Shown here: positions 1 to 43,058 of the stretch, piece by piece
Numbering within the stretch: the first letter of the stretch is position 1
How the letters are laid out: the number at the start of each line of letters is the position of its first letter
IMG/VR virus record: IMGVR_UViG_3300025889_019853
Span: 1-43,058 of that record
Length of the DNA stretch: 43,058 bases
Direction: 5' to 3' (one strand)
DNA from: a virus
Notes under the pieces: generated by a model
What the model saw: only the letters and a program-made list of their open reading frames with translations
Database searches by the model: none
What the model was told of the DNA's origin: nothing
Program-made: the position numbers and the translations under genes

Positions 1-2058
1 ACAGCATATGCCGCTGGTGATATTTTAAAAGATGTAGCAGATGTTTCAGATGGAATCGCTATTAGTTATGCAGGTTATCCTGAGAGATTAGCAGAAGCAG
101 CAACTGCTGCTAAAGATTTAGGAATGAATTTAAGCGATGTTGACAAAATTGCAGATTCATTACTTAATTTTGAACAATCTATCGCAAAAGAACTTGAAGC
201 TGAATTAGTTACAGGTAAAGACTTAAATCTTGAAAAAGCAAGACAAGCAGCTTTAGATAATGATTTAGCCACAGTAGCAAAAGAATTAGCTAATCAAGGT
301 GTTTCCTCAGCTGAATTTGCATCAATGAATAGAATTGAGCAAGAAAAAATGGCATCAGCTTTAGGTATGAGTAAAGACCAAATGGCTAAAATGCTCCTTC
401 AGCAAAAGCTTAGTTCAGGTATCTCTGAAGATGCTTTAAGTGCGGCTGAAAAACAAACTCTTGAACAATTAAAACAAGAAGAAGCAGCAGAAAAATTTAA
501 AAAAGCTGTAGAAAAAATTCAACAAGCATTAGCCCCCATTGTAGAACCTCTTGCTGATATTTTAGCTGGTGTAGCTGGAATTGTTTCTGGATTTTTTCAA
601 TTATTGGGATATGTCGGATTATTAAAACCTCTTTTATATGGTATTGTAGCAGTTGTAGCTATGATAGGGATAGGAAAAGCTGTTAAGGGTTTTAAAGAAT
701 TTAAAGACACTGTTACAGAATCATTTGAAGCTGTTAAAGGTATTGGAAAAGGAGTTGCAGATTTAGCATCAGGTAAAGGTACAGATTCTTTAAAATCTGC
801 TTTTGGTCTTGGAGATAATAAAGCAGGAGAAGCTGCTGGAAAAGCAGGAGAAGGAGCAGGTAAAGCAGCCGACTCAACTAAAGGTGTTAAAGGAAATATG
901 GGTAAAGAAATTGAAAAATTTCTAAAAGGTGTTGGTAGAGGTCTTACATTCATAGGTCAAAACTTTGCTGACATACTAAAAGGTAGTTTAGCTTTATTAG
1001 TAGCCGCACCTGGATTAATTGCTTTAGGATTAGCCGCACCTGGATTATTTGTTTTATCTATGATCCCAGGCCCTGCTATTAATGCAGCTCTTAAAGGAGT
1101 AGCTAGAGGTATAATGTTTTTTGGAAAAAACTTTGGTGATGTCGCAAAAGGTGCTTTAGCTTTAGGACTTGCAGGATTAGCTTTAGGTGGTGGATTTGCT
1201 TTAGCTATGATGATGATTAAAGATGTAGATGCAGGTCAAATGCTTGCTTTTGCAGGTTCATTAACTATGTTAGGTTTAACAATGGCTTTATTAGGTACTT
1301 TAGGTGCAAACGTATTTATGGGAGCAGCAGCATTAGCCGTATTAGGAGTAGCTATGATTCCTGCAGCATTAGCCTTTAGCCTACTATCAGGACTTGATGT
1401 AGGAGCTATGATTGCATTCTCTATTGCTTTACCATTGTTAGCATTAGCAGCAGCTGGTTTAGGATTTTTAGCACCATTTATTATGGCAGGTGCAGGTGCA
1501 TTAGCAGTATTAGGATTAGCTTTAATCCCAGCTTCAATAGCATTTGGTATGCTTGGTGAAGTAGATACAGAAGCAATAATGTCATTTACTAAATCAGTTG
1601 GAGCATTAGCTTTAATGGCAGCTGGTTTAGGATTTTTATCATTCTTTATTTATTCAGGTGCTGCTGCTTTAACAGTATTAGGATTAGCTTTAATCCCTCT
1701 TGCTACTGGATTTTCACTGATGGCTAATGCTGATGGAGCTTCAATAGTTAGTACTTTAGTCGAATTAGCAGCCGTATCTCCTGGATTATTCTCTACAGCA
1801 GCTGCATTATATGCTGTAGCTGGGGGTATAGCAGCAGTAGCTGTTGCTGGTTATTTAGCAGTACCCGCAATGGCTTTAATGTCAATGTTTGGTGGTGGTG
1901 GAGAAGGTGGAGAAAGTAAAAAAGATGAAGGTTCACTTAAAAAAGTAGAAGAAAAATTAGATCAATTAATAGCCATAGTATCAGCAGGTGGAGATGTTTA
2001 TATGGATGGTGAAAAAGTAGGAAAAGCATTACAATTATCGAGCTCTACAATGGGCTAA
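1..2058 (+). CDS. Tail tape-measure-like protein, C-terminal part (5' end outside window)
   Basis: The frame is open from base 1, so the ATG at 124 is probably internal and the true start lies upstream of the window. The visible 685 residues begin with an Ala/Lys/Glu-rich helical part, followed by a very hydrophobic region of Gly/Ala/Leu segments (roughly bases 960-1890), a Gly/Glu/Lys-rich linker and a short C-terminal helix ending in a DVYMDGEKVGKAL-type motif. That ending is common at the C-terminus of phage tape-measure and related tail proteins. Three 56-residue hydrophobic repeats lie within it. It is followed by baseplate genes, which is where a tape-measure gene belongs. It would set tail length and may insert into the host membrane during DNA delivery. 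Assignment rests on composition, position and C-terminal motif, not on a unique domain. Confidence 0.7.
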   Translation, partial: TAYAAGDILKDVADVSDGIAISYAGYPERLAEAATAAKDLGMNLSDVDKIADSLLNFEQSIAKELEAELVTGKDLNLEKARQAALDNDLATVAKELANQGVSSAEFASMNRIEQEKMASALGMSKDQMAKMLLQQKLSSGISEDALSAAEKQTLEQLKQEEAAEKFKKAVEKIQQALAPIVEPLADILAGVAGIVSGFFQLLGYVGLLKPLLYGIVAVVAMIGIGKAVKGFKEFKDTVTESFEAVKGIGKGVADLASGKGTDSLKSAFGLGDNKAGEAAGKAGEGAGKAADSTKGVKGNMGKEIEKFLKGVGRGLTFIGQNFADILKGSLALLVAAPGLIALGLAAPGLFVLSMIPGPAINAALKGVARGIMFFGKNFGDVAKGALALGLAGLALGGGFALAMMMIKDVDAGQMLAFAGSLTMLGLTMALLGTLGANVFMGAAALAVLGVAMIPAALAFSLLSGLDVGAMIAFSIALPLLALAAAGLGFLAPFIMAGAGALAVLGLALIPASIAFGMLGEVDTEAIMSFTKSVGALALMAAGLGFLSFFIYSGAAALTVLGLALIPLATGFSLMANADGASIVSTLVELAAVSPGLFSTAAALYAVAGGIAAVAVAGYLAVPAMALMSMFGGGGEGGESKKDEGSLKKVEEKLDQLIAIVSAGGDVYMDGEKVGKALQLSSSTMG
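1303..1806 (+). repeat. Three tandem 168-bp units inside the tape-measure-like gene
   Basis: A motif reading VLGLALIP or close to it recurs at bases 1343, 1511 and 1679, exactly 168 bp (56 codons) apart, and the flanking residues (GLGFL, SGAAAL, AFxLL) repeat with it. The outer boundaries given are anchored on these copies and are approximate. Each unit would encode one or two hydrophobic helices. Confidence 0.7.
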
Positions 2059-2091
2059 TATTTATAATCAAAACAATTAATTCATAACACA

Positions 2092-2316
2092 ATGGCAATC
2101 TTAGACAAATTACAAACAGGGGGTTCAGTTCTTTCAAACCTAAATGGTGGTCAAGCTACTATCCCAAATTTTAAGGACTCAAAATTACACAACACTTACT
2201 CTATTAATGGAGAACCTAATGTTCCTAAAAAACCATCTCCATCAGAGTTAGATTTAAATGGCGCAGTTCCTAGTAATAATTATAGAGCTAACGCTCCCGA
2301 AGGAAGATCATTTTAA
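2092..2316 (+). CDS. Small hypothetical protein of the tail module
   Basis: A 74-residue, Asn/Pro/Ser/Gly-rich protein beginning MAILDKLQTGGSVLSNLNGG, with no hydrophobic segment and no recognised domain. It sits between the tape-measure-like gene and the 919-residue tail protein, 3 bp from the latter, so it is probably a minor virion or assembly protein. The Gly/Asn-rich, low-complexity composition fits an extended structural peptide. Function not recognised. Confidence 0.6.
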   Translation: MAILDKLQTGGSVLSNLNGGQATIPNFKDSKLHNTYSINGEPNVPKKPSPSELDLNGAVPSNNYRANAPEGRSF

Positions 2317-2319
2317 TCT

Positions 2320-5079
2320 ATGCCCTTAATAAATCTCCAAACTAACCTTAAATCATTAAAGTTTGGGAATGACAGGCCTGGAGGTGGTTCTAGTAACCAA
2401 CCTTATATTAGGCAAGATATCCCAATAGGGGATCTCCCTGCTAAATCAGGACCTGATTTTTTATTAAGAAATGGATTTTTAGCTCCTATTGATGCCGTAA
2501 AAGATGTAAGTCGATTAACACAAATGTTTTTTGACTTAAAATCTCCTAATGGACTTTTATTTATTGCTAAAGAAAATTTATTATCTCGTACCGCAGTTAA
2601 AACCGAAGCTTCTAAAGGGCCGGGATATGGTGGGGGCAATGTTAATGCTGGAATATACACACCACTAGGTACATTATTAACAGCCGCAGGGGGATTTGCT
2701 GGTTTACATTTAAATTTATTAGGTTTAGATCCAACAACTCCTCAAGCAGGTACTCCTACACTTTTACCTATTGGTGCTGGATTAAATCGTTATGAAGATG
2801 TTGTAAGAATTTCTAACAATAATGGTGAAAATAGACTTCTTAAAATTTTAAACAATACAGATCCTGTAAACATATTAACCTATTCAGGAGGTCCTGGGGC
2901 TGCACTAGGAGTAGGTGAAACAAATATTAAATACGCTAGTGGTGAAAGAACAAACACTGTAAAAACCAGACGTACTCGTTCAGAAACTACTCAACGTACT
3001 GTTGAAAGTTTTGTTTCTTCATCAGGAGCTAGTAGTATTTATTCAACACGAACTGGAACTGAATTATCAGATTCTTTTACTACTGATGCTGGTTATACTA
3101 ATGAATTAAATTTAGGAGAAGTAGGTACCGGAAATGGAAATTCTACAACTAACGAAAATTTAACTCCTGCTACAAAAGTAGCAGATAAGACCTATCAAAC
3201 AGTTAGACCTAGTGGTAAAACAACAGGTAGTTGGGTTGACCCTGTTGTTGAAGGTGCTTCTAAAAAATTTGAAGAATTTGGAGGTGAAGGCTTAACTAAT
3301 ACTATCTCCCCAGATGGAGGTAATACCTGGGATAATACTTCAGCACAAACAACTACTAAACCTAATTCATTAGAAATTAATCCTAATTTACCTGGAACTG
3401 AAAGACCAAATGGTAAAACAACAGATGATTTTATAGATCCTATTATTGCTGGGGCTTCGAAGAAATTTGAAGATTATGGTGGTGTTGGGTTAGTTAATAC
3501 TTTATCTAAAGATGGAGGTAATACCTGGGATAACACATCAGCCCAATCAGGAACTAAACCTAATTCATTAGAGGTTAATTCTAATCTACCCGAACCTAAC
3601 AGACCAAATAGTAGAACTGAAAGTGATTTTGTATCTCCTTTAGGAGTATCAAATCCTGATCTTCCAACTTCATATAATTCTTTAACTGGAAGATCTATTA
3701 AGAATAATATTTCTAAGGATGGAGGTTTTACTTGGGATCCTGCTTTTGATAATAAAGCTACTAAAGGTCCTTATGCTAATCAAAAATTAAATTCTCAATT
3801 ACCAAAACCTATAGTTAAATCCTTACAAACCCTTTCAGGGACTCAACAAGGTGGGGTTAGAATAAATTACCAAAATGCTACTAGTGAAACAACTAAAATA
3901 ATTTTAGATAGTGGTGTTACATTAGAAAATAATGGTGTACCTTACTATGCTAAAACTACTAAAGGAAGCTTTTTTGGTAAAGAAGAAAATACTCAACTTA
4001 CTGAAGTTGCTTCCATTCCAGTTTCTGTAGTTACCTCAGGAAGTAATCTTGAAGGTGGGGTTACAATAAATTATGAAGGTGTTATTGGTGGGAGAGGTGT
4101 TTCTTCTTTATGGAATAGATTTGCAGAAAGTAATGGCCTTGGTATTTTTAGCACATTAGATACAGATTACCAAAATAAATACGGTTTTAGTGTTAACTAT
4201 TTTGGTACTTTTAACCCAACCCCATTAAGAAAAGCAAATAATTCTGCTACCTATACAATGGAGCAAATTGCTTCAGAAAACTTAAATGGTAGCAATAATG
4301 TAGGAAGTCCTATTTTAAGTGATTTTAGAGATAAAGCTAGAAATTCAAATATAATAGCAGCCCCTTACATAATGGGGTCATATATTGATTATAATGCTAA
4401 AAAGAAAGACACTAGACTAAAAATGGGTAGCCCTGGTAAAAGAAAAACTGTATACAATTATACTGCTGGTCAGGGAATGATAGATAGAGTTAATGGTTCA
4501 GGAGTTATAGACGGGGCACCTAATTTTACTCAATACCCAGATTTAGTTAATTTTTCTATATCCATTATAGATAATGCTTCAACTCAACAGAAATTAAAAA
4601 CTATGCACTTTAGGGCATTTATTGATAGTTTTAATGATGGGTATTCCTCAGATTGGGGTAGTATCCAATATGTAGGTAGAGCAGATAAATTTTACAATTA
4701 TAAAGGATTTGATAGAAAAATATCCATGGGTTTTACAGTTTATGCTCAATCTAGAGAAGAAATGCAAGGGATGTATGAAAAATTAAATTACTTAGCTTCT
4801 TCTCAAGCTCCATCATATGCTAATGGTGGTTTTATGAAAGGAAACATGGCAAGAATAACTCTTGGTAATTACATTAATAATCAACTTGGAATTATAAAAG
4901 GTTTTACGTATGATGTTCCTAATGATTTTTCTTGGGAAATAGGAATTGATGAAAATGGAGATGGTGGAGATACTCAATTGCCAATGGGTATTAAAGTATC
5001 TGGTTTAGATTTTGTTCCAATCCAGGAATTTGTACCTTCAATCGGGGGTGGTGATTATATAGCTCAAAATATTGGATAA
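2320..5079 (+). CDS. Large baseplate/tail structural protein with internal repeats
   Basis: This 919-residue protein has an N-terminal part rich in Gly and Asn, a central Thr/Ser/Asn-rich region with three imperfect repeats of about 66 residues (bases 3205-3810, each with a KDGGNTWD-like signature), and a more compact C-terminal third. The C-terminal third (about residues 700-919) contains the stretches MARITLGNYI and DFSWEIGI. Similar combinations occur in tail-tube-initiator or baseplate proteins of large phages; I recognise the style but cannot name the T4 counterpart. It overlaps the start of the gp53-like gene by one base (TAATG), so the two are probably translationally coupled. The repeats could act as an extended spacer between two folded parts. 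Role in the baseplate is inferred from position. Confidence 0.6.
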   Translation: MPLINLQTNLKSLKFGNDRPGGGSSNQPYIRQDIPIGDLPAKSGPDFLLRNGFLAPIDAVKDVSRLTQMFFDLKSPNGLLFIAKENLLSRTAVKTEASKGPGYGGGNVNAGIYTPLGTLLTAAGGFAGLHLNLLGLDPTTPQAGTPTLLPIGAGLNRYEDVVRISNNNGENRLLKILNNTDPVNILTYSGGPGAALGVGETNIKYASGERTNTVKTRRTRSETTQRTVESFVSSSGASSIYSTRTGTELSDSFTTDAGYTNELNLGEVGTGNGNSTTNENLTPATKVADKTYQTVRPSGKTTGSWVDPVVEGASKKFEEFGGEGLTNTISPDGGNTWDNTSAQTTTKPNSLEINPNLPGTERPNGKTTDDFIDPIIAGASKKFEDYGGVGLVNTLSKDGGNTWDNTSAQSGTKPNSLEVNSNLPEPNRPNSRTESDFVSPLGVSNPDLPTSYNSLTGRSIKNNISKDGGFTWDPAFDNKATKGPYANQKLNSQLPKPIVKSLQTLSGTQQGGVRINYQNATSETTKIILDSGVTLENNGVPYYAKTTKGSFFGKEENTQLTEVASIPVSVVTSGSNLEGGVTINYEGVIGGRGVSSLWNRFAESNGLGIFSTLDTDYQNKYGFSVNYFGTFNPTPLRKANNSATYTMEQIASENLNGSNNVGSPILSDFRDKARNSNIIAAPYIMGSYIDYNAKKKDTRLKMGSPGKRKTVYNYTAGQGMIDRVNGSGVIDGAPNFTQYPDLVNFSISIIDNASTQQKLKTMHFRAFIDSFNDGYSSDWGSIQYVGRADKFYNYKGFDRKISMGFTVYAQSREEMQGMYEKLNYLASSQAPSYANGGFMKGNMARITLGNYINNQLGIIKGFTYDVPNDFSWEIGIDENGDGGDTQLPMGIKVSGLDFVPIQEFVPSIGGGDYIAQNIG
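3205..3810 (+). repeat. Three imperfect ~198-bp coding repeats
   Basis: Units begin at 3205, 3403 and 3601, each with Arg-Pro-(Ser/Asn). The first two are 66 codons and highly alike (GASKKFE, DGGNTWDNTSAQ, KPNSLE); the third is about 70 codons and more diverged but keeps the SKDGG(N/F)TWD core. They lie in frame inside the 919-residue tail protein. Confidence 0.85.
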
Positions 5080-5402
5080 TGAATAGATATTCAACTATAC
5101 AAACTGTAAAAAATATTAATGAAAATGTAGGGACATTAGGTGATGTTTATTACAAACCTAATTATTATCCTGAAATTCCATTAAGGGAAGATGACATTTA
5201 TGTTTTAACAGATGTTGGTGATAGATTAGATTTATTAGCTAACCAGTTTTACCAAGACCCTTCATTGTATTGGATTATTGCTTGTGCTAACCCTGATGTT
5301 GTTAGTTTTGGTTCTTTATTTTTAAGAGCTGGTGCACAATTAAGAATTCCTATAAACACACAAGAAATCATAAGAAGTTATATCAATTTAAATAATGTGT
5401 AA
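5079..5402 (+). CDS. 53: Baseplate wedge protein, gp53-like
   Basis: A 107-residue protein. The middle reads DVGDRLDLLANQFYQDPSLYWIIA, split here as DVGDRLDLLANQFY and DPSLYWIIACAN, followed by LRAGAQLRIP. This combination is the LysM-like core of T4 gp53-type baseplate wedge proteins. In T4, gp53 joins wedges around the hub. The gene overlaps its upstream neighbour by 1 bp and its downstream neighbour by 1 bp (TAATG at both junctions), placing it in a compact baseplate operon. Length is about half that of T4 gp53, as in many short homologues outside the T4 core group. Confidence 0.75.
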   Translation: MNRYSTIQTVKNINENVGTLGDVYYKPNYYPEIPLREDDIYVLTDVGDRLDLLANQFYQDPSLYWIIACANPDVVSFGSLFLRAGAQLRIPINTQEIIRSYINLNNV

Positions 5403-8400
5403 TGAGTATTATTGGTAATCCTTTTGAAGATTGGGTCAAAAAACAAATTAATGTTAGACAATCTGCGGTGGCTAAAATGGATGAAAAATCTCTTTTAGCT
5501 TATACCACAAAAACTCCTTGGCTTAGATTAGCAAGTTCTGTTTCTATGTTACAATCAATAGAGGGAGATTCTATTAAAGATGGAGCTACAGTCTATGAAA
5601 GATTAAAAGCATCTAATATTTTTACTCAATCCCAACTTAATAATATGTTGGGAGCTGATTTAGCTAAAAATTTTGTTTTATTTGGTGGTGCCTCTAGTTA
5701 TGGGGGTAATATGCCTGCTGGTTTAAATCCTAGTGATCAAACTTTCGGAGGTGCTTATGGTTGGGGTTCATTGGGAAGTTCTAGAACAAAAAGAGGATAT
5801 GTTCCTATGCCTGGTCTTACTGGGTGTTCTTTTGAATATAAAAATGATGGTGCTTTAGCTTTTGCTAAAGTAGATATGGTAGCATATAGTGAAGACCAAT
5901 TTCAAATTATTGATATTTTATTCCAAAGACCAGGCTATACTTGTTTATTAGAATTTGGGCATAGTTCTTTTTTAGATAATAATGGTAACCTACAATATGC
6001 AGGACAAGGTAATTATACTTACCAAACTGAACCTTTTATAGAATTATTTAATGAATCACGAGCTAACAATGCTAACTTTTCTACTTTAGTAAGAAAAATT
6101 AGAAATGAAAAAAAGAAGTGGTGTGGTAATTATGAAGGATTCTTTGGTAAAATTACTAAATATAATTGGTCAATCCAAAATGATGGTAGTTATAAAATCA
6201 CTGTAGAATTAGTAGGTGCTGGTGATTTATTAGCTTCACTTAAAACTAATTCTGGTCCTATTGGTGAGAAAAATACCTCATTATTAACTGGGGCCAAAAT
6301 TGATAAACCCTCAGAAAAAGAAGAAGAAGATGCTGAAGCTGAAGGAAACGAAGCAGAAAGAATCCCAGTAATTGCTGATGCGGTATCATCAAGATTAAAT
6401 TTAGAACTTTTTAATCTTTATATGACTATGCCTGGTGGTGGTAGTACTGACTGGGGTACTTTTGCCACAGTACTTATTTCTGATTTCCCATTTTATGACA
6501 AAGAAACAGGAAAAACCACCACCAAACTATATTCAGATTTAACTGGTAGATTTGGTTTTGGTATAGATAGCGCTCAAAATCCACAAAAAGATAAAATGGT
6601 TTATCTTAGATTTATTACTTTTTTAGCAGTTCTCCAAAAACTTGTAAATATAAAGGATGATGCTGGAAATTATGCTATAAATTTTGATTTTAATTTTGAA
6701 AATCCTGAAGATGATGAAAATTATATCTGCACCTTCCCAGGGAATTTTTCAGGGGATCCAAATGAAGTTCTTATTAACTATACAAATGTTACTAGTACTA
6801 TTACTACAGCAGTAAGCTTAGTAACTGCTACAGATATTAATGAAGAATTAGGCAAAAGACCTTCTGTTTCTTTTCAACATGATAGTGATAGATCTTTAGG
6901 AAAATTAGCAAATGTTTTTGTTGAAATTGATTTTATTACAAAATGTTTATATGAATTAAGAGATGAAGAAACTGGAGATGTCCCATTTTATCCTTTCTTA
7001 AAAAAAGTTTTAGATGCTATAAATAGAAACTTAGGTGGAATTAATACTTTTAGAGTATTATACGATGAAGTAACAAATACTGTTACTATTATATCTGAAA
7101 CCCCTCAAAACTCAGTTGAAAATAATCCTGATCAACTTGCTACATTTAATACTTTTGGTTTAAATGATGATGGTAAAGAAGGATCTTTTATTCGTAGTTT
7201 TGATTTAAAAGCAGAATTGAATGAAAGTTTTGCTACTTTAATATCTGTTGGCTCTCAAAGCAATGGTTCCCGAAATAATGCTAACGCAACAGCTTTTTCT
7301 ACCTATAATAAAGGATTAATTGATCGTCTTACCCCAATTAAAGCTGAAGCAACAGAAGACGAAGATGACTTAGATGATAATGCTCCTAAAGATGAATTTG
7401 ATGCTTTATGGACTGAAGAAGTAGCAGATGCTTTTGATGAAGTTTATGAAGGATATGAATTAGGAAGTGATTATGTTTCACCTTTAAAAAACGTAGTTGG
7501 TAACTGGTCTAAAAAAGCACAAGCTAAGCTGTATCAAGAAGGAAAAAGTGAACCTAATATATTTTTACCTTTTAATTTTAGTATGACTCTTGATGGTTTA
7601 GCTGGGATGAAAATTTATGAAGCATTTAGAACCGATGGTAAAGGTCTTCCTTACCAATATAAAACTGATTCAATTGGTTTAATTATTAAAAGTTATTCTC
7701 ATAGTGTAGGTTTAGATGGGTGGACTACAAAAATAGAAACTATTTGTAAACCTTTAACCACAAATTCTACGGGTCAATCTACTAGAACTACAGATTCAGG
7801 AACAATTGCTCCGGGTAAACCAAAAACTTACGTTAAGAAAAATCAGGGTGGAGAAAACGCCCCACCTTTACCAGCACCTGCCCCAGCTCAAAACAATGAA
7901 GATGAAAAAGTTAGAGTTGTTTTACGTCGTATAGCTGATAACGGTCTTGCTACTTATGGGGTTATGTGGGTGTTTGATAAAGATGAAAAAACTGTTTTAT
8001 ATACTTTAGCTACAATTGAATTGCCTTGGAAAAACAATCAGAATGGGGTAAGTTGTATTCCTCCAAATGATAAATATAGGGTTAAAGCTATGGTTAGTAG
8101 TAAATATGGGGGTTGTTTCCACGTTATAGGTAATGAAAAAAATGAATGGAGATACGATCAACTTAGAGCAGGAGCAAGTGATCAATATTCAAGAAGCTCA
8201 GTTCTAATTCACACAGCTCCTAAAGCTGTTGGTTGGTTAATGGGTTGTATAGGCCCTGCATTTACATTTAATGGAACCCAAGTTACCGGTACCTCAGATA
8301 AAGGATTTGATTCTTCAGGAAACAATTACACTTATACCTTTACAGGTACTGCTGGTGATCCTAAATCAACTGGTACTTCATATTTAGATCCTGCTAAAGG

Positions 8401-8599
8401 TCAATCATCTCAAGCATTAGCTAAAATGTATGGCACTTTAGCTCCTGAAGGTAGTTTTAAAATGAGAATTAAAAATTTAGGTGATGTAGGACCTGGGCAA
8501 TTACCTAAGTCAATATATGATCAAAAAGTTAAGGACTATGTAAAAGAGTATTCTGCACATATAGCGCCAATATTTAAAGATTTAAAAGGATTTGGATAA
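5402..8599 (+). CDS. Baseplate hub-like protein with C-terminal DUF5675-like domain
   Basis: A 1065-residue virion protein directly after the gp53-like gene. The first ~800 residues are largely beta-type, with sections such as GCSFEYKNDGALAFAKVDMV and a GYTCLLEFGHS segment, as in gp27-like hub proteins. An acidic linker lies near residue 305, and an Ala/Pro/Gln-rich linker near residue 825 leads into a different domain (about 835-970). That domain has RVVLRRI, TLATIELPW, CIPPNDKYRV, then an IH...GCIG ending. This pattern matches the DUF5675 family, which resembles small peptidoglycan-linked domains with a His and a GCI cysteine. It may act on or bind the cell wall during penetration, in place of the gp5 lysozyme of T4. 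The hub role is inferred from size and context; the domain call is moderately secure. Confidence 0.6.
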   Translation: MSIIGNPFEDWVKKQINVRQSAVAKMDEKSLLAYTTKTPWLRLASSVSMLQSIEGDSIKDGATVYERLKASNIFTQSQLNNMLGADLAKNFVLFGGASSYGGNMPAGLNPSDQTFGGAYGWGSLGSSRTKRGYVPMPGLTGCSFEYKNDGALAFAKVDMVAYSEDQFQIIDILFQRPGYTCLLEFGHSSFLDNNGNLQYAGQGNYTYQTEPFIELFNESRANNANFSTLVRKIRNEKKKWCGNYEGFFGKITKYNWSIQNDGSYKITVELVGAGDLLASLKTNSGPIGEKNTSLLTGAKIDKPSEKEEEDAEAEGNEAERIPVIADAVSSRLNLELFNLYMTMPGGGSTDWGTFATVLISDFPFYDKETGKTTTKLYSDLTGRFGFGIDSAQNPQKDKMVYLRFITFLAVLQKLVNIKDDAGNYAINFDFNFENPEDDENYICTFPGNFSGDPNEVLINYTNVTSTITTAVSLVTATDINEELGKRPSVSFQHDSDRSLGKLANVFVEIDFITKCLYELRDEETGDVPFYPFLKKVLDAINRNLGGINTFRVLYDEVTNTVTIISETPQNSVENNPDQLATFNTFGLNDDGKEGSFIRSFDLKAELNESFATLISVGSQSNGSRNNANATAFSTYNKGLIDRLTPIKAEATEDEDDLDDNAPKDEFDALWTEEVADAFDEVYEGYELGSDYVSPLKNVVGNWSKKAQAKLYQEGKSEPNIFLPFNFSMTLDGLAGMKIYEAFRTDGKGLPYQYKTDSIGLIIKSYSHSVGLDGWTTKIETICKPLTTNSTGQSTRTTDSGTIAPGKPKTYVKKNQGGENAPPLPAPAPAQNNEDEKVRVVLRRIADNGLATYGVMWVFDKDEKTVLYTLATIELPWKNNQNGVSCIPPNDKYRVKAMVSSKYGGCFHVIGNEKNEWRYDQLRAGASDQYSRSSVLIHTAPKAVGWLMGCIGPAFTFNGTQVTGTSDKGFDSSGNNYTYTFTGTAGDPKSTGTSYLDPAKGQSSQALAKMYGTLAPEGSFKMRIKNLGDVGPGQLPKSIYDQKVKDYVKEYSAHIAPIFKDLKGFG

Positions 8600-9330
8600 T
8601 GTACATACCAAAGAACAGAGTAAAAACTAATTTATTTACCGGCGGAGGTGAATACCAAAAATTCATTGATGGAACTGAATACAAGGGATTTTATTGGGCT
8701 ACTTTCGATGGGAGATTCTTTACGGGTAAAAATCCTGATGATCTCCCTAGTGAAGAATTAGTTACTATTGATCAAAGCAAACTTCTTTGGGAATTAACCC
8801 CACCAGAAGGAGCTATTTTTATAGAAAATTACGCTGAAAACTACGATTTCCTTACCTACCAGAACCAAACTCAAAATATGGATATGGTAAATGATTATAA
8901 TCGAGTTAAAAAAATTGATGTAAGTAAAGTTAGAAAGATCCCAACAACTTATTATCCACAACCTACTTTAGATGATTATAAATTAGGAGCTTTTACAAGA
9001 TATTTTTGTACTAAAGTAAATGAAACTGTTTTTATTGAATTAAATAAAGAAACATTCTTAAAAATACGCAATAAAAGTAGGGACTATGATTGGGCTATGT
9101 ATCGATTATTTAAGCTCCCATGGACCCTAAATGGAACTTTAGAAGAAGTAGAAACTATTAATAGAAATATGGTTTTGATTGCTGAAAGAAGGATTAAAAA
9201 AAGAGGATTACAAGAATTTCTTAATTTTAATTACGGTAAATTTTATGATGCTTCTAAAAATCCACCTTCTGAGGAATTTAAAACTTACCAAGTTTCATTA
9301 AATTCTAAAACTAGCGGGGAGATTCCATAA
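8599..9330 (+). CDS. Hypothetical structural-type protein
   Basis: A 243-residue soluble protein, rich in aromatic residues (many Tyr, Phe, Trp), overlapping the hub-like gene by one base (TAATG). It has no signal peptide, membrane segment or motif I recognise. A glycine-rich start (LFTGGGEYQ) and short YxGFYW stretch suggest a beta-rich N-terminal half, with a helical C-terminal half containing RRIKKRG. As the last gene of the tail module before the replication block, it is probably a baseplate-associated or connector protein. Confidence 0.55.
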   Translation: MYIPKNRVKTNLFTGGGEYQKFIDGTEYKGFYWATFDGRFFTGKNPDDLPSEELVTIDQSKLLWELTPPEGAIFIENYAENYDFLTYQNQTQNMDMVNDYNRVKKIDVSKVRKIPTTYYPQPTLDDYKLGAFTRYFCTKVNETVFIELNKETFLKIRNKSRDYDWAMYRLFKLPWTLNGTLEEVETINRNMVLIAERRIKKRGLQEFLNFNYGKFYDASKNPPSEEFKTYQVSLNSKTSGEIP

Positions 9331-9331
9331 A

Positions 9332-9353
9332 TTTTCCTTATATTATTGGAAAA
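9332..9353 (+). promoter_or_regulatory. Palindrome over a -10-like box before the PolA-like gene
   Basis: TTTTCC (9332-9337) and GGAAAA (9348-9353) can pair around an AT-rich centre containing TATATTAT (9340-9347). The box resembles the -10 element of the phage promoters seen elsewhere, and the leader to the next ATG is of similar length, but the TTG element 20 bp upstream is missing (GGG instead). It may be a weak or regulated promoter, or a hairpin closing the tail operon. Confidence 0.35.
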
Positions 9354-9361
9354 CAAAAGTT

Positions 9362-10621
9362 ATGTATTGGTTGATTGAAAGTCAAGATCAATTAGAAGAG
9401 TTATATAATAGTGGTTTCGAAGATGCATTCGTTGAGATAATTCCTTACTCAAACAAAATTCATCCTGTCGAAAACGGTATTTGTGCTATCTATATTCGAC
9501 CGTTAAATTCAACAAAAGGATACATTACATCGATTGACCATAGTGAGACTTTGTCGCTTAATATAAACGAGGTAAAACGTGTATTAGATAAATTTAAACG
9601 TGTATATGTACGCGATAAGAAAGAGTTTTTACATTATTTTATTTTAAAAGGGCTCTTTGACATTACACTTAACTCGCCTCCGTATATACAAGAATATACA
9701 CAAACTCATTCTTATTTTTACCAAAAATTCCCAAACAAAAAAGATATAAACCGCATTATTCCGATAGTAAAACACTATGAATATTGTAAGAAAACTTTTG
9801 AAGATCTAAAAGACAGAATAAATGAGCCAATTAACAAGTTTTACAATGACAGAGCCACAGTGGTGTTCAACGCCATTGAAAGAAGTGGTTTACGAGTTAA
9901 CAGAGAAGAATTTGAATCGCGTTTTCACTTACTCGATTCAGAATACACCTACACTCAATTCAACTTTAAAACCCTTACAGGACGACCCGCAAACCGATTT
10001 GGAGGAGTAAATTATGCCGCAATTAATAAAGAAAATGGAGACAGAAAGTGTTTTATCCCGCGTAACGACTATTTGTTTGAATTGGATATTAGCGCTTATC
10101 ATCCTACCCTTTTGGCTAATCTTGTGGACTATGATTTTGGTGAGCGAGATATTCACTCTGCTTTTGCCGAAATGTACGGGGTGGATTATCAAAAAGCTAA
10201 AGAATTAACATTTAAACAACTATACGGAGGAGTATTTGAACAGTATAAGGAGCTGGAATTCTTTAAAAAGGTTCAAGTATATACTGACGAGTTGTGGGCA
10301 AACTATCAAGAAAATGGTTGGATTGAGAGCCCTATTTCGGGGCATATTTTTGCCGAGTGGAATTTAGAAGATATGAAACCACAAAAGTTGTTGAATTATG
10401 TTCTTCAAAACTTGGAGACGTCTACAAACGTTTGTATATTGTGGGAAATATTTAGGTTATTAAAAGGTAAAAATACTAAATTGGTATTATATACTTATGA
10501 TAGTTTTTTGCTTGACCTTGATAAAAATGAAAAAGAAGTTATAAAAGAAATATTAAAAGTTTTTAACCAACACAAGTTACAGGTAAAATATAGTTATGGA
10601 GACACATACGATTTTAGATAA
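9362..10621 (+). CDS. Family A DNA polymerase-like protein
   Basis: A 419-residue protein whose C-terminal two thirds match the PolA palm and fingers. A TGRPANRFGG segment (like TGRLSS in Pol I) leads to motif A with its metal-binding Asp (FELDISAYHP), then a DIHSAFAE stretch. Motif B reads AKELTFKQLYGG and keeps the Lys, Phe and Tyr positions of the fingers helix. Motif C reads YTYDSFLL, keeping Asp but with Tyr and Ser in place of the usual His and Glu of HDE. The first ~150 residues occupy the place of the 3'-5' exonuclease domain but show no DxE motif, so proofreading is probably absent. It is much shorter than Pol I (928) or T7 polymerase (704). It precedes the SSB/UvsX/helicase genes. 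Because the phage also has a family B replicase, this may serve repair, recombination or primer processing, or be inactive. Confidence 0.75.
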   Translation: MYWLIESQDQLEELYNSGFEDAFVEIIPYSNKIHPVENGICAIYIRPLNSTKGYITSIDHSETLSLNINEVKRVLDKFKRVYVRDKKEFLHYFILKGLFDITLNSPPYIQEYTQTHSYFYQKFPNKKDINRIIPIVKHYEYCKKTFEDLKDRINEPINKFYNDRATVVFNAIERSGLRVNREEFESRFHLLDSEYTYTQFNFKTLTGRPANRFGGVNYAAINKENGDRKCFIPRNDYLFELDISAYHPTLLANLVDYDFGERDIHSAFAEMYGVDYQKAKELTFKQLYGGVFEQYKELEFFKKVQVYTDELWANYQENGWIESPISGHIFAEWNLEDMKPQKLLNYVLQNLETSTNVCILWEIFRLLKGKNTKLVLYTYDSFLLDLDKNEKEVIKEILKVFNQHKLQVKYSYGDTYDFR

Positions 10622-10631
10622 ATCCCCTCAT

Positions 10632-11069
10632 ATGTATAAGGTAGACGATTTCATTGATTTTTCTACTTTAAATATACGCGATTTGAATAATAAACTGTTT
10701 TGTACATTTTCCACACTTGAAGATTTAGATAATCTAATTGATGGGATTACATCTAGATACAAGGTGATGTACGATAAAATATTTGTATTACACGTCAAGA
10801 GTAATGATGAGTACGTTTGTACTTATAACATTGATCAGGGTAACGTGTCTGATATCCCCCCTAATACTATTTTAGTTCACCGTAAAAAGGAATCTAATAC
10901 ACTTTATACTATTAACGCTTTGAATGAATTAATTAAGCGTTTAAATGGTGGTGTAGTTGATACTAGATTTCCTATTGAATGGCAACATTATAAAAATACT
11001 ATTCTACTTACTCAACACGATGAATTAAAACAATTAAAAACCAAGATTTACAAAATTATTGAACTTTAA
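10632..11069 (+). CDS. Hypothetical protein between PolA-like gene and SSB
   Basis: A 145-residue soluble protein from the ATG at 10632 (MYKVDDFIDFST). An in-frame ATG at 10596 would add 12 residues but overlaps the PolA-like gene by 26 bp. No domain is recognised; the sequence alternates short beta-type stretches (KIFVLHVK, EYVCTYNI) with a Lys-rich C-terminal helix. It is the last gene before the promoter at 11071 and is probably cotranscribed with the PolA-like gene. Confidence 0.6.
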   Translation: MYKVDDFIDFSTLNIRDLNNKLFCTFSTLEDLDNLIDGITSRYKVMYDKIFVLHVKSNDEYVCTYNIDQGNVSDIPPNTILVHRKKESNTLYTINALNELIKRLNGGVVDTRFPIEWQHYKNTILLTQHDELKQLKTKIYKIIEL

Positions 11070-11070
11070 T

Positions 11071-11101
11071 TTGGTGTCCATACCAAAGGTTATTATATTT
11101 A
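11071..11101 (+). promoter_or_regulatory. Phage promoter motif TTG-N20-TATATTTA
   Basis: TTG at 11071-11073 and TATATTTA at 11094-11101 are separated by exactly 20 bp, as in six other places in the window. It stands 24 bp ahead of the SSB gene and would drive the SSB-UvsX-nuclease-helicase-RNR series. A palindrome (TTTGGT at 11070-11075, ACCAAA at 11082-11087) overlaps the TTG and spacer. Confidence 0.7.
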
Positions 11102-11125
11102 GTTACATTAAAAATTAGTTACATT

Positions 11126-11956
11126 ATGGATTTAGACGTAATCAAAAAGCGCTTGGACTCACTGAACAAGCAATCAACTAACAGTGGTGGAGGTAATAAA
11201 AACCTCTTCTGGAAACCCTCAGTCGGTAAACAACTTATTCGTGTTGTTCCTTCTAAGTACAACAAATCAAACCCATTTTCGGAAATGATGTTTTACTACG
11301 GTATTGGTAGTAAACGCGTAATGGCTTCACCTACTAACTGGGGTGAGAAAGATCCTATTATGGAGTTTGCTAAACAACTTCGTGGTACAAACGATAAAGA
11401 AAATTGGCGTTTGGCTAAAAAACTTGATGCTAAAGTTCGTGTTTTTGCTCCTATCGTAGTTCGTGGTCAAGAAGACGAAGGTGTTAAATTGTGGCAGTTT
11501 GGTAAAGAAGTTTACCAAGAATTCTTGAATATGGCTGCTGATGAAGAAATTGGTGATTTTACTGATATTGTTTCAGGTCGTGATATTAAATTAACGACTG
11601 TAGGTCCTGAAGTTACAGGTACTCCTTACAACAAAACTTCAATTGGTCCTTCATTAAAAACATCTCCACTTTCAGATAGTGAAGATACAGTTAAATCTTT
11701 ACTTGAAAATCAAGCTGATCCTTTGAAAGTATTTAAACCACTTTCTTATGATGAGATGAAAGAAGCACTTCAAGAATGGTTGTCACCTGAAGATGAAGAA
11801 GAAGGTGATATTGTTTCTGAACCTGCTGAAGATTTCGATTCTGATATTAAAGAATCTCCTAAATCAAATTATAGTCTTTCAACAGCTCCTAAAAAAACAA
11901 AAACAGAACAGTTTGATGATTTGTTTGGAGAAGAAGATGACGATTTACCATTTTAA
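11126..11956 (+). CDS. 32: Single-stranded DNA-binding protein, gp32-like
   Basis: A 276-residue protein with the layout of T4 gp32. A short basic N-terminal arm with KKRLDSLNKQ is followed by an OB-type core starting at FWKPSVGKQLIRVVP, with a conserved-looking YYGIG. The C-terminal domain is strongly acidic and ends in DDLFGEEDDDLPF. The acidic tail of gp32 recruits replication and recombination partners. T4 gp32 has a structural zinc site; here the whole protein has no cysteine, so the fold must be stable without it. It coats ssDNA during replication and recombination with UvsX and the helicase encoded downstream. First gene after the promoter at 11071, consistent with high expression. Confidence 0.85.
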   Translation: MDLDVIKKRLDSLNKQSTNSGGGNKNLFWKPSVGKQLIRVVPSKYNKSNPFSEMMFYYGIGSKRVMASPTNWGEKDPIMEFAKQLRGTNDKENWRLAKKLDAKVRVFAPIVVRGQEDEGVKLWQFGKEVYQEFLNMAADEEIGDFTDIVSGRDIKLTTVGPEVTGTPYNKTSIGPSLKTSPLSDSEDTVKSLLENQADPLKVFKPLSYDEMKEALQEWLSPEDEEEGDIVSEPAEDFDSDIKESPKSNYSLSTAPKKTKTEQFDDLFGEEDDDLPF

Positions 11957-11966
11957 TTAAAACAAT

Positions 11967-13049
11967 ATGCCAAGAGGAAAAACTAAAAAGTCTCTATCGG
12001 AGGCAGTCTCCTCTGAAATTAAAGCGAACTTTAACCTAGATAGCTTTAAGAATAAGAAAGGACTGACATCAAAAGCTAAATTTAAAGAGCAAACCTGGAT
12101 TCCACTTTCGGATGCATTTCAAGAAATTACTTCTGTACCAGGTATTCCTCAAGGCCATATTGTATTGCTTCGTGGGCATTCTGATACGGGTAAAACTACT
12201 GCTTTAATTGAAGCAGCCGTATCAGCCCAGAAGCGAGGCATTCTACCAGTATTCATTATCACTGAGATGAAATGGAACTGGGAACATGCTGTTCAAATGG
12301 GCCTTGAAGTTAATGAGGTTGTAGATGAAGAAACAGGAGAAATCCTAGACTATAATGGTAGCTTTATTTATGTTGATCGTGAAACAATTAATACAATTGA
12401 AGACGTAGCATCATTTATTTTGGATCTACTTGATGAGCAGAAAAAAGGTAATCTACCTTATGATTTGCTTTTCTTGTGGGATTCAATTGGTTCTGTTCCT
12501 TGTGAGATGTCTATTAAATCAAACAAGAACAATAATGAATGGAACGCAGGTGCTATGTCAACTCAATTTGGTAATAACGTAAACCAGCGTATTACATTGT
12601 CTCGTAAAGAGAGTAACCCATACACCAATACCCTTGTGTGTATTAATAAGGTATGGACTCTAAAACCGGAATCTCCAATGGGACAACCCAAGTTGATGAA
12701 CAAAGGAGGATACGCTATGTGGTTTGATTCAACGTTTGTTGTAACATTTGGTAATGTTATGTCTGCAGGTACATCTAAAATTAAAGCAATTAAAGATGGT
12801 AAACAAGTAGAATTTGCCAAACGTACTAATATCCAGATTGATAAAAACCACATTAATGGTGTTACTACAAGAGGTAAAATTGTAATGACTCCACACGGTT
12901 TTATTCTTGATACTGATAAAGCTTTAAAAGCTTATAAAGATGATCATGGAGATGCTTGGAAAAGTATCTTAGGGGGCGTAGATTTCAATATAATTGAAGA
13001 AGATCAAGATTATACTGATATCGAAATCCACATCAACGAACCAGAATAA
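11967..13049 (+). CDS. uvsX: UvsX/RecA-like recombinase
   Basis: A 360-residue protein with a RecA-type ATPase core. Walker A is RGHSDTGKTTAL (near residue 69), followed by the catalytic-type Glu in FIITEMKW and Walker B YDLLFLWDSIGSVP. It also has a RecA-like L2/ATP-cap area with NKVWTLKP and GGYAMWF. Size is close to T4 UvsX (391). It would catalyse strand exchange for recombination-dependent replication with the gp32-like SSB encoded 10 bp upstream. The C-terminus is acidic (EEDQDYTDIEI). The next gene starts 4 bp downstream. Confidence 0.9.
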   Translation: MPRGKTKKSLSEAVSSEIKANFNLDSFKNKKGLTSKAKFKEQTWIPLSDAFQEITSVPGIPQGHIVLLRGHSDTGKTTALIEAAVSAQKRGILPVFIITEMKWNWEHAVQMGLEVNEVVDEETGEILDYNGSFIYVDRETINTIEDVASFILDLLDEQKKGNLPYDLLFLWDSIGSVPCEMSIKSNKNNNEWNAGAMSTQFGNNVNQRITLSRKESNPYTNTLVCINKVWTLKPESPMGQPKLMNKGGYAMWFDSTFVVTFGNVMSAGTSKIKAIKDGKQVEFAKRTNIQIDKNHINGVTTRGKIVMTPHGFILDTDKALKAYKDDHGDAWKSILGGVDFNIIEEDQDYTDIEIHINEPE

Positions 13050-13052
13050 AAT

Positions 13053-14084
13053 ATGAAAAAGAAAGATTTACTTAAGCTCCTCGACAACCTTGATGAGCAA
13101 GGAGAAGAGACTGTAGAAGGACAAAGGATATTAATGATAGATGGTTTAAATCTATTCTTTAGAAACTTTGCAATGCTTAATGCTGTAAACCCTGATGGAG
13201 TCCATGTCGGGGGGCTTGGTGGATTTTTTCGATCACTGGGTGCTCTAATACGTCAAATTGATCCAACTAGTGTTTATGTAGTATTCGATGGGGCAGGTTC
13301 GGCTAATAACCGTAAAAACCTGCTCCCCGAATACAAATCAGGTAGAAACCTACAACGTATCACTAATTGGGAAGTATTTGATAGTCATGATGATGAAGAT
13401 GATGCTAAAGTAGATCAAATTATTCGTATCATCCAATACTTAAAAACCTTACCAGTTAAAACTGTATCACTTGATAAAGTAGAAGCAGACGATATTATTG
13501 CTCATTTATGTACTGTATTGCCTGAGCAAGAAAAAGATAAAGTATTTATTGTTTCTTCCGATAAAGATTTTCTTCAATTAGTAAACAAAAATATTATTGT
13601 TTATAGACCAATGGAGAAAGAATTTTATACTGAAGAAGTAGTTAAAGAAAAATTTAATATGTCTCCTTCTAATTTTATCATTTATAAAACACTTATGGGT
13701 GATAATTCTGATAAAGTTAAAGGTGTTAAGGGTTTAGGTGAAAAAAAGTTGTACAAATTATTTCCTGAACTTCAGGAAAAAGATCTAACATTAGATGATG
13801 TTTATAACATCTGTGAAGGTAAATTTAAAGAACACGTAATTTATGCTCGAATTATTCAAGATATTGATGCATTAGAGAAAAATTATAAAATCATGGATTT
13901 ATCAAATCCTATGTTAGATGAAAATGATAAAAATTATCTAAATCAGGTTGTAAAATCCAAAAACTTAAATTATATTCCTGACCAGTTCATAGCATTCTAT
14001 AACGAAGATAAATTAGGTGGTATGATTAGGAATTTAGAGTTTTGGGTAAAAGATGTTTTTGAAAAATTAAGTTATAATAAATGA
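13053..14084 (+). CDS. rnh: 5'-3' exonuclease / RNase H (FEN-type)
   Basis: A 343-residue protein of the PIN-like 5' nuclease family that includes T4 RNase H and the Pol I 5' exonuclease domain. Metal-binding acids are visible in LMIDGLNL, YVVFDGAG, VEADDII and SSDKDFLQL, and the DNA-binding helix-hairpin region in GDNSDKVKGVKGLGEKK. It removes RNA primers and flaps during lagging-strand synthesis. Since the PolA-like protein here lacks a 5' nuclease domain, this free-standing enzyme supplies the activity. The gene overlaps the helicase gene by 4 bp (ATGA). Confidence 0.87.
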   Translation: MKKKDLLKLLDNLDEQGEETVEGQRILMIDGLNLFFRNFAMLNAVNPDGVHVGGLGGFFRSLGALIRQIDPTSVYVVFDGAGSANNRKNLLPEYKSGRNLQRITNWEVFDSHDDEDDAKVDQIIRIIQYLKTLPVKTVSLDKVEADDIIAHLCTVLPEQEKDKVFIVSSDKDFLQLVNKNIIVYRPMEKEFYTEEVVKEKFNMSPSNFIIYKTLMGDNSDKVKGVKGLGEKKLYKLFPELQEKDLTLDDVYNICEGKFKEHVIYARIIQDIDALEKNYKIMDLSNPMLDENDKNYLNQVVKSKNLNYIPDQFIAFYNEDKLGGMIRNLEFWVKDVFEKLSYNK

Positions 14085-15445
14085 CACTAGTAAGTTTAAA
14101 CCAATATGGTACAGCATTCCAAATAAAAGTAATATCAGCACTATTAACTCATAAAGAGTTTTTAACTAATATTCATGATATTATTAGTGAGGAATACTGG
14201 GATAACCAAGCACATAAATGGATTATAAAAGAAATCCTAAGGTATTATGACAAGTACCACACAACTCCTTCAATGGATATTCTAAAAGTAGAATTAAAAA
14301 AGGTAACAAATGAGGTACTTAAAGTTTCAATTCGAGAACAACTTAGAGAAGCATATGAAGCATCAGCCGATGATTTAGAATATGTAAGAGAAGAATTTTC
14401 AACATTTTGTAAGAACCAACAATTAAAACAAGCACTTTTAAATAGTGTTGATTTGTTAAAAGCTGGTGATTATGATTCGATTAAGTCAATGGTTGAAAAT
14501 GCTTTAAAAGCTGGACAAGATAAAAATGTTGGACATGAATATAATAAAGATGTTGAATCGCGTTATAGAGAAGATCACAGAACAGTTATCCCAACTCCCT
14601 GGGACCGTATCAATGATCTTCTACAAGGTGGATTGGGAAATGGAGATTTTGGTCTCATATTTGGTAATCCAGGAGGTGGTAAATCGTGGTCTTTAATTGC
14701 ACTAGGTGGTTATGCTGTAAGATTAGGTTTTAATGTATTACATTACACACTTGAATTAGGGGAATCGTATGTAGGTCGTCGTTATGATGCTTTCTTCTCT
14801 AAAATCCCAGTAGATCGTATTACTCAAAACCGAAGTAAAATTGAAGAAATTGTACCTGAATTACCTGGTCAACTTATTATTAAAGAGTTTCCAACAGGTA
14901 AAGCAACAATTAACACGATTGAATCACATATTAAAAAAGTAACTGACTTAGGTGTTAAGCCTGATTTAATTATTATTGACTATGTTGATCTTCTTTCAAC
15001 AAGAAAGCGTACTGCGGACCGTAAAGGAGAAATAGATGATATTTATATTAGCACTAAAGGGCTTGCTCGAGAATTAAATATTCCTATTTGGAGTGTTTCC
15101 CAAGTAAACCGTGCAGGTGCAAAAGATGATATTGTAGAAGGAGATAAAGCTGCAGGGTCGTATGATAAAATTATGATCACTGATGTATGTATTTCCCTCT
15201 CAAGAAAACGAAAAGATAAAGTTAACGGAACAGGTAGATTTCATATTATGAAGAACAGATACGGAATGGATGGTTTAACCTTTGGTGTAAAAGCCGATAC
15301 CTCTACAGGCCATTTCGAAGTTCATGATTATGATCCAGATGATGAAGAAACAGAAACTACCTCACCTAACTCTAACAGTTATGATAGTTTTGATACATTT
15401 GATAAACAAATGTTGAAAAATAAGTTTTTTGAACTAAATTCCTAA
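14081..15445 (+). CDS. 41: Replicative DNA helicase, DnaB/gp41-like
   Basis: A 454-residue protein with an N-terminal DnaB-type helical domain (LNQYGTAFQIKVISALL, residues 1-~150) and a RecA-fold ATPase. Walker A is FGNPGGGKSWSLIALGGYA, the arginine/glutamate region is HYTLELGE, and Walker B is LIIIDYVDLLS. The SVSQVNR and later KNRYG motifs are typical of DnaB-family C-terminal domains. It unwinds the fork in the 5'-3' direction. An acidic Ser/Asn-rich tail follows. I see no primase gene in this window, so it must lie elsewhere or come from the host. Confidence 0.9.
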   Translation: MTLVSLNQYGTAFQIKVISALLTHKEFLTNIHDIISEEYWDNQAHKWIIKEILRYYDKYHTTPSMDILKVELKKVTNEVLKVSIREQLREAYEASADDLEYVREEFSTFCKNQQLKQALLNSVDLLKAGDYDSIKSMVENALKAGQDKNVGHEYNKDVESRYREDHRTVIPTPWDRINDLLQGGLGNGDFGLIFGNPGGGKSWSLIALGGYAVRLGFNVLHYTLELGESYVGRRYDAFFSKIPVDRITQNRSKIEEIVPELPGQLIIKEFPTGKATINTIESHIKKVTDLGVKPDLIIIDYVDLLSTRKRTADRKGEIDDIYISTKGLARELNIPIWSVSQVNRAGAKDDIVEGDKAAGSYDKIMITDVCISLSRKRKDKVNGTGRFHIMKNRYGMDGLTFGVKADTSTGHFEVHDYDPDDEETETTSPNSNSYDSFDTFDKQMLKNKFFELNS

Positions 15446-15464
15446 CTTTTTATTAAAAAATTAA

Positions 15465-16451
15465 ATGGCAAAGAAAAAATCTCTATTGCAAGAACGTATT
15501 GTTTACAAACCGTTTGAGTACCCTCAAGCACACGATTACTGGATGAAACAGCAACAAGCACACTGGTTGCATACAGAAGTACCTATGATGAGTGATGTTA
15601 ATGACTGGAAACAGAATTTAACTGAAACTGAAAAAAATATTGTAGGTTCTATTTTAAAGGGCTTTGCCCAAACAGAAACTATTGTTAACGATTATTGGTC
15701 TGGATTGGTAACTAAATGGTTTAGAAAACCTGAGGTGATAATGATGGCTACTACTTTCGGCGCATTTGAAACAATCCACGCTGAAGCATATTCACTTTTA
15801 AATGAAGAACTTGGACTTGATAACTTTGCCGAATTTATGGAAGATGAAGCTACAATGGCTAAGATTGAGAATCTTATGTCAGTTAGGGATAGTTTTAATA
15901 GTGAAAAGAATTGGCATGAAATCGCTAAATCACTCGCTATATTCTCAGCATTTACCGAGGGAGTTAATTTATTCTCTTCCTTCGCCGTTCTCTTATCTTT
16001 TAAAATGCGAAACAAGCTTAAGGGAGTGGGTCAAATTGTTGAATGGTCTATTAGAGACGAATCAATGCACTCCGAAGCCGGCTGCTGGTTATTTAGAACA
16101 CTTATCGAGGAAAATCCTGAACTCAAGACACCAGAACTTGAAGCAGCAGTAAATGAAGCCGCTTTACTTTCTTTACAACTTGAACTTGATTTTATTAATA
16201 AGGTTTATGAACTTGGTGATCTAGAAGGTTGTAATAGATATGACCTTGAGCATTTTATTAAAAACAGAGTAAATACTAAATTATCAGATTTAGGATATAA
16301 ACCAATTGTTGGCAATGTTGATATGAATGCTGTAGGAAGAATGAAATGGTTTGATCACCTCTCAGCAGGTAAACAACATACAGACTTTTTTGCAAACCGA
16401 GTAACTAACTATTCAAAAGGCCACATGGAGTGGGATGAAAGTATTTTTTAA
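15465..16451 (+). CDS. nrdB: Ribonucleotide reductase class I, small (beta) subunit
   Basis: A 328-residue ferritin-like protein with the ligand pattern of NrdB. These are a Glu in the AQTETIVNDYW helix, E and H in FETIHAEAY, a Glu in FTEGVNLF and the pair in IRDESMHSEAG. The Tyr in HAEAY is placed for the stable radical. Length is slightly shorter than E. coli NrdB (376). It supplies the radical to NrdA, encoded 3 bp downstream, to make dNTPs. The C-terminal GHMEWDESIF resembles the tail that docks on the large subunit. Confidence 0.9.
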   Translation: MAKKKSLLQERIVYKPFEYPQAHDYWMKQQQAHWLHTEVPMMSDVNDWKQNLTETEKNIVGSILKGFAQTETIVNDYWSGLVTKWFRKPEVIMMATTFGAFETIHAEAYSLLNEELGLDNFAEFMEDEATMAKIENLMSVRDSFNSEKNWHEIAKSLAIFSAFTEGVNLFSSFAVLLSFKMRNKLKGVGQIVEWSIRDESMHSEAGCWLFRTLIEENPELKTPELEAAVNEAALLSLQLELDFINKVYELGDLEGCNRYDLEHFIKNRVNTKLSDLGYKPIVGNVDMNAVGRMKWFDHLSAGKQHTDFFANRVTNYSKGHMEWDESIF

Positions 16452-16453
16452 TT

Positions 16454-18163
16454 ATGGATAACAACTTAATAGCAGATTTTACACAATGGGAAAGAGGTAA
16501 AGACTTTCCTGAATACATGGATGATGTAGCTTTGTCTACAATTTCAAAAGGATACTTACTACCAGGTGAAACCCCTCGTAAAGCATATAGACGAGTAGCA
16601 CATGCTGTAGCTATGCGTTTAAATCGTCCTGATTTAGAAAATAAATTCTTTAAATATATTTGGAATGGATGGATTGGTCTTGCCTCTCCTGTTCTCAGTA
16701 ACACTGGTACTGACAGGGGTTTGCCTATTAGTTGTTTTGGTATTGATACTCCGGATTCGATCCGTGGTATTGGACTCACTAACGCAGAGCTTATGCGCCT
16801 TACTAGTTATGGGGGAGGCGTGGGAATTTCCCTTAGCAGAATTAGACCTCGAGGAACAGAAATTCGAGGAAACGGAAAATCAGAAGGTGTAGTGCCTTGG
16901 GCTAAAATTTATGATTCAACTATTATTGCAACTAACCAAGGTTCAGTACGTAGAGGAGCAGCATCAGTAAATTTAGATATCAATCACTTAGATATTGATG
17001 AATTTTTACAAATTCGTAGACCTAAAGGGGATCCAAATAGACAATGTTTGAACTTGCACCAGTGTGTTGTTGTAGATGATGCTTTTATGCGTAGATTAAA
17101 CGATAGAGATCCTGAAGCGATGAAGTTATGGCTTGAAATTCTTAAATCGCGTGTAGAAACTGGAGAACCCTATATTATGTTTAAGGATAATATTAATAAA
17201 GCAAATCCTCTAGCATATTTAATGAATAATTTAGATGTTTCTATGACTAACATCTGTACAGAAATTACACTCCATACAGATGAAGAACATAGTTTTATTT
17301 GTTGTTTGAGTTCTTTGAACTTAGCCAAGTATGATGAATGGAAAAACACAGATGTAGTAGAAACTGCGATTTACTTCCTTGATGGTGTGATGGAAGAATT
17401 TATTGAAAAAACCAATGGTAAAGATTCAATGATTCGTTCTCACAGACATGCTAAGAAAGGTCGTGCACTTGGTTTAGGTGTAATGGGTTGGCATACCTTC
17501 TTACAACAAAAAGGATTACCATTTAATGCTATTGCTTCAACAGCTTGGACTCATACAATTTTTAGTGATATTAAAAATAAAGCTGAAGCTGCTTCTCGTA
17601 AATTGGCAGTTGAATATGGTGAACCACTTTGGTGTAAGGGTACAGGTATGAGAAATACACACTTGTTAGCTATTGCTCCAACAGTATCTAACTCACGTAT
17701 TAATAACTGTTCTGCGGGAATTGAACCCCAACCAGCAAACGTTTATGTGTTTAATGGTGCTAAGGGAACATTCATTGTTAAAAATCCTGAATTAGAAAAA
17801 GTATTAATCGAAAAAGGATACAACACAGAAAAAGTATGGGATCAAATCCTAGCAGATAATGGCTCAGTTCAAAACTTATCCCATGAAATTTTAAATGAGG
17901 ACGAAAAAGAAGTATTCTTAACCTTCCCAGAAATCAACCAGTTAGCTCTAGTTCAACAAGCAGCAATTCGTCAAAAGTATATTGATCAAACCCAATCTCT
18001 TAACTTATCATTTGCCCCAACTGATTCACCAAAATGGATTAATCAGGTGCATATGGAAGCCTGGAAGTTAGGAGTAAAAACACTTTATTACCTAAGAACA
18101 GACTCAGTAATTAAAGGTGATCTTGGTTCAAGAACTGTAGATTGTGTATCTTGCGATGGATAG
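16454..18163 (+). CDS. nrdA: Ribonucleotide reductase class I, large (alpha) subunit
   Basis: A 569-residue NrdA-type protein. Visible key elements are a redox Cys in PISCFGID, the active-site NICTEI (Asn, Cys, Glu), the second redox Cys in CCLSSLNLA, the radical-relay tyrosines in TLYYLRTDS, and a C-terminal CVSC pair that is rereduced by thioredoxin or glutaredoxin. It begins close to the catalytic core: the ~90-residue ATP-cone found at the start of E. coli NrdA (761) is missing, so dATP shut-off is probably lost. The thioredoxin encoded at 26860 could regenerate the C-terminal pair. Confidence 0.9.
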   Translation: MDNNLIADFTQWERGKDFPEYMDDVALSTISKGYLLPGETPRKAYRRVAHAVAMRLNRPDLENKFFKYIWNGWIGLASPVLSNTGTDRGLPISCFGIDTPDSIRGIGLTNAELMRLTSYGGGVGISLSRIRPRGTEIRGNGKSEGVVPWAKIYDSTIIATNQGSVRRGAASVNLDINHLDIDEFLQIRRPKGDPNRQCLNLHQCVVVDDAFMRRLNDRDPEAMKLWLEILKSRVETGEPYIMFKDNINKANPLAYLMNNLDVSMTNICTEITLHTDEEHSFICCLSSLNLAKYDEWKNTDVVETAIYFLDGVMEEFIEKTNGKDSMIRSHRHAKKGRALGLGVMGWHTFLQQKGLPFNAIASTAWTHTIFSDIKNKAEAASRKLAVEYGEPLWCKGTGMRNTHLLAIAPTVSNSRINNCSAGIEPQPANVYVFNGAKGTFIVKNPELEKVLIEKGYNTEKVWDQILADNGSVQNLSHEILNEDEKEVFLTFPEINQLALVQQAAIRQKYIDQTQSLNLSFAPTDSPKWINQVHMEAWKLGVKTLYYLRTDSVIKGDLGSRTVDCVSCDG

Positions 18164-18195
18164 TAATATGTATAACCACATTAAAATAACTTATT

Positions 18196-18408
18196 ATGAA
18201 AAATGTATTAAACTTTATTAAAAAAATTTTTACAATTGTTAAAGATTGGATCGTAGCTAATGGAATCGAAGGAGTTTTAGGACTTATTGCTGGTTTGATT
18301 TTGTGGGCGTTTGGTTACAAAATCTATGCTGGATTCGCATTTGGTGTATTTGCTACGCGAAACTGGGATTTGTTAAAATCTTGGGTAAAAGGTTTACTTA
18401 GTAAATAA
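18196..18408 (+). CDS. Small membrane protein, possible holin
   Basis: A 70-residue protein with a basic amphipathic start (MKNVLNFIKKIF), one or two hydrophobic stretches (VLGLIAGLILWAFGYKIYAGFAFGVFA) and a Lys-rich end. It lies just before a strong terminator and the holin/endolysin pair. It may be a holin, pinholin or antiholin; nothing decides among these. Confidence 0.55.
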   Translation: MKNVLNFIKKIFTIVKDWIVANGIEGVLGLIAGLILWAFGYKIYAGFAFGVFATRNWDLLKSWVKGLLSK

Positions 18409-18430
18409 AAAAAAGAAATATAGTTTTTAG

Positions 18431-18460
18431 AAAAGGGGATGCAATAGCATCCCTTTTTTT
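18431..18460 (+). terminator. Rho-independent terminator
   Basis: GGGATGC (18436-18442) pairs with GCATCCC (18447-18453) around an AATA loop, preceded by AAAA and followed by TTTTTTT, so A-T pairs can extend the stem. This closes the unit that ends with the small membrane protein. A TATTTATA box follows directly (18462-18469), so it may also be a terminator-promoter junction. Confidence 0.85.
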
Positions 18461-18497
18461 GTATTTATAACAAAACGTTTCACTTAATAGTTTCCCC

Positions 18498-18755
18498 ATG
18501 ATAAAATATATTAAAAATAAACTTATGGCATTCGGTGACATTTTTAAAGACAGCAATGACATCAACGAAAAAAACGTTGTTGGTTTCGCATCATTCGCAG
18601 TAATGGTGGTTTTTGCTGCCGTTGATATTATTACAGGTATTTTAGGTAAACAATTGTTAATTACCGATACTATTTTTAATTCATTTGTAATTATTACTTT
18701 AGGTTCATTTGGAATCGATGGTATTACAAAAATCTTCAGCAAAAAAGAAGAATAA
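18498..18755 (+). CDS. Holin-like membrane protein
   Basis: An 85-residue protein with two hydrophobic segments (VGFASFAVMVVFAAVDIITGI and a second around TIFNSFVIITLGSFGI) and a charged C-terminus (KIFSKKEE). An internal ATG at 18525 (MAFGDIF) is a second possible start, reminiscent of dual-start holins. It overlaps the amidase gene by one base (TAATG). Size, two-helix topology and pairing with an endolysin support holin function. Confidence 0.65.
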   Translation: MIKYIKNKLMAFGDIFKDSNDINEKNVVGFASFAVMVVFAAVDIITGILGKQLLITDTIFNSFVIITLGSFGIDGITKIFSKKEE

Positions 18756-19636
18756 TGTTACTCAAATTAGGTTCACAAGGTAAAGAAGTAAAAGAACTTC
18801 AAGAATTTTTAGAAATTAGTGCTGATGGTGACTTCGGCCCAAAAACAGAAGCCGCTGTTAAAAAATGGCAATTAGCAAATGGTTTAATAGCTGATGGTAT
18901 CGTAGGTCCTAAAACTTGGGATGCAATGGGATTAGCTACTACAGATGCTTCTGAAAAAGTTTATACCACAGATAATGGTTTAGTAATCCACAGACACTTC
19001 CTTCCAGTAGGTGAATATAAACAAGGTCCTATTAAGCCCGAGTGGGTATTTTTACACCACACAGCAGGTTGGCACAATCCTTATAAAACAATTGATAACT
19101 GGGGTCGGGATGATAGAGGTGCTATTGCTACCGAATTTGTATTAGGTGGTCCTTCAATTAAAGGGAATGACGACAAATACGATGGAGAAATGGTACAAGC
19201 ATTTCCTGAAGGAAATTATGGTTGGCATTTAGGAGCAAATGGCTCCCAAACAATGCATAAAAATTCAGTTGCTATTGAAGTATGTAATTTTGGTTATGTT
19301 ATTAATGGTAAAGCTTATCAAGGCACTACAGTCGCAGAATCACAGATTGTAGAATTATCAAAACCTTTTAGAGGACACAAAACCTGGCACAGATACTCAG
19401 ACGCTCAAATTGAAGCTTTACATAAATGGATTTTATGGATTGCTGAAAGAGATAATATTGATGTAAGAGCTGGACTCCCCGCATTAGTTAAAGAAAAAGG
19501 TGCTGATGCTTTCGAATGGAATGCTGATGCTTATTATGGTAAAGTTAAAGGTCTTTGGACTCACACCAATACTCGAAAAGATAAAGTTGATATGTTCCCT
19601 CAACAGGAACTTATAGATATGTTAATTTCTCTATAA
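18755..19636 (+). CDS. Endolysin: peptidoglycan-binding + N-acetylmuramoyl-L-alanine amidase
   Basis: A 293-residue protein with two domains. Residues 1-~65 form a PG_binding_1 domain (LGSQGKEVKELQEFL, GDFGPKTEAAVKKWQ, DGIVGPKTWDAMG). After a linker comes an Amidase_2-type domain with zinc-ligand candidates in FLHHTAGWH, GWHLGANG and a later HKTWHRYSDAQIEAL. No signal peptide, so export would need the holin encoded just upstream. It would cut the amide bond between MurNAc and the stem peptide at lysis. The binding domain is N-terminal, as in many endolysins of phages of Gram-negative hosts. Confidence 0.88.
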   Translation: MLLKLGSQGKEVKELQEFLEISADGDFGPKTEAAVKKWQLANGLIADGIVGPKTWDAMGLATTDASEKVYTTDNGLVIHRHFLPVGEYKQGPIKPEWVFLHHTAGWHNPYKTIDNWGRDDRGAIATEFVLGGPSIKGNDDKYDGEMVQAFPEGNYGWHLGANGSQTMHKNSVAIEVCNFGYVINGKAYQGTTVAESQIVELSKPFRGHKTWHRYSDAQIEALHKWILWIAERDNIDVRAGLPALVKEKGADAFEWNADAYYGKVKGLWTHTNTRKDKVDMFPQQELIDMLISL

Positions 19637-19642
19637 TACAAA

Positions 19643-20260
19643 ATGGAAACACCTCTAATGATGCTTACGACAATTATCGTTGCCTTAATAACGGCGGTTT
19701 TTGGGCCAATTGCTTTAGAATGGGCAAAAACTTATTTTGCAAAAAAGAAAGAAAAGCTAAATCCCGTAGATGAAGCTATACATTTAAATGCTTTAGTTGA
19801 TGAACAACTTGATGTTATTATGAACGAATTAGGTTGTGATCGAGTATGGGTAACTCAGTTCCACAATGGTGGTCATTTTTACCCTACAGGAAAATCAATC
19901 CAAAAGTTTTCTATGTTTTATGAAAAAATTACCCCTGGTAATTTATCATCTCAACAAAGTTTCCAAAACGTTCCTGTATCATTATTTCCTAAAACAATGG
20001 CTGAACTTTATAAAAATGGAGAGATAGCTGTTTTAGATAAAGATGGAGAAGATTATGGTTTGAAACCATTTGCTGATCCCTATGGTGCCGAATCATATTA
20101 TTTAGTAGCATTAGATGATTTACAAGATCGCTTTATTGGCGTACTTGGAGTAGATTATCAACAAAAACATAAATTATCCAAGGAAGAATGGATATTTATA
20201 CGACAGAAAGCGGGTGTCATTGGTACCTTATTAGATGAATACTTAAACGGAAAAAAATAA
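19643..20260 (+). CDS. Membrane-anchored GAF-like domain protein
   Basis: A 205-residue protein. Residues ~5-30 form a single membrane segment (TTIIVALITAVFGPIAL) followed by a basic stretch. The remainder resembles a GAF fold: LDVIMNELGCDRVWVTQFHNGG near residue 60, an SMFYEKITPG turn, then FIGVLGVDYQ and a long C-terminal helix. GAF domains bind small ligands such as nucleotides or hemes. It follows the endolysin by 6 bp. It may sense or hold a small molecule at the inner membrane. The call rests on sequence style only. Confidence 0.5.
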   Translation: METPLMMLTTIIVALITAVFGPIALEWAKTYFAKKKEKLNPVDEAIHLNALVDEQLDVIMNELGCDRVWVTQFHNGGHFYPTGKSIQKFSMFYEKITPGNLSSQQSFQNVPVSLFPKTMAELYKNGEIAVLDKDGEDYGLKPFADPYGAESYYLVALDDLQDRFIGVLGVDYQQKHKLSKEEWIFIRQKAGVIGTLLDEYLNGKK

Positions 20261-20281
20261 ACTTACTATCTAAATTTTAAT

Positions 20282-20312
20282 TTGGTTTTTCCATAAAATC
20301 TTTCTATATTTA
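20282..20312 (+). promoter_or_regulatory. Phage promoter motif TTG-N20-TATATTTA
   Basis: TTG at 20282-20284 and TATATTTA at 20305-20312 with a 20-bp spacer, 24 bp ahead of the ATG at 20336. It lies in the 75-bp gap between the GAF-like gene and the membrane/coiled-coil gene and matches six other copies. Confidence 0.7.
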
Positions 20313-20335
20313 TATTCAACCAACATTAAAATTCA

Positions 20336-21613
20336 ATGTGGAATAAAATACAAGAAAGGATATTTCCCTTTATAATCGCAACCTCTGCCCTGTCAGTGTC
20401 TGCTTCGGCCGCTTTCTATTCAGTTAGTGGCCTTAGCAAACTCTTTGCTGGAGCAGCTTTAGCAGTAATTATTATGGCAACATCTTTAGAAGTAGCTAAA
20501 TTAGTAATTGCTTCTTTACTTTACCAATATCGTAAAACATTACCTCGAGGATTAAAAATTTATTTAACTACAGCAGCTTTTGTTTTAGTACTAATCACCT
20601 CTATGGGTATTTATGGTTTCTTATCAGCTGCTTATCAAGAAACAGCTAATAAAGCAGGTAATATTGATGCTCAAATAGCTTTAATTGAAACCAAACGAGA
20701 TAACATTAGGGACCAGTTAGCGGTATATAATGCAGAAAAAAGCACTATTAACGGGGCAGTAGCTGATTTACAAGCTGGTTTAGCAAACAACGTCATACAG
20801 TACACAAACGCTGAAGGTCAATTAATTACAACAACCTCAAGCTCAACTCGTAGAGCCCTTGAAAAACAACTAGATCAAGCAGTTGAAAGACAAAATGAGT
20901 TAAATACCAAAATAGATGGTTTAAATACTCAATTATTTGAGTACGAAACTGAGATAGTAGAAGTTCGCACTGGTAATGATTTAGCAGGTGAATTAGGCCC
21001 ACTTAAATATCTTTCAGGTTTAACTGGGATTCCAATGGATAAGATTATTAATTATTTACTTTTAACTATTATTTTTGTATTTGATCCTTTAGCAATTGCT
21101 CTTGTAATTGCCGCTAATTTTGCTTTTGAGCAAATTAGAAAAAAATATAAGTCTAATCTTTATGGTGAAAAAGTTCCAATTTCTAAAGAAGAACAACGTC
21201 AACATATAGTTGATATGATGAAAGCTGATGAAGAAGATGGATTATATGAAGAATGGGACTCAACCTTAAATGATGGTTTAGAAGATGAAGAATGGGATGA
21301 AGAAGAATTACCTGTAGATTTAGGTGAAGATGTAGTTGAAGTAAAAAAAAAAGCTTCAAACGAAAATATAGAAGATTTATTCGAAGACTGGGAAAGTCCT
21401 TCAACCAACTTAAAAAACGAATTAGATTTAAACAAAGACGGAATCGTAGACGATCAAGAAATAAATTTCGCTAACTTAAAAATACAAAATTTAGAAAGAC
21501 AACTAGTCCCAGGACTATCAACTTTTAGAAGAAATAAAATTATTAGTGAAATTGAAAGAATTAAATCTCTTTTTCCACCAAAAGATGATGATTTGACAAT
21601 AAAATATAATTAA
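20336..21613 (+). CDS. Membrane protein with coiled coil and EF-hand-like loop
   Basis: A 425-residue protein. About three hydrophobic segments occupy residues 10-95, a long charged coiled coil (IDAQIALIETKRDNIRDQL to about residue 215) follows, then another membrane region (IINYLLLTIIFVFDPLAIALV) and a cytoplasmic-type acidic tail. In the tail, residues 364-375 read DLNKDGIVDDQE, a canonical EF-hand/dockerin calcium loop with acids or Asn at positions 1, 3, 5, 9 and 12. Function not recognised; it may reshape or signal at the host envelope. It has its own promoter (20282) and is followed by another at 21618. Confidence 0.6.
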   Translation: MWNKIQERIFPFIIATSALSVSASAAFYSVSGLSKLFAGAALAVIIMATSLEVAKLVIASLLYQYRKTLPRGLKIYLTTAAFVLVLITSMGIYGFLSAAYQETANKAGNIDAQIALIETKRDNIRDQLAVYNAEKSTINGAVADLQAGLANNVIQYTNAEGQLITTTSSSTRRALEKQLDQAVERQNELNTKIDGLNTQLFEYETEIVEVRTGNDLAGELGPLKYLSGLTGIPMDKIINYLLLTIIFVFDPLAIALVIAANFAFEQIRKKYKSNLYGEKVPISKEEQRQHIVDMMKADEEDGLYEEWDSTLNDGLEDEEWDEEELPVDLGEDVVEVKKKASNENIEDLFEDWESPSTNLKNELDLNKDGIVDDQEINFANLKIQNLERQLVPGLSTFRRNKIISEIERIKSLFPPKDDDLTIKYN

Positions 21614-21617
21614 AAAT

Positions 21618-21648
21618 TTGGAGACCCGAAAGGGTCTTCGTATATTTA
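21618..21648 (+). promoter_or_regulatory. Phage promoter motif with hairpin spacer
   Basis: TTG at 21618-21620 and TATATTTA at 21641-21648 with a 20-bp spacer. The spacer holds a perfect AGACCC-GAAA-GGGTCT hairpin with a GAAA tetraloop. Almost the same sequence recurs at 22947. It would start the esterase unit (ATG 21666). Confidence 0.72.
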
Positions 21649-21665
21649 CACCGCAATTGAGAGTT

Positions 21666-22154
21666 ATGAAAAAACGAGTATTATATCTTCACGGTCTTGA
21701 AAGCCAACAAGGTGGAGACAAAGTCGATTTTTTAGCAGATAAATGTTATGTCCATGCTCCTGTTATGGATTATAGCCGAAAAGATATTTTTAGTTTTTTA
21801 ATTAATAAGGTAGAAGATCTAAAACCTGATCTTATTATTGGTAGTAGTATGGGTGGTTATAGTGCTTATATATTAGGTGCTCTTTACAAAATCCCAGTTA
21901 TTGCTTTTAACCCAGCATTTCATAGTAGAAGTTTTGAACCTAATTATCCTGAATTTATTCATCATCAGGTTTGTCAAAATGCTAGAATTATTTTAGGAAA
22001 TGAGGATACTGTTATTAACCCTGATAGAACTTTAGAATGGTTAAAAGACCATATAATGAACCAACATCCAAAAATTAATATTGAGCGTGTAGATGGAATG
22101 GGACATAGAGTACCATTTGACATATTTATAAACAAAATCGCTCATGAGCTTTAA
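21666..22154 (+). CDS. Alpha/beta-hydrolase, YqiA-type esterase
   Basis: A 162-residue protein starting at the ATG at 21666; an upstream TTG would lie within the promoter. It has the small alpha/beta-hydrolase pattern of the YqiA/UPF0227 family. An oxyanion-region YLHGLES is followed by the nucleophile elbow IIGSSMGGYSA, an acid in GNEDTVINP and a His in DGMGHRVP, so the Ser-Asp-His triad is complete. Substrate unknown: possibly an acyl ester or thioester in the host. It overlaps the next gene by 11 bp. Confidence 0.75.
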   Translation: MKKRVLYLHGLESQQGGDKVDFLADKCYVHAPVMDYSRKDIFSFLINKVEDLKPDLIIGSSMGGYSAYILGALYKIPVIAFNPAFHSRSFEPNYPEFIHHQVCQNARIILGNEDTVINPDRTLEWLKDHIMNQHPKINIERVDGMGHRVPFDIFINKIAHEL

Positions 22155-22713
22155 TTTACACGGTTGGTTTAAAAAACAATATCTTAGAGAAGAGTCCGGA
22201 TTTGATAAAAATGTATGGATTACCCTTACTAAAGATGAACAAGAGGAATTTGCTGAAGAAATTTTTGATTTAATTTCTACAGCTTATGCTCCTATTGGTG
22301 GTCATTCTAACTACAAATCCCCAGATGATGTTACAGGTGCTGAAGGTGAATCAGACTATATGGTTATAGATTTAGATGATGATCCTGAATTTGATGCTTT
22401 AAAGATTACTCAAGATAAAGAAGCAGGTAATAAATCCGTAGGTATGGGACATGATGGTTCAGGACCTGCTAAATCAGCCGCCGTAAATATTACAGCAATT
22501 ATGCTTAAAGAACCCGGACATTATGTTGAAGTATCAGGTAAATTAAAAGATATTTTACAATCTAAAGGAGTTCCAGTAGTTACAGATGAAGAAACTATTC
22601 GTAAAGCTCTTAAAGGTAAACAAATTGAAATGAATAGTGATGGAACTTATTCACGTTATATTGGTGGTTCTAAACACACCAAAACTATGATGGGTAACCC
22701 TCTTACCAAGTAA
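22144..22713 (+). CDS. Conserved hypothetical phage protein
   Basis: A 189-residue acidic protein with no membrane segment. Notable stretches are APIGGHSNYKSPDD, a run of acids (YMVIDLDDDPE), VGMGHDGSG, PGHYVEVSG and VPVVTDEETIRKAL near the C-terminus. I have the impression that similar proteins occur in other large phages, possibly with a GNAT-like fold, but I cannot support a function. The 3' end overlaps the convergent minus-strand lipoprotein gene by 11 bp. Confidence 0.6.
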   Translation: MSFNLHGWFKKQYLREESGFDKNVWITLTKDEQEEFAEEIFDLISTAYAPIGGHSNYKSPDDVTGAEGESDYMVIDLDDDPEFDALKITQDKEAGNKSVGMGHDGSGPAKSAAVNITAIMLKEPGHYVEVSGKLKDILQSKGVPVVTDEETIRKALKGKQIEMNSDGTYSRYIGGSKHTKTMMGNPLTK

Positions 22714-22852
22714 AAAATACGTGGTCGTGGATTCCAATATTAGTACAATTTGGGTCTTGTCTACAAATAGGTTGTTCAACTCTAGCTACACTTTCTGAAA
22801 CAGCACAACTAGCTAATAATAATAATACGATGAAAGCAAAAATCTTTTTCAT
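22703..22852 (-). CDS. Tiny lipoprotein on the minus strand
   Basis: Reading leftward from the ATG at 22852 gives 49 residues starting MKKIFAFIVLLLLASCAVSE. A basic start, a Leu-rich hydrophobic core and the lipobox LASC (Cys at residue 16) form a clear lipoprotein signal peptide. The mature peptide would be about 34 residues with two more cysteines (PICRQDPNC) and an aromatic end (HVFFTW). It is the only minus-strand gene in the window and lies in the longest + strand gap (22714-23011). Two TATAAT hexamers on the minus strand (22912-22917 and 22885-22890) could serve as -10 boxes. Candidate roles are superinfection exclusion at the outer membrane or a spanin-like lysis aid; the sequence does not decide. 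Confidence 0.65.
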   Translation of the reverse strand: MKKIFAFIVLLLLASCAVSESVARVEQPICRQDPNCTNIGIHDHVFFTW

Positions 22853-22897
22853 ATGTTTTGATTTTAATTGTTAATAATTTGGCGATTATACATATTA

Positions 22898-22937
22898 ACG
22901 TCATCTGCGTCATTATAGAGTCATATAAAAACGTCAT
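22898..22937. repeat. Four GTCAT repeats between divergent genes
   Basis: The motif (A)(C)GTCAT occurs with GTCAT starting at 22900, 22909, 22920 and 22933 on the + strand. Spacings of 9, 11 and 13 bp are near one helical turn. The array lies between the minus-strand lipoprotein gene and the + strand promoter at 22947, and overlaps one possible minus-strand -10 box, so it may be an operator. Confidence 0.5.
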
Positions 22938-22946
22938 ATGAAAAGT

Positions 22947-22977
22947 TTGGAGCCCCGAAAGGGGCTTCGTACATTTA
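22947..22977 (+). promoter_or_regulatory. Phage promoter motif with hairpin spacer
   Basis: TTG at 22947-22949 and TACATTTA at 22970-22977 with a 20-bp spacer that contains AGCCCC-GAAA-GGGGCT, a 6-bp stem with a GAAA tetraloop. It is a near copy of the 21618 promoter, with compensating changes in both stem arms. It would drive the small genes starting at 23012. Confidence 0.72.
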
Positions 22978-23011
22978 CCATGTAAATGAAAAAATAATAA
23001 AGGTTATAGTC

Positions 23012-23350
23012 ATGAAAAAGCATTTCGAAACAGCAACAGAAAAATTTGAGTTCACCGTTGATTTAGGTGGATGGAGAAAGAAAAAAGTATTTGAATTTTT
23101 CCCTAAAGGTGAAGAATCATGGTCATCAGCTGCAGTCCGTGAATTGAGTTTGTTTGGTAAAAGCATGAATGTTAGTTCTATTACAAAACAAGGATTAATG
23201 ATGTATGATTTTGATATGTTAGGTAATAAACTTACTGCTAAAATTAAGTGGGAAGATGTTGAATTAGGAAATACATTAGATGAACCTAAAGAAATCCCCG
23301 GATTTGAAGGTACAAAAGAAGCTTTAGATAATCTTTCAATTTTTAAATAA
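23012..23350 (+). CDS. Hypothetical protein
   Basis: A 112-residue soluble protein (MKKHFETATEKFEFTVDLGG) with alternating beta-type segments and a short helical end. First gene after the promoter at 22947, with a 34-bp leader. Four bases separate it from the next gene. No domain recognised. Confidence 0.6.
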   Translation: MKKHFETATEKFEFTVDLGGWRKKKVFEFFPKGEESWSSAAVRELSLFGKSMNVSSITKQGLMMYDFDMLGNKLTAKIKWEDVELGNTLDEPKEIPGFEGTKEALDNLSIFK

Positions 23351-23353
23351 GTT

Positions 23354-23566
23354 ATGACATACGATTTATCAACCAAATACGCTGAAAAAACCGGTATATT
23401 AAGAGGTACTATGTCTTGGGTTGCCCTATACGAAGATATTTCAGATGAAGCATTTAAAAAATTAGCTCGTTGTCTTATTGAAGTAGGTGAAGAAGGAGAT
23501 GCATTAGATAATCAAACAAAAGGTTGGCTAATGGAGGCAGCCGAAAAAAGAGGCATTACATTGTAA
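23354..23566 (+). CDS. Hypothetical protein
   Basis: A 70-residue, mostly helical acidic protein (MTYDLSTKYAEKTGILRGT). No motif is recognised. It sits between two other small genes with 3-bp and 2-bp gaps, so it is part of the same operon. Confidence 0.55.
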   Translation: MTYDLSTKYAEKTGILRGTMSWVALYEDISDEAFKKLARCLIEVGEEGDALDNQTKGWLMEAAEKRGITL

Positions 23567-23568
23567 TT

Positions 23569-24177
23569 ATGGCTTGGCAGTTTATTAAAGAAAGTTCAAT
23601 CTCACATAGTCGAGAGGTTGTTGAAGAACATATTTCAAAACTTCAACCTCTCAATTACAACCAATTTCGTTGGTGGCGTACTCATACTGATAATGTTAAA
23701 CCACTTGGTAAACGTGCTCCACTCAAAGATCGTATTGCAAATGGAGATTTTGAACCATCATCTTATCTTTGGCAAGCACAATTAGCGTTGTATACTGCTA
23801 AAGACAAAGTCAATCTTCAAACAGATGATTATCAAAAGCAATTAGAAAATCTTGCTGTTGATTTAGCTCGTTACAAACGATTGATGGAAGATTATGAGAA
23901 AGAAGAATCTCAACGTATGGAAGATTTGTATAATGCCTTTACCTCAGCATATCAAATTACCAAAGATGAACTTACAGAAGCATTTCTTAAATGGCCCGGT
24001 GATATTGCTTCGTTTTATGGTATGGCTGAAGAATTTTTCCGTAAAACCCCCGCTGAAAATAGAAAAAATATGAGAGGGCGTGGTCGTCCTCCTAAAGTAA
24101 AAATAGAACAAACACCTAAAGTATTACAAGTAAAACGAGGTCGAGGTCGTCCTCCTGGGAGTAAAAATAAAAAATAA
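23569..24177 (+). CDS. AT-hook protein
   Basis: A 202-residue protein from the ATG at 23569. The first ~165 residues are helical, with a long charged helix (LAVDLARYKRLMEDYEKEESQ). The C-terminus has two AT-hook motifs, GRGRPPKVK and GRGRPPGSKNKK, with basic flanks. AT-hooks bind the minor groove of AT-rich DNA, fitting this AT-rich genome. It could be a phage nucleoid-type or transcription-modulating protein. It overlaps the next gene by one base (TAATG). Confidence 0.65.
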   Translation: MAWQFIKESSISHSREVVEEHISKLQPLNYNQFRWWRTHTDNVKPLGKRAPLKDRIANGDFEPSSYLWQAQLALYTAKDKVNLQTDDYQKQLENLAVDLARYKRLMEDYEKEESQRMEDLYNAFTSAYQITKDELTEAFLKWPGDIASFYGMAEEFFRKTPAENRKNMRGRGRPPKVKIEQTPKVLQVKRGRGRPPGSKNKK

Positions 24178-24461
24178 TGAAATTAGAAATTGGAAATAAT
24201 CAAGGACACGTTATTATAGACGATACCTCAGGAAAAATTATGTCTGTATTAGTTAGAGATGCTGTAGAAGGTAAATCTGATTTTATTGGTACTACCAGTT
24301 ATACTAACAACCATGATGGTACCCATACTGATATGAGACCTACTCCTTGTTCAAATCATGCTACCCAACAAGACGAAGATGAAGAAGCTGAAATGCGAAT
24401 GAGAATAATTATGCAAAATGGTAACACAGGAGAACACTATGACTTGGATCCAGAAGAATAG
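24177..24461 (+). CDS. Small acidic hypothetical protein
   Basis: A 94-residue protein (MKLEIGNNQGHVIIDDTSG) with a beta-type N-terminal half and an acidic middle (DEDEEAE), translationally coupled to the AT-hook gene. No domain recognised. The TTG element of the 24444 promoter lies inside its last codons. Confidence 0.55.
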   Translation: MKLEIGNNQGHVIIDDTSGKIMSVLVRDAVEGKSDFIGTTSYTNNHDGTHTDMRPTPCSNHATQQDEDEEAEMRMRIIMQNGNTGEHYDLDPEE

Positions 24462-24474
24462 TTTCATATATTCA
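24444..24474 (+). promoter_or_regulatory. Phage promoter motif before the dpdA-like gene
   Basis: TTG at 24444-24446 (within the end of the previous gene) and TATATTCA at 24467-24474, 20-bp spacer, 17 bp before the ATG at 24492. It would start the 7-deazaguanine unit. Confidence 0.7.
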
Positions 24475-24491
24475 TTTTAAATATTTAAGTT

Positions 24492-25280
24492 ATGATAAAA
24501 GTAAGCCATGAAACCCCTTTATGTTTGCTGGGGGATAGTGAAAAATTTAACGACTATGACTATTGCTTGCCTCATTTACTCGATGAGGAGGAAGGTTATC
24601 TAGAATATTTTAGACAAGCCAAAGCAAAAGGTCGATACATTATTATGGACAACTCACTTCATGAGCTAGGAAAAGCATATGATACTGAACGTTTAATGTA
24701 TTGGATTTCTGAATTAGAACCAGATGAATTTATTGTACCTGATGTCTGGCAAGATAGAAATGCATCCGTAGAAAATGCTAAAGAATGGGCTAAAATTATT
24801 CTACCTAAAAATACTACTAAAGTAGTTGTTGTTCAAGCAACTACTATCCATGAAGCATTTACTTGCACTCAGGCCTATAAAGATTTAGGTTATGAAAAAA
24901 TTGCATATTCTTATGGTGCTTCTTATTACAATGATGTTGTAACTCACCCTAATAAACATTTAGGTAAAGCTTTAGGTCGTATGGTAGTTTTAAGTACTCT
25001 ATATAATCAAGGTGTTTTAACTAAAGATGATAGAGTGCATTTGCTGGGTTGTCAAGTACCTCAAGAATTTGGTTGGTATAAAGGAATTGATTGTATTGAA
25101 TCAATTGATACTTCAAATCCAGTAATGGCTGCTTTAGAAGGTATTTATTATACTGATGCTGGTTTAGATAAAAAACCAACAGCAAACATGAATGATTATT
25201 TTTATATGTTAAGTGATCAAGTTAATTATGATTACTTAATTCATAATGTTTATAAATTTAGAGAAATTAATGATCTATAA
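24492..25280 (+). CDS. dpdA: DpdA-like DNA guanine transglycosylase
   Basis: A 262-residue TIM-barrel-type protein related to tRNA-guanine transglycosylase. Recognisable sites are IIMDNSLHELGKA (equivalent to the DSGGFQ region that contacts the base), FIVPDVWQDRN, a VVVVQA strand, and VHLLGCQVPQ followed by GIDCIESIDTSNPV. In the last of these the Asp of SIDTS is the likely catalytic nucleophile. Phage DpdA proteins use this fold to exchange guanine in DNA for preQ0 or derivatives. It is shorter than bacterial tRNA TGT (about 375) and I see no C-terminal zinc-binding CxCxxC. QueC, QueD, QueE and FolE follow within 5 kb, which supports a DNA-modification role. The DpdA subfamily cannot be assigned by eye. 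Confidence 0.75.
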   Translation: MIKVSHETPLCLLGDSEKFNDYDYCLPHLLDEEEGYLEYFRQAKAKGRYIIMDNSLHELGKAYDTERLMYWISELEPDEFIVPDVWQDRNASVENAKEWAKIILPKNTTKVVVVQATTIHEAFTCTQAYKDLGYEKIAYSYGASYYNDVVTHPNKHLGKALGRMVVLSTLYNQGVLTKDDRVHLLGCQVPQEFGWYKGIDCIESIDTSNPVMAALEGIYYTDAGLDKKPTANMNDYFYMLSDQVNYDYLIHNVYKFREINDL

Positions 25281-25281
25281 T

Positions 25282-25482
25282 ATGGAAGAAGAATACGTAA
25301 GTTTATTTGATTACCTAGGAAAACCCGCAGGTGAAAAACTAGGTTTAGAAGTAGCAACAGCTGCTGGTAAAGCAGGAGAACCAACTAAAAGAAAAATGGT
25401 TGCAAATGCAAAGTATAAGGGACCTGTAAATATGTTCCGTCGTGAATTTTTAAATGAATATTTTAATCAACAAAAGCGTTAG
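25282..25482 (+). CDS. Small basic hypothetical protein
   Basis: A 66-residue protein from the ATG at 25282, one base after the dpdA stop. Sequence MEEEYVSLFDYLGKPAGEKL leads to a Lys/Arg-rich C-terminal half (TKRKMVANAKYKG). Function unknown. Its place between dpdA and queC, with tight spacing, suggests coexpression with dpdA. A hairpin overlaps its stop codon. Confidence 0.6.
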   Translation: MEEEYVSLFDYLGKPAGEKLGLEVATAAGKAGEPTKRKMVANAKYKGPVNMFRREFLNEYFNQQKR

Positions 25483-25493
25483 CCTATACGCTT
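25474..25493 (+). terminator. Small hairpin overlapping the stop codon
   Basis: AAGCGT (25474-25479) pairs with ACGCTT (25488-25493) around an 8-base loop that includes the TAG stop. There is no T run, so it is at best a weak terminator or an mRNA processing or stability element ahead of queC. A preQ1 riboswitch was considered here and not found. Confidence 0.3.
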
Positions 25494-25525
25494 AAAATAC
25501 CTGGCAAATTTAAATTATATAAATT

Positions 25526-26380
25526 ATGTTATTTACAGACGACCAATTAGGTAAATTGAATGCGAAACACGCAGTAGTATCACTTTCAGGTGGTATGGAT
25601 TCGAGCACTTTGTTGCTTAAATGTATCAAAGAATTTGATACAGTAACGGCTTTGTCTTTTGATTACGGACAAAAACACCGAGTTGAATTAGAGCGAGCTC
25701 AATCATTAGTTGATTATTTGAAAACTAGTGGTTATGATGTTCGTTATCGAGTAATCAAATTAGATGGTTTAACAGACCTATTAAATTCTGCTTTGGTAGA
25801 AGGTGGAGATGAAGTGCCTGAAGGACACTATGCTGAAGAAAACATGAAAGCAACTGTTGTTCCTAATCGCAATAAAATCTTTGCTTCAATTACTCAGGCA
25901 GTAGCACTTTCAATCGCAGATAAAACGGAAGAAAACACTGTAATTGCGATGGGAATTCATGCTGGTGATCACGCAATCTATCCTGATTGTCGTCAAGAAT
26001 TCCGTGACTTGGATTTTGAAGCATTCCGTTCTGGTAACTGGGGTTCTGAAAGAGTATTTGTTTATACTCCTTATTTAAATGGTGATAAGTTTACTATTTT
26101 GGAAGATGGGCAATGGTTGTGTGATTACTTAGTAATTGATTTTGATGAAGTTTACTCACGTACTAATACTTCTTATAAACCAATTAAAATCTATCATCGC
26201 CCAGAAACTAATGCTTACAAATGGTATTCAGATTATAAATCAGCATCATCAGTTGAACGTGTAGAAGCATTTATTAAACTTGGTCGTCCTGATCCTGTAG
26301 AGTATGCTGATGAAAATGGTGTAGCAAGTTGGGAAACAGTTGTTGAACACGTATCTAAAGTACTTGCTAGTCATGAGTGA
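25526..26380 (+). CDS. queC: 7-cyano-7-deazaguanine (preQ0) synthase, QueC
   Basis: A 284-residue ATP-pyrophosphatase-family protein. The PP-loop SLSGGMDSSTLL is at residue ~17, followed by LSFDYGQKH, VPNRNKI, GIHAGDHAIYPDCRQEF and the C-terminal region. It converts 7-carboxy-7-deazaguanine to preQ0 with ATP and ammonia. Typical QueC ends with four zinc cysteines (SCY ... CGxCxxC). Here these positions read S216, D236, S239 and S242, so the zinc site is gone although the surrounding pattern (TSYKP ... SVERVEAFIKLGRPDP) is conserved. The gene belongs to the dpdA-queD-queE-folE cluster. Its stop overlaps the start of the next gene (ATGAGTGA). Confidence 0.85.
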   Translation: MLFTDDQLGKLNAKHAVVSLSGGMDSSTLLLKCIKEFDTVTALSFDYGQKHRVELERAQSLVDYLKTSGYDVRYRVIKLDGLTDLLNSALVEGGDEVPEGHYAEENMKATVVPNRNKIFASITQAVALSIADKTEENTVIAMGIHAGDHAIYPDCRQEFRDLDFEAFRSGNWGSERVFVYTPYLNGDKFTILEDGQWLCDYLVIDFDEVYSRTNTSYKPIKIYHRPETNAYKWYSDYKSASSVERVEAFIKLGRPDPVEYADENGVASWETVVEHVSKVLASHE

Positions 26381-26669
26381 TGGAATAACAGAAGCACGTA
26401 GAGGTACTTATTGGGATAATAATAAATACAATCACAATGATAGTATTCACAACCCAGAATTGTACGGTAAAATTAAAAATACTAAAGATATTAAATTGAA
26501 TACTGAAATTAAAAAATATATGCCTAATCAAAAATGGCATCGTTATGTAAGTTTTATGAAATCAGGAGTCCGCATTTTAGGGTATGCTCTTCTACCCTTT
26601 AATTTGGGTTGGGCAGTTACTTTTCTTATATTAAGCGAAGGAATTGGTATTATTGAAGAATTAGTATAA
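26373..26669 (+). CDS. Small membrane-associated hypothetical protein
   Basis: A 98-residue protein from the ATG at 26373, overlapping queC by 8 bp. A hydrophilic first half (Asn/Lys/Tyr-rich) is followed by one or two hydrophobic stretches near the C-terminus (VRILGYALLPFNLGWAVTFLILSEGIGII). Function unknown; it is coupled at both ends (TAATG with the next gene). Confidence 0.55.
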   Translation: MSDGITEARRGTYWDNNKYNHNDSIHNPELYGKIKNTKDIKLNTEIKKYMPNQKWHRYVSFMKSGVRILGYALLPFNLGWAVTFLILSEGIGIIEELV

Positions 26670-26863
26670 TGAAAAGAAGTAAATATATTCTCCCAGAACG
26701 TTATGTAGTAGTAACTCAAGATGGTGAGGTATTTACTGGCTTAAAAGGTGGAAGATTTCAATATTCACCAGATTGGTCCAAGGCAAAACCCTTGGACCTT
26801 TCCAACACCTACTATTTAATGAGAGAAAAAGGAAACGAATTAATAAAAGAATCTGAATTATGA
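26669..26863 (+). CDS. Small hypothetical protein
   Basis: A 64-residue basic protein (MKRSKYILPERYVVVTQDGE), beta-type in its first half. It overlaps the thioredoxin gene by 4 bp (ATGA). No domain recognised. Confidence 0.5.
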   Translation: MKRSKYILPERYVVVTQDGEVFTGLKGGRFQYSPDWSKAKPLDLSNTYYLMREKGNELIKESEL

Positions 26864-27117
26864 AATATTTGTATTTTAGCGCCCCCTGGTGTGGGCCTTG
26901 TCGTCAATACGGTCCTGTTATGGAACGTGTAGGTCAAACAGTACCTGTTCAAAAAGTAAATGTAGATGAAAACCAACAGTTGGCTATGGAATATTCTGTT
27001 CGTAGCGTCCCAACTGTAATTTTAATTGATGAATCAGGTAAAGAATTTGCTCGCCATGTAGGAGTAAAAGATGGTCAACTATTAGTAGAACAATATAATA
27101 ACTTTAACAATGCCTAA
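26860..27117 (+). CDS. Thioredoxin
   Basis: An 85-residue minimal thioredoxin with the active-site FSAPWCGPCRQ near residue 10, a VNVDEN strand and the cis-Pro loop SVPTVILID. It could reduce the C-terminal CVSC of the phage NrdA, or serve host redox control. It is shorter than E. coli TrxA (109) and starts directly at the second strand. It overlaps queD by 8 bp and is cotranscribed with the deazaguanine genes. Confidence 0.85.
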   Translation: MKYLYFSAPWCGPCRQYGPVMERVGQTVPVQKVNVDENQQLAMEYSVRSVPTVILIDESGKEFARHVGVKDGQLLVEQYNNFNNA

Positions 27118-27574
27118 ATTTCAATCAACAAAAGTATTTGACGGGTTTAGTACAGTATTCCGTCAATGGAAAGCTGAAGGAACACATTGTAGATTTTTAC
27201 ACGGTTATGGTGTAAGTTTTAAAGTATGGTTCGAAGGAGATCTTGACGAACGTAACTGGGTTTGGGATTTTGGAGGTATGAAACGTGCCAAAGGTACTAT
27301 TGATGGTATGTCTCCTAAAGATTGGATGGAGTATATGTTTGATCATACCCTAGTAGTTGCTGAAGATGATCCTTATCTAGAAGGATTTAAAGCAATGGAT
27401 GTTCATGGTTTAACCCAAACACGAGTTGTACCTGCTACAGGTGCTGAACAATTTGCTAAATTTATTTATGAAAAACTCAACACTTTTATTAACGAAGAAA
27501 CCTCTGGTCGTGTTAAGGTTGTAAAAGTTGAGTTTAGGGAACACGGTAAAAATAGTGCTATTTATGGCGATTAA
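27110..27574 (+). CDS. queD: 6-carboxytetrahydropterin synthase, QueD-like variant
   Basis: A 154-residue T-fold protein. The catalytic cysteine and pterin-pocket region reads GTHCRFLHGYGVSF, followed by WVWDFGGMK, the DHTLV segment, and a C-terminal VKVVKVEFREHGK strand with a Glu. Standard QueD has an FxAAH zinc His and HGH; here these are FSTVFRQW and HGY, the form seen in the RQW/HCRFLHGY branch of the 6-pyruvoyl-tetrahydropterin-synthase superfamily. It would make 6-carboxytetrahydropterin from dihydroneopterin triphosphate (FolE product). The start overlaps thioredoxin and the end overlaps queE, so all three are coupled. Confidence 0.78.
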   Translation: MPKFQSTKVFDGFSTVFRQWKAEGTHCRFLHGYGVSFKVWFEGDLDERNWVWDFGGMKRAKGTIDGMSPKDWMEYMFDHTLVVAEDDPYLEGFKAMDVHGLTQTRVVPATGAEQFAKFIYEKLNTFINEETSGRVKVVKVEFREHGKNSAIYGD

Positions 27575-28373
27575 CGAAAAATTATGGAAAAAGTCGGCCC
27601 CATTAGGTCGCATTGAAGATTATGACAAAGTTCTCCCAGTATTGGAACTTTATAGATGTGTGCAAAGTGAAGGAAGTCGTTTTGGACGTCCTACGATTGC
27701 CGTTCGTACTACTGGCTGTACTCACCGCTGCTATTTTGGTGAAGGTGGGTGGTGTGATTCCTGGTATACATCCATTCACCCTGAAAAGGGCGGCTTTACG
27801 TTTAATGACATTATTAAAATTTACGACGAAAACCCCCACGTCAAGGAAATGATGTTAACAGGAGGTTCTCCAACAATGCACCCAGCATTGGTAAATGAGC
27901 TAACCCACTTTGCAAATGAAAGAGGTATTTTTATTACTATCGAGACTGAAGGTTCTCATTTCCTCGAAACGGATTATCCGATTAACCTCATTTCTTTGTC
28001 ACCTAAGTTTAGTAATAGTGTCCCTGTTGTTGGTGCCCTTACTCCCAATGGATCAGTTACAGATGAAAAGATGGTTCAAACACACAATCGTCTTCGCCTT
28101 AATACTGAAGCCATTAGAGCGACTCTTGATTATCATGCTGACTATCACTATAAGCCTGTCTGGGATGGCACTGATGAAGGCCTCGCTGAAATCGAAACTT
28201 ACAGAGTCGAACTCGGTATTCCTAAAGACAAAACATTTGTTATGCCTGCCGGAGATACTCGTAAAACATTAATTGAAATGTATCCTAAAGTATTTGAAAT
28301 GTGTGCTGAGCATGGCTATAACATGACTGGTAGAGATCACATTATTGCTTACGATACTAAACGACAAGTATAA
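27564..28373 (+). CDS. queE: 7-carboxy-7-deazaguanine synthase, QueE (radical SAM)
   Basis: A 269-residue radical-SAM protein from the ATG at 27564; the longer frame from 27528 starts inside queD without a better start. It shows VQSEGSRFGRPTIAVRTTGC and the cluster-binding C52-x3-C56-x7-C64, followed by MLTGGSP for SAM binding and TIETEGS for the substrate and metal site. QueE converts carboxytetrahydropterin to carboxydeazaguanine. Common QueE motifs are CX3CX2C (or CX14CX2C), so the 7-residue gap between the last two cysteines (YFGEGGW) is unusual. The end overlaps the next small gene by one base. Confidence 0.85.
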   Translation: MAINEKLWKKSAPLGRIEDYDKVLPVLELYRCVQSEGSRFGRPTIAVRTTGCTHRCYFGEGGWCDSWYTSIHPEKGGFTFNDIIKIYDENPHVKEMMLTGGSPTMHPALVNELTHFANERGIFITIETEGSHFLETDYPINLISLSPKFSNSVPVVGALTPNGSVTDEKMVQTHNRLRLNTEAIRATLDYHADYHYKPVWDGTDEGLAEIETYRVELGIPKDKTFVMPAGDTRKTLIEMYPKVFEMCAEHGYNMTGRDHIIAYDTKRQV

Positions 28374-28501
28374 TGGAAGAAGCACTTGAAATATTAGACA
28401 AAATAGAAGAAAATGTTTCAGTGTGTTGTGCCATTACTATGGAGCCAGACGAAGTTCTGGCTCTTATAGATAAATTAAGAGAAATTTTAAAAGAAAAATA
28501 A
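28373..28501 (+). CDS. 42-residue acidic hypothetical protein
   Basis: The ATG at 28373 overlaps the queE stop (TAATG) and the TAA at 28499-28501 overlaps the next start (TAATG), so this short frame fills the gap exactly and is coupled on both sides. It encodes a helical peptide starting MEEALEILDKIEENVSVCCA with a Cys-Cys pair. The perfect fit of both junctions is the main reason to accept it. Confidence 0.65.
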   Translation: MEEALEILDKIEENVSVCCAITMEPDEVLALIDKLREILKEK

Positions 28502-28851
28502 TGTATACTTACAATGCAACTGTAACTAAAGTAGTTGATGGAGACACTATTGATGCTTTAGTAGATTTAGGATTTGATACTTGGAAACAAATCCGTATCC
28601 GTTTAAATGGAATTAATACCCCAGAATCTCGAACTCGTGATTTAGAAGAAAAAGCTAGAGGATTAGCTGCTAAAGCTCGTTTAAAAGAGATTTTAAAAGA
28701 AAATAAAAATAAATTTATTTTAGTTTCTTATGGAGTAGGAAAATATGGTAGATGTTTAGGAGAAATTTTTCTTACTGAAAATTCAGATAGTGTAAATAAT
28801 TTGTTGATTAGTGAAGGCCACGCAGTAGAATACCACGGAGAAAAAAGATAA
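28501..28851 (+). CDS. Thermonuclease (SNase) family nuclease
   Basis: A 116-residue staphylococcal-nuclease-fold protein. VVDGDTIDALVDLG, RIRLNGINTPE and GKYGRCLGEIFL provide the Asp, Arg-Glu and Arg of the active site. No signal peptide is seen, so it would act in the cytoplasm, for example on host DNA or RNA. Lying inside the DNA-modification cluster, it could degrade unmodified host DNA while modified phage DNA is spared, but that is conjecture. Confidence 0.82.
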   Translation: MYTYNATVTKVVDGDTIDALVDLGFDTWKQIRIRLNGINTPESRTRDLEEKARGLAAKARLKEILKENKNKFILVSYGVGKYGRCLGEIFLTENSDSVNNLLISEGHAVEYHGEKR

Positions 28852-28854
28852 TAT

Positions 28855-29361
28855 ATGAGAGAATTACTATCTGCAAAGGATATTGATATCCAAACAAAAA
28901 TTATAGCTAAGCAAATTGCTGATGACCATCGTGGGGATAAGACACCTGTTGTGATGGTTGGTTTATTAAATGGTGCCTTTATGTTTTACGCGGACTTGGT
29001 GCGTAACATGAGTATCGACGTAGAATGCGATTTTATGCGCGTTAAATCGTATATAAGCAAAAACAAACAGGGCGACATCCAAATCACCAAAGATTTAGAG
29101 ACACCCGTTAAAGGCAAACATGTTTATTTAGTAGATGATATTTACGATACTGGTAATACTATGCAGGCAGTAATCGATTATTTAGAAGTCAAACACCCAG
29201 CCTCAATTTCAATTGTATCTTTAGTTACTAGAATGACATCACCACTTCCAAAACAAAAATCATACCACGCCTTTACTATTGATAATGAGTGGTTGGTAGG
29301 ATTTGGAATGGACAATGATAAAGGTTATTTAAGAAATTTACCCTCAATTTGGGCTCTCTAA
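28855..29361 (+). CDS. Hypoxanthine/guanine phosphoribosyltransferase-like
   Basis: A 168-residue type I phosphoribosyltransferase. The early VGLLNGAFMFYADL segment and the PRPP-binding VYLVDDIYDTGNTM are of HPRT type, and the C-terminal WLVGFGMDN resembles the purine-binding loop of HPRT. It would turn guanine or hypoxanthine plus PRPP into the nucleotide. Because DpdA releases free guanine when it inserts a deazaguanine, a salvage enzyme next to this cluster makes biochemical sense (inference). Confidence 0.82.
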   Translation: MRELLSAKDIDIQTKIIAKQIADDHRGDKTPVVMVGLLNGAFMFYADLVRNMSIDVECDFMRVKSYISKNKQGDIQITKDLETPVKGKHVYLVDDIYDTGNTMQAVIDYLEVKHPASISIVSLVTRMTSPLPKQKSYHAFTIDNEWLVGFGMDNDKGYLRNLPSIWAL

Positions 29362-29379
29362 AATATTTTATTACATTCA
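29349..29379 (+). promoter_or_regulatory. Phage promoter motif before folE
   Basis: TTG at 29349-29351 (in the last codons of the HPRT gene) and TACATTCA at 29372-29379, 20-bp spacer, 19 bp before the folE ATG at 29399. Confidence 0.7.
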
Positions 29380-29398
29380 CGCAAAATAAATAAGTTAT

Positions 29399-30094
29399 AT
29401 GGAAAACAAACGTCGTAAAAAGCACGAAGATATTGAGTGCGTTCCTGTAGGAATGGCAAATGGTGTAGCAGCTGGCTTCCCATTCACAGACAAAGAAAAA
29501 TGGTCAATGGTAAATGAAGCCGAAGAAGCATTCGGTAAATTCCTTGATGCCCTAAAAGTTGATTGGCGTAACGATCCTAATTCTATGGAAACACCCCGTC
29601 GCGTAGCTAAAGCTTACGTGTTTGATTTGTTTGCTGGTCGTTATGATAATTTTACTGAAATTACTTCATTCCCAAGTGATGGTTATGATGGAGTAATTAT
29701 TGAGCGAAACATCCCTGTTACCTCAATGTGTTCACACCACCACCAAACAATTAGAGGTGTAGTTCATATTGGTTACATTGCTGGAGCTGATGGTCAAGTA
29801 ATTGGTTTGTCTAAATTGAATCGTATTGTTGAGCATTTTGGCCGTAGAGGCGCTATCCAAGAACAACTTACTTCAGCAATTCATCAAGCTGTAGATAAAG
29901 TATGTGAAGGTAACAAAGGTGTTATTGTAACTGTAGTTGCTACTCACAATTGTGTTTCTTGCCGTGGTATCAAACATCAAGGTGCTGCTATGGTAACTAC
30001 TAAAGCATCTGGTGTGTTTATGGAAAATGATAACCTAGCACGTAAAGAGTTTTTTGATTCACTAAAAATTAATAATGGTCATGTCTCAATTTAA
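29399..30094 (+). CDS. folE: GTP cyclohydrolase I
   Basis: A 231-residue FolE. The N-terminal helical part is followed by METPRRVAKAY, then the zinc site MCSHHHQTI (Cys and His), GLSKLNRIVEHFGRR, and the second zinc Cys in CVSCRGIKHQGA. It makes dihydroneopterin triphosphate from GTP, the first step toward preQ0 in this cluster. Its own promoter lies just upstream. The stop overlaps the following MazG-like gene. Confidence 0.92.
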   Translation: MENKRRKKHEDIECVPVGMANGVAAGFPFTDKEKWSMVNEAEEAFGKFLDALKVDWRNDPNSMETPRRVAKAYVFDLFAGRYDNFTEITSFPSDGYDGVIIERNIPVTSMCSHHHQTIRGVVHIGYIAGADGQVIGLSKLNRIVEHFGRRGAIQEQLTSAIHQAVDKVCEGNKGVIVTVVATHNCVSCRGIKHQGAAMVTTKASGVFMENDNLARKEFFDSLKINNGHVSI

Positions 30095-30740
30095 AGATTT
30101 AATTGAAATCGAGTTACGCAATAGTTTAGGTTTACTTCAATCTCTTAGAGATAGAGACCAACTAAGCTTAACCCCAGAAGCTGAATGGGCTTCTATTACA
30201 GCAGAACGTATTGCTGTGAAATTTAATGGTGATTATGTCCCATTTGTAAGCGAAGTAGAAACATTTAACGCCACAATGGGCAAACCTAACAATTATGAAC
30301 CAGTTATTCCAGAAGAAAACGAGTGGATGTTTGTTTACAATTTCATCCTTGAGGAACTTGAAGAGTACAAACATGCTTGTGAAACGGGAGACATTGTTGA
30401 GGTACTTGATGCTTTATGTGACATTGCCTACGTTTCTATTGGTAACGGAGCTATGCTACATGGTCTTAAAGATAAGCTATGGTCAGCATATCAAGAAGTA
30501 CAAGCGTCCAATATGTCAAAGGCTTGTCTTAACGAAGAAGAAGCACAAGCGACTGTTGAACTCCGAAGTAAAGAACAGGGCGAATCTTGTCACTATGAAA
30601 AGGTTGGAGACTATTTTATTGTCTATCGAAGCCGTGATCGTAAAGTAATGAAAAATATAAATTACTTTAGACCAGATCTTTCCCAGTTTTTTAGTAATGA
30701 TGAACTAGCTCGACTTAGAAACGAAACATTAGGAATTTGA
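30081..30740 (+). CDS. MazG-like nucleotide pyrophosphohydrolase
   Basis: A 219-residue helical protein from the ATG at 30081 (an ATG at 30075 is also possible; both overlap folE). The central helices show EELEEYKHAC and EVLDALCDIAYV, the ExxE and D(x)3D metal motifs of all-alpha NTP pyrophosphatases. A C-terminal part (HYEKVGDYFIVYRSRDRKV) resembles that of phage phosphoribosyl-ATP-pyrophosphohydrolase-like proteins. Possible roles are clean-up of noncanonical nucleotides or lowering ppGpp-type signals. It overlaps the polymerase gene (TGATG). Confidence 0.72.
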   Translation: MSQFKDLIEIELRNSLGLLQSLRDRDQLSLTPEAEWASITAERIAVKFNGDYVPFVSEVETFNATMGKPNNYEPVIPEENEWMFVYNFILEELEEYKHACETGDIVEVLDALCDIAYVSIGNGAMLHGLKDKLWSAYQEVQASNMSKACLNEEEAQATVELRSKEQGESCHYEKVGDYFIVYRSRDRKVMKNINYFRPDLSQFFSNDELARLRNETLGI

Positions 30741-32518
30741 TGTACAAAAAATGTTATGCTCAACGTCTCAAAGAAAATACTTATTTAATTCATCTTTGGG
30801 AGGATAGTGGTTATAGTAAAATTGAATGGACTAATCAGGCCTATAGTGAGTGCGACGAATCAGAAGCCACTCATACAGGTTTGAATGGAGAACCTTTAAA
30901 AAAAGTTAGAAATTGGAAACCAGATAACCCAAAACTTCATTTTCATGACATGACTCCTTATCAAAAGTTCCTTATTGAAAAATATGGAATTAATGATGAA
31001 CCGTCTAAAACTCATCGTGAGCTATTTTTTGACATTGAGACCGAAATGGGAGACGCTCTTACTGAAGATTATATTAAGAGCGCTCCTAAAAAGGTCACCT
31101 CAATTGCTTGGTATGATAAACAAGTAGATGAATGGGCTATTCTTATTTTAGATGCTAAAAATCAAATTAATCATACTAAAGCAAAAAATAAAGAAATTAT
31201 CCCTTGCCGTACTGAAGAGGAATTATTGCTTAAATTTCTAGAAAAATTTAGAGAAATTGATCCTGATATTGTAGTAGGATGGAACAGTGATTACTTCGAT
31301 ATTCCTTATTTATATTATAGAATTTGTAATGTATTAGGTGAGGATACTGCTCGTTACTTATCTCCAATTGGTTTTGTTAGAGAAACTCCATGGTTTAAAG
31401 ACCAATATGTTCAAATAGCAGGAGTTGAATCACTTGACTACATGCGCCTACATAAAAAATTCAGTTGGGCTGATGAACCATCATTTAAATTAGATGCTAT
31501 TGGAGAAAAATACGCAGGGATAAATAAAATTGAGTATGAAGGTAGTTTAGACAGATTATTTGAAACAGATATTAACAAATTTATTCAGTATAACTTTCGA
31601 GACGTTGAAATTCTAAAAGTATTAGATGAAAAACTAGAATATCTAGCACTTGTAAAAAACCTATCACATAAAGGTAAACACAATTATAGTGAAGTTTATG
31701 CTAATACTAAAACCCAAGATGGAGCCATTTCAGCTTATTTATTGAGTGAAGGACTTGTACCCCCAGCTAAAGACCGCAACCCACTTTCCAAGAAAAACTA
31801 TGCTGGGGGTTACTTGTTTTGCCCTAAAGCCGGTATTTACAACTATATGTTTGATGAGGATTTGACCTCACTATATCCTTCAATTATTATGACTGTTAAC
31901 ATTGGTAAAGAAACAATGGTTGGTCGTATTATTGATGCTGATGATAGAAATAATCGTTTAGGTTTAAATGATTTACTTGCTAGGGATCCTGAAGAAGAAC
32001 TTATTATTGAAAATGCTAAACGTAAACGTACTAAAATTAAAGTAGGTGGTTTAGTTAATTTGATTAAAGATATGAAAATGGCCGTTTCAGCAAACGGTGT
32101 ATTCTTTAGAACAGATAAGGAATCAGTTTTATCTACTATTTTGAAAAAATGGTTTGATGAACGTGTTTTATATAAAAACCAAATGAAAAAAGCATATAAA
32201 TCAGGTGATAAAGAAGCTGGTGCTGGTTTTCATATGAAACAATATACTATGAAGATTTTGTTGAATAGTTTGTATGGTGCAACTGCTCTTGGTAGTTTCC
32301 GTTATGGTAATGTTATTTTATCTGAAGCAATTACTTTGAGTGGTCAGCGTATTATTCAAGAAAGTGCTTTAGCAGCAAACCGTCACATGAATAAGGTTAT
32401 TAAAGGAGAAATTAATTTAAAACTAAAAAAAGATGATTTACAACACAAACCAGGTGAAAGGATGACTGTTGTTGGTACTAGTTTTAGTTTAGGAACCAGT
32501 GAATCTTTAGAAAGATAA
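30740..32518 (+). CDS. 43A: Family B DNA polymerase, N-terminal part (exonuclease, palm motif A, fingers)
   Basis: A 592-residue gp43-type protein from the ATG at 30740 (TGATG overlap with the previous gene). It has exonuclease motifs ExoI FFDIETEM, ExoII VVGWNSDYFDIPY and ExoIII YNFRDVEIL, so proofreading is intact. Polymerase motif A is DEDLTSLYPSIIM and motif B is MKILLNSLYGA. It stops shortly after the fingers, before motif C, with a tail of about 35 residues (ending SLGTSESLER). The remaining part is encoded by the next gene, out of frame but joined by TAATG. The two polypeptides presumably assemble into one replicase working with the clamp encoded at 35764. Confidence 0.88.
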   Translation: MYKKCYAQRLKENTYLIHLWEDSGYSKIEWTNQAYSECDESEATHTGLNGEPLKKVRNWKPDNPKLHFHDMTPYQKFLIEKYGINDEPSKTHRELFFDIETEMGDALTEDYIKSAPKKVTSIAWYDKQVDEWAILILDAKNQINHTKAKNKEIIPCRTEEELLLKFLEKFREIDPDIVVGWNSDYFDIPYLYYRICNVLGEDTARYLSPIGFVRETPWFKDQYVQIAGVESLDYMRLHKKFSWADEPSFKLDAIGEKYAGINKIEYEGSLDRLFETDINKFIQYNFRDVEILKVLDEKLEYLALVKNLSHKGKHNYSEVYANTKTQDGAISAYLLSEGLVPPAKDRNPLSKKNYAGGYLFCPKAGIYNYMFDEDLTSLYPSIIMTVNIGKETMVGRIIDADDRNNRLGLNDLLARDPEEELIIENAKRKRTKIKVGGLVNLIKDMKMAVSANGVFFRTDKESVLSTILKKWFDERVLYKNQMKKAYKSGDKEAGAGFHMKQYTMKILLNSLYGATALGSFRYGNVILSEAITLSGQRIIQESALAANRHMNKVIKGEINLKLKKDDLQHKPGERMTVVGTSFSLGTSESLER

Positions 32519-33447
32519 TGAAACATATAGAAGATACTCCTTGGTGGATTTGTGATCCTGAAGATACTAATTATGTAGCATATTCTGATACAGACTCTAT
32601 CTACATTCATGCTGAACCTCTGTTACGTTATTTGTATCCTGATTTTGATCAAATGTCAAGTGAAGATAAAGATGATAAATTAGAGGAAATTGCTCTTAAG
32701 TATCAAGACATTATTACTGATTCTTACAATGATTTGGCTAAAAATTGCTTTAATGTTCAAGAACATAGACTTGAAATGAAGACTGAATGTGTTATTCGTT
32801 CAGCTTATTTTAGAGCAACAAGACGTTATGCTCAGTGGATCACTAAGCAGGAAGGTATTACAAAAGAATCACTTGATGTTAAAGGTCTTGAATTTAAAAA
32901 AGCTAATTTTCCACCTGTATTAGGTAATTTCTTTAAACAAGCATTAATTGATGTATTGAAAGGTGCGAAACAATCTGAGATTGATGCTCGCGTTAAGGAG
33001 TTTAGACAGCAAATATTAGACGGTAGTATACCGCTTACAACATTAGGTAATCCTACATCTGTTAAAACTCTTAATAAATATATTGATCGTAAGGCAAGGG
33101 CAGGTGAAATGTTTTCCGTGATTGCTAAAGGAGCCCCAGCATCAGTTAAATCTACTATTGTGTATAATGATTTGCTTAGGTTTTGGAAATTAAGTAATGA
33201 TCACAGTTATATTGTTCAAGGTGATAAAGTAAAATGGATTTATTTAAAACCTAATCCTTACCAAATCGAAGCTATTTCATTCCTAGACTTTGACTTGCCA
33301 GAAAAAATTCGTTTATTTATTGAAGAATATGCTGATCGTAAAAAAGTGTTTGAATCAATTTTGTTAAATAAGTTAGAGGGATTTTATAATGATCTTGGAT
33401 GGACATTAAATTTAAATCCTTATAAAGAAATGTTTTTTAATTTATAA
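32518..33447 (+). CDS. 43B: Family B DNA polymerase, C-terminal part (motif C, thumb)
   Basis: A 309-residue protein that begins 26 residues before motif C (VAYSDTDSIYIH) and continues through the thumb, matching the C-terminal third of gp43. The VKGLEFKKANFPP segment resembles the KxY-type region after motif C (lysine-containing primer grip). It has no exonuclease or motif A or B and cannot polymerise alone. The start codon overlaps the stop of the N-terminal part by one base, which favours equal synthesis. The C-terminus (NPYKEMFFNL) looks like a clamp-binding tail with two aromatic residues. Confidence 0.88.
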   Translation: MKHIEDTPWWICDPEDTNYVAYSDTDSIYIHAEPLLRYLYPDFDQMSSEDKDDKLEEIALKYQDIITDSYNDLAKNCFNVQEHRLEMKTECVIRSAYFRATRRYAQWITKQEGITKESLDVKGLEFKKANFPPVLGNFFKQALIDVLKGAKQSEIDARVKEFRQQILDGSIPLTTLGNPTSVKTLNKYIDRKARAGEMFSVIAKGAPASVKSTIVYNDLLRFWKLSNDHSYIVQGDKVKWIYLKPNPYQIEAISFLDFDLPEKIRLFIEEYADRKKVFESILLNKLEGFYNDLGWTLNLNPYKEMFFNL

Positions 33448-33448
33448 T

Positions 33449-35077
33449 ATGGCTAAAGTATACGGATTATTTTTTGGAGCACATGGTTTTTCTACTTCTT
33501 TAATTGTAGATGGAAAAATTGAATATGCTGTAGAAGATGAAAGAATTGCCCGAGTAAAATCTGGTTGGAGATGGTGGAAACCTCCCTATGATTCTATCAG
33601 AGAAATAGAAAAAGCTAGTGGTATTACTCTTGAAGATGCTGATAAAATTATTATAGCAGACCCTACAATGCATTATTGTATTCTTCAATTTAACAATGAT
33701 GAAGTAAATGAAGAATATGCTGCTGATTTAAGAAATCGTTTAATAAAACTTAAATCAAAAGTTAGTTGGATGAATCATCATGAAGCCCATGCTTACAGTA
33801 CTTATTATCTTTCAGGATTTAAAGATAAAACATTAGTGCTTACCTCAGATGGGGGATCTTATGAAGGAGAATATGGTACTATAAGTTTAGCAGAAGATGG
33901 AGTTATGAAAAAAATTCATTCTATTCCTATTGCAACAGGAGCTTCTATAGCTAATATGTGGTTTTATGCTTGTACTTATTATGGTTGGAGAGGTACTAAA
34001 GACGAAGGTAAAATCATGGGGATGGCTGGGCATGGAAAATATAATGAATATTTGTATAATGCTATAAGTCAATGTGTTAATTATAAAGGTAATTTAGAAT
34101 TTTACCCTGGGGAAAATGGTCCTACTACAGATTTTATTTATAGGCATTTAGAAAAAGAAGGATGGTTTGAAGGACAAAAAAATAGACAAGATTTTGCTTA
34201 TAATCTTCAAAAGTATACTGAAGATATTTTTATGAAGTACCTAACAGATGTTGCTAAAAAATATCCTCAATACCGAAGTTTAGCTTTAGCAGGTGGGGTT
34301 TTTGCTAATGTAAAACTAAACCAAATAATTAATGAATCAGGTTTATACGATAGAGTGTTTATTACTCCCGCTATGAGTGATGAAGGTTTAAGTTTAGGAG
34401 CTGCTATTAAAGGTTCAATAGATATAGGTGATTGGGATGGAGTTAAACAATTAGAAACTTCGTTTTTAGGATTAGAGTATTCCCAAGAAGAAATTGATCA
34501 ACAGGCCTCTAGATTATCTGTAACATCATCACCATTAGATTATAAAGAAGTAGGTAAACTAATTCATGAAGGTAATATTATTGCTTTATTTAATGGTAAA
34601 TTTGAATTTGGTCCTAGAGCATTAGGTGCTCGTTCAGTAATGGTAAGACCTACAGATGCTGAAACCCATGAAGTGCTTAATACAAGATTAGAACGACATG
34701 AAATTATGCCATTTGCTCCCTTTATAATGAGTGAATATGCTGATGTTGTATTTGATGTTCCTCAATCTCAACATACTGCTGAATTTATGACTATGTGTTA
34801 TACAGTTCGTTCTGAATGGGCAGATAAAATCCCAGCAGTAATCCACCGAGTAGATAATACAGGGCGCCCTCAAATTGTATACAAACATAAAAACCCTGTA
34901 TTTTGGAATATATTAAATGAGTATCATAAACTTTCAGGTATCCCTGTTATGCTTAATACTTCATTTAATGGACACGGAGAACCTATTGTAAATACTCCTG
35001 AACAAGCATTTGCTCACCTTACAAAAGGTACAATTGATTATTTGATAGCTGGAAATAAAATTTATAAAAAAGTATAA
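33449..35077 (+). CDS. Carbamoyltransferase, NodU/TobZ family
   Basis: A 542-residue protein with both domains of the family. The N-terminal Kae1-like part has LFFGAHGFSTSLIVDG, NHHEAHAYSTYYL, TSDGGSYEG and a LAGGVFANVKLN segment. The C-terminal YrdC-like part has GRPQIVYK, FEFGPRALGARS and TSFNGHGEPIV. The metal/carbamoyl-phosphate His residues of NHHEAHA are present. These enzymes transfer a carbamoyl group from carbamoyl phosphate and ATP to a hydroxyl. In a phage the acceptor could be a sugar, a modified base or a host molecule; the next gene may be its partner (TAATG coupling). Confidence 0.88.
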   Translation: MAKVYGLFFGAHGFSTSLIVDGKIEYAVEDERIARVKSGWRWWKPPYDSIREIEKASGITLEDADKIIIADPTMHYCILQFNNDEVNEEYAADLRNRLIKLKSKVSWMNHHEAHAYSTYYLSGFKDKTLVLTSDGGSYEGEYGTISLAEDGVMKKIHSIPIATGASIANMWFYACTYYGWRGTKDEGKIMGMAGHGKYNEYLYNAISQCVNYKGNLEFYPGENGPTTDFIYRHLEKEGWFEGQKNRQDFAYNLQKYTEDIFMKYLTDVAKKYPQYRSLALAGGVFANVKLNQIINESGLYDRVFITPAMSDEGLSLGAAIKGSIDIGDWDGVKQLETSFLGLEYSQEEIDQQASRLSVTSSPLDYKEVGKLIHEGNIIALFNGKFEFGPRALGARSVMVRPTDAETHEVLNTRLERHEIMPFAPFIMSEYADVVFDVPQSQHTAEFMTMCYTVRSEWADKIPAVIHRVDNTGRPQIVYKHKNPVFWNILNEYHKLSGIPVMLNTSFNGHGEPIVNTPEQAFAHLTKGTIDYLIAGNKIYKKV

Positions 35078-35748
35078 TGAGTATTTTAGTAGAATATAAT
35101 AAAAGAGGTTTAGGACCTATAGTTCATAACCAAATTGAAGAAGATTTATTAATTTTTTATAACCATATAGTAAATGGTAAAAAATATGTAGCTTATACTC
35201 TTGATTTACAAGGAGGTTGGTATAGACAAGCTAATCGTCAGTGGTTTTGTAATTGGAATATTGAAGCTTTTAAATGGAATAAAGGTAAATTAATAAAAGT
35301 TGCTGAGGATAATTTTCATCCTTACAAGAAACGAATTCATTTCCATTTAGATGAAGAAGCAACTATTGAAGAGCATAAACAGTATATTTTAGCATGTATT
35401 GAATTTATTACGTTGTGGGAAATTGACAGTTATACTATTGAAACTTATTATGCTGATCAATTAAAATCTGAATTCCCAACGTTATTCCTTAGTGAATTTA
35501 TTTTAGATGATAATTGCTATGCTAATTATGTAATAAAAAGAACTCCTAGTGCTTATAGTAGTTATGAAAATTTTGGAGTCCCATCATTAAAAGAAGAATT
35601 TTTATATTTTAATTTTGACCACCCATGTAACCCAGATAATCAAACTTCTTACGAATTTGCTAAAAGTATTTTATTTGGTCCTGATTATGAAAATTTATTA
35701 TCTTTCTTTCCTTATGAGTGGACTCTTAAAGAACCCATTGTATATTAA
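35077..35748 (+). CDS. Hypothetical protein coupled to carbamoyltransferase
   Basis: A 223-residue soluble protein rich in Tyr, Phe, Trp and His, starting on the TAATG of the carbamoyltransferase stop. Features include FYNHIVNGKKYVAYTLDLQGG, an HLDEEATIEEHKQYI helix and FNFDHPCNPDNQTS. I do not recognise a family. Tight coupling suggests it prepares the acceptor for, or works with, the carbamoyltransferase. Confidence 0.55.
   Translation: MSILVEYNKRGLGPIVHNQIEEDLLIFYNHIVNGKKYVAYTLDLQGGWYRQANRQWFCNWNIEAFKWNKGKLIKVAEDNFHPYKKRIHFHLDEEATIEEHKQYILACIEFITLWEIDSYTIETYYADQLKSEFPTLFLSEFILDDNCYANYVIKRTPSAYSSYENFGVPSLKEEFLYFNFDHPCNPDNQTSYEFAKSILFGPDYENLLSFFPYEWTLKEPIVY
35718..35748 (+). promoter_or_regulatory. 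Near-match to phage promoter before the clamp gene
   Basis: GTG at 35718-35720 and TATATTAA at 35741-35748 with a 20-bp spacer, 15 bp before the ATG at 35764, whose leader ends in AAGTT as at other promoters. One change in each element compared with the consensus. An adjacent TTGTAT-ATTA-ATACAA palindrome covers the -10. Confidence 0.45.
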
Positions 35749-35763
35749 TACAAATATTAAGTT

Positions 35764-36498
35764 ATGATAAATAAACTCACTCTACAATCAGTTATTAATA
35801 AATACTATTTAGGACTTAATGAGTCTGTAAAATGGTCTATTGCTAATAATAATCTTGAAATTAGCTTTATGACTCCTACCAAAGATGTTATTGGTAATGT
35901 TATTTGTGAAGGTTTTGAATTAGAAAATGCTAGCTTAGCAATTTATGATACTAAAAAATTACAAAGTCTTATTTCAATTTGTAATGGAGATTTGCTTCTT
36001 GAACTAGAAAAAACCAATAAAGTATTTACCAAATTGAAAATTTCAGATATGAATTTCAATTTAAATTATGCTTTATCAGATCCATTGCTTATTGATAAAG
36101 TAGGTACTGTAAATGTTCCTGATTGGGTTGTTGAATTAGATCTAACACCTGAAGATATTGAAAATATTATTAAAGCTAAAAGTGCATTAGCACAAATTGA
36201 TAATATGTTAGTTACTACAACCCAAGATTTAGATGGAAACGATGTTGTAGAATTTATATTTGGTGATGAATCCGGACACAATAATAAAATTACCTATCAA
36301 ATTGTAGGTAATATTAAGGAACAAAATATGAAACTACCCTTCAATTCAGATATGTTAAAAACAATCCTTCAAGCAAATAAAGATATGGATGGTGGTAAAT
36401 TATATTTGAGTACAATGGGACTTATGAGATTAGAATTTTCAAATAATGGAATTTCTAGTGAATATTTTATGGTAAGACGAGCAGAAACTGAATTTTAA
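35764..36498 (+). CDS. 45: DNA polymerase sliding clamp, gp45-like
   Basis: A 244-residue protein with the size (T4 gp45: 228) and pattern of the trimeric clamp: two repeats of alternating strands and helices, an acidic character, and the ending GGKLYLSTMGLMRLEFSNNG before a short tail. Segments such as LTPEDIENIIKAKSALAQID resemble the inner-face helix of gp45. It tethers the split gp43 to DNA and is loaded by the gp44/gp62-like proteins encoded at 40391 and 42437. In T4 it is also needed for late transcription. Confidence 0.8.
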   Translation: MINKLTLQSVINKYYLGLNESVKWSIANNNLEISFMTPTKDVIGNVICEGFELENASLAIYDTKKLQSLISICNGDLLLELEKTNKVFTKLKISDMNFNLNYALSDPLLIDKVGTVNVPDWVVELDLTPEDIENIIKAKSALAQIDNMLVTTTQDLDGNDVVEFIFGDESGHNNKITYQIVGNIKEQNMKLPFNSDMLKTILQANKDMDGGKLYLSTMGLMRLEFSNNGISSEYFMVRRAETEF

Positions 36499-36510
36499 GT
36501 TTAAAAAAAT

Positions 36511-37137
36511 ATGGAAAATTTTTTATTACATAATATTCCTTTTAAATTACATACTAATGATCTTATTTCTAATGATATAAGCCAAAGTAGGGATTTTTAT
36601 GAAGTTGAAATTTTTAAATTATTTCAACCTTTTATACCAACAGAAGGTGTAATTTTAGATATTGGGGCTAATATAGGTAACCATTCGGTAATGTTTGCCT
36701 TAAATTATCCTAATTCTAAAATATATGCTTTTGAACCTGCTATGATTAATTTTGAATTATTGGATTTTAATACTAAAACATTGCCTAATATTGAAATATT
36801 TAAAATAGCTTTAGGTAGTAATAATGGCCTAGTTAGTATGAATTGTGAGAATATAACTAATAAAGGTAGTTTTGTTATAGATAGTACTGGGGAAAAAGTA
36901 CCATCAATGAAAGTAGATACCCTTAATTTTTCTTCAATTTCATTTTTAAAAATAGATGTAGAAGGACATGAATATTCTGTAATAGAAGGAGCCGCAGAAA
37001 CAATAACTACCCAAAAACCAGTTATTTGGATTGAAGATTTTTCTTATGACACTGTTAATTATTTAATCAATAATTTTAATTATAAAATAAGAGCTAAAGG
37101 ACCTTATAATAATTTTTTACTAGTTTCTAAAAATTAA
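36511..37137 (+). CDS. FkbM-family SAM methyltransferase
   Basis: A 208-residue class I methyltransferase. Motif I is ILDIGANIGNHSVMFA near residue 49, a YAFEPA follows for ribose binding, and LKIDVEGHEYSVIEGA is the FkbM hallmark. FkbM enzymes usually O-methylate sugars or polyketides. It lies after the clamp gene and before the chaperone block, in an accessory position within the replication region. Acceptor unknown. Together with the carbamoyltransferase 1.4 kb upstream it recalls sugar-decorating gene sets. Confidence 0.8.
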   Translation: MENFLLHNIPFKLHTNDLISNDISQSRDFYEVEIFKLFQPFIPTEGVILDIGANIGNHSVMFALNYPNSKIYAFEPAMINFELLDFNTKTLPNIEIFKIALGSNNGLVSMNCENITNKGSFVIDSTGEKVPSMKVDTLNFSSISFLKIDVEGHEYSVIEGAAETITTQKPVIWIEDFSYDTVNYLINNFNYKIRAKGPYNNFLLVSKN

Positions 37138-37151
37138 TATATGTATATTCG

Positions 37152-37175
37152 ACAAAACCGATAACTTTAGGGAGC
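37152..37175 (+). repeat. Left arm of the inverted repeat flanking hsp20
   Basis: ACAAAACC-GAT-AACTTTAGGGAGC. Apart from the extra GAT it is the exact reverse complement of 37669-37689, giving 21 matching bases on either side of the hsp20 gene. It also lies in the long leader of that gene. Confidence 0.8.
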
Positions 37176-37177
37176 TG

Positions 37178-37229
37178 AGTTTTGTTAAGTTTAACCCGCT
37201 GATCTTCGGACAGCACAAATTTTAATGAT
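37178..37229 (+). promoter_or_regulatory. Structured 5' leader of hsp20
   Basis: The 92-bp gap before hsp20 is unusually long for this genome. It holds a GTTAAGTTTAAC palindrome (37184-37195) and a hairpin GCTGATC-TTCG-GACAGC (37198-37214) with a stable cUUCGg loop and one bulged A. GTTTTGT (37179-37185) can pair with ACAAAAC (37152-37158). A TATATTCG box lies at 37144-37151. It could be a temperature- or protein-controlled leader; this is inference. Confidence 0.4.
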
Positions 37230-37661
37230 ATGAGTACATTATTTTTCGAGAGACAACTCTCACCATTTGATCTATTATTTAAAGACTTTTTTAAGTCTGA
37301 GTTGGATTTCCAACCGGCTATTGAAGCCAAATTTTCCCACCCAGTAGATATTTTTGAGAACAAGCATGGGCTTCATTTTGATATTGCCTGTACTGGTCTT
37401 TCTAAATCCGATATTGAAATTAATATCGAAGGAGATGTTCTTAGAATTTCCTACAATAAACCCAAAGATGAAGCTTGTTGTGAAACTAATGAGTGTAATT
37501 ATATTCACAGAGGAATTGCTAAGCGTTCATTTAATTTAGGTTATAAAATTGCTCCTAAATTTGACCTCTCCAAAACAGAGGCAATGATGGAAAACGGATT
37601 GCTAGGAATTAGAATTCCATTTGCTGAAGAAGCTAAACCAAAAGCAATTAAAATTAAGTAA
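37230..37661 (+). CDS. Small heat-shock protein, Hsp20 family
   Basis: A 143-residue protein with an alpha-crystallin domain. HPVDIFENKHGLHFDIACTG starts the domain, GDVLRISYNKP is an inner strand, and GLLGIRIPF near the end is close to the GxLxIxIP hallmark; KPKAIKIK is the C-terminal I-x-I motif. A short N-terminal arm (LFFERQLSPFDLLFKDFF) fits oligomerisation and client binding. A Cys-rich loop (EACCETNEC) is inserted in the middle of the domain. It would hold unfolding phage or host proteins for refolding, with phage GroES/GroEL encoded downstream. Confidence 0.88.
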   Translation: MSTLFFERQLSPFDLLFKDFFKSELDFQPAIEAKFSHPVDIFENKHGLHFDIACTGLSKSDIEINIEGDVLRISYNKPKDEACCETNECNYIHRGIAKRSFNLGYKIAPKFDLSKTEAMMENGLLGIRIPFAEEAKPKAIKIK

Positions 37662-37668
37662 ATAAATC

Positions 37669-37689
37669 GCTCCCTAAAGTTGGTTTTGT
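37669..37689 (-). repeat. Right arm of the inverted repeat flanking hsp20
   Basis: GCTCCCTAAAGTTGGTTTTGT is the reverse complement of 37152-37175 without its GAT. The arm overlaps the TTG element of the promoter at 37680. Confidence 0.8.
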
Positions 37690-37710
37690 TAAAAAAAATT
37701 CGTATATTCA
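37680..37710 (+). promoter_or_regulatory. Phage promoter motif before the GroES/GroEL unit
   Basis: TTG at 37680-37682 and TATATTCA at 37703-37710 with a 20-bp spacer, 16 bp ahead of the ATG at 37727 through an AAGTTAT leader. Confidence 0.7.
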
Positions 37711-37726
37711 CGTAAAATTAAGTTAT

Positions 37727-38020
37727 ATGACAATTATTAAAGATCCGGCACTAGAGCCATTCCACATTTCTAGAGATCAACACTGCTACACTGTAGTAGA
37801 GACTATTACTCCTGAAGCTAAAAACTTAGAAAAAGGTAGTGAGGGTAAAGTTTATGAAAAACCCTTAGGTCACTTTGGGAATTTAGAAGCTGCTCTAAAA
37901 AAAATCGTAAAAGCAAAAGTTGAACTCAAAGAAGAATATAATTCAATTTTAGAATATATTAGAGAATACAATCAACAAAAAGAAACAATTAATAAATTAT
38001 TTAATCAAGTAAACTTATGA
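37727..38020 (+). CDS. Hypothetical protein upstream of groES
   Basis: A 97-residue protein (MTIIKDPALEPFHISRDQHC) with a beta-type first half and a helical, coiled-coil-like second half (NLEAALKKIVKAKVELKEEY). It shares the promoter at 37680 and overlaps groES by 4 bp (ATGA). Unknown; similar small proteins are frequent beside phage replication genes. Confidence 0.55.
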   Translation: MTIIKDPALEPFHISRDQHCYTVVETITPEAKNLEKGSEGKVYEKPLGHFGNLEAALKKIVKAKVELKEEYNSILEYIREYNQQKETINKLFNQVNL

Positions 38021-38310
38021 GTTTAGAAGCACTATTTGATGCGGTTATTGTACGACCGATTGAAGAAGAAGAAACAATGTATGGAAACATTGTTATCCCA
38101 GATTTAGGAAAAGACCGAAATGAAAAAGGTACAGTTGTAGCTGTTGGTTCTGGTAAACCTACAGTAACCGGAAATTTTATCCCTACAGTAGTCCAAGTAG
38201 GTGATGTAGTTATTCTCCCAACAATGGGTTTTACTAAATTGGAATATGATGGTGAAGAATACTTTGTTGGACCTGAAAACCAAATTTTAGCACGAATTAA
38301 ACCTGAATAA
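38017..38310 (+). CDS. groES: Co-chaperonin GroES
   Basis: A 97-residue GroES with the usual order: DAVIVRPIEEEE start, mobile loop TMYGNIVIPD, roof area, GTVVAVGSGK and the ending EYFVGPENQILARI. The mobile loop keeps the Ile-Val-Ile triplet that docks on GroEL. Same size as bacterial GroES (97), so not the enlarged T4 gp31 type. The groEL gene starts 2 bp after it. Confidence 0.88.
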   Translation: MSLEALFDAVIVRPIEEEETMYGNIVIPDLGKDRNEKGTVVAVGSGKPTVTGNFIPTVVQVGDVVILPTMGFTKLEYDGEEYFVGPENQILARIKPE

Positions 38311-38312
38311 TT

Positions 38313-39932
38313 ATGCCTGTAGATTTAAGAAAAGAAATTACATTTGGAGCTGATGCTCGAAAAGAATTAATGGAAGGCATTGACATTCTTGCCAATGCTG
38401 TAGTAAGTACTTTAGGACCTAATGGTCGAAATGTACTAATCGATAATTACCCAGCACTTCCAATGTCAACTAAGGATGGTGTTACTGTTGCTAAAAATAT
38501 TGTAGTAGATGGTAAGACCCGAGATCTAGGAGTTCAAGTAGTTAAAGCAGCTGCTATGAAAACTGCTGATAAAGCTGGTGATGGTACTACAACTTCAACC
38601 TTATTAGCTCGTGAAATGATTAAAGAAGGTCTTTCTCATCTTAATAATGATGCTAATGCCGTAGAAATTAAACGTGGTATTGATAAAGCAGTCCAACAAG
38701 TAGTTGAAACTCTTCGTATTAATGCTGAAGATATTTCATCTGAAGAACAACTAGAACAAATTGCTACTATTTCAGCTAATAATGATCCTGAAATTGGTAA
38801 ATTAATTGCTACTGCAATGGAAAAAGTAGGTCGTGATGGTGTTGTTCATATTCAAGACAGTACTACAGGTGAAACTTATCTTGAAACAGTAGAAGGTATG
38901 CAATTTAACAAAGGTTATAAATCACATTTCTTTGTTACTGATAATAATACAATGAGCTGTAAACTTGATGATGTTTTTATTTTTATTGCAAACCACAAAT
39001 TTACCCAAGTTAAAGAATTGCTTCCTATTTTAGAAGGTGTTTCTGCTACAAATAAATCATTGTTGATTATTGCTGATGATGTTGAAAATGAGGCACTTGC
39101 AACTTTAATTGTAAATAAAGCTCGTGGTACCCTAAAAGTATGTGCTGTTAAAGCTCCTGATTTTGGTGATCGTCGTAAACTTATTTTAGATGATATCGCT
39201 ACTTTAACAGGTGGTGTTGTATTTGACAAAGACAAGGGTATGAAATTGGACAAATTCAGTTGGGATTGGTTTGGTCAAGCTCGTGCTGTAACTGTTACTA
39301 AAGAAGAAACTACAATTGTAGATGGTAAAGGTACAGAAGAAGCTATTGAGCAACGTGTTGCTGAATTGCAAGCACAAATTAATAAAGCTACAACTCCATT
39401 TGAAGTTGAACAATTGCAAAATCGTTTAGCTAAAATGGTTGGTGGTGTTTCTATCATTCATGTAGGTGGGCATAATGAAACTGAAATGGTTGAAAAGAAA
39501 GACCGCGTTGATGATGCACTTCATGCTACTAAAGCTGCTCTTGAAGAAGGTATTGTTCCTGGTGGGGGTGCTGCTTTACTTTATGCTCGTGAAACTATTG
39601 AAAATAAAGGTAACATTGGTGCCCAAATCGTGTATAAAGCTTGTGGTAAACCATTTGAACAAATTCTTGTTAATGCTGGTTATTCTTCAACTGATGCCCA
39701 AATGATTGGCAAATATCGATTAGTGGATTCAGGTAATGATATTTGGGCAGGTTATAACCTTAAAACTGACGAGGTTGTAAACATGAAAGAAGCCGGTATT
39801 ATCGACCCAGCTAAAGTAACTCGTACAGCTCTTGAAAATGCAGCTGCTGTAGCAGGAACATTGCTTTTAACAGAATGTACTATTGTAGCTCATCCTGAAC
39901 AAAAAGAAGCAACACCTGATGCAATGTATTAA
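38313..39932 (+). CDS. groEL: Chaperonin GroEL
   Basis: A 539-residue, full-length GroEL. The nucleotide-binding LGPNGRNV, KDGVTVAK, AGDGTTTSTLLAREM and the ATPase region DRVDDALHATKAALEEGIVPGGGAAL are intact, including the catalytic Asp in VDDAL. The apical domain (YKSHFFVT, RGTLKVCAVKAPDFGDRR) looks normal. The C-terminal Gly-Gly-Met tail of bacterial GroEL is missing (ends KEATPDAMY). Preceded by groES and hsp20, it gives the phage its own folding system, perhaps for its capsid or tail proteins. Confidence 0.93.
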   Translation: MPVDLRKEITFGADARKELMEGIDILANAVVSTLGPNGRNVLIDNYPALPMSTKDGVTVAKNIVVDGKTRDLGVQVVKAAAMKTADKAGDGTTTSTLLAREMIKEGLSHLNNDANAVEIKRGIDKAVQQVVETLRINAEDISSEEQLEQIATISANNDPEIGKLIATAMEKVGRDGVVHIQDSTTGETYLETVEGMQFNKGYKSHFFVTDNNTMSCKLDDVFIFIANHKFTQVKELLPILEGVSATNKSLLIIADDVENEALATLIVNKARGTLKVCAVKAPDFGDRRKLILDDIATLTGGVVFDKDKGMKLDKFSWDWFGQARAVTVTKEETTIVDGKGTEEAIEQRVAELQAQINKATTPFEVEQLQNRLAKMVGGVSIIHVGGHNETEMVEKKDRVDDALHATKAALEEGIVPGGGAALLYARETIENKGNIGAQIVYKACGKPFEQILVNAGYSSTDAQMIGKYRLVDSGNDIWAGYNLKTDEVVNMKEAGIIDPAKVTRTALENAAAVAGTLLLTECTIVAHPEQKEATPDAMY

Positions 39933-39934
39933 TT

Positions 39935-40207
39935 ATGGAAACTAAAGTAGTAGAACATAATGAACTAATCGCCACTAGAGTGCCACCTGGAGACAGGTGG
40001 ACACTCGTTGGTGATCCTAAAAAAGAGGTATTTAAAACTTTAACTGATGCTTTAGAAGCATTTCTACATCAAACCGGTTTTAAAGGTGCTTATAGATTAG
40101 ATCCTATAAATAGTAAGCTATACGCTATCCAAACTCACGAAGAAGAAGTAGTGAAAGAACAACCTAAAATGTATTCGTTGTACGGAGAATTTAAACAAGG
40201 AATATGA
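39935..40207 (+). CDS. Hypothetical protein
   Basis: A 90-residue protein (METKVVEHNELIATRVPPGD) starting 2 bp after groEL and overlapping the next gene by 4 bp (ATGA). It has a compact alpha/beta appearance (FKTLTDALEAFLHQTGFKGAY... split by short strands) and no recognised motif. Confidence 0.55.
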   Translation: METKVVEHNELIATRVPPGDRWTLVGDPKKEVFKTLTDALEAFLHQTGFKGAYRLDPINSKLYAIQTHEEEVVKEQPKMYSLYGEFKQGI

Positions 40208-40416
40208 GAGACGCCGAACGAGTAGATGATTATGATTTCCTATTAGGTGAAGAAATTACCTTTAATGGAGAAAAGTATACAATAGATGGTACTTGGCGTG
40301 TCTTAGGCAGAGGAAGTTTGTATATTGCATTACACAGTAAAAAAGGATGGATGAATGTTCATGCTCCTGAAGTTATAAAAACATACATAAATGAAAGATC
40401 ACTCATTACTAGTTGA
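40204..40416 (+). CDS. Hypothetical protein
   Basis: A 70-residue beta-rich protein (MRDAERVDDYDFLLGEEITF). Its last 26 bp overlap the clamp-loader gene in another frame. No domain recognised; the chain of short overlaps supports it as a real gene. Confidence 0.5.
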   Translation: MRDAERVDDYDFLLGEEITFNGEKYTIDGTWRVLGRGSLYIALHSKKGWMNVHAPEVIKTYINERSLITS

Positions 40417-41299
40417 AAAATATCGTTCTAAAGTATTAGATGAATATGTTGGGAATGAAAATATTAAAAAAACTATTGCTCAATATTTGAGTCAAAATGA
40501 CATTCAAAACCTAATATTTTATGGACCAGCTGGAACAGGTAAAACAACTCTTGCTAAGCTCATTGTTAAAAATCTCGATTGTGATTTCCTTTATATTAAT
40601 GCCTCGGATGAACGTGGTATTGAAACAATTAGAGATAAAGTTTCGGGATTTGCATCAACAGCTAGTTTTAAACCACTTAAAGTGGTCATTTTGGATGAAG
40701 CTGATTTTCTTACTATTCAGGCGCAAGCTTCGCTCCGCAATGTCATTGAAACGTTTTCGCGCACAACTAGGTTTATTTTAACCTGTAATTATGTAGAGCG
40801 TATTATTGATCCTTTACAATCACGTTGCCAAACACTTAAAATAGTACCTCCATCAAAACAGGATATTGCTTATCATCTTATAAATGTTTTAAAAGAGGAA
40901 AAAGTAGATTGCACTGCTGATGATTTAAAAAGCATTATAAATCAGTATTATCCTGATATTCGTAAAATGCTTAATACTATTCAATTATCAATTCAAGGTG
41001 ATGAGGTAGTAATAGATAAATCAATACTTGTATCATCTAATTATATGACTCAAGTACTAAAAGAATTATCTAAGGCAAAACCAAACTGGAGAGAAATTAG
41101 ACAAATTATTGCAAATGCTAACGTTCAAGATTTTGAGGAGCTTTATCGTTATCTTTATGATAATGCTTCTGTATACGCAAATGAAAATGAGGGAATGGTT
41201 GCTATTTACATCAACGAGTATAGCTATCAGTCTAATTTCCGTATTGATAAAGAAATTAATGCAATGGCGCTCATTGCAAAATTAATTGAGCTAAAATGA
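40391..41299 (+). CDS. 44: Clamp loader large subunit, gp44-like AAA+ ATPase
   Basis: A 302-residue AAA+ protein. Opening residues VEKYRSKVLDEYVGN match the clamp-loader start. Walker A is FYGPAGTGKTTLAKL, Walker B is VVILDEADFL, then the SRC arginine-finger motif is in PLQSRCQTLKI; sensor-1 is in FILTCNYVERI. The C-terminal helical collar follows. With the gp62-like protein (42437) it opens and loads the clamp (35764). The start overlaps the previous gene; the end overlaps the methyltransferase gene by 4 bp. Confidence 0.92.
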   Translation: MKDHSLLVEKYRSKVLDEYVGNENIKKTIAQYLSQNDIQNLIFYGPAGTGKTTLAKLIVKNLDCDFLYINASDERGIETIRDKVSGFASTASFKPLKVVILDEADFLTIQAQASLRNVIETFSRTTRFILTCNYVERIIDPLQSRCQTLKIVPPSKQDIAYHLINVLKEEKVDCTADDLKSIINQYYPDIRKMLNTIQLSIQGDEVVIDKSILVSSNYMTQVLKELSKAKPNWREIRQIIANANVQDFEELYRYLYDNASVYANENEGMVAIYINEYSYQSNFRIDKEINAMALIAKLIELK

Positions 41300-41994
41300 A
41301 TTTAGTTGGTAAAGATGGTCCTATTAAAGTAACTTTTTTAGACTCTAGTACATTAGAATCTATGGTTGCTCATAAATCTTATCTGGACCAGAAACTTACT
41401 TATACTAACGATGGTCGTCTTTTAGATGAAAAAGGTCAAGCTGTAATGATGGGTTGGGAAGAACCTATTATGAAAGAACAAGCTAAAACTATTACATTTT
41501 CTAAAGGAGATATTTTAAATGTAGGATTTGGGATGGGTATTATAGATTTCTATATTCAAAAGCGATTCCCTAGAACTCATTGGATTATAGAATGCCACCC
41601 AGATGTTCAAAAGAAAATGATTAGAGATGGTTGGTTAAAAGTACCTCATATTAGATGTATTTTTGCTAAATGGCAAGATGTAATTAATTATTTACCTAAA
41701 TTTGATGGTATTTATTGGGATACTTGGGAAGAACCACCTGGAGATTTTTTTAGAGCTTTACCTAAAATTTTAAGAAAAGAAGGAGTATTTACATTTTTTA
41801 ATAATCCTAGTAAACAAGATATTAAAAAAGGATATAAAATGAATTCTTCAAATTATAATATCCTTAAAGATTTTATGAATATTGAATTTTCATCATTTCC
41901 CATTCCAAATATTCCTTCAAAAGAAGAACAAGGTAGAGAATATTGGGATCCCTCAAATACAACTTATTACAATCCTATTTGTACTTTAAAATGA
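41296..41994 (+). CDS. GAMT/RMT2-like SAM methyltransferase
   Basis: A 232-residue class I methyltransferase. The segment QAVMMGWEEPIMKEQAKTI followed by ILNVGFGMGIIDFYIQKR and THWIIECHPDVQKKM is characteristic of guanidinoacetate N-methyltransferase and yeast-type arginine N-methyltransferase 2. Later, FDGIYWDTWEEP is the acidic catalytic-side segment and VFTFFNNP follows. Such enzymes methylate a guanidino nitrogen. In a phage the target could be a small molecule, a protein arginine or a modified base; no evidence decides. It lies within the clamp-loader operon and overlaps the next gene by 4 bp. Confidence 0.75.
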   Translation: MNLVGKDGPIKVTFLDSSTLESMVAHKSYLDQKLTYTNDGRLLDEKGQAVMMGWEEPIMKEQAKTITFSKGDILNVGFGMGIIDFYIQKRFPRTHWIIECHPDVQKKMIRDGWLKVPHIRCIFAKWQDVINYLPKFDGIYWDTWEEPPGDFFRALPKILRKEGVFTFFNNPSKQDIKKGYKMNSSNYNILKDFMNIEFSSFPIPNIPSKEEQGREYWDPSNTTYYNPICTLK

Positions 41995-42185
41995 AACATT
42001 TCTTAAAATTTCTTTTAATTTGGATAAGCCAGAATTTGGCCATACCGTTCTGGATGATAGGCCACGTTCATTTAATGACAACAATTTATCAAGACATACA
42101 TGAGATTTTAGCCAGCTTAAGTATGAATATTTTAGTATTAATTGGCTTTATTTTAGATTATAAACAAACAAAAACAAATAAATAA
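41991..42185 (+). CDS. Small membrane protein
   Basis: A 64-residue protein from the ATG at 41991, overlapping the previous stop (ATGA). It has two hydrophobic stretches (FLKFLLIWISQNLAIPFWMIG and ILASLSMNILVLIGFIL) and a Lys-rich tail. Unknown; a hairpin-type inner-membrane protein is likely. Confidence 0.6.
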   Translation: MKHFLKFLLIWISQNLAIPFWMIGHVHLMTTIYQDIHEILASLSMNILVLIGFILDYKQTKTNK

Positions 42186-42191
42186 ACAATT

Positions 42192-42437
42192 ATGGATCAA
42201 CAACAACAAATGAATCTCAACATTGATTTGAAAAGTACACAAGGAATCGAAACCCCAGAGGGCAACAAAGTATTTCAACAAGGCGTATTGCTTCGTAAAG
42301 TATCTAAATTTGTAGTAGGTGCTGAAGAAGATGCTGTTATGCCTATTCCTGTATTTTACGACCCTCAAACTGGTAAAATCTTAGAAAGTACTATTCCTTT
42401 GGAATTGAGAGAAGAGTATAAAAATGATACTATTTAA
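42192..42437 (+). CDS. Conserved small hypothetical protein
   Basis: An 81-residue protein (MDQQQQMNLNIDLKSTQGIE) with a central VFQQGVLLRKVSKFVVG and FYDPQTGKIL. Small proteins of this kind are frequent between the two clamp-loader genes of T4-like phages, but I cannot assign a function. One-base overlap (TAATG) with the gp62-like gene. Confidence 0.6.
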   Translation: MDQQQQMNLNIDLKSTQGIETPEGNKVFQQGVLLRKVSKFVVGAEEDAVMPIPVFYDPQTGKILESTIPLELREEYKNDTI

Positions 42438-42877
42438 TGTCTCAAATTGAGGTAAAAAATATTTTTGGATGGTTGGATGAGATAACTGTAAAGAAATCTC
42501 ATCCCGATTCTTTCTCGGAAAAATCATGGGATAATTGGAATTCTTACATGATACACAGATATGTATCGATGTATATAGATTACATAGATGTTGTAAATTA
42601 TGTACAAAAGATTAGTCCACAAAACAAAAAACAAATTTACACCATTTACCGAGAAATGATCCCAAAAAAGAAACTCTGGCTTAAGTACATTAAAAACGAA
42701 AACAAAAGAAATTATCAAGAATTAGCTGAATATATTGCTGAAAATTTATCATGTAGTTTAGGTGAAGCTGATTATTATATTGATATTTTACAGGAAACTG
42801 GTGTACGTCAAATACTTTGGGAAATGGGAGTAAATGAAGAAGAAGCAGATAAATTAATTAAAAAAGCAAAGTTATGA
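42437..42877 (+). CDS. 62: Clamp loader small subunit, gp62-like
   Basis: A 146-residue helical protein with the gp62 pattern: IFGWLDEITVKKSHPDSFSE, WDNWNSYMIHRYVSMYIDYI and a following IPKKKLWLKYIKN. In T4, one gp62 joins four gp44 to form the loader. It is shorter than T4 gp62 (187), with a C-terminal region ending NEEEADKLIKKAKL. Overlaps the next gene by 4 bp. Confidence 0.82.
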   Translation: MSQIEVKNIFGWLDEITVKKSHPDSFSEKSWDNWNSYMIHRYVSMYIDYIDVVNYVQKISPQNKKQIYTIYREMIPKKKLWLKYIKNENKRNYQELAEYIAENLSCSLGEADYYIDILQETGVRQILWEMGVNEEEADKLIKKAKL

Positions 42878-43058
42878 GCCGATTAAAAGACATGCTCTAT
42901 ACATCAGCAATGGCTGATAAAGCAAAAGCATTACTAACTTTAGATCTTCTAGAAAATAACCCAGCAGGTATTGGAGATCATTCAACAGAAGATTTTTATA
43001 AAAATGCTGAAGAAGCACTTGCTATGTTAGCTGATGCTGATGATCGTTTAGAAGCAAT
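42874..43058 (+). CDS. Hypothetical protein, 3' end outside window
   Basis: The ATG at 42874 overlaps the gp62-like stop (ATGA) and the frame stays open to the window end, giving 61 residues beginning MSRLKDMLYTSAMADKAKAL, an Ala-rich helical protein. Too little is visible to name it; in T4 the next gene is regA, but nothing here resembles RegA strongly. Confidence 0.6.
   Translation, partial: MSRLKDMLYTSAMADKAKALLTLDLLENNPAGIGDHSTEDFYKNAEEALAMLADADDRLEA

Follow-up and report, generated by a model that had tools for sequence, protein, structure and literature searches.

A phosphoribosyltransferase gene and a zinc-free QueC in the 7-deazaguanine cluster of a marine phage

A 43,058-nucleotide stretch of a marine virus infecting bacteria (IMG/VR record IMGVR_UViG_3300025889_019853; hereafter the window) encodes a gene set that is complete for swapping guanine in DNA, and a gene for a hypoxanthine-guanine phosphoribosyltransferase (HGPRT), a proposed guanine recycler, lies directly upstream of its folE. 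We consider it likely that the cluster joins synthesis of 7-cyano-7-deazaguanine (preQ0), base exchange by DpdA and salvage of guanine by the phosphoribosyltransferase (PRT). The modification pathway is already known; what appears to be new is the HGPRT beside the cluster, apparently unremarked before, and the zinc-free QueC.

The proposed cycle starts from what was directly observed, namely the genes and their families, the TGT fold, the conserved linkage and the fusion of PRT to FolE. FolE, QueD, QueE and QueC would convert GTP to preQ0, and DpdA, a short enzyme of the TGT fold, would exchange guanine in the phage DNA for preQ0, a modified base expected to blunt restriction enzymes, so that the DNA bearing it would be cut poorly. 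Each exchange would free one guanine and spend one GTP. The cluster PRT (HGPRT here, a Gpt-type enzyme or a Gpt–FolE fusion in other lineages) would combine the freed guanine with PRPP to give GMP, and host kinases would raise GMP to GTP, the substrate of FolE, closing the loop. At a G+C content of 33%, a genome of ~160 kb would hold an estimated ~53,000 guanines. If substitution is near-complete, a burst of 50 would need an estimated >2 million GTP and free an equal number of guanines, a demand comparable to or above the guanine nucleotide pool of the cell. A linked salvage enzyme would explain how near-complete substitution is affordable, and the PRT is a testable partner of the base-exchange pathway, whose freed guanine by-product is not discussed in the literature examined.

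Organization and conservation of the cluster

The genes dpdA (24492..25280), queC (25526..26380), queD (27110..27574), queE (27564..28373, most likely with the ATG at 27564 as its start) and folE (29399..30094) all lie on the + strand within 24492-30094, where the earlier note had placed the five, and their order recurs in ~80 IMG/VR contigs. Profile matches of the four preQ0 synthesis proteins are far beyond chance: QueC matched PF06508 (6.7e-37), QueD (6-carboxytetrahydropterin synthase, with the variant motif THCxxxHGY) matched Pfam and PHROG profiles (4.8e-14 and 3.3e-41, respectively), QueE a PHROG profile (4.6e-47) and FolE (GTP cyclohydrolase I) its profile at 5.3e-43, with both zinc motifs, CSHHH and HNCVSCRG, present. 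These four enzymes are also common to the tRNA pathway, and the cluster could in principle supply queuosine for host tRNA during infection while leaving phage DNA unmodified. However, it is headed by a DNA-type DpdA that is kept in ~80 loci, and QueA, QueG and QueH were not seen; we regard the tRNA explanation as very improbable.

The genes had been described as mostly coupled by overlaps. Five pairs do overlap (dpdA/o78, trx/queD, queD/queE, folE/mazG and mazG/polB), whereas queC and folE are each preceded, and queE is followed, by a gap. The remaining + strand genes comprise o78 (25246..25482, 78 aa), which overlaps dpdA, is present in part of the relatives and has no family match; a conserved ORF of 109 aa in the queC–trx interval (26340..26669, with an uncertain TTG start); a partly conserved ORF of 64 aa (26669..26863); a thioredoxin-like protein (CGPC; 26860..27117), assigned by profile match and present in relatives; and a staphylococcal-nuclease-like protein (28501..28851), a partly conserved neighbour with a profile match. 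Two further genes, absent from the earlier note, are conserved with the cluster: HGPRT (28855-29361) and a putative MazG/PRA-PH-like nucleoside triphosphate pyrophosphohydrolase (30075..30740, + strand). The label 'T4-like' suits the replication genes (PolB, clamp, clamp loader, UvsX and helicase), but T4 structural genes were unrecognised in the ORFs scanned. A second modification, of cytosine, was considered for a carbamoyltransferase gene (33449-35077) and dropped: the gene occurs only sporadically among relatives, and the thymidylate-synthase Asn motif FNIASY is retained by 21 of the ThyA-like neighbours whose motif could be read, which argues against a hydroxymethylase.

DpdA, QueC and the predicted base

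A profile search had been suggested for placing the 24492 protein (262 aa). No TGT sequence profile matched it, DUF6610 alone being hit, below cut-off, and a PDB sequence-profile search returned mostly designed TIM barrels, with DpdA 7ui4 at E 0.084. As these sequence profiles were not decisive, the assignment rests on the structure match. The AlphaFold2 model (mean pLDDT 92.7) is predicted to adopt the TGT TIM-barrel fold and matched both TGT (2ash, E 6.3e-8) and the DNA preQ0 insertase DpdA (7ui4, E 4.9e-6), in agreement with the TGT/DpdA identity proposed earlier. Homology to phage DpdAs points the same way: identity is 39% to the annotated DpdA of Flavobacterium phage vB_FspM_immuto (immuto) and 35% over 99% to gp056 of Campylobacter phage CP220 (E 2e-36). 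Residues D53, D84, Q115 and D206 are invariant; D53 and D206, equated with the TGT catalytic aspartates by motif position, are so across 43 sequences, CP220 and phiST included. By sequence comparison the enzyme is of the CP220/immuto type and neither DpdA1 nor DpdA2; for DpdA2, Vibrio nt-1 was absent among the tblastn matches and the fold match was distant. The protein is thus grouped with the enzyme of the fully substituted Campylobacter phages, to which it is homologous, a type that we take to be the subfamily reportedly named DpdA3 by Cui in 2023. In CP220, 100% of dG is replaced by dADG (PMC8306585).

The set of genes, its conservation, the fold of DpdA and the homology with phages whose DNA modification has been measured together give good support to a 7-deazaguanine in the virion DNA, and we consider its presence very likely, as the earlier note had proposed for modified guanines.

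The canonical QueC signature consists of SGGxDS, YxQxHxxE, VPxRN, YPDC, an essential Tyr and the zinc motif C(x)8CxxCxxC (PMC13329287). The window QueC (284 aa) has the essential Tyr and retains SGGMDS, YGQKHRVE, VPNRN and YPDC; TSY...SDYKSASSVER stands where the zinc motif is expected, and that motif is missing from all 48 distinct relatives compared. In the bacteria with this clade, the zinc-free protein was the sole strong QueC match and QueF was present (9/9 genomes), and immuto carries the same zinc-free QueC alongside a gene annotated QueF. Since the only strong QueC match of these QueF-encoding bacteria is zinc-free, zinc appears dispensable for preQ0 synthesis by QueC. The clade corrects the present family signature and affects QueC annotation in marine archaea and planctomycetes.

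QueF requires the nitrile as its substrate. The idea that an enzyme without the zinc site halts at the amide lost weight, given the QueF annotated in immuto and the bacteria that pair the clade with QueF.

The end product is probably dPreQ0, the likeliest candidate because genes for QueF, DpdN-like proteins and class-I glutamine amidotransferases were not found in relatives of 75-164 kb. This extends to long relatives the lack of queF and amidotransferase genes noted earlier in the window, which is a fragment, and agrees with the preQ0 product then predicted; the end-product enzyme searches covered class-I amidotransferases and QueF. QueF and formyltransferase of immuto, used as queries, also gave nothing in the relatives, although the searched set included no positive control. 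Weak QueF matches in two relatives (L077/L079) were rejected, as they coincide with FolE, which shares the T-fold. An amide product, dADG, would fit the closest measured DpdA homologue, which works in CP220, and the unusual QueC of the window. However, CP20, a congener of CP220, has a zinc-type QueC, and the zinc-free clade occurs in bacteria beside the nitrile-dependent QueF, so we consider dADG unlikely.

The phosphoribosyltransferase of the queE–folE slot

The HGPRT (28855..29361, + strand) scored 150.2 bits against TIGR01203, just above the curated cut-off of 150, and most of its relatives score slightly under it. The PRPP loop VDDIYDTGNT is present and the catalytic D98 is invariant. Arg126 replaces the purine-contacting Lys of 4lyy, and other phage HGPRTs likewise have arginine, which leaves their substrate preference uncertain. 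Among relatives spanning queE–folE, the slot held an HGPRT in 24/33 and an unrelated Gpt/XPRT-type enzyme in 8/33, so that 32/33 loci carry a PRT there; the one relative with neither keeps an HGPRT elsewhere. The Gpt-type enzyme occurs in immuto and its relatives, and a PRT also adjoins FolE/QueE in StAshley and MIJ3. Moreover, FolE carries a fused Gpt-like domain in ~30 cultured siphophage records (phages of Vibrio, Pseudomonas, Stenotrophomonas, Xanthomonas, Variovorax and Sphingomonas) and 34 IMG/VR contigs, 28 of which have all three PRT motifs intact. Deazaguanine genes are present in at least 40 of the 43 cultured records that gave a Gpt-like match; co-occurrence figures from the IMG/VR PRT scans are biased upward, because the seeds were PRTs taken from deazaguanine clusters. 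The presence of a PRT is not universal: PF00156, which misses the FolE-fused domains too, gave no match in CP220, CP20, CAjan, VH7D, phiSM, Dp-1, Laurie, HCTV-1, MA9V-3 or G006. In addition, QueD and QueE occur in some HGPRT phages that lack a DpdA of the CP220/immuto type.

Guanine recycling is, on these genomic data, a reasonably likely role for the PRT. General purine salvage that enlarges phage nucleotide pools, with an incidental position in the cluster, would accord with the many nucleotide-metabolism genes of phages and with phiST, whose PRT lies near ribonucleotide reductase, apart from the cluster. It would not account for fusion to FolE in many siphophages, for one slot filled by either HGPRT or a Gpt-type substitute, or for the scarcity of Gpt-like PRTs among cultured phages without deazaguanine genes, and seems rather unlikely.

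Alternatively, the PRT could turn a free 7-deazaguanine base into a nucleotide for reduction and subsequent incorporation by the polymerase, a replacement before replication in which MazG removes dGTP. MazG and the PRT are conserved as a pair, dpdA has P-loop kinase neighbours in immuto, CP220 and phiST, dG replacement is complete in CP220, and the arginine in the PRT base site would fit as well. Nevertheless, a DpdA with TGT residues would then be superfluous, and the PRT is linked to the enzyme of the GTP-consuming step, FolE. Furthermore, 6-oxopurine PRTs normally act at N7, an atom that deazaguanines lack. This route is quite improbable, and we retain guanine recycling.

Comparison with known systems

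Among the closest known systems, immuto (MW353175-7) shares the zinc-free QueC (70% identity), QueD (74%), QueE (67%), FolE (59%) and MazG (76%), and its PRT likewise sits between QueE and FolE. Unlike the window, its PRT is Gpt-type, queC is located apart, and it has a P-loop kinase and extra genes annotated QueF and formyltransferase. CP220 and CP20 have a homologous DpdA (34-35%, full length), whereas their QueC is zinc-type, their genes are scattered and a PRT was not found. The preQ0 group of Hutinet 2019 (CAjan, Rosebush) also combines FolE, QueD, QueE, QueC and a DpdA without an amidotransferase, but its DpdA belongs to another subfamily, its QueC is zinc-type, and neither CAjan nor Laurie, a relative of Rosebush, yielded a PRT.

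With confidence slightly better than even, we propose that guanine-replacing phages repeatedly gained a dedicated guanine recycler (HGPRT, Gpt/XPRT-type or Gpt–FolE) feeding FolE, and that the zinc-free QueC marks a zinc site unneeded for preQ0. The siphophages VpKK5, MMDA13, PaMx25 and Quinobequin-P09 resemble the window in pairing a deazaguanine pathway with a FolE-linked purine PRT, and differ in that their PRT forms the N-terminal, Gpt-like domain of FolE and their DpdA is of the DpdA1 type. This fusion makes the recycling idea testable in cultured phages.

Deazaguanine gene cluster and its DpdA

The window is a 43-kb fragment of viral DNA from IMG/VR. All five genes named in the earlier note were found in frame on the + strand: dpdA (24492-25280), queC (25526-26380), queD (27110-27574), queE (from the ATG at 27564 to 28373) and folE (29399-30094). 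QueC, QueD, QueE and FolE matched Pfam and PHROG families with scores far beyond chance, and the deazaguanine DNA-modification pathway proposed in that note is well supported. Most of the 88 relatives obtained from IMG/VR in a scan seeded with the window DpdA have the order dpdA-queC-(small genes)-trx-queD-queE-PRT-folE-mazG-polB, where PRT is a phosphoribosyltransferase. The pathway is ordinary except in two parts, the PRT link and a zinc-free QueC, which are what the present analysis adds.

The transglycosylase assignment was not borne out by sequence profiles, which gave no TGT match and a weak DUF6610 match, whereas TGT structures ranked first in a structure search with the AlphaFold2 model (pLDDT 92.7), and the bacterial DNA preQ0 insertase 7ui4 was among the best 50 matches. 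Its sequence shares 39% identity with the protein annotated as DpdA in Flavobacterium phage immuto and 35% with gp056 of Campylobacter phage CP220; Cellulophaga phiST and Chryseobacterium MA9V-3 encode distant relatives. In the alignment with these homologues, D53, D84, Q115, the HLLG region and D206 were (nearly) invariant, and, judging by motif position, they probably correspond to the residues that act in TGT as acid/base, in recognition and as nucleophile. This CP220/immuto-type family is probably the DpdA3 of Cui 2023. In CP220 DNA, the amide product dADG replaces 100% of dG (PMC8306585), and Hutinet 2019 (PMC6884629) listed Campylobacter phages as lacking DpdA, a gap that the family of the window, immuto and CP220 gp056 proteins fills. 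P-loop kinases lie at or near dpdA in immuto (L001, 14582-15106), CP220 (L002, 8813-9355) and phiST (L003, 5466-5963); none was seen beside the window dpdA.

The MazG-like pyrophosphohydrolase (30075-30740) travels with the cluster (73/80 Gpt loci and 59/78 HGPRT loci) and is 76% identical between the window and immuto, well above the value for DpdA. It is followed by a family B DNA polymerase split into two overlapping ORFs (30737-32518 and 32518-33447); in relatives such as loci L008 and L012 the two parts lie about 1-2 kb apart. A Nol/NodU-like carbamoyltransferase (33449-35077) and an FkbM-type methyltransferase (36511-37137) near the polymerase are sporadic in relatives, and phage-borne HSP20, GroES and GroEL genes occupy 37230-39932. 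The ThyA-like neighbours seen at other loci belong to the thymidylate synthases, so there was no sign of hydroxymethyl bases.

Phosphoribosyltransferase between queE and folE

An HGPRT gene (28855-29361), absent from the earlier gene list, scored 150.2 bits against TIGR01203 (cut-off 150), and its nearest PDB chains are HPRTs. HGPRT occupies the queE-folE interval in 24 of 33 window-type loci, which include several near-identical contigs and thus represent fewer independent cases. A Gpt/XPRT-type enzyme (PRK09177) replaces it in eight, as in immuto, and L077, the sole locus with no PRT in this interval, carries HGPRT elsewhere in the genome. Deazaguanine genes lay within 8 kb of HGPRT in 73/78 and of Gpt in 75/80 IMG/VR loci, percentages biased by seeding the scans with PRTs from deazaguanine clusters; the three long HGPRT records without such neighbours have QueE elsewhere. 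At 50% identity the PRT domains fell into 27 groups. In 25 of these, one or more loci have deazaguanine genes, and in the other two (phiST and the relative genome G005) such genes lie at a different place in the genome. In the relatives G029 and G031 (L448 and L449), QueD, QueE and HGPRT are present, with FolE additionally in G029; QueC and DpdA of the window type were absent from the searched stretch.

Fusion, changes of gene order and the swap of one PRT type for another at a single position weigh more as evidence than the biased IMG/VR percentages. In a tblastn search of cultured phages with the immuto PRT, the matched regions were annotated as GTP cyclohydrolase, and FolE of VpKK5, MMDA13, ply2008005c and Baskent_P4_1 carries a Gpt-like N-terminal domain. 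Used as query, this domain was found in about 30 cultured records, from phages of Pseudomonas, Xanthomonas, Variovorax, Vibrio, Stenotrophomonas and Sphingomonas. Of the 43 cultured records it matched, at least 40 hold deazaguanine genes; for comparison, QueC matches occur in 263 of 50,697 phage records. Moreover, 34 IMG/VR contigs encode the PRT-FolE fusion, 28 with intact PRPP loop, RGG and PW motifs.

Each base inserted by a DpdA-type transglycosylase would release one guanine, and each preQ0 made would cost FolE one GTP. A guanine PRT adjoining or fused to FolE could close a loop from guanine through GMP and, by host kinases, GTP back to preQ0; such recycling is the proposed role of the PRT. 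Against it stand several deazaguanine phages in which no PRT was found, and an Arg in the phage HGPRT where the purine-contacting Lys is expected. The main rivals are that the PRT serves general purine salvage or that its substrate is the deazaguanine base, which it would activate to a nucleotide; the presence of DpdA and the N7 chemistry of such PRTs make the second rival less likely. Neither in Hutinet 2019 (PMC6884629) nor in the MMDA13 paper did we find phosphoribosyltransferases mentioned, and a jumbo-phage review brings them up solely in connection with NAD and Ter systems. Targeted full-text searches returned no description of the PRT-deazaguanine link, on which an earlier remark may exist (Cui 2023, older Iyer/Aravind).

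Zinc-free QueC and the predicted DNA base

The window QueC has lost all four zinc cysteines. They are missing in 48/48 distinct relatives compared, which have a conserved TSY...SDYKSASSVER-like stretch instead, and are kept in QueC of CP20, CAjan, Laurie, Dp-1, VH7D, phiSM and HCTV-1. A genome scan also found zinc-free QueC in Cysteiniphilum, Pirellulaceae, one Verrucomicrobiota MAG and marine group II archaea; it was the only strong QueC match in all 12 genomes tested, and QueF scored above cut-off in all nine bacterial genomes among them. QueF takes the nitrile as its substrate, and since it accompanies zinc-free QueC in these bacteria, that QueC is expected to produce preQ0 even though its zinc site is gone. 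PMC13329287 defines catalytic motifs that the window QueC keeps, and presents the zinc motif as a hallmark; the passages of it that were searched make no mention of the zinc-free clade.

Neither QueF above cut-off nor a class-I glutamine amidotransferase was found in the long relatives (75-164 kb), nor was immuto-type QueF or formyltransferase; two weak QueF matches were FolE. Together with the occurrence of zinc-free QueC alongside QueF, this makes the nitrile dPreQ0 the most likely product in the phage DNA, with dADG possible. Many Gpt-containing clusters (L281-L360) hold FolE, QueD, QueE and MazG and, like phiST, no QueC within the stretch; their product may be a carboxy- or unsubstituted deazaguanine.

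In marine group II archaea (L121, L123, L127, L149 and others), zinc-free QueC appears to carry a C-terminal MsrB-like fusion. In Cysteiniphilum-type bacteria (L114-L119), QueC, QueD and QueE are 42-58% identical to those of the phage and QueE shares its unusual CX3CX7-8C spacing, which suggests gene exchange.
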